From NCBI RefSeq assembly GCF_014859355.1, contig NZ_JACUUJ010000015.1, forward strand, positions 1-64,000: 64,000 nucleotides of DNA, given 5' to 3'. The notes beneath the pieces are model-generated. The model saw only the letters and a program-made list of their open reading frames with translations. It was not told where the DNA came from and ran no database searches. Below are positions 1-64,000 of the stretch, piece after piece. Source of the DNA: Yoonia sp. GTDB taxonomy: Bacteria; Pseudomonadota; Alphaproteobacteria; Rhodobacterales; Rhodobacteraceae. A program made the position numbers and the translations under genes. Position 1 is the first letter of the stretch. Each line of letters opens with the position of its first letter.

Positions 1-1
1 T

Positions 2-238
2 GACATGATCAAAGATGGTTTTACGCCGATTGCCCGCGACGGTGCTCATCTGATCGAAGTGCAACTGGCCTTGCAAAAATCGCTTTCGCATCTTGCCCGC
101 CATTCCGACGGCCCATTGCCGCGGTCTGCGCCGAAACTGATGCAGGAAAGTTTTGAAAACGCCATGCAGGCGATGCAATTTGATATTAATCGAAACCGAT
201 TGCGTGCGGCGGTCCCGATGGTTGTCGTCATGGGCTGA
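2..238 (+). CDS. C-terminal fragment, possible DUF2254-type membrane protein
   Basis: The reading frame is open from the left edge of the window to a stop at 236-238, so this is probably the tail of a longer gene that begins outside. About 78 residues are visible. They are hydrophilic and helical, with a segment reading IARDGAHLIEVQLALQKSL. That resembles the soluble C-terminal end of DUF2254 membrane proteins, where an 'ARDGA..VEVQ..LQKAL' stretch is common. The family call is from memory and tentative. The tail converges on the SYLF lipoprotein gene, whose stop lies about 10 bp downstream. An ATG at position 5 is in frame but has no visible context. Confidence 0.4.
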   Translation, partial: DMIKDGFTPIARDGAHLIEVQLALQKSLSHLARHSDGPLPRSAPKLMQESFENAMQAMQFDINRNRLRAAVPMVVVMG

Positions 239-248
239 CGCGGCAGGT

Positions 249-806
249 TTAGGGGATGATTCGCGTGTATTTTGTGCCTTCCAGCGTTGCACCAATCCGC
301 AGACCTGTCTGCGCAAAAATCACAGCCAGCACAGGCGACAGGGATGTCGTGGTTTCTGCCCGCAAGGTTTCGCCCTGGTCGTTCAGCACATATTCAATAT
401 CGGCCCCGGCCGCCCAACCCTGCGACCTGCGGAATTCCATCAAGGCTTCGTTGGTCATGAAAAACAGCACATAGCTATACTGCTGCGCACCGATCTGTAA
501 TCCGGCACTGCCAGACGTGACCGAATAATAGTCTACCGTAGTCTGCCCGACCCGCAGCGCGCCGCGCCCGAACGACCCACCAAGCCCAAGGCCCGCCTTT
601 GTCACCAAGGGCATGACGAACATACCCGCAGAACGTTCCGCCAGATCGCGCGTGCCGGGATAGGTCTGATACATGAAATTCAGGGTGCTATCGACACGCG
701 CGTCGATCATTGCTGCACCCCCGCTGCCAATACCGTTACCGCACGCTGCAAGGGTCGTTGTGGCGCATGCACCAAGTGCAAAGTGACGCCGGGAAAGAAT
801 GCGCAT
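249..806 (-). CDS. SYLF/YSC84-domain lipoprotein
   Basis: This 185-residue protein begins MRILSRRHFALGACATTTLAACG. The twin-arginine-like RR is followed by a hydrophobic stretch and a lipobox LAAC, so it is probably exported and lipidated. The remainder matches the SYLF (YSC84) lipid-binding domain: a GLGLGGSFGRGALRVG glycine-rich segment, then a GSAGLQIGAQ turn and alternating beta segments. I chose the ATG at 806 because GGAGAA lies just upstream and because it gives a clean signal sequence; the frame extends further upstream to 962 without plausible signal content. It lies downstream of hemB on the same strand, with 152 bp between. The role of bacterial SYLF proteins is not well defined. 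Confidence 0.8.
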   Translation of the reverse strand: MRILSRRHFALGACATTTLAACGNGIGSGGAAMIDARVDSTLNFMYQTYPGTRDLAERSAGMFVMPLVTKAGLGLGGSFGRGALRVGQTTVDYYSVTSGSAGLQIGAQQYSYVLFFMTNEALMEFRRSQGWAAGADIEYVLNDQGETLRAETTTSLSPVLAVIFAQTGLRIGATLEGTKYTRIIP

Positions 807-958
807 GAAATTCTCCGCCTTATCTGCCTGATCGAGGCTTTGATGCCTCTTGTCGTCGGAAATATAGGCGAAAGCCTGTCGCCTGTCACGCGTTGGATTT
901 TCTACACATATGACAGGGTTGGGGATATGGGCCGCCCACAGGGCAGTTGCCTTTGGCA

Positions 959-1957
959 TCAACCCTGTAACAGCCGTGCAGCAGCCGGGGCAAAGTAGGT
1001 CAAAATCCCGTCACAGCCCGCCCGTTTGAAGCCTAGCAGACTTTCCAACATGACCTTGTCGCCATCCAGCCAGCCGTTTTGCGCGGCGGCTTGCAACATG
1101 GCGTATTCACCAGACACCTGATAGGCAAATGTTGGCACGCCAAAGGCGTCTTTCACCTGTCTGCAAATATCAAGATAGGGCATGCCCGGTTTGACCATCA
1201 CCATATCCGCGCCTTCGGATAGATCCCGCGCGACCAGACGCAAGGCTTCATCAGCATTACCGGGATCCATCTGATAGGTTTTCTTGTCGCCCGTCAACGC
1301 CGCCGATGCGCCAACCGCATCGCGGAACGGCCCGTAAAACGCCGATGCATATTTCGCCGCATAGCTAAGGATGGTGACATTCTGATGCCCTTCGGATTCC
1401 AGCGCTGCGCGAATGGCCCCGATCCGCCCGTCCATCATGTCTGACGGGCCAAGAATATCGGCCCCCGCTGCGGCCTGCGCCAGCGCCATTTTGACCAGCG
1501 CATCAACAGTGCGGTCATTCACGATTTCACCGTTTTCGACAAATCCGTCGTGACCGTTGATATTATAAGGGTCCAGCGCGATATCGGTCATCACGGCAAT
1601 GTCGGGTGCTGCGTCCTTGATTGCGCGGATCGTCTGGTTGGTCAGGTTGTCGGGGCTCCATGCCATGGCGCAGTCTTCGGTGCGCGCCGCCATCGCGGTG
1701 TAGGGAAAGATGCAGATCGCGGGAATGCCGAGGCTCTGCGCCTCGACAGCGGCCTTGGCCACGCGGTCGACCGTGCGGCGCACAACGCCGGGCATTGATG
1801 CAACGGGCGTTTCATCATCGCGCCCGTCCATTACGAAAACCGGCCAGATCAGGTCATCGACTGTCAGCGTATTTTGCCGCGCCAGCGCGCGCAGGGCAGG
1901 TGACTGGCGCATGCGGCGCTGGCGGCTGGCCGGAAAGGGGGCAAGGATCGGTGTCAT
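959..1957 (-). CDS. hemB: delta-aminolevulinic acid dehydratase (porphobilinogen synthase)
   Basis: HemB condenses two 5-aminolevulinate molecules to porphobilinogen, the second common step of tetrapyrrole synthesis, in the cytoplasm. The 332-residue length is normal. The two Schiff-base lysines sit in SYAAKYASAFYGP (about K202) and MVKPGMPYLD (about K256). The metal-site segment reads DIALDPYNINGHDG (about 125-138). Two of the three zinc-binding cysteines of the animal/yeast-type enzyme are aspartates here (about D129 and D137) and the third is alanine. This is the Mg-dependent type known from other alphaproteobacteria. The start at 1957 is followed by a conserved arginine-rich N-terminus. 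It is divergent from the membrane protein gene at 2080. Confidence 0.97.
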   Translation of the reverse strand: MTPILAPFPASRQRRMRQSPALRALARQNTLTVDDLIWPVFVMDGRDDETPVASMPGVVRRTVDRVAKAAVEAQSLGIPAICIFPYTAMAARTEDCAMAWSPDNLTNQTIRAIKDAAPDIAVMTDIALDPYNINGHDGFVENGEIVNDRTVDALVKMALAQAAAGADILGPSDMMDGRIGAIRAALESEGHQNVTILSYAAKYASAFYGPFRDAVGASAALTGDKKTYQMDPGNADEALRLVARDLSEGADMVMVKPGMPYLDICRQVKDAFGVPTFAYQVSGEYAMLQAAAQNGWLDGDKVMLESLLGFKRAGCDGILTYFAPAAARLLQG

Positions 1958-2079
1958 AGTCTGGCCTTTCGCAAAAATCTTCGTCTTGGTCGCACTTATT
2001 TTCCCGCTTCACAAGTCTGGGCAAGGCAGGAACAGAACGCTAAGGTCCGCAGGCCATACCAACGCGAAAGATCCTGCCT

Positions 2080-2604
2080 GTGACATTGAATGCCACCATA
2101 TTGCAAATTATTGATTTCGATACGTTTACCAACATTTGGTATTGGCTTGCTGTTGCCGTGGCATGGTCAACGGTCAGTCATTGGATCATCGGTGTCCCCT
2201 ATGACATGATTCATCGTGCCAGACGACACGAGGGCGTTGCCGCGGCGGATCTTGATCTGCTGGTCGCCATCAATGTGCGCAGGCTTGGCGCGATCCATGC
2301 AGTGGCGAGCGTCTGGTTGACAGGCTTTGCGGGTTTCATCCTGGCCGGCTTGTTTACAATGGGTTTTTATTATGGGTTTGATCTGGCGCAAGGCATGTTT
2401 TTACTCGCCTTCCCGCTGACCTTTGTCGGGGTGCTGAACATGCGCGCAACGCAACGGTATGCGGACCAGCAACCAACCGGTGGCGCACTCGCCAAAGATT
2501 TGCTGCGGCTGCGATTCAGGATCCAGGCCATCGCGGTGGTGTCGATCTTTGTCACAGCGATGTATGGTATGTTTTTCAGCCTTTCCCGTTTGTTCATCTT
2601 TTGA
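2080..2604 (+). CDS. conserved alphaproteobacterial membrane protein of unknown function
   Basis: This 174-residue protein starts with GTG. It has about four hydrophobic segments (roughly residues 15-37, 72-98, 102-122 and 150-172), linked by charged loops, one of which is rich in Arg and Asp (YDMIHRARRHEGVAAADLD). I do not recognise a catalytic motif. I loosely recall that some Rhodobacterales homologues carry the database name 'component of SufBCD complex', but nothing in the sequence or its neighbours (hemB, mfd) supports an iron-sulfur role. It reads toward mfd with 40 bp between them, so the two may be cotranscribed. Confidence 0.7.
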   Translation: MTLNATILQIIDFDTFTNIWYWLAVAVAWSTVSHWIIGVPYDMIHRARRHEGVAAADLDLLVAINVRRLGAIHAVASVWLTGFAGFILAGLFTMGFYYGFDLAQGMFLLAFPLTFVGVLNMRATQRYADQQPTGGALAKDLLRLRFRIQAIAVVSIFVTAMYGMFFSLSRLFIF

Positions 2605-2644
2605 TAGCTTGACACGCCGATGCGGCGGGGTAGGTGACTGCCAC

Positions 2645-5600
2645 ATGTCTGATCCCAAACATATCACCGTCTGCGGCGCGCCCGAAGGGTTTGATGCCCG
2701 GCTGATCCTGGCCGAGGTTGCCAAGGGCGGCCCCGTCATGCACGTTGCCCGCGATGACAAGCGGCTGGCGGCGATGCAGGCCGCACTGGCATTTTTCGCG
2801 CCCGACATGCCTGTTTTCAGTTTTCCAGCGTGGGATTGCCTGCCCTATGACCGGGTGTCGCCCAATGCCGATATTTCGGCGGCGCGCATGGCAACGCTGG
2901 CGGCATTGACACATGGCATGCCCGACCGCTTTGTGCTGCTGACGACGCTATCTGCGGCAACCCAGCGCGTGCCCGCGCGCACCTTGCTGCGCGAGGCCGC
3001 CTTTACCGCGACGGTCGGCAGCCGCGTGGACGAGGGCGCGTTGCGCAATTTCCTTGTGCGCATGGGATTTACCCAAAGCCCCACAGTGATGGAACCGGGC
3101 GATTACGCCGTGCGCGGCGGGATCATCGACATTTACCCGCCGGGCGAAAGCGGGCCGGTGCGGCTGGACCTGTTCGGCGATGTGCTGGACGGGGCACGCC
3201 GGTTTGATCCTGCCACGCAGCGCACCACCGAAAAATTGGCACAGGTCGAACTGGCCCCCGTGTCCGAGGTGATCATGGATGAGGCCGCAATCACACGGTT
3301 TCGCCAGAATTACCGCATCGAATTCGGCGCCGCCGGCACCGATGATCCGCTGTACGAGGCCGTAAGCGCGGGGCGCAAACATGCCGGTGTGGAACATTGG
3401 CTGGGGTTCTTTCAGGATGATCTGGAAACCCTGTTCGATTATCTGCCGCAGGCCACTGTCACGTTGGACGACCAGATGACCCCGATGCGGATTGCCCGCT
3501 GGGAAAGTATCGCAGACCAATATGGCACACGGATGCACGCACTGTCGCAAAAGGGGCGGATGGATAGCGTGTATAAACCGGCGCCGCCCGGTTTGCTGTA
3601 TCTGGATGATGGGGCCTGGAACGCGGCTGTTGCGGGCAAACGCGTGCTGCAATTTGCCCCGCTGAAACAGGCGACCGGGCCGGGGGTGGTTGACGCGGGC
3701 GGGCGGATCGGGCGCGATTTTGCGCCGGAACGCCAGCAGGAAAAAACCAACCTTTTCGGGTCTTTGGCGGATCATATTCGTGCCCAAATGGACAAGGGGC
3801 CTGTTGTCGTCGCGTCCTATTCCGATGGCGCGCGCGAACGCCTTGAAGGGCTGATCGAGGACGAAGGCATCGCCGAGGCGATCCCCGTCACAGATTTCAC
3901 CCGCGTCGGCAAACGCGGGGTTCATCTGGCGGTCTGGCCGCTGGACCACGGGTTCGAGGCACCGGACCTGACGGTGATTTCCGAACAGGATGTGCTGGGT
4001 GACCGGCTGATCCGACAGACGAAACGCAAGCGGCGTGCGGAAAATTTCCTGTCTGAAGCAAACAGCCTGACCCCCGGTGATCTGGTGGTGCACGTGGATC
4101 ACGGCGTCGGGCGTTTTGTCAGGCTGGAGGTGGTGAGCGCATTGGGCGCGGCCCATGAATGTCTGCTGCTGGAATATGCTGAAAACTCCAAACTTTACCT
4201 GCCTGTTGAAAACATCGAACTGCTGTCGAAATACGGCCATGAAACCGGCCTGTTGGACAAATTGGGCGGCGGCGCATGGCAGGCGAAAAAGGCCAAGCTC
4301 AAGGAACGGATCCGCCAGATCGCCGAACGGCTGATCCGGGTCGCTGCCGAACGCGCCCTGCGCACGGCACCAGTGCTGGAACCCCCCGATGGGTTGTGGG
4401 ATCAGTTTCTTGCGCGGTTTCCTTATGTCGAAACCGATGACCAGCTTGCGGCGATCAAAGACGTGCTGCACGATCTGGCCAGTGGGCAGCCGATGGACAG
4501 GCTGATTTGCGGCGACGTTGGCTTTGGCAAGACCGAGGTGGCGATCCGCGCGGCATTCGTCGCGGCCCTATCTGGCGTGCAGGTGGCGATTATTGCGCCG
4601 ACGACGTTGCTGGCGCGCCAGCACTATCAGGAATTTGCCGAACGGTTTCGGGGTTTTCCTGTCACGGTGCGGCCCTTGTCGAAATTCGTGTCGGCCCGTG
4701 ATGCGGCGTTAACCCGTGACGGGATCACCAAGGGCACGGTGGATATCGTCGTGGGCACCCACGCGCTGCTGGCGAAAGCGGTGCGGTTCAAGAACCTTGG
4801 CCTGCTTGTTATTGATGAAGAACAGAAATTCGGCGTTCAGCACAAGGAACGGCTGAAACAGTTGCGCACGGACGTGCATGTGCTGACCCTGACCGCGACG
4901 CCAATTCCGCGCACGCTGCAACTGTCGCTGTCGGGAGTGCGCGATCTGTCGATCATCGGCACGCCACCCATCGACCGGCTGGCGATCCGCACCTACGTGT
5001 CGGAATTCGACACAATAACCGTGCGCGAGGCGCTGTTGCGCGAACATTATCGCGGCGGGCAAAGTTTTGTCGTGGTTCCGCGCATCAGCGACATGCCCGA
5101 GATGGAAGAATTTCTGAAACACGAGATCCCCGAGGTGACATATATCACCGCCACTGGCCAGATGGCGGCGGGCGAGCTTGATGACCGGATGAACGCCTTT
5201 TACGACGGCAAATACGATGTCTTGCTGGCCACAACGATTGTTGAATCCGGGCTGGATATTCCGACCGCCAACACGATGATCGTCTGGCGCGCGGATATGT
5301 TCGGATTGTCCCAGCTTTACCAGATCAGGGGCCGCGTGGGCCGGTCGAAAACCCGTGCCTATGCCTATCTTACGACGAAACCCCGCCAGAAACTGACCGA
5401 TGCCGCGCAAAAACGCCTGCGCGTGCTGGGGTCGATTGATACGCTGGGCGCGGGGTTCACCCTGGCCAGTCAGGATCTGGATATTCGTGGCGCGGGCAAT
5501 CTGCTGGGCGAGGAACAATCGGGCCAGATGCGCGAGGTCGGATACGAGTTGTATCAACAGATGCTGGAAGACCAGATCGCCGCGATCCGGTCGGGGCAGG

Positions 5601-6091
5601 CCGAAGGTATCGTGGATGATGGCCAATGGGCACCGCAGATCAACCTGGGCGTGCCTGTTCTGATCCCCGAAGATTACGTGCCCGATCTGGATGTGCGGTT
5701 GGGGCTATACCGCCGCCTGTCCGACCTGACCACCAAGGTCGAGTTGGAAGGGTTCGCCGCTGAACTGATCGACCGTTTCGGCAAATTGCCGAAAGAGGTG
5801 AATACCCTGATGCTGGTCGTGCGGATCAAGGCGATGTGCAAACGCGCGGGCATTTCGCATCTGGATGCGGGGCCAAAGGGGGCCACGATAAGGTTTCACA
5901 ACGACAAATTCGCATCGCCGGCGGGGTTGGTGGATTTCATCAACGATCAGCGCGGTCTGGCAAAGGTCAAGGATAACAAGATCGTGGTACGCCGCGACTG
6001 GACCCGCGAACGCGACAAGATACAGGGCGCGTTCAACATCGCGCGCGATTTGGCCGCGAAGCTGGCCGATGAAAAGAAAAACGCGGGATAA
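2645..6091 (+). CDS. mfd: transcription-repair coupling factor
   Basis: Mfd is a DNA translocase that pushes stalled RNA polymerase off damaged template and recruits UvrA. It has 1148 residues, normal for the family. In order: UvrB-like domains with the motif [10 protein letters not shown] (about 160), the RNA-polymerase-interacting domain with the [10 protein letters not shown] motif (about 480), and the RecG-like helicase. The helicase contains Walker [10 protein letters not shown] (about 620), DEEQ in [17 protein letters not shown], motif [14 protein letters not shown], and the TRCF domain near the C-terminus. I start it at the ATG at 2645. The open frame reaches back to 2459 but overlaps the upstream gene and has no Mfd-like sequence. 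Confidence 0.97.
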
Positions 6092-6107
6092 ACCCTGCGT
6101 TTTTCTT

Positions 6108-6142
6108 GCCTACGCCGGGGATAATGCTGCGCAGAAGAAGCG
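6108..6142 (+). repeat. dispersed GC-rich 3'-end repeat, copy 1
   Basis: This segment, between the convergent ends of mfd and the MFS gene, begins GCCTACGCCGGGGATAATG and ends GCAGAAGAAGCGG. It resembles two other segments in this window (10211-10245, and 18570-18602 on the opposite strand) in having a GCCTCCGGCGG-like head and a purine-rich AAG tail. All three lie immediately downstream of stop codons. I recall similar short elements after many genes in Rhodobacterales, but I cannot verify copy number here. Confidence 0.45.
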
Positions 6143-6145
6143 GGG

Positions 6146-7372
6146 CTATGCCTCTCCGGGGCGGCGGATGAGGCTTGTCAGCCAGAGCGCAAGGCTGGCG
6201 CAGATCAGCACGCCGATTGCCATGGGCATGGGTGTGCCATCGAACAGCAGGGCAACGGGGGCCGCGATCACAACCGCACCCACGGTCGCAACAGACGCAA
6301 TGACAGATGCGGCAAGGCCCGCGATATGGCCCATTTCCTCCATCGCCAGCGCATTCAGGTTGCCAATGGTCAGCCCGGCCTGAAAGAAATTCGCCGTCAC
6401 CCAGAACACATAGATGCCGAAGGCCAGCCAAAAGGGGCCGTTGGCAAGGGTGATCACGATCATCAGCAGGGTGATGCCGATCTGGGCGGTCAACATGCCC
6501 TTGATAATGGCCCGCATCCCGACCCGCACGACGATTCTGGCGTTCAGCAAGCTGGCCGAGGCCGCGATGATGGCGATCCCGCCGAACCACAGATGAAAAT
6601 GCGCCCCTTGGCCAAAGGTCACGTCAAACACCTGCTGGGTGGATGACAGCACGGTAAACAGCATCCCGAAGGTCAGCATCTGGATGATGATCGAAAGCCG
6701 CGCCGTGTGGTGGGTGAACATTTCCACCACCGCCCGCCCCAGGGCGCTGATGCTAAGCGGGCGACGGTTTTCCGGGGTCAGCGTTTCGGGTTGGCGCAGC
6801 ATCAGCCAGATCACGGATATGGCGGAAAAGACCATGAAAGCCGCAAAGATCGCCCGCCAGCCAAAGCCTGCGATGATGTAATAACCCAGCGTCGGCGCAA
6901 GTGCTGGCACCAGTGAAAATACAACCATGACAAAGGACATGATCCGCGCCATATCGCGCCCGGCATAAAGATCGCGCACCAGCGCCATGACCACCACGCG
7001 CGGCCCTGCGGCCCCAAGCCCTTGCAAGACCCGCGCCGCCAGCATCATCTCAAGGCTTTGCGCGGCCCATGCCAGCGTGCAGGCACAGATATAAAGCGCC
7101 GCACCGCCCACCATCACCGTCTTGCGCCCGAATGCATCGGACAAAGGCCCCGCAAACAGCGTGCCAAACCCCATCCCCAACACGAAACTGGTGATGATCA
7201 ACTGCGCATTGTTCAGATTGGCGGGCGACAGGTCTTGCCCGATTTCAGGCAATGCAGGCAGCATTGCGTCGATGGAAAAGGCGACCGTCGCCATCAGCAT
7301 CGCCAAAAGGGCAATGAATTCGGCCTGCGGCAATCGTTTGACCGGGTCGGCAACCGGGGCGGTATCGGTCAT
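6146..7372 (-). CDS. Bcr/CflA-family drug efflux MFS transporter
   Basis: This 408-residue protein has twelve predicted membrane segments. The MFS signature between TM2 and TM3 reads GPLSDAFGRKTVMVGG (about 76-91), and a proline/glycine-rich antiporter motif follows in TM5 (LAPTLGYYI). The opening ALLAMLMATVAFSIDAMLPALPEIGQDL is typical of Bcr/CflA multidrug antiporters (bicyclomycin, chloramphenicol and similar compounds). The substrate cannot be read from sequence. Its ATG overlaps the stop of the DsbA-like gene in ATGA, so it is the last gene of an apparent three-gene operon with the acyl-CoA ligase. Confidence 0.88.
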   Translation of the reverse strand: MTDTAPVADPVKRLPQAEFIALLAMLMATVAFSIDAMLPALPEIGQDLSPANLNNAQLIITSFVLGMGFGTLFAGPLSDAFGRKTVMVGGAALYICACTLAWAAQSLEMMLAARVLQGLGAAGPRVVVMALVRDLYAGRDMARIMSFVMVVFSLVPALAPTLGYYIIAGFGWRAIFAAFMVFSAISVIWLMLRQPETLTPENRRPLSISALGRAVVEMFTHHTARLSIIIQMLTFGMLFTVLSSTQQVFDVTFGQGAHFHLWFGGIAIIAASASLLNARIVVRVGMRAIIKGMLTAQIGITLLMIVITLANGPFWLAFGIYVFWVTANFFQAGLTIGNLNALAMEEMGHIAGLAASVIASVATVGAVVIAAPVALLFDGTPMPMAIGVLICASLALWLTSLIRRPGEA

Positions 7373-8013
7373 GTGTCGGGGGCGATCTGCGCCATGATGT
7401 CAGTGATCACTTTCGCCCACATTTCGGGCGGTTGCGCACCCGGCACGGCATGTTGACCGGCCACGATAAAGGTTGGCACGGAATTCACCCCCATTTTGCG
7501 GCTATGGGCGTCGCGGGCTCGGATGTCAGCGGTGTCGGCATCAGATCCCAGAAGTTTCGTAACCAAGGCGGCATCCATTTCGGCGGTGTCGGCGATATCG
7601 GCCAGCACCTCGTGGCTGCCGATGTCGCGGCCATCGACGAAATAGGCCTTGAAGATCAGATCGACGACAAGGTTTTGCCGCGCTTCGATCCCGGCCCAAT
7701 GGATCAGGCGGTGTGCGTCGATGGTGTTGGGGGTTTTTTCGATCTTGTCGAAATTGATCAGCGCGCCGGCCTTTTCGGCTTGCTCCACCACAGGCGCATA
7801 GGCTTTGACGGCTGCGTCCTTGCCGCCGAACTTGGTTTCCAGATAGGTGCGGCGGTCCATGCCTGCTGCGGGCATGTCAGGGTTCAGCTGGAACGGGTGC
7901 CATTCGATCGTGAACGGATGATCGGGGATCTGATCCAATGCGCGGTCCAGATTGGTCTTGCCGATATAGCACCACGGGCAGATCGGGTCAGAAATAATAT
8001 CAAGCTTGACCAT
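7369..8013 (-). CDS. DsbA-family (FrnE-like) thiol oxidoreductase
   Basis: This 214-residue thioredoxin-fold protein has no signal peptide. It begins MVKLDIISDPICPWCYIGK, with the redox pair CPWC at residues 12-15, and shows the cis-proline region GVNSVPTFIVAG near the C-terminus. This is the pattern of FrnE / 2-hydroxychromene-2-carboxylate isomerase-like DsbA family members, cytoplasmic proteins distinct from periplasmic DsbA. The ATG at 8013 overlaps the acyl-CoA ligase by 14 bp, and the stop overlaps the MFS start by 4 bp, so it is translationally coupled on both sides. A longer open frame to 8094 exists inside the ligase gene and is not used here. Confidence 0.85.
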   Translation of the reverse strand: MVKLDIISDPICPWCYIGKTNLDRALDQIPDHPFTIEWHPFQLNPDMPAAGMDRRTYLETKFGGKDAAVKAYAPVVEQAEKAGALINFDKIEKTPNTIDAHRLIHWAGIEARQNLVVDLIFKAYFVDGRDIGSHEVLADIADTAEMDAALVTKLLGSDADTADIRARDAHSRKMGVNSVPTFIVAGQHAVPGAQPPEMWAKVITDIMAQIAPDT

Positions 8014-9514
8014 TGGCTGTCTCCCATTCCTGACGCAAGACGCGCCGCAGAAGTTTGTTGTTCGCCCCGCGCGGCAGCGCATCGTGGGCCACATAGATGC
8101 GCGGGCATTTATAGCCTGCCAGACGGGCTGCCATGAAATTGCGCAATTCCTGTTCGTCTATCACATCGGTGGCGACGTAAAAGGCCGCAATCACCGACGT
8201 CCCTGTGCGGATCTGCACGGCGCAGGCGGCGGCCTCGGTGATGTGGGGGTGGGCGGTCAGCGCGTCTTCGACTTCGACCGGGCTGACGCGGTAGCCGCCG
8301 GCGTTCATCATATCGTCGGCGCGACCGGCATAGGTGATGGCGCCGTCATCGGCCATGATCCCGATATCGCCGGTCAGAAACCAATCGCCCTGAAAGCGCG
8401 CGGCGGTTTCATCGGGCGCGCCCAGATAGCCCAGCATCAGCCCCGGATCGCTGCGGTGGATAGCGATAGTGCCCGGCGTGCCGCGTTCCACAGGCCCATC
8501 CGGCCCGATCAGCGCAACCTTGCGCCCCGGTTGCGCATAGCCGGAACTGCCCACTGGCGCGGGGCGCGCCGGGCTGCCGGAAATAAAGGTGGAACATTCC
8601 GACATGCCAAAGGCCTCGAATATCGGGGTGCCGGTCTGGGTTTCCCAATCGCTGCGGTAATCTTCGGCCAGTTTTTCGCCCGCCGACAGCCCGTGGCGCA
8701 GATGGGGCAGGGGTGGCAGACCGGCGCGCAGCACACGGCGATAGACACCGGGAGCGGCGGCAAAGATCGTGGCCTTATGCGCGGCCAACAGGGCGGGCAA
8801 TTGGTCGGCGCTAACCCCATCTGCCGGGATCAGGGCGGTTGCGCCAACCGACCATGGGTCCATCAGCCCGGTGCCCAGCGTATAGGTCCAGTTGAAGGCA
8901 CCGGCATGCATCAGCCTGTCGTCCTCGCGCAGGCCATACCAGCCGTCCCACATCATCTGGCGTGCCCAGATCGCGCGGTGTGCGTGGACGACAGGGCGCG
9001 GTTTGCCCGAGGTGCCGGATGTATAGATAATATATGCGGGCCTGTCGGGATCGCCCATCGCGAACGGCGCCGGCGGCAAGGCCCTGAAATCATGCAAGAT
9101 ACTGGCATCTTCTGTGCGGCCTGTGGCTGCAGCCATGCCGGGCGCGCGGATCGTCAGCGCAGGCTGGATGGTGGCGACAATCGCTGCGACCTCTGGCGCG
9201 GTCAGTTGCGATGACACCGGCACGGGGATGATCCCTGCGGCAATGGCACCCAGATAGGTGATGGGAAATTCTGCCGTGTTGCCCAGTTGCAAAAGCAGGT
9301 GGTCACCGGGCACCAGCCCCATGCCCAAAAGACCGGCTGCCGTCCCGCGCACCGCGGTGGCGATATCGGCATAGCGATAGGTTTCGACCATATCCCCCAC
9401 GATTTGCAGGGCCGGTTTATCGGCCAGACGGTCGGCATGGGCCAGCACATGGGCGGCCATGTTGAACCCGGCAGGCGCGGGCGGAAAGGCAGAGGGGTGC
9501 GTAATTGACAACAT
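8000..9514 (-). CDS. AMP-dependent acyl-CoA synthetase/ligase (benzoate-CoA ligase-like)
   Basis: The protein activates a carboxylic acid through an acyl-adenylate and transfers it to CoA. It has 504 residues. The AMP-binding P-loop IIYTSGTSGKP is at about 162-172, the adenylate motif FEAFGMSEC is in the middle, the hinge motif is GDWFLTGDIG, and the C-terminal catalytic lysine is in GANNKLLRR (about 490). The overall arrangement is closest to benzoate- or short-chain acyl-CoA ligases; the real substrate is not readable. It is first in an operon with the DsbA-like and MFS genes, and divergent by only 53 bp from an XRE-cupin regulator that probably controls it. Confidence 0.88.
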   Translation of the reverse strand: MLSITHPSAFPPAPAGFNMAAHVLAHADRLADKPALQIVGDMVETYRYADIATAVRGTAAGLLGMGLVPGDHLLLQLGNTAEFPITYLGAIAAGIIPVPVSSQLTAPEVAAIVATIQPALTIRAPGMAAATGRTEDASILHDFRALPPAPFAMGDPDRPAYIIYTSGTSGKPRPVVHAHRAIWARQMMWDGWYGLREDDRLMHAGAFNWTYTLGTGLMDPWSVGATALIPADGVSADQLPALLAAHKATIFAAAPGVYRRVLRAGLPPLPHLRHGLSAGEKLAEDYRSDWETQTGTPIFEAFGMSECSTFISGSPARPAPVGSSGYAQPGRKVALIGPDGPVERGTPGTIAIHRSDPGLMLGYLGAPDETAARFQGDWFLTGDIGIMADDGAITYAGRADDMMNAGGYRVSPVEVEDALTAHPHITEAAACAVQIRTGTSVIAAFYVATDVIDEQELRNFMAARLAGYKCPRIYVAHDALPRGANNKLLRRVLRQEWETANGQA

Positions 9515-9567
9515 AACAAACCGCTAATCTGCGTTGCGATCAGTTGCAAGAGCAGGTGCGGCTGCTT

Positions 9568-10203
9568 ATGAAAAGCGTCATGACAGACAATGACCCGATG
9601 AACCTGATCCGCGTGGCCCGTGAAAACGGCGCAAGCGCTGTGGCCGAACCGCTGGATCTGGGCGCGCGGGTGCGCGAATTGCGCAAGGCCCGCGACTGGA
9701 CGTTGGAACAGGCAGCCAAACAGGCGGGGCTGGCCCGGTCTACCCTGTCCAAGATCGAAAACGGGCAGATGTCGCCCACCTATGACGCGCTGAGAAAGCT
9801 GGCGGTGGGGCTGAATATTTCGGTGCCGCAATTGTTCACGCCGCCATCCAAGGCGCAGGTCAATGGGCGCATGGCCGTGGCCCGCAACGGCCATGAACCG
9901 GTGCAGATCACCACCACCTATGAACATGCCCTGCTGGCCGAGGCGCTGACCACGAAAAAGATGCTGCCGTATCGCGCGCGCATCCGGGCGCGCAGCATGG
10001 ACGAATTCGATGGCTGGGTGCGCCACGACGGCGAAGAATTTCTATATGTGCTGACCGGGCAGATCCGGCTTTATACCGAATTTTACGAACCCCTAGAGAT
10101 GAAGCGCGGCGACAGCGCCTATTACGACGCCACGATGGGCCACAACGTGGTGTCGGTCAGCGCCGAGGATGCAACGATCCTTTGGGTGACGTCGCTGACC
10201 TGA
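9568..10203 (+). CDS. XRE-family regulator with C-terminal cupin sensor domain
   Basis: The helix-turn-helix occupies about residues 22-75 (core TLEQAAKQAGLARSTLSKIE). A cupin_2 beta-barrel follows (about 125-205), with the ligand/metal motif DEFDGWVRHDGEEFLYVLTG and a second HNVVSV strand. Members of this architecture sense small acids or amines and control neighbouring catabolic genes. I place the start at the ATG at 9568 (211 residues); in-frame ATGs at 9544 and 9580 are also possible. It is divergent from the acyl-CoA ligase operon, and autoregulation plus control of that operon is the natural inference. Confidence 0.85.
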   Translation: MKSVMTDNDPMNLIRVARENGASAVAEPLDLGARVRELRKARDWTLEQAAKQAGLARSTLSKIENGQMSPTYDALRKLAVGLNISVPQLFTPPSKAQVNGRMAVARNGHEPVQITTTYEHALLAEALTTKKMLPYRARIRARSMDEFDGWVRHDGEEFLYVLTGQIRLYTEFYEPLEMKRGDSAYYDATMGHNVVSVSAEDATILWVTSLT

Positions 10204-10210
10204 CGTTCAT

Positions 10211-10245
10211 GCCTCCTGCGGTGATATTGATATTTGGAACAAGCG
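10211..10245 (+). repeat. dispersed GC-rich 3'-end repeat, copy 2
   Basis: It lies in the 49-bp gap between the convergent stops of the XRE regulator and the solute-binding protein. It begins GCCTCCTGCGGTGATATTG and continues into ATATTTGGAACAAGCGG. It shares the GCCTCC.GCGG head and TTTGG..CAAG tail with the copy downstream of the HupE gene (read on the opposite strand). No long hairpin is present, so a simple intrinsic terminator is not an adequate explanation. Confidence 0.5.
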
Positions 10246-10252
10246 GGCAGGC

Positions 10253-12061
10253 TTATTGTTCTGCATACCACCACACATCGGGCTGCCAGCCGGGCCAGTC
10301 GCCAAAGATGGGGATGTCCTGCGGGTATTGCAGGTTTTTGCTGTGCGCTATGCGGCTGATGTTCCACTGGTAAATCGGGATGACATAGCGCCCGGTCGTC
10401 AGCACCCGGTCCAGCGCCTTGACCGCCGCCACGAAATCATCCTGGCTTTCCGAGGTCAGCAAACGGGCGATCATCGCATCCGCGGCGGCTGATTTCACAC
10501 CCATCAGGTTGCGCCCGCCGGGCTGGTCGGCGGTTTCGGACCCGAAATAGTTGTATTGCTCGTTGCCCGGCGACAGCGATACGCCGACGCGGTAATAGGT
10601 CATGTCGAAATTATAGGTGTCGGTGCGTTCCTTGAACTGGGCACTGTCGGCCACGGTGACGGATGGCGTCACCCCGATCCGTGCCAGCGATTCCACGTAG
10701 ATATCAATGATCGCCTGATTTTCAGATGCCCCCTGCGCCAGCAGGATGTCAAAGGTAAATGGTTTGCCGGACGCGTCTTTCATCGCGCCGTCCTGCACGG
10801 TCCAGCCTGCGGCCGCCATCTGGGCCAAGGCCGCGGCGGTGCCGGCGCGGTTGCGCACGGTGCCATCGCCCACAGGCAGGCTGTAACCATCCAGCGCGCC
10901 GGGCAACAGATCATCGGCGAAAGGTTCCAGAAACGCGCGCACGCGGTCTGTCGCGGGGCCATCGGACATGCCAAGGGGCGAATTGGACCAATAGGATGTG
11001 ATACGCGGCTGCGCTGATCCGGTCATCGCCTCGTTGATGAAGGCAAAGTTGAAGATATGCAGCATCGCATCACGCACGCGCCAATCGGCAAACTGGTCAC
11101 GGCGGGTGTTCATTACAAAACCCGTCATGCCTGAAGGGCGTTCGTGTGGCAGGATCGACAGCACCACATCGCCATTCTGCACGGCGGGGAAATTATACTG
11201 GCTTTCCCAGCGGGCCACGTTGAATTCGCGGTTGGTGTTCACCTCGCCCACTTTGAACGCCTCGAAGGCGGCGGTTTCATCGCCAAAGAATTCCAGCCGC
11301 ACCTCGTCGATGTTGTTGGTGCCGACGCGGAACGGCACGGCATTGCCCCAGTAATCGGGGTCGCGGCGCAGGGATACATAGCGCCCTGCCTCGAACCGGT
11401 CGATGACATAGGGGGCAGATGTGATCGGCACGATCTGCGTGGTGGTTTCGGCGAAATCCACGCCATCCCACTGCGCCTTTTTCAGGATCGGGCGCAGGCC
11501 GGCCAGCAGCGCCAGTTCGCGGTCTTCGGTGTTGAAGGTCAACCGGACAGAGCGTGGGCCGGTCTGTTCCATAACCTCGACCTTGGTCCAGAATCCCAGA
11601 TAGCGGGGGTGGCCCACGGTACCCAGCGTTTCGTAGGACCACAGCACGTCTTCCACCGTAACGGGCGATCCGTCGGAGAATTCCGCACCCTCGCGCAGGG
11701 TGAACTCGACCCATTTCCGGTTCGGCCCGGTCTCGACCGATTCGGCCAGAAGTCCGTAAAGCGTGAAAGGTTCGTCCAACGAGCGCCCCATCATGCTTTC
11801 GCCCAGAAAAAATCTGAGCTGCCACGGCACCGATCCTTTGCGGATAAACGGGTTGAGACTGTCAAAGCTGCCGACCTCGGCGGTGGCGATGCGCCCGCCG
11901 GGGGGGGCATCGGGGTTCACATAGGGCAAAGACACAAAATCAGGTGGCAGGGCAGGGTCGCCATACATAGCTATGCCATGCTGGGGTTCGGCGTGGCCGA
12001 TGCTGGCAATTGCGATCAGTGCGATTACGCCGCTGATTGCGCGGCGAATGTGCGGTCTCAT
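10253..12061 (-). CDS. family 5 extracellular solute-binding protein (YejA-like peptide ABC transporter component)
   Basis: This periplasmic binding protein has 602 residues and a signal peptide ending about residue 24 (ASIGHA|EP). The mature protein opens HGIAMYGDPALPPDFVSLPYVNPDAP. This is typical of the YejA/oligopeptide branch, as are GGRIATAEVGSFDSLNPFI and the later GMTGFVMNTRR region. Such proteins deliver peptides to a two-permease, one- or two-ATPase importer. No permease or ATPase gene adjoins it: the upstream neighbour is an intergenic region and bdhA in the opposite direction, and downstream is a convergent regulator. It therefore looks like an orphan binding protein that would share a transporter encoded elsewhere. 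Confidence 0.9.
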   Translation of the reverse strand: MRPHIRRAISGVIALIAIASIGHAEPQHGIAMYGDPALPPDFVSLPYVNPDAPPGGRIATAEVGSFDSLNPFIRKGSVPWQLRFFLGESMMGRSLDEPFTLYGLLAESVETGPNRKWVEFTLREGAEFSDGSPVTVEDVLWSYETLGTVGHPRYLGFWTKVEVMEQTGPRSVRLTFNTEDRELALLAGLRPILKKAQWDGVDFAETTTQIVPITSAPYVIDRFEAGRYVSLRRDPDYWGNAVPFRVGTNNIDEVRLEFFGDETAAFEAFKVGEVNTNREFNVARWESQYNFPAVQNGDVVLSILPHERPSGMTGFVMNTRRDQFADWRVRDAMLHIFNFAFINEAMTGSAQPRITSYWSNSPLGMSDGPATDRVRAFLEPFADDLLPGALDGYSLPVGDGTVRNRAGTAAALAQMAAAGWTVQDGAMKDASGKPFTFDILLAQGASENQAIIDIYVESLARIGVTPSVTVADSAQFKERTDTYNFDMTYYRVGVSLSPGNEQYNYFGSETADQPGGRNLMGVKSAAADAMIARLLTSESQDDFVAAVKALDRVLTTGRYVIPIYQWNISRIAHSKNLQYPQDIPIFGDWPGWQPDVWWYAEQ

Positions 12062-12140
12062 CTGATGGGGTTCCCTGTTTTTGTCATTGCCCGTTTAATG
12101 TGATGGTAAAGAGGCTTGTAAGTCTTTTCAAACTTTTAGC

Positions 12141-12169
12141 TTGGATACGGGCGATAGATTGCTTATAAC
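12141..12169 (+). promoter_or_regulatory. candidate sigma70-type promoter for the small RNA
   Basis: TTGGAT at 12141-12146 is followed after 17 bp by TATAAC at 12164-12169. This would place a transcription start near 12176, just before a hairpin and an intrinsic terminator. Read by eye only. Confidence 0.5.
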
Positions 12170-12175
12170 AGCTTT

Positions 12176-12252
12176 ACTGCTCGATAGGTTTCTTGCCTGT
12201 ATGAAACCTGCCTCAATAACTTCACGCCCGCCTTGTGCGGGCGTTTTTTTTT
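12176..12252 (+). ncRNA. candidate small RNA (about 77 nt) or leader attenuator
   Basis: Downstream of a plausible promoter there is a 7-bp hairpin, AGGTTTC/GAAACCT with a 10-nt loop (12186-12209). A single-stranded linker of about 15 nt follows, then a strong intrinsic terminator (12225-12252). No open reading frame with a ribosome-binding site lies in between. The unit sits between the divergent solute-binding protein gene and bdhA. It could be an independent trans-acting RNA or a prematurely terminated leader of bdhA, whose start codon is 83 bp past the T-tract. I do not recognise a known family. Confidence 0.5.
12225..12252 (+). terminator. strong intrinsic terminator
   Basis: The stem CGCCCGC/GCGGGCG (7 bp, all G-C) has a 5-nt loop CTTGT and is followed directly by nine T residues at 12244-12252. 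Orientation is plus, yet no plus-strand gene lies upstream for more than 1.8 kb, so it must end a short RNA or act as an attenuator. Confidence 0.88.
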
Positions 12253-12334
12253 CGGGTCATCGTGCCCTTCGGGTGGCATTTGCAGATGCAGCATATAAGG
12301 TGAGTCGCAAAGCAACCTATCGGAGCCACTGATC

Positions 12335-13108
12335 ATGTCACTTGCAGGAAAAACCGCCGTTATCACAGGATCGAATTCTGGCATCGGGCTGGGGATTGCC
12401 CGTGCCTTGGCACAAGAGGGTGTGAATGTGGTGCTGAACTCTTTCAGCGACACGCCTGAAGATCACGCGCTGGCTGCTGAAATCGCCGATGTGACGGGGG
12501 TAGAGGCGAAATATGTGCAGGCAGATATGTCCAAGGCGGATGACTGCCGCCGCCTGATCGTCGCGGCCGGGGGGTGTGATATTCTGATCAATAACGCAGG
12601 CATCCAGCATGTGGCCCCGATTCAGGATTTTCCCGCCGAAAAATGGGACGCGATCATCGCGATCAACATGACATCGGCGTTTCATACCACAGCAGCGGCC
12701 CTGACGGGGATGCGCGAACGCGGCTGGGGCCGGATCATCAACATCGCCAGCGCCCACGGGTTGCGCGCCAGCCCGTTCAAATCGGCCTATGTGACGGCCA
12801 AGCATGGCGTTGTCGGCATGACCAAGGTCGTCGCGCTGGAAACCGCAAAAGAGCCGATCACCGCCAACGCGATCTGCCCCGGCTATGTGCTGACCCCGCT
12901 GGTCGAGGCGCAGATCCCTGCGACCGCCAAGGAATACGGCATTTCCGAAGATCAGGCGATCGAAAAGGTGATTCTGGCCAAGCAACCATCAAAGGAATTT
13001 GTGACGGTCGAACAGCTGGGCGGCATGGTGGTGTTCCTGTGTTCGGATGCCGCGGCACAAATCACTGGCACAACCCTGTCCGCCGATGGCGGCTGGACGG
13101 CGGCGTGA
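12335..13108 (+). CDS. bdhA: D-3-hydroxybutyrate dehydrogenase
   Basis: A classical short-chain dehydrogenase of 257 residues. The NAD-binding motif is TGSNSGIGLGIA (about 11-22), and NNAG is at 86-89. The catalytic triad is S139, Y152, K156 in NIASAHGLRASPFKSAYVTAK. The HGLRASPFKSAYV and LAKQPSKEFVTVEQLGG stretches are characteristic of D-3-hydroxybutyrate dehydrogenases, which interconvert 3-hydroxybutyrate and acetoacetate in polyhydroxybutyrate and ketone-body metabolism. A GGAG ribosome-binding site precedes the ATG. It converges on the LysE-type exporter with no gap. Confidence 0.93.
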   Translation: MSLAGKTAVITGSNSGIGLGIARALAQEGVNVVLNSFSDTPEDHALAAEIADVTGVEAKYVQADMSKADDCRRLIVAAGGCDILINNAGIQHVAPIQDFPAEKWDAIIAINMTSAFHTTAAALTGMRERGWGRIINIASAHGLRASPFKSAYVTAKHGVVGMTKVVALETAKEPITANAICPGYVLTPLVEAQIPATAKEYGISEDQAIEKVILAKQPSKEFVTVEQLGGMVVFLCSDAAAQITGTTLSADGGWTAA

Positions 13109-13714
13109 TCAGCTGATCAGCTTGATCGCCAGCGCCCACATGACCAGCCCGATCAGCACATCCAGCACCCGCCACGCCCGCGCCGATTGCATCACCGGCG
13201 TCAGCAGCCGCGCGCCATAGCCAAGCCCAAAGAAAAAGACGAAAGACGCGATGACCGCCCCGGCCCCAAAGGCCGCTTTGGGGGCCGTTTGCAGGTATTG
13301 CGTCGACACCGCACCGACCAGCCCCAGCGTGTCAAGATAGACATGCGGGTTCAGCCATGTAAACGCGGCCCCTGTGGCCAGCGTGGGCCAAAGCCCAGCC
13401 GACTGTCCTGCGATTTGCATGTCATATTTGCCTTGCCACGCGGCCTGCAGGCGCATCGCGCCATAGACGATCAGGAACGCCGCACCGCCCCATGCCATGA
13501 TCTGCGGCAACATCGGATAGAGCGTGACAATCGCGCCAAACCCCAGCACGCCGGCCGTGATCAGCAGCGCATCGGATGTCGCGCATAGCAGGCACAGCCA
13601 GAACACATGCGCCCGCGCCAGCCCTTGCCGTAGCACAAAGGCGTTTTGCGCGCCAATGGCAAGGATCAGCGAAAACCCGGTGGCAAAGCCGGTCAGGGCA
13701 GGGATGATCAGCAT
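13109..13714 (-). CDS. LysE/ArgO-family amino acid exporter
   Basis: This 201-residue membrane protein has about six hydrophobic segments. It opens with ATGFSLILAIGAQNAFVLRQG, the signature region of LysE/ArgO basic amino acid exporters, and has TWLNPHVYLDTLGLVG in the middle (the conserved N-P-H-V segment). It probably exports arginine or lysine across the inner membrane; the exact substrate is unknown. Its ATG is immediately downstream of the DUF502 stop codon, so the two are likely cotranscribed. No LysG/ArgP-type regulator is adjacent. Confidence 0.88.
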   Translation of the reverse strand: MLIIPALTGFATGFSLILAIGAQNAFVLRQGLARAHVFWLCLLCATSDALLITAGVLGFGAIVTLYPMLPQIMAWGGAAFLIVYGAMRLQAAWQGKYDMQIAGQSAGLWPTLATGAAFTWLNPHVYLDTLGLVGAVSTQYLQTAPKAAFGAGAVIASFVFFFGLGYGARLLTPVMQSARAWRVLDVLIGLVMWALAIKLIS

Positions 13715-14437
13715 CTATTTCGATGTCAGGGCGTCTGCCGGTTTGCCGTTAGGATAGACAAGCCCGGCTGAAATCACCAGTTTTGCCGCATCCTCAACCG
13801 ACATATCCAGCACCTTGACGTCACTTTTCGGCAGAAACAGCAGAAAGCCCGATGTCGGGTTGGGTGTCGTGGGCAGAAACACGGTGACGACAGGTTCGCC
13901 ATCGGTCAGCTTTGCGTGAATTTCGCCTTTGGCATTGGTGGAAATGAACGCGATAGCCCATGCCCCACGGCGCGGATATTCCACCAGACAGGCCTTGTCA
14001 AAGGATGTGTCGCGTTGGGAAAATACCGTTTCAGCGATCTGTTTGGCCGCGTTGTAGATGGACCGCACCACGGGCATCCGGTCAACAATACGTTCACCAA
14101 TGCCAAGAAAAGACCGCCCGATCAAACCCTTACCGATCCAACCGACAAGCACGGTAAAGACCAGAAAGATAACAACGCCAATGCCGCGCACGTTGATCAC
14201 GATCTGATTGTCGGCACCACGGCCCAGAATGCGGTTGATCAGTTCCTCGGGGTGGTAGGCGCCGGGCACGAATGGCCAGACCCAACTATCGACCCAGCCA
14301 ACAACCGTCCAGATCAGCCAAAATGTCAGGCCAATGGGCGCAACAATGATCAGCCCGGCTAAAAAGTTGCTGCGCAGCCGGGCAAAAATACCCGGACGAC
14401 CGCGGCGTTTCGACTCTTCGTGGTCAGGGCTAATCAT
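13715..14437 (-). CDS. DUF502-family membrane protein
   Basis: A 240-residue protein with two strong membrane segments (about residues 22-44 and 83-105). A C-terminal domain contains the family's recognisable runs: DRMPVVRSIYNAAKQI, VFLPTTPNPTSGF and LVISAGLVYP. These mark DUF502, a widespread family without an assigned biochemical function. I chose the ATG at 14437 over 14488 because GGAA lies upstream and the family N-terminus fits. It is directly followed by the LysE-type exporter gene. Confidence 0.88.
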   Translation of the reverse strand: MISPDHEESKRRGRPGIFARLRSNFLAGLIIVAPIGLTFWLIWTVVGWVDSWVWPFVPGAYHPEELINRILGRGADNQIVINVRGIGVVIFLVFTVLVGWIGKGLIGRSFLGIGERIVDRMPVVRSIYNAAKQIAETVFSQRDTSFDKACLVEYPRRGAWAIAFISTNAKGEIHAKLTDGEPVVTVFLPTTPNPTSGFLLFLPKSDVKVLDMSVEDAAKLVISAGLVYPNGKPADALTSK

Positions 14438-14518
14438 CTTGTTGTTCCCAAAAACAGCTCTTCGCCTATCTAGGCAACGCGCGCTCAACCGGCAAGCTGG
14501 GCCGCATCCGCGCGGGCG

Positions 14519-15424
14519 CTATTTCTGCATTGCAACCGCTATTTGTGCCGCCAGCCGCGCGTTGTTGCGTACAAGAGCGATATTCGCCACCAACGACTGC
14601 CCAGCGGTCAATTCGAAAATCCGGCCCAGCAAGAAGGGCGTGACCTGCTTGGCGGTGATGCCTTTGGCGTCTGCCTCTGACAGGGCCTGCGCGATGATGG
14701 GCGCCAGCACATCGGCGGGAATTTCGGCATCGCGTGGGATCGGATTTGCCACCAGTTGCCCGCCTTTCAACCCCATCGCGGTGCGCATCTGCTGGGCGCG
14801 GGCGATAGCGGCGGGGCTGTCCATGCGCAGCGGCGCGCGCAGGTCGGACTGTGCCGACCAGAATGCAGGCAGCATGTCCTGACCATAGGCAATCACCGGC
14901 ACGCCCAGCGTTTCCAGCACTTCGAACGTCTTGGGCAGATCAAGGATTGCCTTGGCGCCCGCGCCCACGACCGTCACGGGCGTCTGCGCCAGTTCCTGCA
15001 AATCAGCCGATATATCGAAACTGTGTTCAGCGCCGCGATGCACCCCGCCGATCCCGCCGGTGGCGAAAACATGAATATCGGCCAGATGTGCCGCAATCAT
15101 CGTGGCCGCAACCGTGGTCGCCCCGGTCTCGCCGGTGGCGATGCAAGCGGCGATATCGGCACGCGACAGTTTGGCAACCCCGCGGGCCTGCCCCAGCGCA
15201 TCCAACTGGTTGGGTTCCAGCCCGATGTGCAGCGTGCCATCCAGCACCGCGATGGTCGCAGGGGTCGCACCTGCGGCGCGCACATCATCCTCGACCAGCC
15301 GAGCTGTTTCCACATTCTGTGGAAATGGCATACCATGCGTAATGATTGTGCTTTCAAGCGCAACAATCGCGCCGCCACTTGCACGGGCATTGGCGACTTC
15401 GGCGCTATAGGACATGGGGATCAT
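14519..15424 (-). CDS. psuG: pseudouridine-5'-phosphate glycosidase
   Basis: PsuG splits pseudouridine 5'-phosphate to uracil and ribose 5-phosphate in the cytoplasm. The 301 residues carry family landmarks: ALESTIITHGMPFPQN (about 21-36), the E and K catalytic region through VLDGTLHIGL, ATGGIGGVHRGAE (about 134-146), and VANPIPRDAEIP with the conserved N-P-I-P. Its start codon overlaps the stop of the PfkB kinase in ATGA. That kinase very probably makes the substrate, forming a psuK-psuG salvage pair. Confidence 0.95.
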   Translation of the reverse strand: MIPMSYSAEVANARASGGAIVALESTIITHGMPFPQNVETARLVEDDVRAAGATPATIAVLDGTLHIGLEPNQLDALGQARGVAKLSRADIAACIATGETGATTVAATMIAAHLADIHVFATGGIGGVHRGAEHSFDISADLQELAQTPVTVVGAGAKAILDLPKTFEVLETLGVPVIAYGQDMLPAFWSAQSDLRAPLRMDSPAAIARAQQMRTAMGLKGGQLVANPIPRDAEIPADVLAPIIAQALSEADAKGITAKQVTPFLLGRIFELTAGQSLVANIALVRNNARLAAQIAVAMQK

Positions 15425-16314
15425 AGGGGGGTTTCTCCAGAAACATAGGTGGCGGCGGCGTGCAAGGCGCGGGTCAGGGCGGTGGCGCGGTCCAGCCCTT
15501 GCGCCTCGGATGCGATATGGGCGGCCATGAATGTGTCGCCCGCGCCAGTCACACGCGTGACCATGACAGCGGGCGGCGTTTGGGTGATGATATCACCTGC
15601 GGTGCCTTCGGATGCGGATTTGCCGCCGTCTGTGACCAGCACGCGATGCGCGCCACGTTTGAGCATTCCGGCGGCGGCATCGGCAGAATTTTCAAACACC
15701 GTCTGGCACAGCAACCCGGCCTCTTCCAGATTCACGTAGAACGTGGCTGACGGGTGATGGATCAGCGCCAGCAGGCGTTCTGCCTTGCCGGGTGATGCCG
15801 GTGCCACGCGCAGATTGGCGGCGCGAAACAGTGGCGATGTGGCGATGTGCTGCAACAGATCAGTGGTAAGATTGCCATCAAGCGCGATACAGCCCGCAAA
15901 TGGAACCTCTGGCGTGCCCAGCCTGCCATTGGCCAGCGGGCGCAAGATCTTGTCGCCCGCTGCCTCCAGCGAATGGGCATCGGCGATGGCGGCGATCAGC
16001 CCGTTTGCCCCTTCGATGGCCATATAAACATCGGTGGGCAGATCGTCCGACCGATAGATATGATCACAGTTCAGCCCCATGCGCGTGGCCTCTGCAACCA
16101 GTTCATCACCTTCGGCATCGCGGCCTATGGTCGTCAGCAGGGCGGGCGTCATGTCGAAACGGCGCAGCGTCATGGCAATATTCATCGCCACGCCGCCGGG
16201 CAGGCGGGTGATCCGCCCCGGTACATCGGATCCAACGCGCATATGGCTGGCCGCGCGCCCGATCACATCCCACAGGACCGATCCGATGCAAAGAATATCA
16301 ACTGGTGTGTTCAT
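15421..16314 (-). CDS. psuK: PfkB-family kinase, probable pseudouridine kinase
   Basis: A 297-residue ribokinase-like sugar kinase. The N-terminal PfkB signature GRITRLPGGVAMNIAMTL covers about 40-57. The C-terminal motif RVTGAGDTFMAAHIA contains the catalytic aspartate and anion hole. It is assigned as pseudouridine kinase because it is translationally coupled to psuG (4-bp overlap); the sequence alone would only support a PfkB kinase. The ATG at 16314 is preferred to the upstream frame extension to 16350. The upstream same-strand DUF4198 gene ends 51 bp before it. Confidence 0.9.
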   Translation of the reverse strand: MNTPVDILCIGSVLWDVIGRAASHMRVGSDVPGRITRLPGGVAMNIAMTLRRFDMTPALLTTIGRDAEGDELVAEATRMGLNCDHIYRSDDLPTDVYMAIEGANGLIAAIADAHSLEAAGDKILRPLANGRLGTPEVPFAGCIALDGNLTTDLLQHIATSPLFRAANLRVAPASPGKAERLLALIHHPSATFYVNLEEAGLLCQTVFENSADAAAGMLKRGAHRVLVTDGGKSASEGTAGDIITQTPPAVMVTRVTGAGDTFMAAHIASEAQGLDRATALTRALHAAATYVSGETPL

Positions 16315-16365
16315 GCCACGGGTTTTGACCGCGCCAGCGGCCCAAGGCAAGCCTTTCCAGCCGCC

Positions 16366-17166
16366 TTATTCCGGCACGGCAAAAGTCAGATTGGCCCACA
16401 GCGTTTCCCACACCGCTCCGGTCTCATCCATCAATGCATCATTGGGGATGCGCACTACGACCGCATCGACCATATATTCATGGCCGGGCTTGACCTGTAT
16501 CGTCGCAATCCCCTGATCGTCGGTGCGGTAGCGCGTGATCGCCACGGCGCCATCAGGGGCCTTTTCAAAAACCTCGACCTGTTCGTCCGCACGCAGGTTT
16601 TCGCGGTAGTAAAGCTGCACCTGCACCCCGTTTGACAGATCGTCAGTATAGGGATTGGTCAGCGCCACCAGTTCTGTTTCCAGCCCGACACGGCGGTCAG
16701 CCCCCACGGCGTCACCCACCGCGAAAAGGGTCTTGGAATAACGTGAATAAACTTCCTTGAAATCCTCCTCGGGCAGGCTGCGGGCACGGTGAACAGCGAT
16801 GACATCGCCCAGATCCTTGTGATCGACGAAGGTTTCGAATTTTCCGAGCGTTTCATAATCGACCGTCGCATTCTGCGCCTGATAGGCCGCGATATTCAGG
16901 CCGGGCGCCAAAGGGGGCTGGTTCAACGCCGGGCGATCGCCGGGGCGGCCCTGCACACGGGCGGCCTGATCGTTAGCGAAAATGACAAAATTCACGATGC
17001 GCTGGGGCAGCAACGGCAGGATAATCCCGTCAAAATTCTCGCCGTTGACAATATCGGCCTGCAAACTACCTTCCGCCGGCACCTGATAGGCATGTGGCTC
17101 CAGCCAGAGTTCATGGGCCGCGGCAGGTGCAGCGGCGACGGCAAGAATGAAAGTGACAACGCGCAT
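16366..17166 (-). CDS. DUF4198-family periplasmic protein
   Basis: A 266-residue protein with a signal peptide (MRVVTFILAVAAAPAAA|HEL). After cleavage it starts HELWLEPHAYQVPAEG, the characteristic opening of DUF4198 proteins, which often accompany cobalt/nickel transport genes and end in a beta-sandwich (here DDQGIATIQVKPGHEYMVDAV). AGAGGG is well placed before the ATG at 17166. It is divergent from a HupE/UreJ-family gene, another protein class associated with nickel, so a joint role in metal acquisition is a reasonable inference. Confidence 0.82.
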   Translation of the reverse strand: MRVVTFILAVAAAPAAAHELWLEPHAYQVPAEGSLQADIVNGENFDGIILPLLPQRIVNFVIFANDQAARVQGRPGDRPALNQPPLAPGLNIAAYQAQNATVDYETLGKFETFVDHKDLGDVIAVHRARSLPEEDFKEVYSRYSKTLFAVGDAVGADRRVGLETELVALTNPYTDDLSNGVQVQLYYRENLRADEQVEVFEKAPDGAVAITRYRTDDQGIATIQVKPGHEYMVDAVVVRIPNDALMDETGAVWETLWANLTFAVPE

Positions 17167-18541
17167 GAAAAAACCCTCTTTTGTTGCTGCAAAAGTGGCT
17201 TTGTTGCGGGTGATGTCAAGCGTGGTGCTGATCTGGCTTGCAGGGCTGTCACCCGCAGGGGCGCATGAGGTGCTGCCGTCAATCACCGATATGACCCAAG
17301 TGGACGGGCGCATCGTTTTCGAAATGCGCGCCAATCTGGAAAGTTTCGTGGCTGGCATCGACCTGACAGCGGTGGACGACACCAACGCGGCCCCTCAGGC
17401 CGAGACTTACGACAGCCTGCGCGTGCTGGAACCTGCGCAGCTGGAACAGCGGTTTCGCGCCTTCTGGCCCGAAATGGCGGCGCGCCTGACGCTGACGGCA
17501 GACGCGATCACGCTAACGCCCGAACTGGATCGTGTCGCCGTTGCCCCTGTCGGCAACCCCGCCCTTGTGCGGCCATCGGAATTCACTTTCAGTGCCGCCC
17601 TGCCGGACGGGGCGCAAACCCTGACATTTGGCTGGGACAGGGCATTTGGCACCCTTGTGGTGCGCCAGATGGGGGTAGACGCCCCTTATGACGGTTATCT
17701 TGAGGCAGGCGCGGTCAGCCCCCCGATCCGGCTGGCGGGCGGGGATCAGGCGACCGCATGGCAAAGTTTTTTCAACTACATCCCGATCGGTTTCGACCAT
17801 ATCGTGCCCAAAGGACTGGATCATATCCTGTTCGTGCTGGGGCTGTTCTTTCTGGCCGCCCGGTTGCGCCCGCTGATTTTGCAGGTGTCGCTGTTTACAG
17901 TGGCGCACACTATCACGCTAGCGCTGGCGGCACTCGGGCACACTTCGTTTCTCGAAGATTTCTTTGAGGAAAATCTCGGGGTGGCATTCATCGACGTGGT
18001 CGAACCGCTGATCGCATTGTCGATCGTCTATGTCGCGGTCGAGAATATTTTCATGAAAGGGATCAGCCCATGGCGGCCCTTCGTGATCTTTTTCTTCGGC
18101 TTGCTGCACGGGCTGGGCTTTGCGTCGGTGCTGGCGGAATTCGGCCTGCCCGAAACCACCTTCGTGCCTGCGCTGATCGGGTTCAACGTGGGCGTCGAGG
18201 TCGGGCAATTGTTCGTGATTGCGACAATGCTGCTTTGTGTCTGGCAGGCGCTGCGGATAGATCGCGGCCGCAATGAAGCGACACAGGGCCTTGTGATTTA
18301 TGCAGTGCTGCTGGTCGCGGCTCTGGCGCTGATCACCGTGAACCCGCCCGCCTTGGAAACCGCATTCGAGGCGCCTGTCTGGGTCTTTGCCGGGCCAATT
18401 GCCGCTATTTTTGTGCTATCAGCCGTGTCGATCCAGATGCGCGATCAGATCGATGCCTATCGCCGTCTGGTGGCTGTGCCTGCCTCTGTGGCGATTGCGG
18501 CGGTCGGGGCCTATTGGGTGATCGAACGGGTGATCTTGTAA
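17165..18541 (+). CDS. HupE/UreJ_2-family membrane protein
   Basis: An N-terminal hydrophobic export signal ends before AHEVLPSITD, and a periplasmic domain of about 200 residues follows. The HupE/UreJ-2 membrane domain then begins with FDHIVPKGLDHILFVLGLFF. Its histidines and aspartate are the presumed metal-contact residues; VAHTITLALAALG and FFFGLLHGLGFASVL follow. The family is linked to nickel handling. The start is uncertain: ATG at 17165 overlaps the divergent DUF4198 start, ATG at 17213 is possible, and a TTG at 17204 would give a signal peptide beginning MRVMSSVVLIW. No hydrogenase or urease gene is in the window. Confidence 0.85.
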   Translation: MKKPSFVAAKVALLRVMSSVVLIWLAGLSPAGAHEVLPSITDMTQVDGRIVFEMRANLESFVAGIDLTAVDDTNAAPQAETYDSLRVLEPAQLEQRFRAFWPEMAARLTLTADAITLTPELDRVAVAPVGNPALVRPSEFTFSAALPDGAQTLTFGWDRAFGTLVVRQMGVDAPYDGYLEAGAVSPPIRLAGGDQATAWQSFFNYIPIGFDHIVPKGLDHILFVLGLFFLAARLRPLILQVSLFTVAHTITLALAALGHTSFLEDFFEENLGVAFIDVVEPLIALSIVYVAVENIFMKGISPWRPFVIFFFGLLHGLGFASVLAEFGLPETTFVPALIGFNVGVEVGQLFVIATMLLCVWQALRIDRGRNEATQGLVIYAVLLVAALALITVNPPALETAFEAPVWVFAGPIAAIFVLSAVSIQMRDQIDAYRRLVAVPASVAIAAVGAYWVIERVIL

Positions 18542-18569
18542 ACCGCGCGCCGGGCAAGGCCGCTCCTGT

Positions 18570-18602
18570 CTTCATCTTGGCCAAAAAACTCCCGCCGGAG
18601 GC
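18570..18602 (-). repeat. dispersed GC-rich 3'-end repeat, copy 3
   Basis: Read on the minus strand it runs GCCTCCGGCGGGAGTTTTTT and then GGCCAAGATGAAG. It lies about 30 bp after the HupE stop. It is the clearest copy of the element also seen at 10211-10245 and 6108-6142, and the only one in inverse orientation to the plus-strand gene it follows. Confidence 0.5.
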
Positions 18603-18612
18603 GACACACCAC

Positions 18613-18641
18613 TTGCCACGCCGCACAACGCCGACTATGAA
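18613..18641 (+). promoter_or_regulatory. promoter of rpsB-tsf
   Basis: TTGCCA (18613-18618), a 17-bp spacer and TATGAA (18636-18641) form a near-consensus housekeeping promoter. The start would be near 18648, giving a leader of about 110 nt before the rpsB ATG, long enough for S2 autoregulation, though I see no known leader motif. Confidence 0.65.
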
Positions 18642-18758
18642 GCGCGCACTTAATCCCGCAGGCGGGGGCGGGTCGGTTGGGGAGAAATCCCAAACGATCC
18701 ACCGGTTGGGCAAACGCCTGATCCCCCGCCGAGGCTGAAACCGGAAAAGGAAAAACAC

Positions 18759-19535
18759 ATGGCTCTTCCCGAGTTCTCCATGCGCCAGTTGCTTGAAGCT
18801 GGCGTTCACTTTGGCCACCAGACCGCACGCTGGAACCCCAAGATGGGTCGCTACATCTATGGGTCACGCAACGGCATCCACATCATGGACCTGACGCAGA
18901 CTGTTCCGATGCTGGATCAGGCGCTGCAAGTCATCCGCGACACCGTCGCCAAAGGCGGTCGTGTGCTGTTTGTCGGCACGAAACGTCAGGCGGCAAAGCC
19001 GATCATGGACGCCGCTGAAAAATCCGCGCAATTCTACATGAACCACCGCTGGCTGGGCGGCACGCTGACGAACTGGCAGACCGTGTCGCAGTCGATCAAT
19101 CGTCTCAAGCAGATCGACGAAGCCGCCGGAAACGGCTTTGCTGGCCTGACCAAGAAAGAACGCCTTGGCATGGAACGCGAGCAGGGCAAACTGCAAGCAT
19201 CGCTGGGCGGCATCCGCGAAATGGGCGGCGTGCCTGACCTGCTGTTCATCATCGACGTGAACAAGGAAGATCTGGCAATCGCAGAAGCCAAGAAACTGGG
19301 CATTCCTGTTGTGGCCGTGGTGGATACCAACTGTTCGCCCGACGGCGTTGATTACGTCATTCCCGGCAACGATGACGCAGCCCGCGCGATCGCGCTTTAT
19401 ACCGATCTGGCAGCACGCGCCGCACTTGACGGCATGACAGCACAATTGGGTGCTGCTGGTGTTGACATGGGCGCCATGGAAGACCTGGCCGAAGAAGTGC
19501 TGGCCGAAGAAGCTGCCGCAGCGCAAGCGTCATAA
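18759..19535 (+). CDS. rpsB: 30S ribosomal protein S2
   Basis: The 258-residue S2 protein binds late to the small subunit, near the 16S head-body junction. Landmarks are [24 protein letters not shown] at the start, the [14 protein letters not shown] block, [12 protein letters not shown] (about 104), and [25 protein letters not shown]. An alanine- and glutamate-rich C-terminal tail is typical of alphaproteobacterial S2. GGAAAAGGA precedes the ATG. It is followed by tsf, the usual rpsB-tsf pairing, with a hairpin in the 67-bp gap. Confidence 0.99.
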
Positions 19536-19547
19536 AACAGACGGGTA

Positions 19548-19563
19548 GGGGGCCTATGCCCCC
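19548..19563 (+). other. rpsB-tsf intergenic hairpin
   Basis: A 6-bp all-GC stem, GGGGGC/GCCCCC, with loop CTAT lies 12 bp after the rpsB stop. There is no T-tract, so it is more likely a processing, stability or partial-attenuation element than a terminator. Confidence 0.5.
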
Positions 19564-19602
19564 ATCCGCAAACCACACGCATTCCGCACGAGGAGAGACA
19601 AT

Positions 19603-20475
19603 ATGGCAATCACCGCTGCAATGGTGAAAGAACTGCGCGACAGCACTGGCGCAGGCATGATGGATGCCAAAAAGGCATTGACCGAAAGCAATGGCGACAT
19701 GGACGCTGCGGTTGACTGGCTGCGCACCAAAGGTCTGGCCAAGGCCGCCAAGAAATCCGGCCGCACGGCCGCCGAAGGTCTGGTCGCTGTGGCTGTTGAC
19801 GGTGGCAAGGGTGTCGCGGTCGAGGTGAATTCGGAAACTGATTTTGTCGCCAAAAACGCCGATTTCCAGAAAATGGTCGCCGGGATCGCGCAGGTTGCAT
19901 TGGGCGCGGCTGATCTGGACGCGCTGAAAGCGGCTGACATGGGCGGCAAATCTGTCGAACAGACCGTGACAGATGCGGTTGCCGTGATCGGTGAAAACAT
20001 GTCCGTGCGCCGTATGGTAACCTTGAGCGGTGGCAAGGTTGTCAGCTATGTCCATAATGCTGCAGCACCCGGCATGGGCAGCATCGGCGTGTTGGTCGCA
20101 ATCAACGGCGACAACGAAGATTTTGCGCGTCAGGTCGCCATGCACGTGGCCGCTGCAAACCCTGCATCCTTGTCCGAAGCGGATCTTGATCCGGCTGTGG
20201 TCGAAAAAGAAAAACACATCCAGATGGATATTGCGCGCGAAAGCGGCAAGCCAGAAGCGGTGATCGAAAAGATGATCGTAGGCCGGATGAAGAAGTACAT
20301 GGCCGAGGTCACGCTTCTGAACCAGCAGTTCGTGGTAAACCCCGATCTGACTGTAGCAGAAGCCGCAAAGGAAGCTGGCGTTGAAATTACCGGTTACGCG
20401 CGCCTGGAAGTTGGTGAAGGCATTGACAAAGTCGCAGAAGACTTTGCTGCCGAAGTCGCAAAGATGCACGGCTAA
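19603..20475 (+). CDS. tsf: translation elongation factor Ts
   Basis: EF-Ts is the nucleotide exchange factor for EF-Tu. This 290-residue protein opens [26 protein letters not shown], the first EF-Ts signature, and has [13 protein letters not shown] (about 77-89), the Tu-contacting TDFV motif. It ends with the C-terminal module containing [26 protein letters not shown] lies 9 bp before the ATG. It is cotranscribed with rpsB and followed by an intrinsic terminator. Confidence 0.99.
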
Positions 20476-20501
20476 GAACAAAGCCTTGTTTTGAACAAAC
20501 G

Positions 20502-20530
20502 GCCCGTGCGCGATGCGTGCGGGCTTTTTT
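20502..20530 (+). terminator. intrinsic terminator of rpsB-tsf
   Basis: A 10-bp stem, GCCCGTGCGC paired with GCGTGCGGGC (two G-U pairs) around the loop GAT, is followed directly by six T residues (20525-20530). Confidence 0.92.
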
Positions 20531-20676
20531 GTTGCCCGGGGATGGTCGGCTGAAGGCTGCCCGATAATTCACAGTTAAATCGCATAATCAGTATTATGTA
20601 ATATAAACTCCCAAACTATACTTTGGTTGATGAATAAATTATTTGTGTATGACGACTGAACTGTTACAGGACACTC

Positions 20677-21126
20677 ATGAAACGCTCACTTCTCATTCTC
20701 AACGGTCCGAATTTGAACTTGCTAGGCACCCGCCAGCCCGAAGTTTATGGCACAACAACCTTGCAAGATATCGAAAATCTGTGTGTCAAACACGCAGTTG
20801 CCCTTGGGGTGTCAGTCGTGTTCCGCCAGTCCAATCATGAAGGTGAATTGATCGATGCGTTACATGCCGCGCGCGGAACGCATAACGGTGTGATTTTGAA
20901 TGCCGGTGCTTATACACACACGTCGGTTGCCTTGATGGATGCGATCGCATCGATCCAGCTTCCTGTTGTCGAACTTCATCTGTCGAATATCCACGCCCGC
21001 GAAGCGTTCCGGCAAAAATCCTATATTGCGCCGGTTGCTGTCGGTCAGATTTGCGGGTTCGGTGCTGCGGGTTATCCGTTGGCGATGGACGCGTTGCTGT
21101 CTTGGCTTGGCGGAGACGATGCCTGA
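20677..21126 (+). CDS. aroQ: type II 3-dehydroquinate dehydratase
   Basis: AroQ dehydrates 3-dehydroquinate to 3-dehydroshikimate in the shikimate pathway. The 149 residues are normal for the dodecameric type II enzyme. Key sites are GPNLNLLGTRQPEVYG with the catalytic tyrosine at about 24, RQSNHEGELID (about 50-60), NAGAYTHTSVALMDAI with the substrate-binding asparagine and histidine, and ELHLSNIHARE with the catalytic histidine at about 101. The gene is preceded by an AT-rich region of about 140 bp that presumably holds its promoter. It overlaps the downstream LuxR-type gene by 8 bp. Confidence 0.97.
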   Translation: MKRSLLILNGPNLNLLGTRQPEVYGTTTLQDIENLCVKHAVALGVSVVFRQSNHEGELIDALHAARGTHNGVILNAGAYTHTSVALMDAIASIQLPVVELHLSNIHAREAFRQKSYIAPVAVGQICGFGAAGYPLAMDALLSWLGGDDA

Positions 21127-21880
21127 TTTGATCCGCCATCTTGTCGATCTGACCAATGCGCAAAGCGTTGAAGAACTGTGGAGCTTGCAAACCAGCAAGA
21201 TGAACAGCTTTGGATTTGACAGGTTGATCTATGGGTTTACCCAGTATCGCACAACGAAATCGCTTGGCGATCCGCAGGACTGGATACTGCTTTCAACGCA
21301 AACACCTGCATATATGCGAGTATTCATCGATTGTGGGCTTTATTTTGACGCCCCGATGATAAGATGGGCGCTGGCCAACAGCGGTGCTTGCAGTTGGTCG
21401 TGGCTTAAGGAAATGAGCGATGCCAACAAGCTGTCGGACCGCGAACGGCGCGTCTTAGAATTCAATCGCAAGATGAATGTGATTGCAGGCTATACCATCA
21501 GCTTTAAATCAATTTCTCCGCGGGCAAAGGGTGCAATTGCGCTGACAGCAAAACCCGGCCTGACCCAAGATATGGTGGATGAAATGTGGGCCGAACATGG
21601 TGATGCTATTGTCGTCATGAATAATGTGATGCATCTGAAATTACTGACCCTGCCCTATTTCGGCAATCGACGTTTGACCAAGCGGCAGCGCGAGGTGCTG
21701 GAATGGGTCGCAGATGGCAAGACGACACAGGATATTGCGGTTTTATTGGGCTTGACCGCTGCGACCGTTGAAAAACACCTTCGACTCGCGCGTCGGGCCT
21801 TAGGCGTAGAGACAACAGCACAGGCAGTCTTGAAGCTAGCCTTGCACAATCAAATGTTCATCATGGACGATGCGGCCTGA
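21119..21880 (+). CDS. LuxR-family quorum-sensing type transcriptional regulator (solo)
   Basis: The protein has 253 residues: an N-terminal autoinducer-binding-like domain (about 10-165) and a C-terminal LuxR helix-turn-helix (about 186-237, LTKRQREVLEWVADGKTTQDIA). No luxI-type synthase gene is in the window. In the ligand pocket, D77 and W95 match the canonical Asp70 and Trp85 of TraR, but the usual Trp57/Tyr61 pair appears to be Y65/F69, and the DP pair reads DAP. The ligand may therefore be unusual. The start at 21119 has GGCGGAG upstream and overlaps aroQ by 8 bp, so translation is coupled. Base composition is lower in GC than its neighbours. Confidence 0.88.
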   Translation: MPDLIRHLVDLTNAQSVEELWSLQTSKMNSFGFDRLIYGFTQYRTTKSLGDPQDWILLSTQTPAYMRVFIDCGLYFDAPMIRWALANSGACSWSWLKEMSDANKLSDRERRVLEFNRKMNVIAGYTISFKSISPRAKGAIALTAKPGLTQDMVDEMWAEHGDAIVVMNNVMHLKLLTLPYFGNRRLTKRQREVLEWVADGKTTQDIAVLLGLTAATVEKHLRLARRALGVETTAQAVLKLALHNQMFIMDDAA

Positions 21881-21926
21881 CGCAATTAAGTTCCAAATGA
21901 CATGCTGAAATGGTCATTTACAGATC

Positions 21927-21955
21927 AAAGGTCAGGTTTCCCTGACTTTCATTTT
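21927..21955 (+). terminator. possible terminator after the LuxR-type gene
   Basis: GTCAGG/CCTGAC with loop TTTC (21931-21946) is flanked by AAAG and CTTT, extending the pairing with one bulge, and followed by TTTCATTTTC. It is 47 bp past the stop codon. Confidence 0.6.
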
Positions 21956-22312
21956 CACCGTTAATTCCGCATAAACATAGTGTCCTGTGAGTGGTGGCCT
22001 AAGGCCCGTGGACTGCTGGTGCGCAGACTTGCAATTACAAGATCCTGCGCCCAGCGTTTTCACCTGATACCAGACCGTTTGGTGTCAGGTTGAAAAGGTG
22101 TTTTTCCAGGTAAGCGCCACTTTAAAATTCGTCCGCTCCATCCTACATGGAAAAAATGTGTAGGAAAAAATGACGTGAATGGACGTATCTATGCCGGACA
22201 AAAGATTTTCGGGACACGTGGAAACGCTGTTAATGTCTGGCGTTATTTTATCGCATGTATGATCGGTCTTCGGTCGCAACACGATTCATCTTTTTGATCA
22301 GAAGGCCGCCCC
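21956..22312. other. gene-free intergenic region with successive hairpins
   Basis: No coding region with a credible ribosome-binding site is visible between the LuxR-type gene and the CaCA antiporter gene. Structures seen are: GTCC..GGAC enclosing GGCC-TAA-GGCC at 21982-22012; TGG(T)GCGCAG/CTGCGCCCA with an inner CTTG/CAAG at 22017-22053; a 16-bp imperfect stem at 22057-22096; and TCCTACA/TGTAGGA with an 11-nt A-rich loop at 22141-22165. The first three follow each other almost without gaps, which suggests a structured RNA or a long 5' leader for the antiporter gene. I recognise no known RNA family. Confidence 0.5.
22057..22096 (+). other. long intergenic inverted repeat
   Basis: The arms ACCTGATACCA (22062-22072) and TGGTGTCAGGT (22080-22090) pair over 11 bp with one G-T, around a 7-nt loop. 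Outer TTTTC/GAAAA (22057-22061/22092-22096) extend it to 16 bp with a single bulged T. GGTGTTTTT follows, so it may work as a terminator for a short upstream RNA. Confidence 0.6.
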
Positions 22313-23302
22313 TTGTTTGAATTAACGTCCTACCAGTTGTTCGTGCTGGCCACCGGGGCCATGCTGTTTGGGCTGTATCTGCTGATAAAAGGCGGGGATT
22401 ATACCGTTGATGCGGCCGTTTTCGTCGCTCAACGCACGGGGCTTTCGCCACTGTTTATCGGCGCGACGATCATTTCTTTCGGCACATCGGTGCCAGAGCT
22501 TTTTACATCTGTGAACGCCAACTTGTCGGGTTTCCCGGGGCTTTCGCTGGGGAATGTTCTGGGCTCGAATGTGGCGAATATTCTGCTTGTGCTGGGGGTA
22601 ACGGCGGTTTTTCTGACTGTGACCGGCACGCCGCGCGCATTGTTCAAGGATTTGGCGATGATGTTGCTGGCCACGGCGATCGTGGCCGTGGGCATGATCA
22701 CCGATCACCTGACCAGCCTTTTTGGCTTGGGCATGTTCATCTTGCTTGTTGCGTTCGTCTTTTACCAATACCGCACAGACACGCTGCCGATACAGAATGA
22801 CGACGATGATGTTGATGACAGTGAACCCGTCATTATCGAAACCATGCAGGCTGCCATTCTCATTTTGCTGATGGGGCTAGTGGCACTGGCAGTCGGGTCA
22901 GAACTGCTTGTGCAGGGGGCTGTGGCAACGGGCACTGCGATGCGGGTTCCAGAGGCGGTGATCGGCATGACAGTCGTGGCTTTTGGCACCTCTTTGCCCG
23001 AACTTTCAACCTGTATCGCTGCAGCGCGCAAACAGTCCTTGGGGCTGATCTTGGGCAATATCATCGGGTCAAACACCTTTAATATCTTGTCGATCGTTGG
23101 TCTGACGGCCATGATCAAGCCGATCGGGGTTGATCCGGTGCTGTTGGGTCTGGAACTTTGGGTGACAGTCGGTGTGGCTGTGGTGTTTTCAGCCTGGATG
23201 CTGACCGTTGGCCGGCTGACCAGACCGATTGGGGCCGTGATGGTCTTCGGCTATGTCGTCTTTATTGTCGTGCAGTATCTGTTTTCCGAAACCATCGCCT
23301 GA
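22313..23302 (+). CDS. CaCA-family sodium/calcium antiporter (YrbG-like)
   Basis: A 329-residue inner-membrane exchanger with two inverted halves. Each carries the alpha-repeat signature: GATIISFGTSVPELFTSV with GNVLGSNVANILLVLG in the first half, and GMTVVAFGTSLPELSTCI with GNIIGSNTFNILSIVG in the second. An acidic linker (DDDDVDDSEPV, about 163-173) separates them. The start is a TTG at 22313 with AGAAGG upstream; the first ATG in frame would cut into the first membrane helix. It probably exchanges Ca2+ for Na+ or H+. The long structured region upstream may be its leader. Confidence 0.9.
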   Translation: MFELTSYQLFVLATGAMLFGLYLLIKGGDYTVDAAVFVAQRTGLSPLFIGATIISFGTSVPELFTSVNANLSGFPGLSLGNVLGSNVANILLVLGVTAVFLTVTGTPRALFKDLAMMLLATAIVAVGMITDHLTSLFGLGMFILLVAFVFYQYRTDTLPIQNDDDDVDDSEPVIIETMQAAILILLMGLVALAVGSELLVQGAVATGTAMRVPEAVIGMTVVAFGTSLPELSTCIAAARKQSLGLILGNIIGSNTFNILSIVGLTAMIKPIGVDPVLLGLELWVTVGVAVVFSAWMLTVGRLTRPIGAVMVFGYVVFIVVQYLFSETIA

Positions 23303-23320
23303 CGGGGTTGCGTCGTTGCG

Positions 23321-24358
23321 TCAGGCTTTCGATTCTATCGGCAATAGAACGCGCACCGTGGTGCCCTGCCCTACGATGCTTTCAATCGAAATGCGGCCTC
23401 TGTGGCGGTTGATGATATGTTTCACGATCGCAAGCCCCAGTCCCGTGCCACCGACTGCACGCGACCGATGGCTATCGACCCGATAGAAACGTTCGGTCAA
23501 ACGGGGGATGTGGTGCGCGGAAATGCCTTCGCCATGATCGATCACTTCGATTTGCACACCTTCGCTACGCAGCCTTGGCTGATTCGCCGCCGGCGACAAA
23601 CGCACGACGACCCTGCCGCCAGAAGCACCATATTTGATGGCGTTTTCAACCAGATTGGTAAAGACCTGCACCAACTGTCCGGTGTCGCCCGGCAACGTCA
23701 CCTGTTGCGTGGGCCGGTCCAACGTGACTGTGACATCAGCGGCTGCCGCCTGCGGCTCCAACCCTTTGATGACCGAGGCCAACACATCCCCGATATTCAC
23801 ATTTTCACGGGGCCGCACCCTTTCGTCATCTTCCACACGGCTTAGCGACAACAGATCGTCGACCAGCCGCGTCATGCGATTGGCTTCGTTGGTCATGATT
23901 TCAAGAAACCGGTCGCGTGCGGCAGCATCGTTGCGCGCCGCACCACCCAGAGTTTCAATAAACCCCAAAAGTGCGGTCAGCGGGGTGCGCAATTCGTGGC
24001 TGACATTGGCCACGAAATCGCGGCGCATCTGGCCGGCATATTCAGCGGCGGTCTGGTCTTCAAAAGACACCACAACATCGCGCCCGGCCAAGGCTGCGAC
24101 AACGCGGTAGGTTGTGTCGCGGTCCCCGTCGCGTCCCAGATATTGGGCGGTGGTCGGGGCACCGCCTTGGCGCGCCATCATGATGGCATCCAGCACGGCA
24201 GGTTGACGCAGCGCCGCGACGTGATGTTTGCCCAAAAGATCAGGGCCCAACATCGCGACAAGCGGGGCATTGACCGCGCGCACCCGTTCATCTTCGCCAA
24301 CGGCCATGATCGGCAAGGGCAACGCGTTGATCAGCGTGGTCATGTCACACGTTATCAT
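23321..24358 (-). CDS. PhoR-like histidine kinase without membrane segments
   Basis: A PAS-like N-terminal domain (about 8-100) is followed by a HisKA domain with the phosphorylated histidine in NVSHELRTPLTALLGF (H121). The HATPase_c domain has NLVENAIKYGASGG (N box), IDHGEGI (G1) and GGTGLGLAIVKHI (G2). The architecture and the ERFYRVDSHRSRAVGGTGLGL stretch are those of PhoR, which senses phosphate status through Pst/PhoU. Unlike E. coli PhoR, no membrane helix is present. No phoB, phoU or pst gene adjoins it here, so its partner must be encoded elsewhere. Downstream is the convergent antiporter gene. Confidence 0.85.
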   Translation of the reverse strand: MITCDMTTLINALPLPIMAVGEDERVRAVNAPLVAMLGPDLLGKHHVAALRQPAVLDAIMMARQGGAPTTAQYLGRDGDRDTTYRVVAALAGRDVVVSFEDQTAAEYAGQMRRDFVANVSHELRTPLTALLGFIETLGGAARNDAAARDRFLEIMTNEANRMTRLVDDLLSLSRVEDDERVRPRENVNIGDVLASVIKGLEPQAAAADVTVTLDRPTQQVTLPGDTGQLVQVFTNLVENAIKYGASGGRVVVRLSPAANQPRLRSEGVQIEVIDHGEGISAHHIPRLTERFYRVDSHRSRAVGGTGLGLAIVKHIINRHRGRISIESIVGQGTTVRVLLPIESKA

Positions 24359-24437
24359 CAGCTTTTCTTTCGCGGCTGCGGCCCTGTGGTTTCGCCATCA
24401 CCGGGCATACCCGTCTGGTTGTGTCAGCACGCGACAC

Positions 24438-24959
24438 CTACAGCGCGCGCAGGTCGGCGCGGAAACGGGCCGCGTTCTGTTGGTAATTCAGTGCTGATGC
24501 CTTCAGCCCGTCGATGGTCTGCGGGTCAAGTTCGCGCACAACCCGCCCCGGGGCCCCCATGACAAGTGATCCATCAGGGATCACCTTGCCTTCGGTCACC
24601 AGGGCCCCTGCCCCGATCAGGCAGTTCCTGCCAATCCGGGCACCGTTCAGCACCGTGGCCCCCATGCCGATCAGGCAATTGTCTCCGATGGTGCAGCCGT
24701 GCAAGATTGCCTTGTGGCCAATGGTGCAGCCTGCCCCGATGTGCAGGGGAAACCCCAGGTCTGTGTGCAGCACGCAATTTTCCTGCACATTGCTGCCCGC
24801 ACTGACCGTGATCTGCTCGTTATCGCCGCGCAGCGTACTGCCGAACCAGACCGACGCCCTAGCACCAAGCCGCACCTTGCCGATAATATAACATCCCGGC
24901 GCGACCCATGCGTCATCGGCGATGTCGGGGCTGATGTCATCCAATGCATAAAGTGTCAT
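24438..24959 (-). CDS. gamma-carbonic anhydrase family hexapeptide protein
   Basis: The 173 residues form a left-handed beta-helix of hexapeptide repeats ([18 protein letters not shown] through [13 protein letters not shown]) with a C-terminal helix. Metal-binding histidines fit [11 protein letters not shown] and GHKAILHG. The N-terminal [11 protein letters not shown] carries the conserved R and D of the family. Members range from carbonic anhydrase to carnitine-associated CaiE-type proteins, so the activity is not certain. Its start overlaps the gmk stop in ATGA. Confidence 0.88.
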
Positions 24960-25594
24960 GTCATATCTCCAAATTCCGCTTGCAGGGCGCGGACGTGGCC
25001 CACCAGATCAGGTTGCTGCGACCGGCGCAGCCGTTCGGCGCTGATGATGGTTTTCAGCCGCTCTTGCGTTGTCGCCAGATCGTCATTGATCAAAACATAA
25101 TCATAACCATCCCAATGGCTAATTTCATCCCAGCTTTTTTGCATCCGCTTTTCGATGATTTCGGGGGCATCCTGCCCCCTGCTGACCAGACGGCGGTGCA
25201 ATTCCTTGATCGACGGTGGCAGGATAAAGATCGACAGCACATGTTCCTGAAGGCTGGAGTTCTTGATCTGCTGGGCGCCCTGCCAGTCAATATCGAACAG
25301 CACGTCGCGTCCCGCGTCGATTGCCGCCTTTACCGGTGCTTTGGGCGATCCATAGTAATTGCCAAAGACCAACGCGTGTTCCAGCATGTCACCATCGGAC
25401 ACCTGCTTTTGGAATTCTGGCGCGGTGACAAAAAAGTAATCCTTGCCGTTGACCTCGCCAGCGCGCGGCGCACGGGTTGTGGCAGAGACCGAAAACGCCA
25501 GTGTCGCGTCCCAAGTGCGCAACAGACCCGCCAGCGTGGATTTTCCAGCGCCCGACGGGGATGACAGGATGATCAATAGGCCGCGTCGTGACAT
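24956..25594 (-). CDS. gmk: guanylate kinase
   Basis: It phosphorylates GMP to GDP using ATP. The 212 residues have the P-loop [11 protein letters not shown] (about 9-19), the GMP-binding block [22 protein letters not shown], and [10 protein letters not shown] (about 98-107). The ATG at 25594 is chosen because GGAG precedes it; an in-frame ATG at 25609 lies inside yicC. It follows yicC by a few bases and overlaps the carbonic-anhydrase-like gene, giving a yicC-gmk pair as in many proteobacteria. Confidence 0.97.
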
Positions 25595-25598
25595 TTGG

Positions 25599-26489
25599 TT
25601 ACTCCACATTCTGAATTTGTTCGCGCATCTGGTCGATCACCGTCTTCAGGTCCAGGCCGATCGCCGTTAACGCCGCAGACCCCGCCTTGGCGCAAAGCGT
25701 ATTCGCCTCTCGATTGAATTCTTGCGACAGAAAATCGAATTTCCGCCCCACAGGACCAGGGTGATCCAACAGATCGCGGGCAGCGGCCACATGCGCCCGA
25801 AGCCGGTCGATTTCTTCGGTGACATCGGCTTTGACGGCCAGCATGGCAAGTTCCTGCGCAATGCGGGTGGGGTCGATGTTGTCCACATCATCCAGAACGC
25901 GTTGCAAGGCTGCGGTCAGGTTTGCACGCACAACGGGCGCGCGCGCGGCGGCGGCGCTTGCGGCAGCTTTTGTCAGGGTATCAATGCGGTCCAGCTGTTG
26001 GGCAATCACGACGTGCAAGGCGGTGCCTTCCTGCGCGCGCATCTGTTGAAATGCAGCAATCAGCGGCGCAATATCGGCCACTAACGCAAGGGTCAGCGCG
26101 CCATCGTCCTGTTCGGGCTTTGCAGAAATGACAACCCCGCGCTGCGCCAGCACATCGGCCGCCGTTGGCTGCCCCAACGTTACACCCATCGCAAAGGCCC
26201 GTTCCTGCACAGTGTCCAACGCCTGTAACACGCGGTCCAGTTGCGCCTGATCAATCACAAGGGGCGCTTCGCTTTCGCCACGTTGCAAGCGCAGGTTGAC
26301 GGCCACATTGCCGCGCCCCAACCCTTTTGTCAGGGCCGCGCGCAGCGGGGCCTCCAACCCTTCGATGCTGTCAGGCAGGCGCAAGCGCAGATCAAGCCCC
26401 CGCGCATTTACCCCGCGCATGTCCCAATGCCACGATGTCGTGCCAAGCTGCCCTGTCAGGCTGGCAAAAGCTGTCATCGAATGGATCAT
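25599..26489 (-). CDS. yicC: YicC-family endoribonuclease
   Basis: A 296-residue protein. The N-terminal YicC domain begins [16 protein letters not shown] and contains [21 protein letters not shown]. The C-terminal DUF1732 domain contains [35 protein letters not shown] and a closing [10 protein letters not shown]. YicC of E. coli is reported to be an RNase involved in small-RNA turnover; that function is transferred by family. It is first in the yicC-gmk operon and divergent from the PAS protein gene. Confidence 0.93.
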
Positions 26490-26575
26490 GCCCGTTGTCC
26501 CCTTTCATGTTCTGTGGCGCACCTAACGGCAAAGGCGCATCCTGGGCAACCCTGAGCCGCTGCCGAGTTAACCCA

Positions 26576-26590
26576 TTAATAATTTGTTAA
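26576..26590. promoter_or_regulatory. candidate CtrA binding box
   Basis: TTAA-TAATTTG-TTAA is an exact match to the alphaproteobacterial CtrA consensus TTAA-N7-TTAA. It lies between yicC and the PAS-domain gene, 87 bp before the latter's start. A further TTAA half-site (26568-26571) is adjacent. Confidence 0.55.
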
Positions 26591-26676
26591 GTGAAAAGTG
26601 GGTGAATCTTTGGTATCTTGCCACCACAGCATCACCGGATGTCGGCAGGTCAGACGTCCCAGATTTGAGGTCAAGG

Positions 26677-27318
26677 ATGAAACGCACCGATGACAGCCCC
26701 AGCCAGAAACGACAGTGCCTGCCGGGGGCCGATCATCCGGTTCTGCGCGGGCTGGAAACCTATTGGCACAGTTTGCGCCGTGCAAGGCGGCTGCCCCAGC
26801 GCACCGATATCGCACCCGACCAGATTGACCTGGCATTGCCCTATGCATTCATCTTGCAACGCGTTGCCCCTGGGATCGCCCGGATGCGCGTGGCTGGTCG
26901 GCATTTGCACGACCTTCTCAAGATGGATGCGCGAGGCATGCCTATCAGCACGTTCTTTGAACCGGCAGCACGCGCGCTGATCGCGGATCTGGTCGAAGCG
27001 GCCTTTCAGGAACCGGCCATTATTGCTGTCCCGTTGCTGTCGCATGGCCGGTTGCTGCGGCCCAATATGACCGGAACCATGCTGCTGCTGCCCATGAGCG
27101 ACGAAAAAGGTAACACGACCCGAATTCTGGGCGCGCTTGTCACCGACGGGATACCCGGCAACCGGCCTCGCCGCTTTTGTGTGCCTGACGGGGCGCTGAT
27201 CCGGCATGAAACATTTTGCCTGCATCTGGCAAGTTCACAGGCCATCCCAAGACCGCACCAGAAAAAAGGGCCAGACGCGCAGCGCCCGGCCCTTTCGCTG
27301 GTCATTGATAATACGTAA
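26677..27318 (+). CDS. PAS-domain protein (PAS_5 type)
   Basis: A 213-residue soluble protein. Its single recognisable domain (about 15-185) resembles PF07310/PAS_5. It runs from LRGLETYWHSLRRARRLP, through the core PYAFILQRVAPGIARMRVAGRHLHDLL and the MLLLPMSDEKGNTTRILGALV strands. No output domain is attached. Such proteins are common in Rhizobiales and Rhodobacterales, usually with unknown ligands. GAGG precedes the ATG at 26677. A CtrA-type box lies upstream, suggesting cell-cycle or motility-linked control. Its last codons contain the terminator of the convergent DAHP synthase gene. Confidence 0.8.
   Translation: MKRTDDSPSQKRQCLPGADHPVLRGLETYWHSLRRARRLPQRTDIAPDQIDLALPYAFILQRVAPGIARMRVAGRHLHDLLKMDARGMPISTFFEPAARALIADLVEAAFQEPAIIAVPLLSHGRLLRPNMTGTMLLLPMSDEKGNTTRILGALVTDGIPGNRPRRFCVPDGALIRHETFCLHLASSQAIPRPHQKKGPDAQRPALSLVIDNT
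27262..27295 (-). terminator. intrinsic terminator of the DAHP synthase gene
   Basis: On the minus strand AAAGGGCC pairs with GGCCCTTT around a 15-nt loop and runs into TTTTTT (27262-27267). It lies 25 bp past the DAHP synthase stop and wholly inside the coding sequence of the convergent PAS gene. Confidence 0.85.
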
Positions 27319-27319
27319 T

Positions 27320-28690
27320 TCAGCCGGCTTTGGCCGGTTGCAGCTTGTCACGACGCGCCGACAATTCTTCGGCAACCAGAAATGCCAGTTCCAGTGACTG
27401 CGATGCGTTCAAACGCGGATCGCAAGCCGTGTGATAGCGGCTGGACAGGTCCTCGTCGGTGACAGCGCGCACGCCGCCGGTGCATTCGGTCACGTCTTTC
27501 CCGGTCATTTCGAAATGCACACCACCGGGGATCGTGCCTTCGGCGTTGTGGATCGCAAAGAATTCATTGACCTCGCGCAGCACCGAATCAAACGGCCGGG
27601 TCTTGTAGCCGCTGGTCGATTTGATCGTGTTGCCGTGCATCGCGTCACAGGTCCAGACCACGTTTGCGCCTTCTTCTTCGACTGCGCGGATCAGGCGCGG
27701 CAGATGGTCGGCAACAGCCCCGGCCCCAAACCGGGCGATCAGCGTCAGACGGCCCGGTTCATTGTCAGGGTTCAAAGAGGCCATCAGCGCCTTGAGGTGC
27801 CCCGATGTCATGCTGGGGCCGCATTTGAGCCCGATCGGGTTCAGCACGCCCTTGCAGAATTCGACATGTGCGCCGTCGGGCTGGCGGGTGCGATCCCCGA
27901 TCCAGATCATGTGGCCCGACCCTGCCAGCCATTTGCCAGAGGTGGAATCGAGACGACACAGCGCCTCTTCGTATTCCAAGAGTAAGGCTTCGTGGCTGGT
28001 GTAGAAATCCACGGTCTGCAATTCGTGGTTCGTGTCTGTCGTCAAACCCGCGGCCTGCATGAAATCCAGCGTATCGCTGATCCGGCTGGCCATGTCGGAA
28101 TATTTCTTGACCTCGTTGCCATCAGTGAACCCGAGCGTCCATTTGTGAACCTCGTGGACATTGGCGAAACCGCCTGTCGAGAAGGCGCGCAGCAGGTTCA
28201 GCGTCGCCGCTGCCTGCAAATAGGCCTGCAACATGCGGTCGGGGTCGGGGTTACGCGCTTCGGGCGTGAAGTCAAACCCGTTGATGATATCGCCGCGATA
28301 GCTGGGCAATTCCACGCCGCCGATGGTTTCGGTCGGGGCCGACCGGGGTTTGGCCATCTGGCCGGCCATGCGGCCCACCTTGACCACCGGCACCTTGGCA
28401 CCATAGGTCAGCACCATTGCCATTTGCAGCATCACCTTGAACGTGTCACGGATGCCATCGGCAGAAAATTCCGCAAAACTTTCGGCACAATCGCCGCCTT
28501 GCAGCAAAAACGCCTCTCCACGGCTGACGGCGGCCAGCTGCGACTTTAGCTTGCGTGCCTCACCAGCGAAAACCAGTGGCGGATAACTGGCAAGACGTTT
28601 CTCGACAGCACGCAGGGCTGCGCCATCGGTATAGTCAGGCATCTGCACCCGGGGCTTGTTGCGCCAGTCAGATTTTTGCCAGTCAGTCAT
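27320..28690 (-). CDS. class II 3-deoxy-7-phosphoheptulonate (DAHP) synthase
   Basis: It condenses phosphoenolpyruvate and erythrose 4-phosphate, the first step of aromatic amino acid synthesis. The 456 residues match the plant-like class II enzyme. The signatures are [30 protein letters not shown] with the metal-site cysteine, [38 protein letters not shown], and [14 protein letters not shown] near the C-terminus. The ATG at 28690 follows GGAGCG; the frame extends further upstream without conserved sequence. A terminator follows the stop codon. Confidence 0.96.
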
Positions 28691-28872
28691 TGGTTCGCTC
28701 CGTTCGTGGGTGGTTAGCGGTATCAAATGCGTCGTATAACGCGGGTGCGCCGCGGGGCCAATGGTTAACTTTACCTTCAGGGCTGGCCTTGCCTGGGCAT
28801 TTGAGGGTTCACACTTGAACGCGGGCCGCAAAACTGATCAAGTCGTGAGACAAAAATTGGAAAATCGGGCGC

Positions 28873-29874
28873 ATGTCAATCGAACCGCAGATCGTAGACG
28901 TTGAAACCACAGGCAAACCGCGCCGTTTTGTCTTTGTCTTGATGCGCAACTTTACCATGCTGTGCTTTGCCAGCGCGATCGAAAGCCTGCGGTTGGCAAA
29001 CCGGACGGCAGGCAAACAGCTTTATAGCTGGAAGATCGTCAGCGAGAACGGCGAAGATGTGGCCTGCTCAAACGGCTGTGCCTTTCGTGTGGACAGCGAT
29101 CTGATTGACCTCGATCGCGATGACATGATCATGATGTGTGGTGGTCTTGACGTGCAGGCGGCCACCACGAAACGCACGCTCAATTGGCTGCGCCGCGAAG
29201 CCCGGCGCGGGGCGACCATCGCGGGGCTTTGCACAGCGGCTTACACATTGGCCAAAGCCGGGCTGCTGGATGGCAAACGTGCGACGATCCACTGGGAAAA
29301 TCAGGATAGTTTCGCCGAAGAATTCGAAGACGTGACCCTGACGAAATCTGTCTTTGTGGTCGATGGCAACCGGATCACCACAGCCGGCGGCACCGCGTCG
29401 ATTGACCTGATGTTGAAAATCATTGCCGATGATTTTGGCGAAGACCTGGCCAATGCTGTCGCGGATACCCTGATTTATTCCGCCATCAGGACCGATCAGG
29501 ATACGCAACGCCTGTCGATTCCCACCCGCATCGGCGTGCGCCACCCAAAGCTCAGCCGGGTCATTCAGATGATGGAAGCCAACATCGAAGACCCGATCAG
29601 CCCGGCCATCCTGGCCAAGGATGTGGGGATGTCCACGCGACAGTTAGAGCGGCTGTTTCGCCGCTATCTCGTGCGCAGTCCAAAGCGATATTATATGGAA
29701 TTGCGCCTGCAAAAAGCGCGCAATCTGCTGATGCAGACCGATATGACGGTGATCAACGTGGCGCTGGCCTGTGGTTTTGCGTCGCCATCGCATTTTTCGA
29801 AATGCTATCGGTCGCATTATGACACAACGCCCTATCGCGAACGCGGCAGCCATGCAGCGCGGATTCTTGGCTGA
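28873..29874 (+). CDS. GlxA-family AraC-type transcriptional regulator
   Basis: The 333 residues combine a DJ-1/PfpI-like domain (about 18-190) with a C-terminal AraC helix-turn-helix pair (about 225-325; MSTRQLERLFRRYL and VALACGFASPSHFSKCYRS). The nucleophile-elbow segment is GLCTAAYTLAKAGLLDG. This architecture is that of GbdR/CdhR/ArgR regulators of glycine betaine, carnitine or arginine catabolism. The liv-type transporter operon starts 167 bp downstream on the same strand and an MttB-like methyltransferase lies elsewhere in the window, but a regulatory link to either is only inferred. Confidence 0.9.
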   Translation: MSIEPQIVDVETTGKPRRFVFVLMRNFTMLCFASAIESLRLANRTAGKQLYSWKIVSENGEDVACSNGCAFRVDSDLIDLDRDDMIMMCGGLDVQAATTKRTLNWLRREARRGATIAGLCTAAYTLAKAGLLDGKRATIHWENQDSFAEEFEDVTLTKSVFVVDGNRITTAGGTASIDLMLKIIADDFGEDLANAVADTLIYSAIRTDQDTQRLSIPTRIGVRHPKLSRVIQMMEANIEDPISPAILAKDVGMSTRQLERLFRRYLVRSPKRYYMELRLQKARNLLMQTDMTVINVALACGFASPSHFSKCYRSHYDTTPYRERGSHAARILG

Positions 29875-30041
29875 TTGGCCCTGACAGCAACTGCGATGGC
29901 CGCTTTCACCCTGCGATTGCAGGACAGATGCCTGAAATTTTGTGTGTTGCAGGCGAATTGTCTTTTGGTTCGACCTTTTCTTTTGGAAACATGCTGTTAA
30001 TCTGTGCCCTAGGATAACGAAATCCGATAGGGAGACGACGC

Positions 30042-31238
30042 ATGAAAAAACTATTGATGGCTACAAGCGCCATTGCGATGATGACAAGCAGCGCATTTGC
30101 CGCTGGCCACGCAGAAGAGGTAAAGATCGGTGTCATCCTTGGCTTTACGGGGCCTTTGGAATCGATCACCCCGGCAATGGGTGCCGCAGCTGAAATGGCG
30201 ATGGCCGAAGTCACAGAATCCGGTGCGCTGCTGGGTGGCGCAACCGTCACATCGGTGCGTGCTGATAGCACATGTATCGATTCAGGTGCGGCAGCCAGTG
30301 CGGCTGAACGTCTGGTCACATCTGATGGCGTCAACGCGATCATGGGGGCCGATTGTTCCGGTGTGACCGGATCTATCTTGCAGAACGTTGCGCGCCCGAA
30401 CGGCATCGTGATGATTTCGCCATCGGCAACATCGCCGGGCCTGTCCACGGTCGAAAGCGACGGGCTGTTTTTCCGCACCGCCCCCTCTGATGCGCGTCAG
30501 GGCGTGATCATCACTGAGATTTTGCAAGATCGCGGCGTTAGCGAAGTCGCGCTGACTTATACAAACAACGACTATGGCAAGGGTCTGGCCGATGCCTTCC
30601 AAGCTGCCTTCGAGGCCGCGGGCGGCAAGGTGACGATTTCGGCCGCGCATGAAGACGGCAAGGCTGATTATTCTGCTGAAGTCGGCGCGCTGGCATCCGC
30701 CGGGGGCGATGTGCTGGTCGTTGCCGGCTACGTTGACCAAGGCGGGTCCGGTGTTGTCCGGTCTGCATTGGACAGTGGTGCATTTGACACCTTCTATTTC
30801 CCTGACGGCATGGTCGGTGTGCGACTGAACGAAAACTTTGGCGATGAATTGAACGGGTCATTCGGCGCTTATCCCGGCACCGACAGCCCGGGCGCGACCC
30901 TGTTCGAGGGCCTTGCCGAAGGTGCCGGTTTTGACGGAACCGGGGCGTTTGCACCAGAATCATATGATGCGGCAGCGCTGATTATGCTGGCGATGCAGGC
31001 GGCCGGGTCTTCGGCCTCGGGTGATTTCAAAAACCACATCTTTGACGTGGCAAACGCACCGGGCATCGAAATCTTTCCCGGTGAACTGGGCAAGGGGCTT
31101 GAGCTGATCGCCGCCGGCGAACAGATCGACTATGTTGGTGCATCTGCGGTCGAACTGATCGTGCCGGGCGAATCTGCCGGCAACTATCAGGAAATCGAAT
31201 TTGCGGATGGTGTCTATTCCACCATCGGTTATCGCTGA
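30042..31238 (+). CDS. branched-chain amino acid-type ABC transporter substrate-binding protein
   Basis: A 398-residue periplasmic type I binding protein. The signal peptide is cleaved near residue 21 (SSAFA|AG). The mature start EEVKIGVILGFTGPLESITPAMG and the later MISPSATSPGLSTV are typical of LivJ-like proteins (Peripla_BP_6). TYTNNDYGKGLADAF and ESYDAAALIMLAM complete the fold. The family takes branched-chain amino acids, but also amides, urea and aromatic acids; the ligand is not readable. AGGGAG precedes the ATG. It is first in the transporter operon. Confidence 0.92.
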   Translation: MKKLLMATSAIAMMTSSAFAAGHAEEVKIGVILGFTGPLESITPAMGAAAEMAMAEVTESGALLGGATVTSVRADSTCIDSGAAASAAERLVTSDGVNAIMGADCSGVTGSILQNVARPNGIVMISPSATSPGLSTVESDGLFFRTAPSDARQGVIITEILQDRGVSEVALTYTNNDYGKGLADAFQAAFEAAGGKVTISAAHEDGKADYSAEVGALASAGGDVLVVAGYVDQGGSGVVRSALDSGAFDTFYFPDGMVGVRLNENFGDELNGSFGAYPGTDSPGATLFEGLAEGAGFDGTGAFAPESYDAAALIMLAMQAAGSSASGDFKNHIFDVANAPGIEIFPGELGKGLELIAAGEQIDYVGASAVELIVPGESAGNYQEIEFADGVYSTIGYR

Positions 31239-31326
31239 CCGGCGCTGAAAGAACAGGAACGGCGCGGGGCAGCCTGCGCCGTTTCCCAAAAATCAGACGC
31301 AAGCCATTGCGCGCGAAGGGATGGAT

Positions 31327-32109
31327 ATGATCGTTGTCGAAAACCTTGTGAAAACCTTTGGTGGTTTTCGCGCTGTCGACGGGGCATCGCTCAAGATTGA
31401 AACGGGCACTATCACCGGCTTGATCGGTCCGAACGGTGCCGGAAAAACAACGCTTTTCAATGTGATTGCGGGCGTTCTTAAACCAACGTCCGGGCGCGTT
31501 CTGATGCAGGGTGAAGACATCACCGGCCTGCCGCCGCATGCTTTGTTTCACAAGGGCTTGTTGCGCACCTTTCAGATTGCGCATGAATTTTCATCCATGA
31601 CCGTGCGGGAAAATTTGATGATGGTTCCGGCAAACCAGTCAGGTGAAACGCTGTGGAATACATGGTTTGGCCGCAAACGAATTGCCGATGAAGAACGTGC
31701 GTTAATGGCCAAGGCGGACGAGGTGATTGAATTTCTGACGATTGATCACCTGAAAGAGGAAAAGGCGGGCAACCTGTCCGGCGGGCAGAAAAAGCTGTTG
31801 GAACTGGGGCGGACCATGATGGTTGACGCCAAGGTTGTTTTTCTGGACGAGGTCGGCGCAGGCGTGAACCGCACGTTGCTGAACACGATCGGCGATGCCA
31901 TCATCCGCCTGAACAAGGAACGCAACTATACCTTCGTCGTGATCGAACACGATATGGATTTTATCGGCCGCTTGTGTGATCCGGTCATTTGCATGGCCGA
32001 AGGGCACGTTCTTGCCGAAGGCACATTGGATGAAATCAAGGCCAACGAACAGGTGATCGAGGCCTATCTTGGCACCGGATTGAAAAACAAGGACAAGGTG
32101 ACGGCATGA
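31327..32109 (+). CDS. LivG-like ABC transporter ATP-binding protein
   Basis: A 260-residue ATPase with Walker A GPNGAGKTTLFN (about 35-46), Q-loop FQIAHEFSSMTV, signature LSGGQKKLLELG, Walker B VVFLDEVGAGVN and the H-loop IEHDMDFI. The Walker B / D-loop region reads DEVGAGVNRTLL, typical of LivG. I start it at the ATG at 31327, which GAAGGG precedes at a proper distance; the ATG at 31321 sits on that site. Its stop overlaps the start of a 53-codon gene. Confidence 0.94.
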   Translation: MIVVENLVKTFGGFRAVDGASLKIETGTITGLIGPNGAGKTTLFNVIAGVLKPTSGRVLMQGEDITGLPPHALFHKGLLRTFQIAHEFSSMTVRENLMMVPANQSGETLWNTWFGRKRIADEERALMAKADEVIEFLTIDHLKEEKAGNLSGGQKKLLELGRTMMVDAKVVFLDEVGAGVNRTLLNTIGDAIIRLNKERNYTFVVIEHDMDFIGRLCDPVICMAEGHVLAEGTLDEIKANEQVIEAYLGTGLKNKDKVTA

Positions 32110-32267
32110 TCAGGTTCATTCTTACCGTGCTGTTAGGCATGGTTCTGGGCGCAGGCGCGACGCTTTATTATATCTATGAAAACCATGCTGATGCGTCCGA
32201 ACGGGCCATGATGCGCAGCACGCTTTTGGACTATGCCCCCTTTCTAGAAGAGTATGTAACCCCGTGA
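32106..32267 (+). CDS. 53-residue single-span membrane protein encoded inside the liv operon
   Basis: This short gene is coupled on both sides: its ATG overlaps the LivG stop (ATGA at 32106-32109) and its TGA overlaps the LivF start (GTGA at 32264-32267). The product begins MIRFILTVLLGMVLGAGATLYYI, one hydrophobic helix with an N-terminal arginine. A charged segment of about 30 residues (ENHADASERAMMRSTLLDYA, then an acidic end EEYVTP) is predicted on the far side of the membrane. I do not recognise a family. The two overlaps make a chance frame very unlikely. It may stabilise or modulate the transporter, but this is inference from context alone. Confidence 0.82.
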   Translation: MIRFILTVLLGMVLGAGATLYYIYENHADASERAMMRSTLLDYAPFLEEYVTP

Positions 32268-32977
32268 GCGCGCCATTTCTGATTGGTGATTCCATGACCG
32301 GTGGTTATGGAAAAGGCCCTGATATCCTGCACGGTTGCACCATCGCCGCTGAAAAGGGCGAAATAGCTGTTATCGTCGGCCCCAATGGGGCGGGCAAATC
32401 GACAGCGATGAAGGCGCTGTTCGGAATGTTGAACGTCAACAAAGGGTCGGTGCGGCTGGACGGTGAAGACATCACACACCTGACCCCACAACAGCGCGTC
32501 GTCAAAGGCATGGGGTTCGTGCCGCAGGTGCGCAATATTTTCACGTCGATGACGGTGGAAGAAAACCTCGAAATGGGGGCATTTATCCGCCACGATGATT
32601 TCCGCGATACGATGACCCAAGTCTATGACCTGTTTCCCGTCCTTAAGGAAAAGCGCAATCAGGCGGCGGGCGAATTATCGGGCGGGCAACGCCAACAGGT
32701 CGCGGTGGGGCGCGCGCTGATGACAAAGCCAAAGGTGCTGATGCTGGATGAGCCAACCGCCGGGGTCAGTCCGATCGTGATGGATGAATTGTTTGACCGC
32801 ATCATCGAGGTCGCGCGCACCGGAATCCCGATCTTGATGGTGGAACAAAACGCCCGGCAAGCACTTGAAATTGCAGATAAAGCGTATGTTCTTGTACAGG
32901 GCCGCAATGCCCATACAGGCACAGGCAAGGAATTGCTGGCCGACCCCGAGGTCCGGCAAAGCTTTCTGGGCGGATGA
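32264..32977 (+). CDS. LivF-like ABC transporter ATP-binding protein
   Basis: A 237-residue ATPase. It has Walker A GPNGAGKSTAMK (about 38-49), Q-loop FVPQVRNIFTSMTVEEN, signature LSGGQRQQVAVGRAL, Walker B VLMLDEPTAGVSP, and H-loop replaced by the usual VEQNARQAL of LivF proteins. The GTG start overlaps the preceding small gene's stop by 4 bp. Together with the LivG-like subunit it should form the cytoplasmic ATPase heterodimer of the importer. Confidence 0.94.
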   Translation: MSAPFLIGDSMTGGYGKGPDILHGCTIAAEKGEIAVIVGPNGAGKSTAMKALFGMLNVNKGSVRLDGEDITHLTPQQRVVKGMGFVPQVRNIFTSMTVEENLEMGAFIRHDDFRDTMTQVYDLFPVLKEKRNQAAGELSGGQRQQVAVGRALMTKPKVLMLDEPTAGVSPIVMDELFDRIIEVARTGIPILMVEQNARQALEIADKAYVLVQGRNAHTGTGKELLADPEVRQSFLGG

Positions 32978-33026
32978 CCAAGACAATGGATCACAATATG
33001 AACACATCTTTCCCGGGGGCCGATCA

Positions 33027-34037
33027 ATGGATGTCTTGAACGCCCTTGTCGCATTTGCCAATTTCGTTTTCGTGCCTGGGCTGGCCTATGGCGCTCAGTT
33101 GGCGCTGGGCGCGCTGGGGGTCACGCTGATCTATGGCATCTTGCGGTTTTCAAACTTTGCCCACGGCGACACCATGGCCTTTGGCACTGCGTTGACCATC
33201 ATCGGCACCAATGTTCTGTTGGGGTTGGGGATTACATTCGGCCCCTTGCCAACCGCACTGCTTGCGCTGCCCTTTGGGATCGGCGCAACTGTCCTGCTTG
33301 TGCTGTTGATAGACTGGCTGGTCTATAAGTTCTATCGCGATCAGAAGGCCGCGCCGGTGATCCTTGTCATCGTGTCGATGGGCGTGATGTTTGTCATGAA
33401 CGGGATCGTGCGTTTCGTGATCGGGGTTGATGACATCCGCTTTGCCGACGGGGAACGGTTTATCATCACGGCGCGCGATTTCAGAAACATGACCGGGCTG
33501 GACGAAGGCCTTGCCATCAAGACCACGCAGGCCATTACCGTTGTTGTCGCCTTTGTTGTTGTGGCGATCTTGTTCTGGTTTCTTAACAAGACCCGCACCG
33601 GCAAATCAATGCGCGCCTTTTCCGACAACGAAGATCTGGCGCTGTTGTCGGGCATCAATCCTGACTGGGTGGTCAAGGTGACATGGATGATTGTCGCCGC
33701 ATTGGCAACGACGGCAGGTGTGCTTTACGGGCTGGATAAATCGTTCAAGGCGTTCACCTATTTCCAACTGCTGCTGCCGATCTTTGCCGCATCGATCGTG
33801 GGCGGGCTTGGCAACCCCTTGGGGGCGATTGCGGGGGGGTTCGTCATTGCATTTTCCGAAGTAACAATCACCTACGCATGGAAAAAAGTGCTGACCTATC
33901 TGCTGCCTGACAGCCTTGCGCCGGATGGATTGGTGCAGCTTATGTCAACCGATTATAAATTTGCGGTCAGTTTTGCGATATTGATCGTTGTTTTGCTGTT
34001 CAAACCGACCGGCCTGTTCAAGGGGCAATCCGTATGA
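33027..34037 (+). CDS. LivH-like ABC transporter permease
   Basis: A 336-residue permease with about eight membrane helices. It contains GALGVTLIYGILRFSNFAHGDTMAFGT near the N-terminus (the conserved F-A-H-G-D segment of LivH), the MRAFSDNEDLALLSGIN coupling loop (about 200-216), and FAASIVGGLGNPLGAIAGGF. The ATG at 33027 follows GGGGG; the open frame extends back into livF without family similarity. Its TGA overlaps the LivM ATG. Confidence 0.94.
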   Translation: MDVLNALVAFANFVFVPGLAYGAQLALGALGVTLIYGILRFSNFAHGDTMAFGTALTIIGTNVLLGLGITFGPLPTALLALPFGIGATVLLVLLIDWLVYKFYRDQKAAPVILVIVSMGVMFVMNGIVRFVIGVDDIRFADGERFIITARDFRNMTGLDEGLAIKTTQAITVVVAFVVVAILFWFLNKTRTGKSMRAFSDNEDLALLSGINPDWVVKVTWMIVAALATTAGVLYGLDKSFKAFTYFQLLLPIFAASIVGGLGNPLGAIAGGFVIAFSEVTITYAWKKVLTYLLPDSLAPDGLVQLMSTDYKFAVSFAILIVVLLFKPTGLFKGQSV

Positions 34038-35335
34038 ACCCTCTCGTCAAAAATTCCCTTCTGTTTGCCCTTGTTGGCGTGCTGATCCTTGGCACCGGCA
34101 TTGTGCAGGGCTGGAACTCGGCACTGTTGATCCTGAATATGGGGCTGGTTTCGGCTGTGATGGCACTGGGGGTCAACCTGCAATGGGGGTTTGCAGGTTT
34201 GTTCAATATTGGGGTCATGGGCTTTGTTGCCCTTGGCGGGCTTGCGACGGTCTTGGTGGCCATGCCCCCCGTGACCGAGGCTTGGGCCGTCGGCGGTTTG
34301 CGTGTTGTGGGCGGGTTGCTGTTGGGTGCAGCCACCATCGTGGCGGCTGTCATGGCACAAAAACGGTTGCGCGGGCGCAACAAGATTATCGGCACGCTGG
34401 CAATTATGATTGGCGGCTTTTTTCTGTTTCGTGCCGTATTTGATGGCGGCGTGCAGGCGATCGAGGCCGTGAACCCGGCGGTGTCGGGTAACATCGGCGG
34501 GCTTGGTCTGCCTATTTTGCTTAGTTGGCCCGTGGGCGGCTTACTGGCCGCCGGTGCCGCATGGATCATCGGCAAAACAGCGCTGGGTCTGCGGTCGGAT
34601 TACCTTGCCATTGCCACGCTGGGGATCGCCGAGATCATTATTGCCGTTTTGAAAAACGAAGACTGGCTGGCGCGTGGCGTGAAAAACGTGATCGGCCTGC
34701 CCCGCCCTGTGCCTTACGAAGTTGATCTGCAACGCGACCCCGGTTTCGTCGAACGCGCCGCCAGCATCGGGCTGGACCCTGTGACAGCATCGACGCTTTA
34801 TACAAAAATAGGCTATGCAATCCTGTTCACCATCGTGTTGCTGATCCTGTTGTGGATGGCGCAGATGGCGCTCAAAAGCCCGTGGGGCCGGATGATGCGC
34901 GCAATCCGCGACAACGAAGTCGCCGCCGAGGCAATGGGCAAAGACGTGACAGCACGGCATTTGCAGATTTTTATCCTCGGGTCCGCCATTTGCGGCATTG
35001 CAGGCGCGATGATGACAACGCTCGACGGGCAATTAACGCCCGGCACCTATCAGCCACTTCGCTTTACCTTTCTTGTCTGGGTGATGGTGATTGTGGGGGG
35101 ATCGGGCAATAATTTTGGCGCTGTGCTGGGCGGGTTTCTTATCTGGTGGCTATGGGTTCAGGTTGAACCGCTGGGTCTGGGCTTGATGAATATTCTGGCC
35201 TCTGGGCTTGAGGACGGCAGCGCCACAAAAGACGCGATGATCGCTTCTGCCGCGCATATGCGCCTGCTGACGATGGGTCTGGTGTTGTTGTTCGTGCTTC
35301 GGTTCAGCCCAAAAGGCCTGATCCCTGAACGCTGA
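34034..35335 (+). CDS. LivM-like ABC transporter permease
   Basis: A 433-residue permease, longer than many LivM proteins because of an insertion after about residue 90 (QKRLRGRNKIIGTLAIMIGG and following helices). Core signatures are NLQWGFAGLFNIGVMGFVALGG (about 48-69), LRSDYLAIATLGIAEII (about 190), the coupling loop MRAIRDNEVAAEAMGKDV and MVIVGGSGNNFGAVLGGF. It pairs with the LivH-like subunit. This completes a five-component importer: binding protein, two ATPases and two permeases. It starts within livH's stop (ATGA). Confidence 0.94.
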   Translation: MNPLVKNSLLFALVGVLILGTGIVQGWNSALLILNMGLVSAVMALGVNLQWGFAGLFNIGVMGFVALGGLATVLVAMPPVTEAWAVGGLRVVGGLLLGAATIVAAVMAQKRLRGRNKIIGTLAIMIGGFFLFRAVFDGGVQAIEAVNPAVSGNIGGLGLPILLSWPVGGLLAAGAAWIIGKTALGLRSDYLAIATLGIAEIIIAVLKNEDWLARGVKNVIGLPRPVPYEVDLQRDPGFVERAASIGLDPVTASTLYTKIGYAILFTIVLLILLWMAQMALKSPWGRMMRAIRDNEVAAEAMGKDVTARHLQIFILGSAICGIAGAMMTTLDGQLTPGTYQPLRFTFLVWVMVIVGGSGNNFGAVLGGFLIWWLWVQVEPLGLGLMNILASGLEDGSATKDAMIASAAHMRLLTMGLVLLFVLRFSPKGLIPER

Positions 35336-35389
35336 CTTGTTCTTGCCGCCTGCCTTGTTACAAGCAGGTCAGGCAAACACGAGGATCTG

Positions 35390-37852
35390 ATGATACGCAT
35401 CTTTCGCTGGCTGGTCCGTTTGGCTGCGGGCCTGATCGTGCTGATGGTCGCCGGTATTGCACTGGTGTATTATTTCGCATCGCGATCCTTGCCCGACTAT
35501 AACGCCCGCGTGGCCGTTGCCAAAATCAGCGCCCCCGTCGAGGTCGTGCGCGACAATGCCAATGTGCCGCATATCTTTGGTGCGACAGATAACGATGTGT
35601 ATTTCGCGCTTGGCTATGCCCATGCGCAGGATCGTCTGTGGCAGATGACCATGCTGCGCCGCACCGCCCAAGGGCGCCTGTCAGAGCTTTTTGGCAAGCG
35701 CACTGTCGGCATTGACGAAGTGCTGCGCCGGTTTGATATTTACAATCTCGCGGCGGCGTCGGTGGCTGTGCAGGATGCGCGTACCACTGCGGCGTTGACG
35801 GCCTATGCTGCGGGTGTGAACGCATGGCTGGCGCAGATCAATGAAGGTGCCTTGGGACGTGGCGCACCGGAAATGTGGCTGTTCAACCATGCCATTGCCC
35901 CATGGCAGCCTGCTGATTCGTTGGCGATTCTGAAACTGATGGCATTGCAACTGACGTCGCAACTGGAAGACGAGGTGCTGCGCGCCCGCACGTCACTGAT
36001 CATTGATAATGACAGGTTGCGCGACATTTTGCCCGATGACCCCACCACCGGGGTTGCTGCCTTGCCCGACTATGCCAGCCTGATGCCCGATGTCCCGGCT
36101 TTCGCGCCAAATACGCGCATGGCCTTTGACCCTTTGTCGCCGTTGAAACCCCGCGAATTGGCCGGAGCATCAAACGCATGGGCGGCCAACGCAAGCCGGT
36201 CCGCCACCGGCTCCACTCTTTTGGCGAATGATCCGCATCTTGGCCTGACAGCGCCAACTGTCTGGTATCTGGCGCGGCTGGAATTACAGTCGGGTGGCGT
36301 GATTGGCGCGACAATTCCAGGGATGCCGGTAATCCTGAGCGGGCGCAGTACCGATCTGGGCTGGGGGCTGACCAGCGCCTATGTCGATGATCAGGATATC
36401 CTGATCGAAGAAGTGAACCCCGAAAACCCGGATGAATACCGCGGGCTTGACGGTTGGGTGCCCTTTCGCAAACGCGACAGCATTGTCACCATCAAGGATG
36501 CCCCTGCAATCACCCTGCGCCTGCGTTGGACTGAAAACGGACCGGTGATGCCGCGGTCACAGTTCGATCTGAGCACGATCACGCCACCGGGTCATGTCGC
36601 CGCGATCGCCTGGACCGCACTTTCTGATCGCGACACATCCATGTCGGCGGCTGTCGCCATCATGTATGCCCGCACAGCCGAGGCTGCGATAGCCGCTGGT
36701 GAAGGTCTGATCGCGCCAGCACAAAACCTGATACTCGCTGATCGCAACCGCATTGCGCTGAAAACCATGGGGGCATTGCCCGCGCGTGACGCCGCCCACC
36801 AGACACAGGGGCGGATGCCGGCCTTTGGCTATTTGCCGCAAAACCGCTGGAAGGGGCGCTTTGCCTATGCGGAAAATCCGGAATTTCTGAACCCTGATGG
36901 CGGGATCATCGGCAATACCAACAACAAGACCGTTGATCGCGACTTCCCCTATCATATCGCGCATCGCTGGGGCGACACCCAACGGATCAACCGCTGGCAG
37001 CGGTTGATGCAGGCCCGCGGCGTTCACACCCGCGACAGCTTTATCGAAGCGCAACTTGATCCCGTCAGCTTTACCGCGCGTAGCCTGTTAACGCTGATGG
37101 GGGCCGATCTGTGGTACACAGGTGAAGCCGCCCCCGACGGCACGCCCGAACGCCGCCGGCAGATCGCGCTTGATCTTCTGTCTGCCTGGAACGGCGAGAT
37201 GAACGAACATTTGCCAGAACCAATGATATATGCCGCGTGGGTCCGCGAATTTCAGCGCCGCCTGATCCGGGACGAATTAGGGCCTTTGGCAGCCGAATAT
37301 ACCCACCCTGACCCGGTTTTTCTGGAACGCGTCCTGCGTGACATCGACGGTGCCGCGATCTGGTGCAATGTGATTCAGTCCGCCGCACAGGAAACCTGCA
37401 CCGATATTGCCCGGCAATCGCTGGATGATGCTTTGGTCTGGATCACCGAAAACCACGGCACTGCGATCGAGGCAGTACGTTGGGGTGATGCCCATAAGGC
37501 GATGCATGACCACCCCGTGCTGGGCAGCACACCGATTTTGAACTGGTTGGTCAACATTCGCCAATCCACCAGCGGCGGCGATCATACGCTGCAACGCGGC
37601 AAGACCATTGGCACCGGCCCTGCCCCGTTTCGGAATGTTCACGCTGCAGGATATAGGGGCGTTTATGATTTCGCGGATCCTGACAGTTCGGTATTCGTCA
37701 CGGCAACAGGACAGTCGGGGCATCCATTATCGCGCTATTACGACAACCTGAGCACACTGTGGCGCCGCGGCGAATATATCCCCATGTCGCTGGATGCCGA
37801 CCTGGCGCGCGCGGCGGCTGTCGGGGTGACACAACTGGTTCCAGATGACTAA
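35390..37852 (+). CDS. penicillin acylase (peptidase S45) family hydrolase
   Basis: The 820-residue precursor has an N-terminal membrane anchor or uncleaved signal (about residues 7-30). An alpha-chain region follows, opening with VEVVRDNANVPHIFGATDNDVYFALGYAHAQDRLWQM. The autocatalytic cleavage site is before S261 in LAGASNAWAANASRS, matching the Ser nucleophile of Ntn hydrolases in this family. NDPHLGLTAPTVWYLARL and GVIIGNTNNK-like segments continue the beta chain. Substrates in the family include beta-lactams and N-acyl-homoserine lactones; none can be assigned here. GAGG precedes the ATG. It lies 54 bp after the liv operon. Confidence 0.9.
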   Translation: MIRIFRWLVRLAAGLIVLMVAGIALVYYFASRSLPDYNARVAVAKISAPVEVVRDNANVPHIFGATDNDVYFALGYAHAQDRLWQMTMLRRTAQGRLSELFGKRTVGIDEVLRRFDIYNLAAASVAVQDARTTAALTAYAAGVNAWLAQINEGALGRGAPEMWLFNHAIAPWQPADSLAILKLMALQLTSQLEDEVLRARTSLIIDNDRLRDILPDDPTTGVAALPDYASLMPDVPAFAPNTRMAFDPLSPLKPRELAGASNAWAANASRSATGSTLLANDPHLGLTAPTVWYLARLELQSGGVIGATIPGMPVILSGRSTDLGWGLTSAYVDDQDILIEEVNPENPDEYRGLDGWVPFRKRDSIVTIKDAPAITLRLRWTENGPVMPRSQFDLSTITPPGHVAAIAWTALSDRDTSMSAAVAIMYARTAEAAIAAGEGLIAPAQNLILADRNRIALKTMGALPARDAAHQTQGRMPAFGYLPQNRWKGRFAYAENPEFLNPDGGIIGNTNNKTVDRDFPYHIAHRWGDTQRINRWQRLMQARGVHTRDSFIEAQLDPVSFTARSLLTLMGADLWYTGEAAPDGTPERRRQIALDLLSAWNGEMNEHLPEPMIYAAWVREFQRRLIRDELGPLAAEYTHPDPVFLERVLRDIDGAAIWCNVIQSAAQETCTDIARQSLDDALVWITENHGTAIEAVRWGDAHKAMHDHPVLGSTPILNWLVNIRQSTSGGDHTLQRGKTIGTGPAPFRNVHAAGYRGVYDFADPDSSVFVTATGQSGHPLSRYYDNLSTLWRRGEYIPMSLDADLARAAAVGVTQLVPDD

Positions 37853-37950
37853 GGCGTCGTGCCTTCAACTTGGGGCATGGCACACCTGAAATCGCGCGAA
37901 CCCGGCATAAAGACACTGCGAATCGTGATGACAGATAAAGCCGATACGCA

Positions 37951-39225
37951 CTAAAACAGACCGAACCGCGCTTTTTGCAAGGCCGTCCACAGAACCGTGA
38001 TCCGATAACCGGTTTCTGTCTGGGTTTCGTCAGTGACGATACCGGCATCAAAAAGCCATGCGCGCTTGCGCCCGTCCGAAAACCCAAGGGTCAGCGTTTC
38101 TTCGGTCTTTGGATCGCTTAGCTTGTCCGGTATGGTTGACAGCAACTCGTTCAGGCCTTCACCCGTTATCGCCGAAACGGCGAAAATATTGGCGTTGCGC
38201 GCCGCCTGGGTCAAGATCGCATCGCGTGTGTCGGCATCCAGCAGATCGATCTTGTTCCAGACTTCGATCAGGGGCGCATCATCTGTGACCCCAAGACTGT
38301 GCAAGATCGTCATCACGTCGGCGGCTTGTTCTTCGGACTGGGGGTGGCTGATGTCGCGGACATGCACAATCAGATCGGCGTCAAGCACTTCTTCCAGTGT
38401 GGCGCGAAAGGCGGCGACCAGTTCGGTTGGGAGATTACTGATAAAACCCACCGTGTCGGACATGATGATCTCGTCCCCGGCGGGCAGGACAATCTTGCGC
38501 ATGGTTGGATCGAGTGTGGCGAACAACATGTCTTTTGCAAAGACATCGGCCCCTGTCAGACGGTTGAACAGGGTCGATTTTCCCGCGTTGGTATAGCCGA
38601 CAAGCGCAACAACGGGAAACGGCACCTTGGCCCGAGATGCGCGATGCAATTCGCGTGTTTTCACAACCTTAGCCAGCTGACGACGCAGGCGGTTCAACTG
38701 GTCGTCGATGGCACGGCGGTCTGCCTCGATCTGGGTTTCACCCGGTCCGCCCACAAACCCCAATCCGCCGCGCTGGCGTTCAAGGTGCGTCCATGCCCGC
38801 ACCAGTCGCGTGCGCTGATAGGACAAGGCGGCCATTTCGACCTGCAACACACCTTCGGACGTGCGGGCGCGGTCACTGAAAATTTCAAGTATCAGGCCCG
38901 TGCGATCAAGCAGTTTGACGTCCCACGCCTTTTCCAGGTTACGTTGCTGCACAGGCGTCACTGGTCCGTCGATCAGAACCAGTTCCACCTCGGCTTGGGT
39001 GAATTTTTCTTTTAGTTCCTGAATTTTACCTTTGCCAAACAACATTCCGGGATGAATTTTGGGTAGCCTGACGCTATCGGCCCCAAGAACATCAAGATCA
39101 GGTAAAGCGGCAGCCAGCGCTACGGCTTCCTCTAATGCTGGGCCAGCGGCACGGCGGTCAAAGTCAGATTTCAGGTCAGGGTGAAGCACCCAAGCGCGGG
39201 TGACGCGCCTGTCATGTTCTAACAA
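37951..39225 (-). CDS. hflX: GTPase HflX
   Basis: HflX is a ribosome-associated GTPase that splits stalled or heat-damaged ribosomes. The 424 residues have the N-terminal GTP-binding-like domain (GKIQELKEKFTQAEVELVLIDGPVTPVQQRNLEKAW), then a helical linker with RGGLGFVGGPGETQIEADRR. The G domain has GYTNAGKSTLFNRLTGA (G1), DTVGFI (G3) and NKID (G4). The start is a TTG at 39225, two bases after the hfq stop, with AGGTGAAGAA of the hfq tail acting as ribosome-binding site. No in-frame ATG lies nearby. It is the last gene of the ntr-trk-hfq cluster. Confidence 0.95.
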   Translation of the reverse strand: MLEHDRRVTRAWVLHPDLKSDFDRRAAGPALEEAVALAAALPDLDVLGADSVRLPKIHPGMLFGKGKIQELKEKFTQAEVELVLIDGPVTPVQQRNLEKAWDVKLLDRTGLILEIFSDRARTSEGVLQVEMAALSYQRTRLVRAWTHLERQRGGLGFVGGPGETQIEADRRAIDDQLNRLRRQLAKVVKTRELHRASRAKVPFPVVALVGYTNAGKSTLFNRLTGADVFAKDMLFATLDPTMRKIVLPAGDEIIMSDTVGFISNLPTELVAAFRATLEEVLDADLIVHVRDISHPQSEEQAADVMTILHSLGVTDDAPLIEVWNKIDLLDADTRDAILTQAARNANIFAVSAITGEGLNELLSTIPDKLSDPKTEETLTLGFSDGRKRAWLFDAGIVTDETQTETGYRITVLWTALQKARFGLF

Positions 39226-39227
39226 AG

Positions 39228-39461
39228 TTATTCTTCACCTTCATAAAGGCTGATGGGTTGTGCAGGCATGATCGTGGAAATCGCGCTTTTGTAGACCAAC
39301 TGCGATTGCCCGTCACGGCGCAAGAGCACACAAAAACTGTCAAACCACGTGATGACGCCCTGTAATTTGACACCATTCACAAGAAAGATTGTGACCGGCA
39401 CTTTCGTCTTGCGGACGTGATTTAAAAAAGCATCCTGAAGATTGGCCCTGTCGGCAGCCAT
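39228..39461 (-). CDS. hfq: RNA chaperone Hfq
   Basis: Hfq is a hexameric Sm-like protein pairing small RNAs with mRNAs. The 77 residues are typical of alphaproteobacteria, with a short C-terminal tail. The Sm1 motif is [25 protein letters not shown], and the Sm2 [13 protein letters not shown] carries the usual Y-K-S/H-A (proximal-site) residues. [10 protein letters not shown] is the N-terminal helix. The leader contains a GC hairpin followed by an A-rich tract that Hfq itself could bind. hflX is translated from within its stop region. Confidence 0.98.
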
Positions 39462-39502
39462 AGTGAACCCCTTTTATTTTTATTACGGCCGCATCGCGGC
39501 CC
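39462..39502 (-). promoter_or_regulatory. hfq leader hairpin and A-rich tract
   Basis: Reading toward hfq, the 6-bp hairpin GGCCGC-GAT-GCGGCC (39487-39501) is followed by GTAATAAAAATAAAAGGGG and then the ATG. The A-rich run fits the A-R-N preference of the Hfq distal face, so autogenous control is plausible. The AAAAGGGG end serves as ribosome-binding site. Confidence 0.5.
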
Positions 39503-39563
39503 CCTTCGTTCAGGTTGTAGTATGTCTTGGCCACTGAAAAGTTTCCAGCCCAAAAGATTGCCT

Positions 39564-41084
39564 CTAGCGCCGCCAGATTTCTGGATTGAAAAGCACGATG
39601 ATCGCCAGTGTTTCCAAGCGCCCCAAAATCATTGCGGCGGCCAGGATGATCTTGGCGGCGTCTGGAATTCCCGCGTAGGAAATCGGCGCCTCGGCGGCGA
39701 CGGCCGCCAGCGGCCCTGTGGTGGACAAGGCCGACACAGCAAGCACCATTGCCACCTCAAACTGGACGCCCGTCAGCGACAAAAGCAGCATCACCGCAGA
39801 AACGCTTAGCACGAAAAGCATGAAGAAAACCCACGAAATACGCGCGCCCTGCGTGCGGATGCGCCGCGCATCCGGCCCGCCGCCCCCCACCGAGGACGGA
39901 TGTAAAAGAACGTCTTGTTCGCGTTCCCCGTGCCGGTAAAGCGCGTAAATGCGCAGCAATTTGACCCCGCCAGCCGTTGTGGCAACCCCGCCACCGATCA
40001 GCGCCATGCCAATCAGTAGCAACCCCGGTGTATCAAGTCCCGACCAGCCTTGCGCGCCGCCCCAATAGTGCGATTCAAATCCTGTCGTTGTCAGAAATGA
40101 CGTGACCGTAAACAATATGCCCCAAAACGCGCGCCAACCGTCTCCGCCGCTGCCAGTTGCCTCTGATCCGGTCGCGCCGACAAAATGTCGTAAAAACAAA
40201 AGCCCTGTCACCACACTGATCAGGACCACCGCAGTCCGAATTTCTGGATCACGCAGCAGGCCCTGATTAACATCGCGATTCATATTGCGGCTGAAGGTCA
40301 GGCGCGACAGGGCAAAAACGAAAAAGCAGAACACCAACAGTTCGCCCCAAAACCGCGAGGCGGCGTAATAGAGCCCGCCAATCGGTGATATGCCCGATGT
40401 CGAAAGCGTTGACATCGCATGGCAAAGCGCAATGTAGGGAAATTCGCCCGCAATCACGAGCCCGACCCACAGCATCAACGTCAATCCGATGTAAATGGGC
40501 GTCAGCACCAAGGTAAAGCGCACCAGTCTGACCGAAGGATCGGCTATTTCGGAAATCTGTGTAAAAGACGGTGCTGGCCCTTTTCCGGCGGTGCCGATGG
40601 CACGCACCTCGAAACCGCCAAGGTTCATGGGGGCAAAGATTGAAACTGCGGTGATCCATACCAGCAGTCCGCCCAGCCAGCCAACCAACGCCCGCCACAG
40701 GTGCAGTGACGGGCTCAAACGACCGGGGTTGTCATAAACGGTGGCCCCTGTCGTGGTAAAACTGGATACCATTTCAAACCATGCATTTAAAAATGGCGTG
40801 TTCCCCACAGCTTCGTAGAAAGGGACCGCAAGCATCACGGGCAGCAAGGCGAATGCTGACAAAAGCCCGACAAGCTGACTGCGGGCGACGCTGGCCGGTT
40901 TATAACCCACTGTCGCCAGACCAATGACCAGCGTCAGGATTGAAAACAGAACGAAACCATAAAAGAACACCCGCATGGTGTTAAAGTCTTGCATCATAGC
41001 GCCGTGCATTGCCGGCACCAACATCGCCAAGGCGCCAAGGCCCATCAAAACCACAAAAAATGGCAGCCGCTGGATCCAGGTCAT
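39564..41084 (-). CDS. trkH: Trk-type potassium uptake membrane protein TrkH
   Basis: A 506-residue channel-like subunit with four M1-P-M2 repeats. Selectivity-loop regions are visible: SFTTTGATVYDNPGRL, STLSTSGISPIGGLYY, TVTSFLTTTGFESHYWGG, and the last around LAVSALSTTGPLAAVA. Each P-loop has the T-G core. It imports K+ together with the cytoplasmic regulator TrkA, whose gene directly precedes it with a one-base overlap (TGATG). Placement of trkAH after ntrYX is the usual order in alphaproteobacteria. Confidence 0.95.
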   Translation of the reverse strand: MTWIQRLPFFVVLMGLGALAMLVPAMHGAMMQDFNTMRVFFYGFVLFSILTLVIGLATVGYKPASVARSQLVGLLSAFALLPVMLAVPFYEAVGNTPFLNAWFEMVSSFTTTGATVYDNPGRLSPSLHLWRALVGWLGGLLVWITAVSIFAPMNLGGFEVRAIGTAGKGPAPSFTQISEIADPSVRLVRFTLVLTPIYIGLTLMLWVGLVIAGEFPYIALCHAMSTLSTSGISPIGGLYYAASRFWGELLVFCFFVFALSRLTFSRNMNRDVNQGLLRDPEIRTAVVLISVVTGLLFLRHFVGATGSEATGSGGDGWRAFWGILFTVTSFLTTTGFESHYWGGAQGWSGLDTPGLLLIGMALIGGGVATTAGGVKLLRIYALYRHGEREQDVLLHPSSVGGGGPDARRIRTQGARISWVFFMLFVLSVSAVMLLLSLTGVQFEVAMVLAVSALSTTGPLAAVAAEAPISYAGIPDAAKIILAAAMILGRLETLAIIVLFNPEIWRR

Positions 41085-42460
41085 CAGAAAAAGTCGATCG
41101 AGACCTGCAAAAGCCGTTCGACCTCTGGCACGTCCTCAGCCATTGCAAAGATGGCGATGACATCGCCCTCTTCAATGCGTGTGTCACCCATGGGGCGCAC
41201 CATCTTGTCGCCCTTCATCACCCCACCGATCAACGCGCCTTCGGGAAAGGCCACGTTCTTGATCAGCTCGCCTGCAATGGGCGATGTGCCCAAAACCTGC
41301 GCCTCAATGATTTCCGCTTCGGCATCGCCGATTGAATAAACGCCGCGCACCCTTCCGTGCCGGATATGGCGCAGAATCGAACTGACAGTCGTCGCCCTCG
41401 GGTTGATGTAGGCGTCAATGTTCAGCGGTTCCATCAGCGGCACCAATGACGGATCATTGATCAGGCTGATCGCCATTTTGCAGCCCATTTCCTTGGCCCT
41501 GACCGACACCAACAGGTTGGTTTTGTCATCGTCGGTGACGGCCAGCACAGCATCCGCTGACCCGACCTGCGCCTCGGCCAGCAGCGCGCTTTCCAACCCG
41601 TCCCCGTGTAGAACGATCGTCCGGTCCAACGCATCTGCCGCACGTTCGGCAAACGCCCGGTTCTTTTCGATCACCTTGACGCGCACGCGGTCTGTGCGTT
41701 CTTCCAGCGCGCGCGCCACCGCAAGCCCTACGTTGCCACCGCCGATAATAATGATACGTTCCTGTTTCGATTGGGTTTTACCGAAAATTTCCAACGTGCG
41801 GGCCATGTCCTGCGTGTCGGTGAAAACATAACAGGAATCGCCCGTGAAAATCTGATCCCCCGGCGCAGGTGCAAAAAGCACGCCATCGCGGCGAATCCCC
41901 ACGACAATAGCGCGCAGGGTGGAAAACAGGTCTGTCAATTGGCGCAGCGGGGTGTTGATTACCGGGCAATCATCGTCAATCGTGATGCCCAAAAGCTGTG
42001 ACCGCCCTTGAAAAAAGCTTTCCGTGTCAAATGCCGCAGGGGCTGAAAGCCGTTGCAACGCGGCTTCGGCCACTTCTTTTTCGGGGGAAATCACGACGTC
42101 AATGGGCAGATGGTCGCGGCGGTAAAGGCCGGAATAAATTGCATCAAGATAGCTTTGTGCGCGCAGTCGCGCAATTTTGCGACGGATGCCAAAGACCGAA
42201 TGGGCAACCTGACAGGTCACCATGTTCACCTCGTCTGAATGGGTGGCGGCAATGATCATGTCAGCGTCGCGCGCGCCCGCACGTTCCAGCACATCAGGGT
42301 AACTGGCAAACCCCGATATGCCTTGAACATCCAGCGTATCCGTCGCCCGGCGCACCAGTTCGGGGTTATTGTCCACCACCGTCACATCGTTTTTTTCGCC
42401 CGAAAGGTGGCGCGCAATCTGCCAGCCAACCTGGCCCGCGCCGCAGATAATCACCTTCAT
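41084..42460 (-). CDS. trkA: Trk potassium transporter regulatory subunit TrkA
   Basis: A 458-residue peripheral protein with two RCK units. The first Rossmann motif MKVIICGAGQVGWQIARHLSGE (N-terminus) ends with the acidic VVDNN that contacts NAD(H). The second is IIIGGGNVGLAVARALEE (about 234-251). Each is followed by a TrkA_C domain. It gates TrkH according to nucleotide binding. The start overlaps the ntrX stop (ATGA). Confidence 0.97.
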   Translation of the reverse strand: MKVIICGAGQVGWQIARHLSGEKNDVTVVDNNPELVRRATDTLDVQGISGFASYPDVLERAGARDADMIIAATHSDEVNMVTCQVAHSVFGIRRKIARLRAQSYLDAIYSGLYRRDHLPIDVVISPEKEVAEAALQRLSAPAAFDTESFFQGRSQLLGITIDDDCPVINTPLRQLTDLFSTLRAIVVGIRRDGVLFAPAPGDQIFTGDSCYVFTDTQDMARTLEIFGKTQSKQERIIIIGGGNVGLAVARALEERTDRVRVKVIEKNRAFAERAADALDRTIVLHGDGLESALLAEAQVGSADAVLAVTDDDKTNLLVSVRAKEMGCKMAISLINDPSLVPLMEPLNIDAYINPRATTVSSILRHIRHGRVRGVYSIGDAEAEIIEAQVLGTSPIAGELIKNVAFPEGALIGGVMKGDKMVRPMGDTRIEEGDVIAIFAMAEDVPEVERLLQVSIDFF

Positions 42461-43860
42461 GATGCATCTTCTTCCACATATGCGATACGGCCACCAGCCT
42501 TGCTTGATGTAACAACACCAAGCGATTTCAGCTTGCGATGCAAGGCGGACCGTTCCATCCCGACAAACGACGCGGTGCGGCTGATGTTTCCGCCAAAGCG
42601 GTTGATCTGCGTCAACAGGTATTCGCGCTCAAACAGTTCGCGCGCCTCTCGCAGCGGCAGCGTCGCCAGCCCCCCGGCCAGAATAATACGCCCTTCCTCA
42701 CCGTCACCGTCTTGCGACGCGGGCATTTCCTTTGCCGTGATTGCACCGGTATTTTCACCAAGAATAAGAACACGTTCCATGACGTTTTTCAACTGCCGCA
42801 CATTGCCGGGCCACAGCATTGTCTGCAACAAGGCGCGCGCGTCGTCTGCAAGATCGCGCAGCGGCAAGCCCTGCAACTTGTTAAAGGCGGATATAAAATG
42901 TTCCGCCAGCAATGGAATGTCTTCGCGGCGTTCCTCAAGCGACGGCACAGCGATCGGCACCACGTTCAACCGGTGGTAAAGTTCTTCGCGGAATGTCCCA
43001 GCACCAATCGCGACAGACAAGTCGCGGTTGGTGCTGGAAATCACGCGCAGATCCACCTGCACCTTATCGGTGCCGCCCACGCGCTGGAACCGTTGTTCAA
43101 CCAGAACCCGCAGGATTTTGGATTGCGTCCCGATCGGCATGTCAGCCACTTCATCAAAGTAAATGACGCCGCCGTTGGCTTCCTCCAGCAATCCCGGCTC
43201 GATCCCGCGCGTGCCGTCTTCGCGGCCGAATAACACTTCTTCCATCCGCTCGGGGGCGATCGAGGCCGAGTTCACAGTGACAAAGGGCGCAGCGGACCGG
43301 CTGGAATTGGCATGGATATAGCGCGCAGCAGTTTCCTTGCCTGCACCTGCTGGCCCTGTCAGCATGACCCGCCCGTTTGATTTTGTCACCTTGTCCAGAT
43401 TGGACTTCAAAACCTTGAACGCGGCACTTTCGCCCAGCATATCGGCGCTGAGCGCATCGCCACGCCTTAGTTCGATATTTTCCCGCCGCAACCGCGATGT
43501 TTCCATTGCGCGCCTGATCACGACAAGCAACTGGTCAATGTTAAAAGGCTTTTCGATGAAATCATAAGCCCCCTGCTTGATCGCCGCGACCGCGATTTCG
43601 ATATTGCCATGGCCCGAGATGATCACGATGGGAATATCGGGATGGTCCCGCTTGACCGATTTCAGAATGTCGATCCCGTCCATGTTGCTGTCTTTGAGCC
43701 AGATATCGAGGATCATCAGCGCGGGCGGCTTCGCCGCAATTTCGGCCATGCAGTCGTCTGATGTGCCGGCCAGTCGCGTGGTGTAACCTTCGTCCTGCAA
43801 GATGTCGGAAATCAGTTCCCGGATATCGCGTTCGTCATCGGTGATCAGAATATCGCCCAT
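42457..43860 (-). CDS. ntrX: NtrX response regulator (AAA+ without GAFTGA loop)
   Basis: The 467 residues comprise a receiver domain with phosphoacceptor D52 (MILDIWLKDSN), a AAA+ domain and a C-terminal Fis-type helix-turn-helix (NRFGGNISRTASFVGMERSALHRKLKSLGV). Walker A reads GPAGAGKE (about 169-176) and Walker B VIYFDEVADM. Where activators of sigma54 have GAFTGA, this protein reads FGREDGTRGIEPGLLEEA, so the sigma54-contact loop is missing. It pairs with the kinase NtrY, whose stop is 8 bp upstream. GAGG precedes the ATG at 43860. NtrYX influences nitrogen and redox responses in alphaproteobacteria. Confidence 0.95.
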   Translation of the reverse strand: MGDILITDDERDIRELISDILQDEGYTTRLAGTSDDCMAEIAAKPPALMILDIWLKDSNMDGIDILKSVKRDHPDIPIVIISGHGNIEIAVAAIKQGAYDFIEKPFNIDQLLVVIRRAMETSRLRRENIELRRGDALSADMLGESAAFKVLKSNLDKVTKSNGRVMLTGPAGAGKETAARYIHANSSRSAAPFVTVNSASIAPERMEEVLFGREDGTRGIEPGLLEEANGGVIYFDEVADMPIGTQSKILRVLVEQRFQRVGGTDKVQVDLRVISSTNRDLSVAIGAGTFREELYHRLNVVPIAVPSLEERREDIPLLAEHFISAFNKLQGLPLRDLADDARALLQTMLWPGNVRQLKNVMERVLILGENTGAITAKEMPASQDGDGEEGRIILAGGLATLPLREARELFEREYLLTQINRFGGNISRTASFVGMERSALHRKLKSLGVVTSSKAGGRIAYVEEDAS

Positions 43861-43868
43861 CTGTGCCC

Positions 43869-46118
43869 TCATGCTGGAATTTTTGTGTCCTGTGCGCATA
43901 CCGGCAACACAGGCAGTTTAATGATTGCGCAGGCACCCGCGTGGTCCTGCCCTTCAAATATGTCGGCGTCGGTCAGCGTCAGCGTCCCGGCATGTTCCTC
44001 GATGATCTTTTTCACGATCGGCAATCCCAGCCCGGTCCCCTTGACGCGCGTTGTCACATAAGGTTCGAACAGGCGGGCACGGTCTTCGGGCAGGCCAACG
44101 CCGTTGTCCTGTATGGTGATCGTCACATCGTTGTCAGAGGCTGTCATCCGCACCAGAATTTGCGGCTGATAGCCCGACAAACTGTGCGTGTCGCGATAGG
44201 TTTCCGTTGCCTCGCCGGCGTTCTTGATCAGGTTGGTCAGCGCCTGCGTAATCATCGTGGCATCCAGTTCCGCAAGAACAGGCTGTAACGGCACGTCGGC
44301 GTGGATCAGCACATCAGGCTGGCCGACTTGTTGCAATGCCACTGCATCACGCACCAGCACCGTCAGATCGCTGGTTTTCAATTCAGGTTCGGGCATGCGT
44401 GCAAATTTTGAAAACTCATCAACAATGCGCCGCAAGTCATTGGTTTGCCTTATAATAACACCTGTCATCTGATCCAGCTTATCAGCGTCTTCACCAACCT
44501 GCGCGCTGAATTTTCGTTTGATACGTTCGGCAGACAGTTGGATGGGGGTCAGCGGATTCTTGATTTCATGCGCAATGCGGCGGGCCACGTCGCCCCAAGC
44601 GGCCATGCGTTGCGCACTGACCAGATCGGTCACATCGTCAAAGGCCACAACGTAACCTTCCAGCGCCCCATCGGCGTTGCGCCGGGGGGACATGCGCACC
44701 AGCAGGCTTTCTTGCTTGCCTTGACGGATCATGTTGATCTGATCCTGAACGCTGTCGCTATGGGCGCTGCGCACCCGATCGAACAATGCGGCAAATTCAG
44801 GAATGGCAACAGCCAGCGCAGAGTCGGCTGTTTCATATCCCACCGACAACAGACGCCGCGCCGACGGGTTGACAAAGGTGATCCGGCCGTCTTCATCCAG
44901 CCCCACAACACCGGATGTGACCGAACTCAGCACGCTGTCAAATAACCGCCGCCGGCGTTCGGTCAGGCGGTTCGTTTCCAGCAATTCGTCACGTTGCCCT
45001 TTCAGGCGGCTTGTCATCTGGTTGAAATAAAGACCCAGCTGCGAAATTTCGTCGTCACCCTCATCCTCGATCACGCGCACGTCCAGATCACCGGACCCGA
45101 CCCGCTGTGACGCCGACACAAGCCGCCCGACAGGACGCGACAACCGTTCGGCAAACCAAAGGCCCATCCAGATCGCAACCAGAATAAGGACCATCGCAAA
45201 GCCAAGGTAAAGCAAACCAAACTGGAACAGGATTTGCCCGCGTTCGGTGGCCAGCTCTTCGTATTGCGCGACTGTTTCGGTCGTATCATCCAGCAAAGAC
45301 AAGACATTGCCGTCAACCTGCCGCGTGACGTAAAGATAGCGGTCGCGAAAGGCATTCAGCGGGATCAACGCGCGAAATTCGTTATTTTCCAGATCTTCGA
45401 TGATCACGAGCCCCGTATCATCGGCAGCACCGAACGCCGCGGGCGCGGGGCGTTCATAGGCAAATTCATACGATCGGGCCCCGCGCGCGGCAATGTTGCC
45501 CTGACCATCCAGCACAAAGGCTTCGCTCAACCCGCGCTCGATCTGGGCTTGCACGTCGCCCAAGGCGCGCCTGATCTCGCCGTCGTCCATGAACAGGTTC
45601 TGCTGGCGTTCACTGTTCAGATACGCGGCCAAAGCCCGGCCATCGCGCGTCAGCTCTTGGCGATGCTCTTCCTCATAGGCCTGCGCGGTGGTCAGCGATG
45701 TGCGCAAGACATTGCCGACTGGCTCTGAAAACAGACCATCCAGCGCCACTGAAATCAAAAGCACCGAAAACACGGCCACAAGAACCGTCGGGATCAGCGC
45801 CGACAGCGCAAAGACGCCGGTCAGCCGCAAGTGTAGCCGCGATCCAGCGGATTTGGCCCTTCGGGCGGCAATCATGCGCGCCACCTGCCCCATGACCAAG
45901 GCTGCGACGATCAGCACATAAACAAGGTCCAGCAGCAGGACCAGCCGCAACCGCGGCGAAGACGCACCCTGCCCCAGCGGCCCGACGATCACATAAGTTG
46001 CTGCGGCCAGAACCGGCCCGAGGATGACCAGAAACACCGTGACAGCATTGCGCACGTGCCGCTGGCGCTGCCAACGGCTGAACCGCGTCAAATTCAATCC
46101 CTTGAGGGTCCGCCGCAC
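43869..46118 (-). CDS. ntrY: NtrY sensor histidine kinase
   Basis: A 749-residue membrane kinase. Several hydrophobic segments lie in the first 120 residues, with another near 310. An extracytoplasmic region comes between them, followed by HAMP (about 320-375), PAS (about 385-490), HisKA with the histidine in [20 protein letters not shown], and HATPase_c with NLIKNAGEA, DNGVGLP and GTGLGLPIVKKI. This is the NtrY arrangement. The start is a GTG at 46118 preceded by AGG. It lies 100 bp after ntrC; a hairpin GTGGGG/CCCCAC occurs in that gap. Confidence 0.95.
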   Translation of the reverse strand: MRRTLKGLNLTRFSRWQRQRHVRNAVTVFLVILGPVLAAATYVIVGPLGQGASSPRLRLVLLLDLVYVLIVAALVMGQVARMIAARRAKSAGSRLHLRLTGVFALSALIPTVLVAVFSVLLISVALDGLFSEPVGNVLRTSLTTAQAYEEEHRQELTRDGRALAAYLNSERQQNLFMDDGEIRRALGDVQAQIERGLSEAFVLDGQGNIAARGARSYEFAYERPAPAAFGAADDTGLVIIEDLENNEFRALIPLNAFRDRYLYVTRQVDGNVLSLLDDTTETVAQYEELATERGQILFQFGLLYLGFAMVLILVAIWMGLWFAERLSRPVGRLVSASQRVGSGDLDVRVIEDEGDDEISQLGLYFNQMTSRLKGQRDELLETNRLTERRRRLFDSVLSSVTSGVVGLDEDGRITFVNPSARRLLSVGYETADSALAVAIPEFAALFDRVRSAHSDSVQDQINMIRQGKQESLLVRMSPRRNADGALEGYVVAFDDVTDLVSAQRMAAWGDVARRIAHEIKNPLTPIQLSAERIKRKFSAQVGEDADKLDQMTGVIIRQTNDLRRIVDEFSKFARMPEPELKTSDLTVLVRDAVALQQVGQPDVLIHADVPLQPVLAELDATMITQALTNLIKNAGEATETYRDTHSLSGYQPQILVRMTASDNDVTITIQDNGVGLPEDRARLFEPYVTTRVKGTGLGLPIVKKIIEEHAGTLTLTDADIFEGQDHAGACAIIKLPVLPVCAQDTKIPA

Positions 46119-46138
46119 GCGCTATGACCTGTTTTGGG

Positions 46139-46154
46139 GTGGGGTCACCCCCAC
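46139..46154 (-). other. hairpin between ntrC and ntrY
   Basis: GTGGGG and CCCCAC (6 bp) pair around a 4-nt loop in the 100-bp ntrC-ntrY spacer, about 20 bp before the ntrY start. There is no T-tract. It may moderate read-through or message stability. Confidence 0.4.
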
Positions 46155-46218
46155 GGCATCGCATTTTCCTGTGATCCTGCCACTGCTGAAGCAGCGGGGC
46201 CACGGTTCTGTTGCGGTT

Positions 46219-47592
46219 TTACATCAATTTGCGGCGACGTGTCACGCGGATATCGAGGTCCGTAATCTTCTTTCGCAAGGTATTTCGGTTAATTCCAAGC
46301 AAATCGGCGCATTTCGCCTGATTGCCACCTGTGGCGTCCAGCGCTATTTCGATCAGCGGGCCTTCAACTTCAGCCAGGATGCGGTTGTAAAGCCCCGGTG
46401 GAGGCAGCACCCCGCCATGCAGATCGAAATAGCGCCGCAGATGCTTTGCCACGCTGGCAGACAGTTTTTCGCCTTCGCCACCGGCGCGTAAAGGTTCGAT
46501 GGCGGGTTGGTTACCCAAAACGACCTCAACCTCGGTGCGGGTGATTTCTTCTTCGGCGGACGTAAAGACCAGCCGCCGCACCGCGTTCTGAAGTTGGCGG
46601 ACGTTACCCGGCCAGCTATAGGCGCGGACCAGATCAAGTGCAGCATCCCCGAACCGCCGCACCGGCGCGCCGTCACGTTCAGAGCGGGCCAGAAAATGCA
46701 CCGCCAGCAGCGGGATGTCATCGACACGTTCGCGCAAGCTGGGCACATCCACCGTAACGCCGCTCAGCCGATAAAACAGGTCTTCGCGAAACTTGCCTTC
46801 TTCCATGCGCGCCATCAGGTCAGATTGCGATGTCGCCATCATGCGCGGCGCATTGTCGCCCAGCGTGTCCAGCATCCGCACGATGCGGCCCTGCGCCTCT
46901 TGGGTCAGATCTCCGACCTCATCAAACAGGATCGTTCCGCCCTTGGCGCGGCTCAACACCGTCGAGGGGCCATCCATGCCTTCAAGGTCGCTGGCGGACA
47001 CCACCACAAAAGGCAGGCTGCGCCGATCGGAAAAATCATGCACCGCACGCGCAATCAGCGATTTTCCGGTGCCGCTTTCACCGATGATCAACACGGGCAG
47101 TTGCGTGTTCATCACCCGCGCCACAAGCCGGTAAAGGGCCTGCATCACCGGCGTGCGCCCCACCAAGGGCAAATCACCGCCTTTTTCGGCTGGCGCCATG
47201 TCCGGTGCGCGCGTGAGCGGTGCGCGGCGCTTGACCTCCAGCGCGCGGGCGGCGCGTTTCATCAGGTCCGGCAGATCAAACGGTTTGGGCAGGTAATCGT
47301 AGGCTTCCGCCTCGGCGGCCTGAATGGCGGTCATGATGGTGTTCTGCGCCGAAATCACGATCACAGGCAAACCGGGGCGCGCGGCTGCAATCTTGGGCAG
47401 TTGTTCCAGCCCGTTGCCATCGGGCATGACCACATCGGAAATCACTAGATCGCCCTTGCCTTCATCCACCCAGCGCATCAGCGTGACCAGCGACGATGTG
47501 GCATGCACCTTGCAGCCCGCCCTTGTCAGGGCTTGGGTCAACACGGTCCTGATCGTTCGATCGTCATCAGCGACAAGAACGGTCCCGTCCAT
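46219..47592 (-). CDS. ntrC: NtrC nitrogen regulator, Rhodobacter type (no GAFTGA loop)
   Basis: The 457 residues comprise a receiver domain with D53, a AAA+ domain with Walker A GESGTGKS (171-178) and Walker B ILFDEVGD, and a Fis-type helix-turn-helix ([27 protein letters not shown]). Between Walker A and B the sequence reads [21 protein letters not shown], with the GAFTGA loop absent. In Rhodobacter capsulatus NtrC has the same loss and activates sigma70 RNA polymerase; the same should hold here. It overlaps the ntrB stop by one base. Confidence 0.96.
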
Positions 47593-48668
47593 TATATTTC
47601 TCCTGTGTCAATTTCTTTCGGGGCTAATGGCAATGAAATGCGGAAAACAGTGCGCCCGGGCACGCTTTCAACCGAAATCCAACCGCCGGCGTCACCAATC
47701 AGCTTGGACACCAGCGCAAGACCCAGCCCGGTGCCGTTGTCCCTGCCTGACACGAAGGGTTCGAAAATATCGTCGGCAATTGCGGGCGGCAAGCCGGGGC
47801 CATCGTCAATGATTTCGATCTGCAAGGGTAAACGCGCCTGTGTCCCGTCGGACCGGCGAACGCGCAGGGACGTGTCGTAAAACGTATGCAGACGGATTGC
47901 GCCACCGTCCTTGTTGGCTTCGGATGCATTTTTGATCAGGTTCAGGAAAACCTGCAACAACTGGTCACCATCCGCCAGTGTTTGCGGCAAGGACGGGTCG
48001 TAATCTTCGATGAACAGCATATGCGCGCCAAAACCAACGGCCGCCGATTGTCGGGCGCGGTCAAGAATATCATGGATATTCACCGGTTTCAAAAGCGGCG
48101 GCCGCAGGTTTCCAAATTGCTCGACCTGTTCAAGAAGCTTCACGATCCGGCGGCTTTCGGCGACAATAAGATCCGTCAGTTCCTGATCGGCAGGTGTCAG
48201 CCCCATGGATAAAAGCTGCGCTGCACCTGTGATCCCGGCCAGCGGGTTCTTGATTTCATGGGCCAGCATTTCGGCCATCCCAATCGCAGATTTCGCCGCT
48301 TTGCCGGTGCTGTGGTTCTGGTTGATCCGGCTGGCAATCTCGCGCGGGCTGATCATCACGATCATGGCGCCTGCGGCCCCCTGCAAAGGCGCAAACTGCA
48401 GATTGCACAAGCGTGGGGCGCGTTCGCCGCTGCCGACATCCACGTCGTTGACAAACAGCGATGTGCGGTTTTCGCGCGCGCGGGTGAACGGCGCTTCCAA
48501 AGGTGCGTCGATCATGACCTTTTCCCAAAGGGATTGCCCTGCCAGTGACTTGGCTGACATGTTCAGGAAATCCTCGGCCGCGGGGTTGCTGGCAACGATC
48601 AAATCCGCGTTGTCCAACAACAGTGCAGGCACCGGAAGCGATGACCAAAGTGCGGAATCAACGATCAT
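47592..48668 (-). CDS. ntrB: NtrB nitrogen-sensing histidine kinase
   Basis: A 358-residue cytoplasmic kinase/phosphatase with no membrane segment. It has a PAS domain (about 10-100), HisKA with the histidine in [21 protein letters not shown], and HATPase_c with [18 protein letters not shown] and [10 protein letters not shown]. NtrB phosphorylates NtrC when nitrogen is scarce, under control of PII proteins. Its start overlaps the dusB stop (ATGA) and its stop overlaps ntrC. Confidence 0.96.
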
Positions 48669-49666
48669 GCGACCATTCTTTCATTCAGGGCCTGTGGCAA
48701 ATCCCGCAGCACCGCGCGCGGTTCACTTTGGGTCAAAATTGCCCGGCGCAGTGACGGCCCTGTTCCGACTTCATCCATATACCACCCCAGATGTTTGCGG
48801 GCGACCTTGCGACCCATTTCAGAGCCATAAAACGACAGCATCGCCTCGAAGTGGCGGGCCACCATTTCGACCAAATCAGCCCCTTGGGGGATGCGCGGCG
48901 GCGTCTGCCCGTGCAAGGCCGCCGCAACACTGGCCAAGATCCAAGGGCGCCCCTGCGCCCCCCGCCCTATCATGACACCTGCCGCCCCTGACGCATCGCG
49001 CGCCCGGCGCGCTGACGCGGCATCAACAATGTCGCCGTTGGCGATCACCGGAATGCTGACCGCGTCCTTGACCGCGCGGATCGCGGCCCAATCAGCAGCG
49101 CCTTTATAAAACTGGCACCGCGTGCGCCCGTGGATCGTGACCAGTTTAATGCCCGCGTCCTGCGCCCGGCGCGCCACATCAGCGGCATTCAGGCTGTCGT
49201 CATCCCATCCCAGACGGGTTTTCAGCGTCACAGGGATATCGACGGCGCGCACCACGGCTTCGATCAGGCGCAGGGCGTGATCGGGGGTGCGCAGCAAGGC
49301 AGACCCCGAATAGCCGTTTGTGACCTTCTTGGCGGGGCACCCCATGTTGATGTCAATCATCGCAGCGCCATTGGCCGCCACCATGCGCGCCGCTTCGGCC
49401 ATCCAATAGGCCTCGCGGCCTGCGATTTGCACGGCGGTATTCGCCTGATCAAACCCCAGTTCCGCGCGTTCGCGCACCCCCGGCTTTGCCTGCACCATTT
49501 CCTGGCTGGCAACCATTTCACTGACAACCCACCCTGCACCAAAAGACGCGACAAGCTGGCGAAAGGGCAAGTCTGTGATCCCTGCCAAGGGCGCAAGCGC
49601 AATGGGGGGCTGCAACACCACATCATCCAGCTGCAATGTGTCCGTCTTGTGCAAGGGTGTGTTCAT
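48665..49666 (-). CDS. dusB: tRNA-dihydrouridine synthase (NifR3)
   Basis: An FMN-dependent enzyme reducing uridine in tRNA. The 333 residues begin with a TIM-barrel opening IALAPLAGITDLPFRQLVASFGAGW. The catalytic cysteine is in DINMGCPAKKVTNGYSGSALL, RTRCQFYKGAADW provides phosphate contacts, and IGRGAQGRPWIL closes the barrel. It is first in the dusB-ntrBC operon, the arrangement that gave the name nifR3 in Rhodobacter and rhizobia. The ATG at 49666 is preferred; the frame extends to 49717 without conserved sequence. Confidence 0.96.
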   Translation of the reverse strand: MNTPLHKTDTLQLDDVVLQPPIALAPLAGITDLPFRQLVASFGAGWVVSEMVASQEMVQAKPGVRERAELGFDQANTAVQIAGREAYWMAEAARMVAANGAAMIDINMGCPAKKVTNGYSGSALLRTPDHALRLIEAVVRAVDIPVTLKTRLGWDDDSLNAADVARRAQDAGIKLVTIHGRTRCQFYKGAADWAAIRAVKDAVSIPVIANGDIVDAASARRARDASGAAGVMIGRGAQGRPWILASVAAALHGQTPPRIPQGADLVEMVARHFEAMLSFYGSEMGRKVARKHLGWYMDEVGTGPSLRRAILTQSEPRAVLRDLPQALNERMVA

Positions 49667-49755
49667 TTCATTTCTGCCTAAGTCCTTGACCAGATACGGT
49701 GCGACAGGACATTTCACAACGCAGAGCGGTGCATTATCTCCGCAAAAAATGGCGT

Positions 49756-49774
49756 TTGCTTAATTTTTAAGCAA
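49756..49774. promoter_or_regulatory. perfect inverted repeat in the dusB-ispDF divergent region
   Basis: TTGCTTAA-TTT-TTAAGCAA has 8-bp perfect arms and a 3-bp spacer. It is AT-rich against the local background and lies 90 bp from the dusB start and 76 bp from the ispDF start. This is the form of a dimeric repressor or activator site. It does not match the NtrC consensus. Confidence 0.5.
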
Positions 49775-49849
49775 CGAAAGCTACAAACTGACGAATTGCA
49801 CCTTTGCCAGTCGCCGCCTAAACCTGTGCCGTGATACGAAGGATCCGCC

Positions 49850-50983
49850 ATGACCACAGCCGCCATCATCGTCGCCGCCGGACGCGGCACACGCGCCGGA
49901 GGTGACCTGCCCAAGCAATGGCAGCGCCTTGGGGATCGTTGCGTAGCCGCCCATGCGATGCAAGCCTTTGCCGCCCACCCGGGAATCGACCAACTGATCC
50001 TTGTGCTGCATCCCGATGATGTTGACAGCGATCTTTGGCCGCGTGATCCGGTGGCGTCCATCGTGACCGGCGGCGCGACGCGGCGCATGTCTGTGCTGGC
50101 AGGGCTGCACGCTGCCGCAGGCAGGGCGGACCGGGTGTTGATCCACGATGCCGCACGCCCCTTGGTCACGGCCGCGATCATCGACAGGGTTCTGGCAGCC
50201 CTTGACAGCCATGCCGGCGCCGCCCCTGCGGTGGCGGTGACAGATACGCTGTGGCACGGGCAAAACGACCACGTAACCGGCCTGCAAGACCGCAGCGGGC
50301 TTTACCGGGCGCAGACACCGCAGGGGTTTCATCTGGTGCCGCTTTTGGCGGCGCATCGCGCAAATACCGATGACGCGACCGACGATGTGGCCGTCGCCCG
50401 CGCGGCAGGGCTGGACGTGGCCATCGTGGCGGGCGATGAAGAGAATATAAAAATCACCACGCCCGGCGATTTCGCCCGCGCAAGCAAACTGATGGGACTG
50501 CAAATGGATATCCGCTGTGGCAATGGTTATGACGTGCACCGGTTCGGCCCCGGCGACCATGTGTGGCTGTGCGGGGTTAAACTGCCCCATGACCGCAGCC
50601 TGCAGGGCCATTCCGACGCCGATGTGGGCATGCACGCCATCACCGACGCGATTTATGGCGCGCTGGGCATGGGGGATATCGGTCAGCATTTTCCTCCGTC
50701 TGATCCACAATGGAAAGGCGCCGCCAGCCATATTTTTCTGGAACATGCCGTGGCACTGGCCACCGAACAGGGCTACCGGATCAGCAATACTGATTGCACG
50801 CTGATCTGCGAAACCCCCAAGATCGGGCCGCATCAGGCAGCGATGAAAACCGCCTTGGCGCAGATCATGGGGTTGGCCGCAGACCGCATCAGCGTCAAGG
50901 CGACAACCTCGGAACGGCTCGGCTTTACCGGGCGCGGCGAAGGCATCGCAGCACAAGCAACCGTAACATTGGTGAAACCATGA
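49850..50983 (+). CDS. ispDF: bifunctional IspD/IspF isoprenoid synthesis enzyme
   Basis: This 377-residue fusion performs two MEP-pathway steps. The N-terminal CMP transferase (about 1-215) has [33 protein letters not shown] and AQTPQGFHL. The C-terminal cyclodiphosphate synthase (about 220-377) has the zinc ligands in [11 protein letters not shown] and [24 protein letters not shown], and a C-terminal [13 protein letters not shown]. The fusion is common in alphaproteobacteria. It is cotranscribed with pgpA and the CinA-type gene through 4-bp overlaps. Confidence 0.97.
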
Positions 50984-51468
50984 CCCATCTGATCGCAACC
51001 TTCTTTTATGCAGGCCACCTGCGCCCTGCCCCCGGCACCTGGGGGTCGCTGGCCGCCCTGCCCGCTGCGTGGGTGATTTATGTGCTGGCGGGGCCTTGGG
51101 GGCTGCTGGCGGGGGTTATCCTGTCTTACGGGCTGGGGTTGTGGGCCACGGGCGTGGAAACCCGCGGCAAAGCCGACCACGACCCAAGCGAAATCGTGAT
51201 AGACGAGGTCTGCGGCCAATGGATCGCGCTGCTGCCGCTGGCATTTGGTGCCGCCAATAATGGCGTGCCGATCACGGCGCTTTGGCCCGGCTGGATTGCT
51301 GCCTTTGTGCTGTTCCGGCTGTTCGACATCACCAAATGGGGGCCAATCGGTTGGGCCGACCGGATGCACGGGCCGACAGGCGTGATGCTGGATGATGTGT
51401 TCGCGGGCGTCTTTGCGGCCATCGGGGTTATCGCTTTGGCGGCGCTTTATCATGTGGTGCTGATATGA
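50980..51468 (+). CDS. pgpA: phosphatidylglycerophosphatase A
   Basis: A 162-residue membrane enzyme that makes phosphatidylglycerol by removing phosphate from PGP. The conserved segments are [30 protein letters not shown] (acidic metal-binding core) and [33 protein letters not shown]. About four hydrophobic stretches are present. The ATG at 50980 overlaps the ispDF stop (ATGA). An open frame reaching back to 50794 is inside ispDF and ignored. Confidence 0.95.
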
Positions 51469-51947
51469 CCGCGCTGGCCTTGCTGCAAGCGGCCAAGGCA
51501 CGCGGCATCATGATCACCACCGCCGAAAGCTGCACCGGCGGCTTGGTCGCGGCGGCCATCACCGAAATACCGGGCAGTTCGGCGATCTTTGACCGGGGGT
51601 TTGTGACCTATACCAACGCCGCCAAAGTGCAGATGCTGGGCGTCGCGCCCGCAACATTGGCCGCGCATGGTGCCGTGTCGGAAGAGGTCGCGCGCGACAT
51701 GGCCCAAGGCGCGCTGGCCCATGCAGATGCGCAGCTTGCCGTGGCGATCACCGGAATCGCAGGCCCCGGCGGGTCAGATCACAAACCCGAAGGCCGGGTC
51801 TGTTTCGCTGTCGCCACCCCTGAGACCTGCCAGACCGAAACCGTCGAATTTGGCGCATTGGGCCGCGACAATGTGCGACATGCGGCGCGCGATCATGCAC
51901 TGTCGCTGCTGATGGCGCTGATCGACACCTTTCCGCCGGTGAATTAG
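51465..51947 (+). CDS. pncC: CinA C-terminal-domain amidohydrolase (nicotinamide-nucleotide amidase)
   Basis: A 160-residue single-domain protein equivalent to the C-terminal half of CinA. It contains TTAESCTGGLVAAAITEIPGSS (about 18-39), VTYTNAAKVQMLGV, and AITGIAGPGGSDHKPEGRV. The family deamidates nicotinamide mononucleotide in NAD recycling. Its start overlaps the pgpA stop (ATGA) and its end overlaps the convergent MmgE/PrpD gene by 4 bp. Confidence 0.93.
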   Translation: MTALALLQAAKARGIMITTAESCTGGLVAAAITEIPGSSAIFDRGFVTYTNAAKVQMLGVAPATLAAHGAVSEEVARDMAQGALAHADAQLAVAITGIAGPGGSDHKPEGRVCFAVATPETCQTETVEFGALGRDNVRHAARDHALSLLMALIDTFPPVN

Positions 51948-53188
51948 CCAATCAGGTTGGACAAGGCGCGCGTGTCATCCGCCTGCACCGCGGCCCACAG
52001 ATCGTCGGCCAATGCGCCCCCCACGACAGCGCGCGCCTTTTGTGTCAGCCGGTCAACCCGCGTCGCCAGATCAAGCGGTGCGTTCAGATCGTGGAACAAC
52101 TGCGCCTTGCGGCCATCGCGATAGGTCACATCAACGCGCGCCTGCATTTCTGTCAGACCGGCATCTTCGCGCACCGCAACCCGGTCGCGCAGCGCAGCCA
52201 AGGCCGGATCAGCTGCCGCCGCATCGGTATAGCTGTCAATCGCCGCCGTGCTGATCCCGGCCAGATGCATCGCAGCCACCATGCGGTAGGAAAACTTGCA
52301 TTCCAGCCCGCTGCGCGGGGTCACGATATTGCAGACGGTCATCCAGCGCGGATGCGTCGTGATGGTCAGTTGCGCGACATCGCCATCCAGCCCCTTCAAC
52401 GCCTCAAGCGTGGCGTGCAGACCATGGCAGCAAGCGTGGAATTTATGGCTGATCGCGCGCATCAACCAATCCTCGCCCATACGATCAAAGCCGGCCATAT
52501 CCCCGGCCCCGTGATGGGTCGCGCCAAAGCCCAATGGCCCGCTTAGCCCCGCATCGGCCGATGTCATGCCCGCCTGCGCCCATTGCGCGGCCAGCACACC
52601 GCATTCAGCGGCCAGCCCTGCATTCAAAGGCTTGCCCATGGTCCCGAACTGCGATTTCAGGCCCGCCGCCTTGGTCGATGCCAACCCAAGGGCGGCGATG
52701 ATCTGGCCCTGCGTCAGGCCCAGCAAGCGCGCTGCGGCCATCGCAGCCCCAAAGGCCCCCGCAGTCGCTGTCTGGTGAAACCCGACCTGATAATGCCCGC
52801 GCCCCAGCCACAAGCCCACACGCACCGCAACTTCGGACCCGATCAGGGCGGCTTGCAGCGCATCATCCAGCGTCCGCCCCTGCGACAGCGCCAGCACAGC
52901 GGGCATGACCGCCACACTGGTGTGGCCGATATGGGCAAAATGCGTGTCGTCGTAATCCAGCGCATGGCTGGTCGCGCCGTTGATCAGCGCCGCGCGGGCG
53001 GGTGGCAGGCGGTCACCGACCGGGCCTTCGGCGACGGCCAGATCACGCAGGATGCGCGCGACGGGTTCACCCCGCCCCGCAACGGCACAGACCGCCCAAT
53101 CAAACAGCGCCAGCCGGATGATTGCCAGCGCATCTTCTGGCGGGGTGGCGGTGGCGATGAACTGCGCGATCCGCGCCTCGGGTGTCAT
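51944..53188 (-). CDS. MmgE/PrpD-family protein
   Basis: The 414 residues match the MmgE/PrpD fold, which includes 2-methylcitrate dehydratase, cis-aconitate decarboxylase and iminodisuccinate epimerase. The conserved blocks are LFDWAVCAVAGRGEP, AALINGATSHALDYDDTHF with the D-D-T-H site (about 75), GYHQTATAG-like GFHQTATAGAFGAA, KPLNAGLAAECGVLAA and KFHACCHGLHATLEA. No methylcitrate cycle gene adjoins it, so a propionate role is unsupported. Its start overlaps the RatA-type gene's stop (ATGA). Confidence 0.9.
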   Translation of the reverse strand: MTPEARIAQFIATATPPEDALAIIRLALFDWAVCAVAGRGEPVARILRDLAVAEGPVGDRLPPARAALINGATSHALDYDDTHFAHIGHTSVAVMPAVLALSQGRTLDDALQAALIGSEVAVRVGLWLGRGHYQVGFHQTATAGAFGAAMAAARLLGLTQGQIIAALGLASTKAAGLKSQFGTMGKPLNAGLAAECGVLAAQWAQAGMTSADAGLSGPLGFGATHHGAGDMAGFDRMGEDWLMRAISHKFHACCHGLHATLEALKGLDGDVAQLTITTHPRWMTVCNIVTPRSGLECKFSYRMVAAMHLAGISTAAIDSYTDAAAADPALAALRDRVAVREDAGLTEMQARVDVTYRDGRKAQLFHDLNAPLDLATRVDRLTQKARAVVGGALADDLWAAVQADDTRALSNLIG

Positions 53189-53628
53189 GCGTAAAGCTCG
53201 GCGGCGCGGCGTTCAAATGACCGGACAACGCGTTGCATCGCTTCGTTGAAAAACATACCTGCCGCCCCTTGCAGCAACCGGCTGCGAAATTCAAAATCAA
53301 CGTGAAACGACACTTCGCACCCACCATCTACGTCTTTGAAACGCCACGTGCTTTCCAGATGCCGCACCGGACCATCCAGATATTCGGTCTCGATCCGTTT
53401 TTCGTCCGGCCAGAGCGTGACGCGGCTGCCAAATTTTTCCCGGAATACCTTGAACGAAATCACGAGGTCGGCCAGCATGACATCATGATCACCATGCGAC
53501 GTGACACTGCGCACACGTGCGGCGGCGGTCCATGGCAAAAACTTGGGGTAATTGGCCACATCAGCGACCAGATCATACATTTTCTGGGCTGTATAGGGCA
53601 CAAACTTTGTTTCGGAATGGGTGGTCAT
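53185..53628 (-). CDS. RatA/Coq10-family START-like protein
   Basis: A 147-residue polyketide-cyclase/START fold protein. It opens MTTHSETKFVPYTAQKMYDLVADVANYPKFLPWTAA, continues with SVTSHGDHDVMLADLVISFKVFREKF and ends VDFEFRSRLLQGAAGMFFNEAMQRVV. These are the landmarks of the RatA/Coq10 group. In alphaproteobacteria the likely role is binding ubiquinone or related lipids, although the E. coli homologue is named for an effect on 70S formation. The ATG at 53628 is chosen. The gene is divergent from hpt. Confidence 0.88.
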   Translation of the reverse strand: MTTHSETKFVPYTAQKMYDLVADVANYPKFLPWTAAARVRSVTSHGDHDVMLADLVISFKVFREKFGSRVTLWPDEKRIETEYLDGPVRHLESTWRFKDVDGGCEVSFHVDFEFRSRLLQGAAGMFFNEAMQRVVRSFERRAAELYA

Positions 53629-53711
53629 AATGGGCTTTCGCGGGTGACTTCGCCGTCGGATGTCGTAAACTTGGGCGGGAAAATCAACCCTTTCCTTTTT
53701 TAGGGGGCTCA

Positions 53712-54260
53712 ATGCCGCAGACGCCTTATGTCATCGACGAAATGATCAGTGCCAAATCCATCGCTGCAAGGATCGAAGTGCTGGCCCGCGAAATCGCGAC
53801 AGAGTTCCACGGCACCGACCAGTTGGTCGTGATCGGGCTATTGCGCGGGTCATTCGTGTTTATTGCCGATCTGGTGCGCGAACTGGACCTGCCGGTCGAG
53901 GTCGATTTCCTTGAGGCATCAAGCTATGGCAACGCGATGGAAAGCAGCCGCGAGGTGCGGATCCTCAAGGATATTCGCGGCCAGATCGAAGGCCGTGATG
54001 TGCTGGTGGTCGAGGATATCGTCGACACCGGGCATACACTGTCGCAAGTCATTCAATTTCTGTCCACCCGGCACCCGGCGCGTCTGCGCACCATTGCCCT
54101 GCTGGATAAACCTGCCCGCCGCGAGGTCGACATCGTTGCGGATTGGACAGGTTTTGAGATCCCCGATGAATTTGTGGTGGGCTACGGGATCGACTTTGCG
54201 CAACGCAACCGCAACCTGCCCTACATCGGCAAAGTCAGCTTTACCGACAACGCGGGCTAG
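53712..54260 (+). CDS. hpt: hypoxanthine phosphoribosyltransferase
   Basis: It salvages hypoxanthine (and guanine) to IMP or GMP using PRPP. The 182 residues have the PRPP-binding motif [12 protein letters not shown] (about 97-108), the flexible-loop [10 protein letters not shown] region, [17 protein letters not shown] near the N-terminus and the base-contact [18 protein letters not shown]. The ATG at 53712 is followed by a normal family N-terminus. A divergent 83-bp gap separates it from the RatA-type gene. Confidence 0.95.
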
Positions 54261-54369
54261 ATCGGATCACGCGGAAAATTGCCAATCACGCATAGTTGAC
54301 CAACAGGACCATCGGACCATTTGAAAGATATGCAATGTTTTGCTGAACGCACCGCTAGGGAGAACTGAC

Positions 54370-54843
54370 ATGAAAAAACGCCATTTTGCGACGTCTTTGG
54401 GGCTTGCCGTTATCTTGACGGGCACTGCCTTTGCTGCAGGTCACATCAGTGAAGACGTGACGAAAGCCATGGAGGCGCGGCAGGCGCACATGACGCTTTA
54501 CAGTTTCAATATGGCCACGCTTGGCGGCATGGCGCAGGATCGGACCCCCTATGATGCGGCAGCGGCAACAGCGGCGGCAAACAATCTGGCCGCAATAGCC
54601 AATATGGACCAAAGCGCGTATTGGGTTGAAGGCTCTGACAGCAGCGTTGAGGGGAGCCGCGCCAAAGCTGAAATCTGGTCCAACGCCGATGATTACGCCG
54701 AAAAAATCGCGGCACTTGCCAGTGCCAGCACGGCGTTGGCCGCTGTTGCCGGTAACGATCTGGATGCGTTGAAAGGTGCCTTTGGTCCGGTTGGCGGATC
54801 ATGTGCGGCGTGTCACCGGGCCTATCGCGTATCGGATAACTGA
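54370..54843 (+). CDS. cytochrome c'
   Basis: A 157-residue protein with a signal peptide (TGTAFA|AG, about residue 23) and a four-helix-bundle cytochrome c' pattern: an early helix EDVTKAMEARQAHMTLYSFNM, and a single heme-binding site CAACHRAY close to the C-terminus. Cytochromes c' bind NO or CO with a five-coordinate heme and are found in the periplasm of photosynthetic and denitrifying bacteria. AGGGAG precedes the ATG at 54370. The next gene, another cytochrome c, begins two bases after the stop. Confidence 0.9.
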   Translation: MKKRHFATSLGLAVILTGTAFAAGHISEDVTKAMEARQAHMTLYSFNMATLGGMAQDRTPYDAAAATAAANNLAAIANMDQSAYWVEGSDSSVEGSRAKAEIWSNADDYAEKIAALASASTALAAVAGNDLDALKGAFGPVGGSCAACHRAYRVSDN

Positions 54844-54845
54844 TC

Positions 54846-55733
54846 GTGCGAGTCCGGCGGAGGCTGACGCTGTTGGTTGTCGTGGGTATTGTGGCAGGCG
54901 TGGCGCTGACCCGGCCCCAGCCCCTGCCTGACGATGCACTGGCGGGCATGACCGCCGACCCTGAACGCGGCGCGGTAATTTTTGCCGCCGCCGGTTGTGC
55001 CGCGTGCCACCGTGCGCCAGGGGTTGATGATGGCCCACTGGCGGGCGGGCGGCCCTTTGCCAGCGATTTCGGCACATTCTACGCCCCCAACATCAGCCCC
55101 GATCCGGTGCAGGGCATCGGCCGCTGGACCGATGTGCAACTGGCCAGCGCAATCCAGCGCGGGGTCAGCCCCGATGGCGGGCATTATTACCCCGCCTTTC
55201 CCTATACCGCCTATGCCAAGGCCAGCCGACAGGATATCGCCGACCTGATTGCGCATCTGCGGACCCTGCCCCCGGACGCCACGCCAAACCAGCCGCATCA
55301 GGTGGGCTTTCCCTTCAATATTCGGCGCAGTGTCGGCGCATGGAAATTGCTATTCGCCAATGATGACTGGGTGTTGGGCGGCGATCTGACGGCGGAACAG
55401 GAACGCGGGCGTTATCTGGTCGAGGCGCTGGGCCACTGCGCCGAATGCCATACCCCGCGCGGGGCGCTGGGCGGGCTGGACCGGGGCAACTGGTTGGCCG
55501 GTGCGCCAAACCCGTCAGGCGACGGGCGGATCCCGAATATCACGCCCGGCGCGCTGAATTGGTCAATTCAGGATATCGCGATTTATCTGGAAAGCGGGTT
55601 CACACCTGATTTCGACACGGCGGGCGGCACAATGGCCGATGTGGTGCTGAACACCGCGCAACTGTCCGATGCAGACCGCACCGCGATCGCCACCTATCTG
55701 AAAGCCGTGCCAGCGGTGCCCAACCCGCAATAA
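54846..55733 (+). CDS. diheme cytochrome c
   Basis: The 295 residues begin with a membrane anchor or signal (VRRRLTLLVVVGIVAGVAL) and carry two heme sites. The first is CAACH (about 51-55), followed by SDFGTFYAPNISPDPVQGIGRWTD. The second is CAECH (about 199-203), followed by GRIPNITPG. This pattern is that of the cytochrome subunit of membrane alcohol/aldehyde or gluconate-type dehydrogenases, and also of stand-alone diheme cytochromes. The GTG start lies 2 bp after the cytochrome c' stop, so they form an operon for periplasmic electron transfer. Confidence 0.9.
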   Translation: MRVRRRLTLLVVVGIVAGVALTRPQPLPDDALAGMTADPERGAVIFAAAGCAACHRAPGVDDGPLAGGRPFASDFGTFYAPNISPDPVQGIGRWTDVQLASAIQRGVSPDGGHYYPAFPYTAYAKASRQDIADLIAHLRTLPPDATPNQPHQVGFPFNIRRSVGAWKLLFANDDWVLGGDLTAEQERGRYLVEALGHCAECHTPRGALGGLDRGNWLAGAPNPSGDGRIPNITPGALNWSIQDIAIYLESGFTPDFDTAGGTMADVVLNTAQLSDADRTAIATYLKAVPAVPNPQ

Positions 55734-55737
55734 CGGA

Positions 55738-56697
55738 TCAGACAGCGCCCAGTTTCTGCATCCGTGCCGCGCGCAGGCGGGCGAAATCGTCGCCTGCGTG
55801 ATAGGATGACCGTGTCAGCGGCGTGGCCGACACCATCAGGAACCCCTTGCCATAAGCGGCCTTTTCATAGGCGGCAAATTCGTCCGGTGTCACGAAACGA
55901 TCTACCTTGTGGTGCTTTGGCGTCGGTTGCAGATACTGCCCGATCGTCAGAAAGTCGATGTCGGCGGCGCGCATGTCTTCCATCACCTGCATCACCGCCT
56001 GCCGATCCTCGCCCAGACCAACCATAATGCCGGATTTGGTGAACATGCTCGGGTCCAGTTCCTTGACCCGCTGCAACAGCCGCAGGCTGTGGAAATAGCG
56101 CGCGCCTGGGCGCACCTCTGGGTAAAGGCCCGGCACGGTTTCAAGGTTGTGGTTGAACACATCCGGTTTTGCATCAACAACGATTCGCAGCACATCGGGA
56201 TCGCAGCGAATAAAATCAGGCGTCAGAATTTCAATGGTCGTGCCCGGCGACTGGCGGCGGATCGCGCGGATCGTCTGGGCGAAATGTTCGGCACCGCCGT
56301 CTTCTACATCGTCGCGGTCCACGGATGTGATGACCACGTGTTTCAGCCCCAGTTTTTTCACCGCATCGGCCACGCGCCCTGGTTCGAACACATCCAGTGC
56401 CTCGGGCGGTTTCCCGGTGGCGATGTTGCAAAAGGTGCAGGCGCGGGTGCAAACCTCGCCCATGATCATCATCGTGGCGTGGCCTTGCGACCAGCATTCG
56501 CCCACATTGGGGCACCCTGCCTCTTCGCAGACAGTGACAAGCTTGTGTTCGCGCATGATATCGCGCGTCGCCTTATAGCCGTCCGACGTAGGGGCCTTGA
56601 CACGGATCCAATCGGGTTTTTGGGGCTGCGCACTGTCAGGCCGCCGCTGTTTTTCAGGGTGGCGCTGGGCAGGGATTTTCAGATCGCGTGGGGACAT
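55738..56697 (-). CDS. lipA: lipoyl synthase
   Basis: A radical SAM enzyme that inserts two sulfurs into octanoyl chains to make lipoyl cofactors. The 319 residues have the auxiliary-cluster cysteines in [13 protein letters not shown], the radical-SAM CxxxCxxC in [13 protein letters not shown], and the closing RSSYHAGDD motif that supplies the serine ligand. GGAG lies before the ATG at 56697. The gene converges on the diheme cytochrome gene with a 4-bp gap. The GafA-like gene is upstream on the same strand, its stop 106 bp before the lipA start. Confidence 0.97.
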
Positions 56698-56803
56698 CAC
56701 AGGCTCCGTTTCGACTGTTCCAAGACTTAGCCCGCTTATCCGGCTTTGTCCAATACCACAGCGGGCCACATGGCGGCCCTGCAGTGGGTGCATGATCCTG
56801 CAC

Positions 56804-57925
56804 CTAGCCGATCAGCGGGGCAAATTGGCCTTGGGTCTGCCGATAATGCAGCTCCAGCCGTTCCAAGGCGATCCGCAAGACAATCTTGCCTGACCGCGCC
56901 GACCAGCCCATCGTTTTTTCGGTCTGTTCCAGACCCTCCAGCAGGCAGCAGCAGCGAAAGACAACTTCGCCCAATCCGGGGCCAAGATCGCACAGTGCCG
57001 CGCGCAACCGCGCGCGGGCCGACATGGCACCAAGAAAGCCACCCGCAGAGTCAGGCGCGGGGGTATCCGCCATCAAGGCATCCCAGCTTTCAATCCTGCC
57101 CATGCCAACCTGTGCCAGTTCAAAATCTTCGCGCAGCCGTTCGCCCGCCGTAACCTGCGTGCGTGTGATGAACGGATCACCGTTGCGATCCTTTCTGCGG
57201 GCCAGTCCTGCAAGCGGGCTTTCGGTCGCATGATAACGTGGCTGCGCCCCGGCCAGGCCAGCGATGGCATCCATATCCCACCCGGTATCAGCGTCTTTGC
57301 GGGCGCGGCGTTCGCCAAATCCGCCGGCGCGGTTTTCGTCTTCTGCGATCAGCCGGCGCAATGCTGCACGTCCGGTATTCGTGATGAAATAGCGGGCAAT
57401 GCGCGCGTCGGGCTGTGGGCAGCTGATCCAGTCCTTCAGCGCCATGGCCTGCGCAATTTCACGGCCCACGACAGCGGTGCGTAAATGGTCTCCGCTTTCG
57501 GTTTCGCGCACGACGACGGCAGATTCCAAGTCGCGGGCCACGGCCAGCACGGCGAGCGGTTCGCACAACCGATGCAGGATGCGCTTGGCTTCCTGATCCA
57601 CACGGTCATGGGTCAATTCCACAGAGGTTGGTCGAACGCTGTTCAGATGGGCAATATTCATCGCTTCGGTTTTCCTATTTTTAACAATATCATGTGCAGA
57701 AACACAGCCGGACAGAGACGTCAGCGCCGCATCGATCAGCGGATCGTCACGACGACATTCGAAACGACGGACCTGCCGCAAAACAGTTGACGGATGGCAA
57801 TCACTGGCCCGCGCCAATGCCCGGATCGAAAGGCCCATTTCTGTATGAACAAGATAATGTCGTGCGGCCTCTGGCACCCACTGCGGCAAGCGCGTGGGGC
57901 CATCGGGGTTTGATTGCGGGGTCAT
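56804..57925 (-). CDS. gafA: GafA-type gene transfer agent activator (HTH plus DUF6456)
   Basis: The 373 residues have an N-terminal helix-turn-helix (about 30-55, [23 protein letters not shown]) and a C-terminal DUF6456 domain (about 235-362; [53 protein letters not shown]). This two-part layout is that of GafA of Rhodobacter capsulatus. GafA directly activates the gene transfer agent cluster; Caulobacter splits it into GafY and GafZ. A strong GGAGGA precedes the ATG at 57925. No GTA structural genes are in the window. The symbol rests on architecture, not on alignment. Confidence 0.82.
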
Positions 57926-58028
57926 GTCAGTTGTCCTCCTACTCAGAAGTCCCGACACGAACAGGAGGGTCAGCTCGCTTGGCCAACATATCAATTCATC
58001 AACCTGTGCATGTTTGGTTACTTATTGG

Positions 58029-58101
58029 TTAACGCTATGGTTTGCCCGTCAACTATTCTTTCAAAAGAATAAACAAGTCTGACCAATGCGTTCTTAACCA
58101 T
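58029..58101. promoter_or_regulatory. operator-like region between the gafA-like and DUF6477 genes
   Basis: A perfect palindrome TATTCTTT-CA-AAAGAATA sits at 58054-58071. It is flanked by CtrA-type half-sites TTAAC (58029-58033) and TTAACCAT (58094-58101). The segment is AT-rich compared with both genes. It is a good candidate for control of the divergent gafA-like gene, the DUF6477 gene, or both. Confidence 0.5.
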
Positions 58102-58173
58102 TGGCGTTCCCGCAACACCCGGCACAGCTGTGCCATTCTCTTGCCTGTAACGACGGCAATGGAGTCAGGATAA

Positions 58174-58470
58174 ATGCAGGATCTGCACACACGAATCGCA
58201 AGACTGAAACGCCCCGCACTTTTGGCAAGGGCAGCCAGATTTGGCGTCGATGATTACCGGCGGGAAGTGCATTTGCGCCGCCTTTTGCGGATGGACCCAC
58301 TGCCCCGGCCCGCCGATGCGCTGATGCGCCTCTTGGATATGGAACAAGAAGTTGACAATCATCGCAGGGCGAAGGACGGCACATATATGGCCGCCCATCA
58401 TGTTGATGTGTTGATCGCCATTACAGGCGAAGCGCGCCTGCTACAGGCGACCCGCCCGCGCCTTATGTAA
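58174..58470 (+). CDS. DUF6477-family small protein
   Basis: A 98-residue charged, probably helical protein. The run ARLKRPALLARAARFGVDDYRREVHLRRLL is typical of the Rhodobacterales-specific family I know as DUF6477; no catalytic motif is visible. It begins at the ATG at 58174 with GGAGTCAGGA upstream. It is divergent from the gafA-like gene and overlaps the convergent MttB-type gene by 8 bp. Conservation next to the GTA activator in related genomes would suggest a linked role; that is not verified. Confidence 0.78.
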   Translation: MQDLHTRIARLKRPALLARAARFGVDDYRREVHLRRLLRMDPLPRPADALMRLLDMEQEVDNHRRAKDGTYMAAHHVDVLIAITGEARLLQATRPRLM

Positions 58471-60013
58471 AGGCGTCGGGCATGCTGGCCTTTTTCTCGG
58501 CCACATAGGCGCGCAGGCGGCCTTCGATCTCGGGGTCAAGGGCGGGTTGCTGATAGGTATCAAGCATCCTTTGCACCCGGACCGCAGCCAACGCCTGCGT
58601 GTCACGCGCGCCTTCTTCGTCCCATGTTTCAAACGGTTTGTAATCAAACAGGTCAGACCGCCAGAACGCCGCCTTGAAATTGGCCTGCGTGTGCGCGCAC
58701 CCCAGATAATGCCCGCCCGGCCCGACCTCGGCGATGGCATCCATGGCTTGCGCGTTTTCGGAAATATCCACGCCGCGTGCAAAATGGTGCAAGGTGCCCA
58801 ACTGGTCAGCATCCATGACGAACTTTTCGAACGATGCAACCAGCCCGCCTTCTAGCCAACCGCAGGCGTGCAGCATGAAATTGACCCCCGACAATAGCCC
58901 CATTTGCAGGCTGTTGGATGTTTCATAAGCCGCCTGCGCATCGGGCAGTTTAGACCCGCAGAACGACCCCGCAGACCGGTATGGCAGCCCCAGACGACGC
59001 GCCAGTTGACCGGCACCATAGGTGATGTGCGCCGCCTCTGGCGTCCCGAACGTGGGCGCGCCCGAATTCATGTCGATCGACGCAACAAACGTGCCCATGA
59101 TCGCGGGCGAACCGGGGCGGATGATCTGGGAATAGGCGACACCGGCCAGCACCTCGGCCAGCACCTGCGTCAACGTGCCCGCCACGGACACAGGTGCCAT
59201 GGCCCCGCCCACGATAAAGGGGCTGATGATCGACGCCTGATTGTTTTTCGCGAACACCTCCAGCGCACCCATCATGACGCTATCAAAAGTCAGCGGCGAG
59301 TTGATGTTGATCAGCGAGGTCATGACCGTGTTTTCCTGCACAAAATCCTTGCCGAAAAGAATTTCGCACATGTCCACCGAATCCTGTGCGCGGCTGGGTT
59401 CTGTCACCGACCCCATAAATGGTTTGTCGGAATAGATCATATGGGCCAGCAGCATATCCAGATGCCGCTTGTTCACCGGCACATCGGTGGGTTCGCAGAC
59501 CGTGCCACCCGAATGATGCAGCCATTTCGACATATAGCCCAGTTTCACGAATTTTTCGAAATCGGCCATCGTGGCATAGCGCCGCCCGCCTTCCGCATCG
59601 CGCACAAATGGCGGGCCGTAAACCGGGGCCAGCACAAGGTTCTTACCGCCGATAACGACATTGCGTTCGGGGTTGCGGGCATGCTGGGTGAATTGCGACG
59701 GTGCCGTGCTGCACAGCTTGCGCGCCAGACCGCGCGGAATCCGTACGCGTTCGCCTTCAACCTCTGCCCCTGCCTGACGCCAGCGGTCCAGGGCTTCGGG
59801 GTTGTCGACAAAATTTACGCCGATTTCCGCCAGCACCGTTTCGGCATTCGCCTCGATCACATCAAGCGCTTCCTGTGTCAGTACCTCGTAATTGGGGATG
59901 TTGCGTTCGATATATTTCGCGGTGTCGACGCTGACAGCTGTGCGTTCGGCCCGGCGTGCGGCACCGCCACCACCACGTGCGCGACGGGCTGTTGTTGCTG
60001 GTGCTTGCGACAT
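58463..60013 (-). CDS. MttB-family (non-pyrrolysine) methyltransferase
   Basis: The 516 residues match the trimethylamine methyltransferase (MttB) superfamily. No internal TAG codon interrupts the frame, so it belongs to the non-pyrrolysine branch whose characterised members demethylate glycine betaine or related quaternary amines using a corrinoid protein. Recognisable segments are YEVLTQEALDVIEANAETVL, KLGYMSKWLHHSGGTVCEP and RSAGSFCGSKLPDAQAAYE. The N-terminus is Arg/Gly-rich (RRARGGGGAARRAERT). AGAGGA precedes the ATG at 60013. No corrinoid protein or corrinoid:folate methyltransferase gene is nearby. Confidence 0.88.
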   Translation of the reverse strand: MSQAPATTARRARGGGGAARRAERTAVSVDTAKYIERNIPNYEVLTQEALDVIEANAETVLAEIGVNFVDNPEALDRWRQAGAEVEGERVRIPRGLARKLCSTAPSQFTQHARNPERNVVIGGKNLVLAPVYGPPFVRDAEGGRRYATMADFEKFVKLGYMSKWLHHSGGTVCEPTDVPVNKRHLDMLLAHMIYSDKPFMGSVTEPSRAQDSVDMCEILFGKDFVQENTVMTSLININSPLTFDSVMMGALEVFAKNNQASIISPFIVGGAMAPVSVAGTLTQVLAEVLAGVAYSQIIRPGSPAIMGTFVASIDMNSGAPTFGTPEAAHITYGAGQLARRLGLPYRSAGSFCGSKLPDAQAAYETSNSLQMGLLSGVNFMLHACGWLEGGLVASFEKFVMDADQLGTLHHFARGVDISENAQAMDAIAEVGPGGHYLGCAHTQANFKAAFWRSDLFDYKPFETWDEEGARDTQALAAVRVQRMLDTYQQPALDPEIEGRLRAYVAEKKASMPDAFT

Positions 60014-60129
60014 GGCTGATCCTCTTGATGCATTAATTGGGCTAGTGATACCCGCAGCGGCCGCATCGCCCTGATGCTTTTGCGCCATATCCGACGCGAA
60101 AACGACATCGCGGCATGGCGCGCGGGGTC

Positions 60130-60158
60130 TTGCAACTGAAGCGGGGCAATTCTATCAG
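60130..60158 (+). promoter_or_regulatory. guaA promoter, possibly giving a leaderless message
   Basis: TTGCAA (60130-60135), a 17-bp spacer and TATCAG (60153-60158) end only 5 bp before the guaA ATG. Transcription would begin at or next to the start codon. No ribosome-binding site is visible before the ATG. Confidence 0.5.
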
Positions 60159-60163
60159 ACAGC

Positions 60164-61723
60164 ATGACAGACACATCCCATGAACGCCTTCTTATTATCG
60201 ACTTCGGCAGCCAGGTCACCCAGCTGATCGCGCGGCGTTTGCGCGAACTGAACGTCTATTGCGAAATTCACCCATATCAGAAGGTGACCGATGCCTTTCT
60301 GCGCGGCTTTGCGCCCAAGGCAGTGATCCTGTCGGGCGGGCCTGACAGCGTGACACGCCCCGGATCGCCACGCGCACCACAGCTGGTGTTCGAACTGGGC
60401 GTGCCGGTGCTGGGGATATGTTACGGCCAGCAAACCATGATGACGCAACTGGGCGGCAAGGTAGAACGCGGGCACGGCACCGCCGAATTCGGCCGCGCCT
60501 ATGTCACACCGGTGGGCAAGCTGGCGCTGCTGGATGGCTGGTTTTTGACCGACCGCGAACAGGTCTGGATGAGCCACGGCGACCATGTCTCTGAAATTGC
60601 GCCCGGTTTTGCGGTTTACGGCACATCGCCCAATGCCCCTTTTGCCGTAACGGCAGATGTCGCGCGCAATTTCTACGCCGTGCAATTCCACCCCGAGGTG
60701 CACCACACCCCGAACGGGGCCAAGCTGTATGAAAACTTTGTCCGCATCGCGGGGTTCACCGGCGACTGGACCATGGGCGCCTACCGCGAAGAGGCGATCC
60801 GCCTGATCCGCGAACAGGTGGGCGACAAACAGGTGATCTGCGGTCTATCGGGCGGGGTTGATTCGTCGGTCGCGGCGGTGCTGATCCACGAAGCGATCGG
60901 TGATCAGCTGACCTGCGTTTTCGTCGATCACGGGTTGTTGCGGCAGGGCGAAGCCGAAGAGGTCGTGACCATGTTCCGCGACCATTACAACATGCCGCTG
61001 ATCCATGCGAACGAACAGGAATTGTTCCTGGGTAAGCTGGAAGGCGTCAGCGACCCTGAAACCAAACGCAAGATCATTGGCGGGCTGTTCATCGACGTGT
61101 TCCAGAAATACGCCAACGGCATCGAAGGCGCGGAATTCCTGGCACAAGGCACGCTTTATCCTGATGTCATCGAATCTGTGTCGTTTTCCGGCGGTCCGTC
61201 TGTAACCATCAAAAGCCACCACAACGTCGGCGGCCTGCCGGAAAAGATGGGGCTGAAACTGGTCGAACCCCTGCGCGAGCTGTTCAAGGACGAGGTGCGC
61301 GCGCTGGGGGCCGAACTGGGCCTGCCGCCGTCGTTCATCGGGCGCCACCCCTTCCCCGGACCGGGCCTTGCCATTCGCTGCCCCGGCGAGATTACCCGCG
61401 AAAAGCTGTCGATTTTGCGCAAGGCCGATGCGGTGTTCATCGACCAGATCCGCAAGCACGGGCTGTATGATGATATCTGGCAGGCCTTTGTCGCAATACT
61501 GCCGGTGCGCACCGTGGGCGTGATGGGCGACGGGCGCACCTATGATTTCGCCTGCGCGCTGCGCGCGGTGACATCCGTTGACGGGATGACAGCGGATTAT
61601 TACCCGTTCAGCCACGAATTTCTGGGCGAAACGGCAACGCGGATCATCAACGAGGTGCAGGGCATCAACCGCGTGACCTATGACATCACCTCCAAACCCC
61701 CCGGAACGATCGAGTGGGAATAA
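60164..61723 (+). CDS. guaA: GMP synthase (glutamine-hydrolysing)
   Basis: The 519 residues comprise a glutamine amidotransferase domain (about 8-195; [15 protein letters not shown] with the catalytic Cys, and [11 protein letters not shown] with the His-Glu). The ATP-pyrophosphatase domain contains the P-loop [15 protein letters not shown], and the dimerisation domain ends [15 protein letters not shown]. It converts XMP to GMP in the cytoplasm. The ATG at 60164 has no evident ribosome-binding site. The downstream sulfotransferase-like gene begins within its stop codon (TAATG). Confidence 0.98.
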
Positions 61724-62418
61724 TGATCAATCTTTTTCGACCAGCTTCCTGCATCGTCGTCGCAAGCATGGGAAGATCAGGCAGCACATTGTGCTACACG
61801 ACTTTAAGTCGGCCATCTTCAAGATGGCGGCGTAAAAAAGGGCGGGGCTTTTATCCCAGCTTGGGTGAAGCCCCACTAAAGCCCGGAACAATTATAAAAA
61901 CCCACGATTATCCAGACTCGTTGTCGGATAAAAGTGGTCAAGCTAAGGTTTTATTTGTTTTCGGTTCGACCTATGAAGCAAGCCTTTCTGTTTACGCATG
62001 TCGAGAAAAGTATGGTGACGAGTGGATTTCAAGCCATTTCGATCATTGTAAAAGCATCGCACAATTTGATGACATTTTCGATTTTGATGCGCTTGGCATG
62101 TCTCAACAAGTAAGGGCATGGGCAGTTGAGGACAAAGTGCCAGTCCTATGTGTTCGATATGACAGTCTATGGCAAAATGCATCGGAAATTTCCGACTTCA
62201 CGGGACATAGGTTCAACCTTCCAGCGCGAACGCTCCGCGAAGAAAAACACATTCCCGCAGAATTGAAAGAGAATGCAGCAAAAACTTACGAAAAGTTTGA
62301 CAAAGTTATTGCAAAGCTGCCCGACATATTTTTAGCAGGTCCCTCGATGTTCGACTATGTCAAACAAATTGATGCGGATAGTCGGTTTTCAAAAGAAGCG
62401 CGTCAAAGATTCAGATGA
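61723..62418 (+). CDS. sulfotransferase-like P-loop protein, low-GC
   Basis: A 231-residue protein with an N-terminal P-loop CIVVASMGRSGSTLCYTTL (about 10-28), the 5'-phosphosulfate loop pattern of sulfotransferases. HDYPD and a YEASLSVYACR segment, which could be the 3'-phosphate region, follow. It might transfer sulfate to a small molecule or glycan; no acceptor can be proposed. Its ATG shares a base with the guaA stop. The gene is clearly richer in A+T than both neighbours and uses different codons, so it may have been acquired recently. The frame also extends 9 bp upstream to another ATG. Confidence 0.72.
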   Translation: MINLFRPASCIVVASMGRSGSTLCYTTLSRPSSRWRRKKGRGFYPSLGEAPLKPGTIIKTHDYPDSLSDKSGQAKVLFVFGSTYEASLSVYACREKYGDEWISSHFDHCKSIAQFDDIFDFDALGMSQQVRAWAVEDKVPVLCVRYDSLWQNASEISDFTGHRFNLPARTLREEKHIPAELKENAAKTYEKFDKVIAKLPDIFLAGPSMFDYVKQIDADSRFSKEARQRFR

Positions 62419-62419
62419 C

Positions 62420-63031
62420 CTAGCTTTTCAGGGCCTGCACCAACAATTCCGCCCCGAATTCCCCGACCGCGCATGCGGCCAGTTCACCACCCTGCCCGCG
62501 CTGGAACCAGTCATTGCGGGCGTCCAGCGCCACGCGCACACGCGGCCCGATGCGCAACGGGTCGCGGCCCCAATGTGCAGCGGCAAGCGGATCGGTGTTG
62601 AACCATCCGGTCAAATCGGATCGCGGCAGACCGGCGCGCGCCACAAAAAAACCCGCCAGACAATCCACCTGCCGCTCTACCAGCCCGCGCAGCATGGTCT
62701 CTTTTCTGGGGCGTGCGCGGATCTGGGCAAGGGCAAGGTCGGCCACCCCGTGTTGGACCTGCGCTGCATGGCCATAAGCATGCCCCACAAGATAGACCGC
62801 CTGAGGTAGCACAGCCGCGGCCGTGGTAACGTAAACCACATTGCGTGTGGTGCAATAAACGACCGCGTCAAACACCGTATCGTCCGCACCGCACGAACCG
62901 GGGATCTGCGCGACACGCCGCAAGACCGGCATCCGGTCAAAAGCACGCTGCGCCGCCGCAGCCACATCATCCACCGGATCTGCGATGCCGGGACCAGCCA
63001 GAACCGCAAGCACAATAAAAACCCACTTCAT
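62420..63031 (-). CDS. exported protein related to neutral zinc metallopeptidases, active-site glutamate missing
   Basis: A 203-residue protein with a signal peptide (VLAGPGIA|DP). The central segment VYLVGHAYGHAAQVQHGVA (about 79-97) lines up with the HEVGHHVQ zinc motif of YpfJ-like metallopeptidases. ERQVDCLAGFF (about 119-129) matches their ERQADCFAG third-ligand motif. The zinc ligands H84, H88 and D123 or E119 seem kept, but the catalytic glutamate of HExxH is an alanine (A85). It may be a non-catalytic zinc-binding protein. The start at 63031 is ATG; a GTG at 63040 is possible. It converges on the sulfotransferase-like gene. Confidence 0.65.
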   Translation of the reverse strand: MKWVFIVLAVLAGPGIADPVDDVAAAAQRAFDRMPVLRRVAQIPGSCGADDTVFDAVVYCTTRNVVYVTTAAAVLPQAVYLVGHAYGHAAQVQHGVADLALAQIRARPRKETMLRGLVERQVDCLAGFFVARAGLPRSDLTGWFNTDPLAAAHWGRDPLRIGPRVRVALDARNDWFQRGQGGELAACAVGEFGAELLVQALKS

Positions 63032-63101
63032 GACACGCACCCGTCTTTTGTTTTTGCAGGCACAAAGTCCAAAACCAGGGCTTGCAAATCCGGCGTCAAG
63101 A

Positions 63102-63998
63102 ATGACACATCAGCCCATGCATATAAACCTAAAAGCGATGTTGTGGATGGTGGGCGCAATCGCGTCCTTTACCACGATGGCGGTCGCGGGCCGCGTGGTC
63201 AGCGTTGAACTTGATACCTTTGAAATCATGTTTTACCGCAGCCTGGTCGGCATTGTCATCGTGTTGGGCCTTGTGACCGCGACGGGCCGTTTGCACCAGA
63301 TTGGCCGACAACGGCTTGGTCTGCATCTGACGCGCAACATCTGTCACTTTATCGGGCAGAATCTGTGGTTTTTTGCGATTGCCGTTATTCCGCTTGCACA
63401 GGTTTTCGCACTGGAATTCACGACGCCTGTTTGGGTGATCCTGTTGTCACCGTTGATTCTGCGCGAACGGCTGACCCGGACGGGGATGATCGCCGCCGCA
63501 CTCGGGTTTGTCGGAATCCTGATCGTGGCCCGACCCGACCCTGCAAACATGAGCCCCGGTTTGCTAGCCGCTGCGGCCTGCGCGGTATTTTTTGCGCTTA
63601 GCGCGATTTTCACGCGTAAGCTGACCCAGACGGAAACCATCACCACCATCCTGATCTATCTGACAACCATGCAGGCCATCTTTGGCCTGATCTGCGCCGG
63701 CTATGACGGTGATATTGCACTGCCATCGCGAACCACGCTTCCTTGGGTGATCCTGATTGGCTGTGCGGGGCTGTCGGCGCATTTTTGTCTAACGACAGCA
63801 CTTGGGCTTGCGCCCGCCAGCATCGTGATGCCGATGGATTTTGCCCGTTTGCCGACGATCGCTGTGATCGGTGTTCTGTTTTACGATGAGCCGCTGCAAA
63901 CCCTTGTGTTTGTTGGTGCTGCCCTGATCTTCCTTGCGAACTATATCAACATGACGCAGTCCAACCCGCTGCGGCGTTTGGCACGGATCGCAAAATAA
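63102..63998 (+). CDS. EamA/DMT-family transporter
   Basis: A 298-residue protein with ten hydrophobic helices in two EamA repeats. Examples are MLWMVGAIASFTTMAVAGRVVS at the start, LEFTTPVWVILLSPLILRE ending repeat one, and PASIVMPMDFARLPTIAVIGVLFYDEPLQ in repeat two. Such transporters export amino acids, nucleosides or other metabolites; substrate unknown. The ATG at 63102 is chosen because longer frames overlap the divergent exported-protein gene. ATGs at 63117 and 63138 are alternatives. The stop lies 2 bp from the window end. Confidence 0.88.
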   Translation: MTHQPMHINLKAMLWMVGAIASFTTMAVAGRVVSVELDTFEIMFYRSLVGIVIVLGLVTATGRLHQIGRQRLGLHLTRNICHFIGQNLWFFAIAVIPLAQVFALEFTTPVWVILLSPLILRERLTRTGMIAAALGFVGILIVARPDPANMSPGLLAAAACAVFFALSAIFTRKLTQTETITTILIYLTTMQAIFGLICAGYDGDIALPSRTTLPWVILIGCAGLSAHFCLTTALGLAPASIVMPMDFARLPTIAVIGVLFYDEPLQTLVFVGAALIFLANYINMTQSNPLRRLARIAK

Positions 63999-64000
63999 AC

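Follow-up and report, generated by a model that had tools for sequence, protein, structure and literature searches.

A probable gafA-type control locus of a gene transfer agent, with a divergent DUF6477 gene, in a Yoonia genome

The gene pair at positions 56,804 to 58,470 of a 64,000-nucleotide stretch of Yoonia sp. DNA (hereafter the window) is very likely the locus from which gafA controls an RcGTA-like gene transfer agent (GTA), with the DUF6477 protein acting late. GTAs are virus-like particles through which some bacteria pass DNA to one another. The pair appears to consist of a switch (GafA) and a late helper of the rcc01866 type, and adds a further genome to those with this known control system. 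The protein domains, the neighbourhood of the pair, a CtrA-type site in its promoter and a complete particle cluster elsewhere in the same genome all bear on this reading, as do related genomes in which most of the particle cluster has been lost.

The larger gene (56804..57925, minus strand) encodes a full-length GafA-type protein of 373 amino acids, and a check of the open reading frames gave the same coordinates and frames for both genes as the preliminary description. Its ATG at 57925 is preceded on the 5' side by AGGAGG and agrees with the starts of its relatives in an alignment. The C-terminal DUF6456 domain that had been read from the letters was recovered by a Pfam search at residues 230–363 (56837..57238, minus strand), with 179.4 bits against a cut-off of 26.3 (E 4.5e-53). 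The proposed N-terminal helix-turn-helix (HTH) is likewise supported, by an AlphaFold model based on an alignment of 58 sequences (pLDDT 79, pTM 0.51), in which confident helices at residues 19–30, 34–40 and 45–57 correspond to those of an HTH; the generic Pfam matches at residues 28–63 (57737..57844, minus strand) fall below cut-off (HTH_23, 23.2 bits against 24.6; HTH_38, 22.1 against 27). The modelled N-terminal region thus appears to be an HTH, and its DnaA-like class was put to Pfam, which gave no Bac_DnaA_C match in this protein. A central beta-sheet domain (residues 125–181; 57383..57553, minus strand) is modelled with strands at 125–130, 135–141, 147–154 and 176–181, and would be the counterpart of the beta region at about residues 129–181 of R. 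capsulatus GafA that was proposed to bind RNA polymerase omega (PMC9638019, excerpt). The C-terminal domain is helical in the model, and part of it resembles sigma region 4, a -35-binding domain (3vfz, Foldseek probability 0.99, rmsd 1.1 over 56 columns), at a poor E value of 1.1; Foldseek returned no match for this protein at E ≤ 0.001.

The divergent gene (58174..58470, plus strand) encodes a protein of 98 amino acids that matches DUF6477 (PF20083) over residues 1–94 with 115 bits (cut-off 25, E 1.7e-33), and a gap of 248 bp separates the two genes, in line with the divergent 98-residue neighbour originally described. AlphaFold gave a five-helix model (pLDDT 83), for which Foldseek found no match at E ≤ 0.001. 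DUF6456 and DUF6477 each have a single match in the genome, and neither protein had a match in NCBIfam or in sequence searches of solved structures. The statement that DUF6477 is uncharacterised needs correction, since the family corresponds to rcc01866 of R. capsulatus, which has a published deletion phenotype (PMC9638019, PMC6473078; excerpts). Upon its deletion, particles form without maturing and the cells do not lyse, as in a cckA deletion (PMC9638019, excerpt, where the gene is termed enigmatic); elsewhere its function is given as unclear, with capsid maturation as a possibility (PMC8601537, excerpt). Dshi_1585 of D. shibae, next to gafA, is the rcc01866 homologue (PMC6473078, excerpt), and roseophage RDJL Phi 1 carries homologues of GafA and rcc01866 with a CtrA-like gene in between (PMC6363796, excerpt). 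We identify DUF6477 with the rcc01866 family because of its position beside gafA and because gp36 of RDJL Phi 1 scores as DUF6477. The term DUF6477 itself was not found in a full-text literature search.

We take the genes around the pair to be a lipA-like gene (55738..56793, minus strand), an MttB-type methyltransferase gene that is convergent with the DUF6477 gene (58463..60088, minus strand), and a guaA-like gene (60164..61723, plus strand). On the opposite strand, the MttB-type gene extends 8 bases into the end of the DUF6477 gene. Conservation of the DUF6456–DUF6477 arrangement across Rhodobacterales, suggested earlier as a check, was seen in both sets of loci that we used: the pair is divergent in 30/30 same-genus loci examined, with gaps of 218–253 bp, and in 80/80 named loci, taken as the best among 246 confirmed DUF6477 matches (the best-matching ones being Yoonia or relatives). 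Homologues of mttB, lipA and guaA flank gafA in 79, 77 and 77 of these 80, respectively. Both DUF6477 and DUF6456 are present in all 36 same-genus genomes, while among 24 more distant genomes DUF6477 has no match and DUF6456 six; DUF6477 is also absent from the 14 control genomes. The lipA–gafA–guaA order is in print (PMC6363796, excerpt), and the locus here has both the lipA and guaA synteny and the divergent rcc01866-type gene of Rhodobacterales-type GafA loci. With these flanks, its divergent neighbour and the CtrA site described below, the locus fits the published gafA locus.

The gafA promoter contains a CtrA-type site of the published form TTAAC-N6-GTAAC (TTAACCAATAAGTAAC; 58017..58032, minus strand), which occurs once in the window against 0.01 expected. 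It is separated from the gafA start codon by 91 bases, outside the usual 65–71 given in print (PMC6363796, excerpt), a value that is customary rather than defining. Within the genus, a loose form of the pattern is present at a similar position in 25 of 30 loci, 23 of which fit exactly; among the named loci (best 80 of 246), the strict pattern is found in 46/80 and the loose one in 66/80, compared with 0.03 and 1.6 in plain letter shuffles. Three further elements stand out by their conservation among loci. The palindrome ATTCTTTCAAAAGAAT (58055..58070) lies in a conserved intergenic block and is possibly an operator or part of a promoter. Upstream of the DUF6477 gene is the block GCGTTCTTAAC (58088..58098, plus strand), which includes a TTAAC half-site and whose AGAACGC is present in 33/80 named loci (best 80 of 246; shuffles 1.4), and the block GCAACACC (58112..58119, plus strand) is found in 46/80 of the same loci (shuffles 0.4).

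The preliminary description noted that there were no GTA genes here and that the regulator would act in trans. The former holds for the surroundings of the gene as read, and the latter agrees with the position of the cluster whose control we predict, on a separate contig of the same genome (2.98 Mb in 99 contigs, completeness given as 99.74%). Contig C41 (14,020 bases) carries a complete RcGTA-like head-tail cluster, with its genes in order from terminase to GTA_TIM, all on the same strand and free of frame breaks, which rules out the absence of a GTA cluster from this genome; the suggested search for a capsid/portal cluster thus turned up capsid and portal together with protease and GTA_TIM, and both DUF6456 (179.4 bits) and the cluster, on which the original reading hinged, are present. 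Nine of the ten C41 proteins scanned have Pfam matches (GTA_TIM, baseplate hub, DUF2460, tail completion, head completion, connector, capsid, protease and portal), the tenth, of 220 amino acids, has none, and the terminase was recognised by PHROGs; g3.5, g9, g10, g10.1, g11, g14 and g15.1 were assigned by size and position alone. A second contig, C80, carries mltG and the promoter/first-gene region of the cluster, and has exactly 55 end bases in common with C41. The small first gene on C80 is presumably the small terminase. The break between the two contigs, with its exact 55-base overlap, falls where the terminase gene begins, and C41 stops shortly after g15.1. GafA binding elements have not been mapped at nucleotide resolution, according to the excerpted part of PMC11150451. 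In 19 of 25 aligned Yoonia stretches, the interval ahead of the first cluster gene retains GTAACGGAAG, and in most of these a matching CTTACAGG comes after it (counted by eye). Together the two make an imperfect inverted repeat, perhaps a regulator site or an RNA hairpin.

DUF6477 is also found in roseophages. In RDJL Phi 1, gp38 is a DUF6456 protein (42.4 bits), gp37 has a Trans_reg_C DNA-binding domain, and gp36 matches DUF6477 with 30.5 bits (cut-off 25) and the bacterial DUF6477 family with E 4e-8 in a profile comparison. RDJL Phi 2 has the same three, namely DUF6456, a CtrA-type DNA-binding domain and DUF6477, and RDJL6 has an annotated ctrA together with DUF6477. The DUF6477 gene directly follows the ctrA-type gene in all three phages, overlapping its end by 7 bases in RDJL Phi 1, 4 in Phi 2 and 1 in RDJL6. 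It also overlaps the start of the next gene, an exonuclease, by 1 base, and the gafA-like gene is farther away from it than ctrA is. These phage copies were reached through gafA matches and then with query P0002; the DUF6477 family alignment had no match among viral contigs, the DUF6477 protein of the window had none among phages, and scans of viral contigs with two RDJL Phi 1 proteins returned RDJL Phi 1 itself as the sole match. A phage CtrA query had no match within the window. RcRios and vB_DshS-R4C, which have weak gafA-type matches, show no ctrA or DUF6477 neighbour in their annotation. MW462191.1, labelled Bacteriophage sp., contains a DnaA-like HTH gene, a DUF6456 gene and sufE in the published chromosomal order of Hyphomicrobiales, and is probably a bacterial fragment.

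From the gene order in these phages and the cckA-like phenotype of the rcc01866 deletion, we tentatively propose that DUF6477 might work with CtrA, as a small helical partner in the late stage. The overlap with ctrA speaks weakly for such a partnership, since small genes are tightly packed in this part of the phages and DUF6477 also overlaps the exonuclease gene. The phage block offers a concrete, testable idea for the enigmatic rcc01866, as a partner of CtrA in late gene expression. Instead of CtrA, DUF6477 could have GafA as its partner or act alone, which we regard as possible though somewhat unlikely. The divergent pairing with gafA in 80/80 named loci (best 80 of 246) is what this would lead one to expect, and the exonuclease overlap in all three phages means that an overlap with ctrA need not indicate partnership. 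However, the gafA-like gene is the more distant one in the same phages, gafA is open in G226, G386 and G196, where DUF6477 is weak or has a stop, and the rcc01866 mutant has a late phenotype like that of the cckA deletion (PMC9638019, excerpt).

Taken together, we hypothesize the following sequence of events. CtrA would bind at 58017–58032 and, together with GafA itself, switch gafA on, as in R. capsulatus. The end domains of GafA would then bind the GTA promoter while its centre recruits RNA polymerase, turning on the cluster elsewhere in the chromosome, so that GafA would control the C41 cluster in this organism. The divergent DUF6477 protein would act later, in particle maturation and lysis, as rcc01866 does; that it does so as a small helical partner of CtrA is the weakest step. 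We infer all regulatory steps in this organism, and what we observe are the domains, the model, the synteny, the CtrA-type site, the cluster and the ctrA–DUF6477 neighbourhood in phages.

The fate of the two genes after loss of the particle cluster bears on this proposal. A full-length GTA_TIM domain is present in 27 of 36 same-genus genomes; one more, G020, has it where a contig ends, and also has capsid and portal. Most of the cluster is deleted in place in G003, G028, G035, G026 and G021 (where the contig ends before cysE), and it is lacking where contigs end in G006, G010 and G023. Of these genomes, G003, G028, G035, G006, G010 and G023 have an open gafA frame, whereas that of G021 and G026 is broken, and the promoter region is retained in front of the remnant in G003, G028 and G035. 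Across the family, 263 of 296 genomes have GTA_TIM, 17 of the 263 with a weak best match (E 1e-34 to 2e-56), and when these 17 and 7 known cases were searched again, 18 of the 24 matches started at domain position 203–206. Among the genomes with the shared deletion described below, gafA is open in 16 of 19 examined and broken in G021, G104 and G156 (G368 is outside the 19), so that it may have a second role. Of the 17 weak-GTA_TIM genomes, 16 have DUF6477, with a weak match in G226 and G386 and a stop in G196; the exception is G368, in which it was not found. Broken gafA/DUF6477 pairs also occur in G081 and G093. Further, gafA is split despite a full GTA_TIM in G017 and G089, the split in G017 being a likely sequencing error because mltG is split as well, and the DUF6477 gene of G034 has a stop. 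These sequences suggest that the pair tends to decay after GTA loss, slowly or incompletely, so that it could have a second role or control the fused gene described below.

The losses themselves follow a recurrent form. In 20 genomes, terminase codons up to 193–195 are joined to g15 at about codon 641–655; by genome labels, these genomes (G003, G021, G028, G090, G104, G108, G144, G156, G169, G186, G196, G220, G222, G223, G226, G282, G301, G304, G368 and G386) span at least 15 genera. The joint typically reads ...QFDAAW.DE/.GC... (slash at the joint), with a frame shift there in G003, and mltG lies upstream in 17/20 loci and cysE downstream in 18/20. The fused frame is open, at 826–887 amino acids, in 14/20, cut by a contig end in G222, and broken or shortened in G003, G021, G104, G156 and G368. 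G035 and G093 have a different truncated form, in which g15 starts at codon 564; in G035 the g15 remnant is in frame with the first cluster gene in an 818-amino-acid ORF, and in G093 the upstream side runs to a contig end. No description of the shared deletion was found in a full-text search, nor by word search in PMC6821227 and PMC7947584, a search that was not exhaustive.

In a tree of 75 C-terminal g15 parts (a quick LG+G4 search with SH-aLRT only), the 24 truncated rows, of which five (G035, G093, G100, G235 and G361) do not have the same joint proven, are scattered, requiring 16 changes, at least 8 of them forced by starred branches. The closest sequence to a fused allele is itself fused in 6/19 cases near the joint and in 8, 10 and 11 of 19 in windows farther away. 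Given this scatter, and since fused alleles do not come together in the windows near the joint, the sequences fit repeated independent deletion better than one transferred allele, and a single transferred deletion allele is unsupported. Sequence repeats as the cause of the joint are also unsupported, because, in 2 of 4 intact genomes where both sites could be placed, thousands of g2/g15 window pairs match better; DNA similarity at the joint is unremarkable in the two genomes in which it could be ranked.

Codon models gave an omega of 0.056–0.064 for the fused gene between G304 and G108, sisters with full tree support and the one supported sister pair among the fused pairs. Values were 0.035–0.051 for G186/G220, which share an unresolved fork with intact G212, and 0.069–0.127 for G028/G003, with two further pairs saturated; five intact pairs gave 0.042–0.117. 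Across 14 three-way tests, omega was raised on no fused branch, 12 tests had no significant difference, and omega was lower on the G304 and G108 branches, which are very long and poorly estimated. These models show no relaxed selection after the collapse, with synonymous change saturated in several pairs, as would be expected if the fused protein is functional, or equally if the loss is recent. In the draft assemblies of G020 (contigs C68 and C65), G100 (C54) and G235 (C14), each contig begins precisely with the GAA codon of the joint, except for the g2-bearing contig of G020. This contig, which covers g2 and what follows, starts 55 bases ahead of the point at which intact and deleted arrangements would part. 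Such ends in G020 are expected from an assembler with 55-base words if both arrangements were in the sample, which hints at the coexistence of intact and deleted alleles in one sample, the deleted arrangement itself being unseen in G020.

These observations allow a bolder version of our proposal, which we offer as an improbable one, in which gafA–DUF6477 is the retained control half of an on/off GTA system. In such a system, one and the same deletion, joining terminase codons 1–194 to g15 from about codon 641, would swap the 14-kb cluster for a single gene in many Rhodobacterales genera. It would repeatedly arise or segregate within populations beside the intact allele, GafA would continue to drive the fused gene, and purifying selection would keep that gene as a functional protein. 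If true, producers and non-producers would form a standing polymorphism for gene transfer. The recurrent collapse is more surprising than the gene pair itself, and provides a natural experiment on the retention or removal of GTAs and the coexistence of alleles.

Alternatively, the main role of gafA–DUF6477 might be something other than the GTA, for example a stationary-phase programme linked to CtrA, with GTA control as one of its outputs. We consider this doubtful. Its case is that the pair outlives the cluster, with both frames open in G003, G028 and G035 despite the in-place deletion, that DUF6477 persists in 9 of 19 tested genomes (of 33 without a GTA_TIM match), and that gafA of G003, G028, G035 and G006 is under no relaxed selection in codon models (omega 0.03–0.15). 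However, DUF6477 is absent from the other 10 of those 19, gafA or DUF6477 frames break along with a lost or partial cluster in G021, G026, G081, G093, G104, G156 and G250, the losses may be recent, and the evolution of gafA is tied to the GTA cluster in print (PMC9765227, excerpt). That the larger gene is an ordinary HTH regulator with no tie to GTAs seems very improbable: its HTH matches are indeed generic and sub-cut-off, but the strong DUF6456 match, the matching synteny and the presence of a GTA cluster contradict such a reading. Control of a GTA by the gafA-type gene, with a late role for its neighbour, remains our preferred explanation.

Among known systems, the closest counterpart is GafA of R. 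capsulatus (rcc01865), which is likewise a single protein with an N-terminal HTH, a central beta region and a C-terminal DUF6456 domain, encoded at a locus with the same promoter CtrA site, lipA and guaA flanks and a divergent neighbour. The CtrA spacing differs, being 91 bases here, and the likeness is one of published description. The position and orientation of rcc01866 and Dshi_1585 beside gafA are the same as those of the DUF6477 gene here, and RDJL Phi 1 gp36, in the place described for the rcc01866 homologue, scores as DUF6477 with 30.5 bits; the comparison with rcc01866 is thus by position and phage gene. GafY/GafZ of Caulobacter (in which, as a control, DUF6456 was also found) and the two-gene gafA of Hyphomicrobiales have the same two functional halves by published similarity, in two genes there and in one here. 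The block in roseophages RDJL Phi 1 and Phi 2 brings together a DUF6456 gene, a CtrA-type DNA-binding domain and DUF6477. In contrast to the divergent pair here, however, all block genes of these two phages lie on the same strand with ctrA between, and the phage DUF6477 proteins are 72–73 amino acids long, without a central stretch, compared with 98 in Yoonia.
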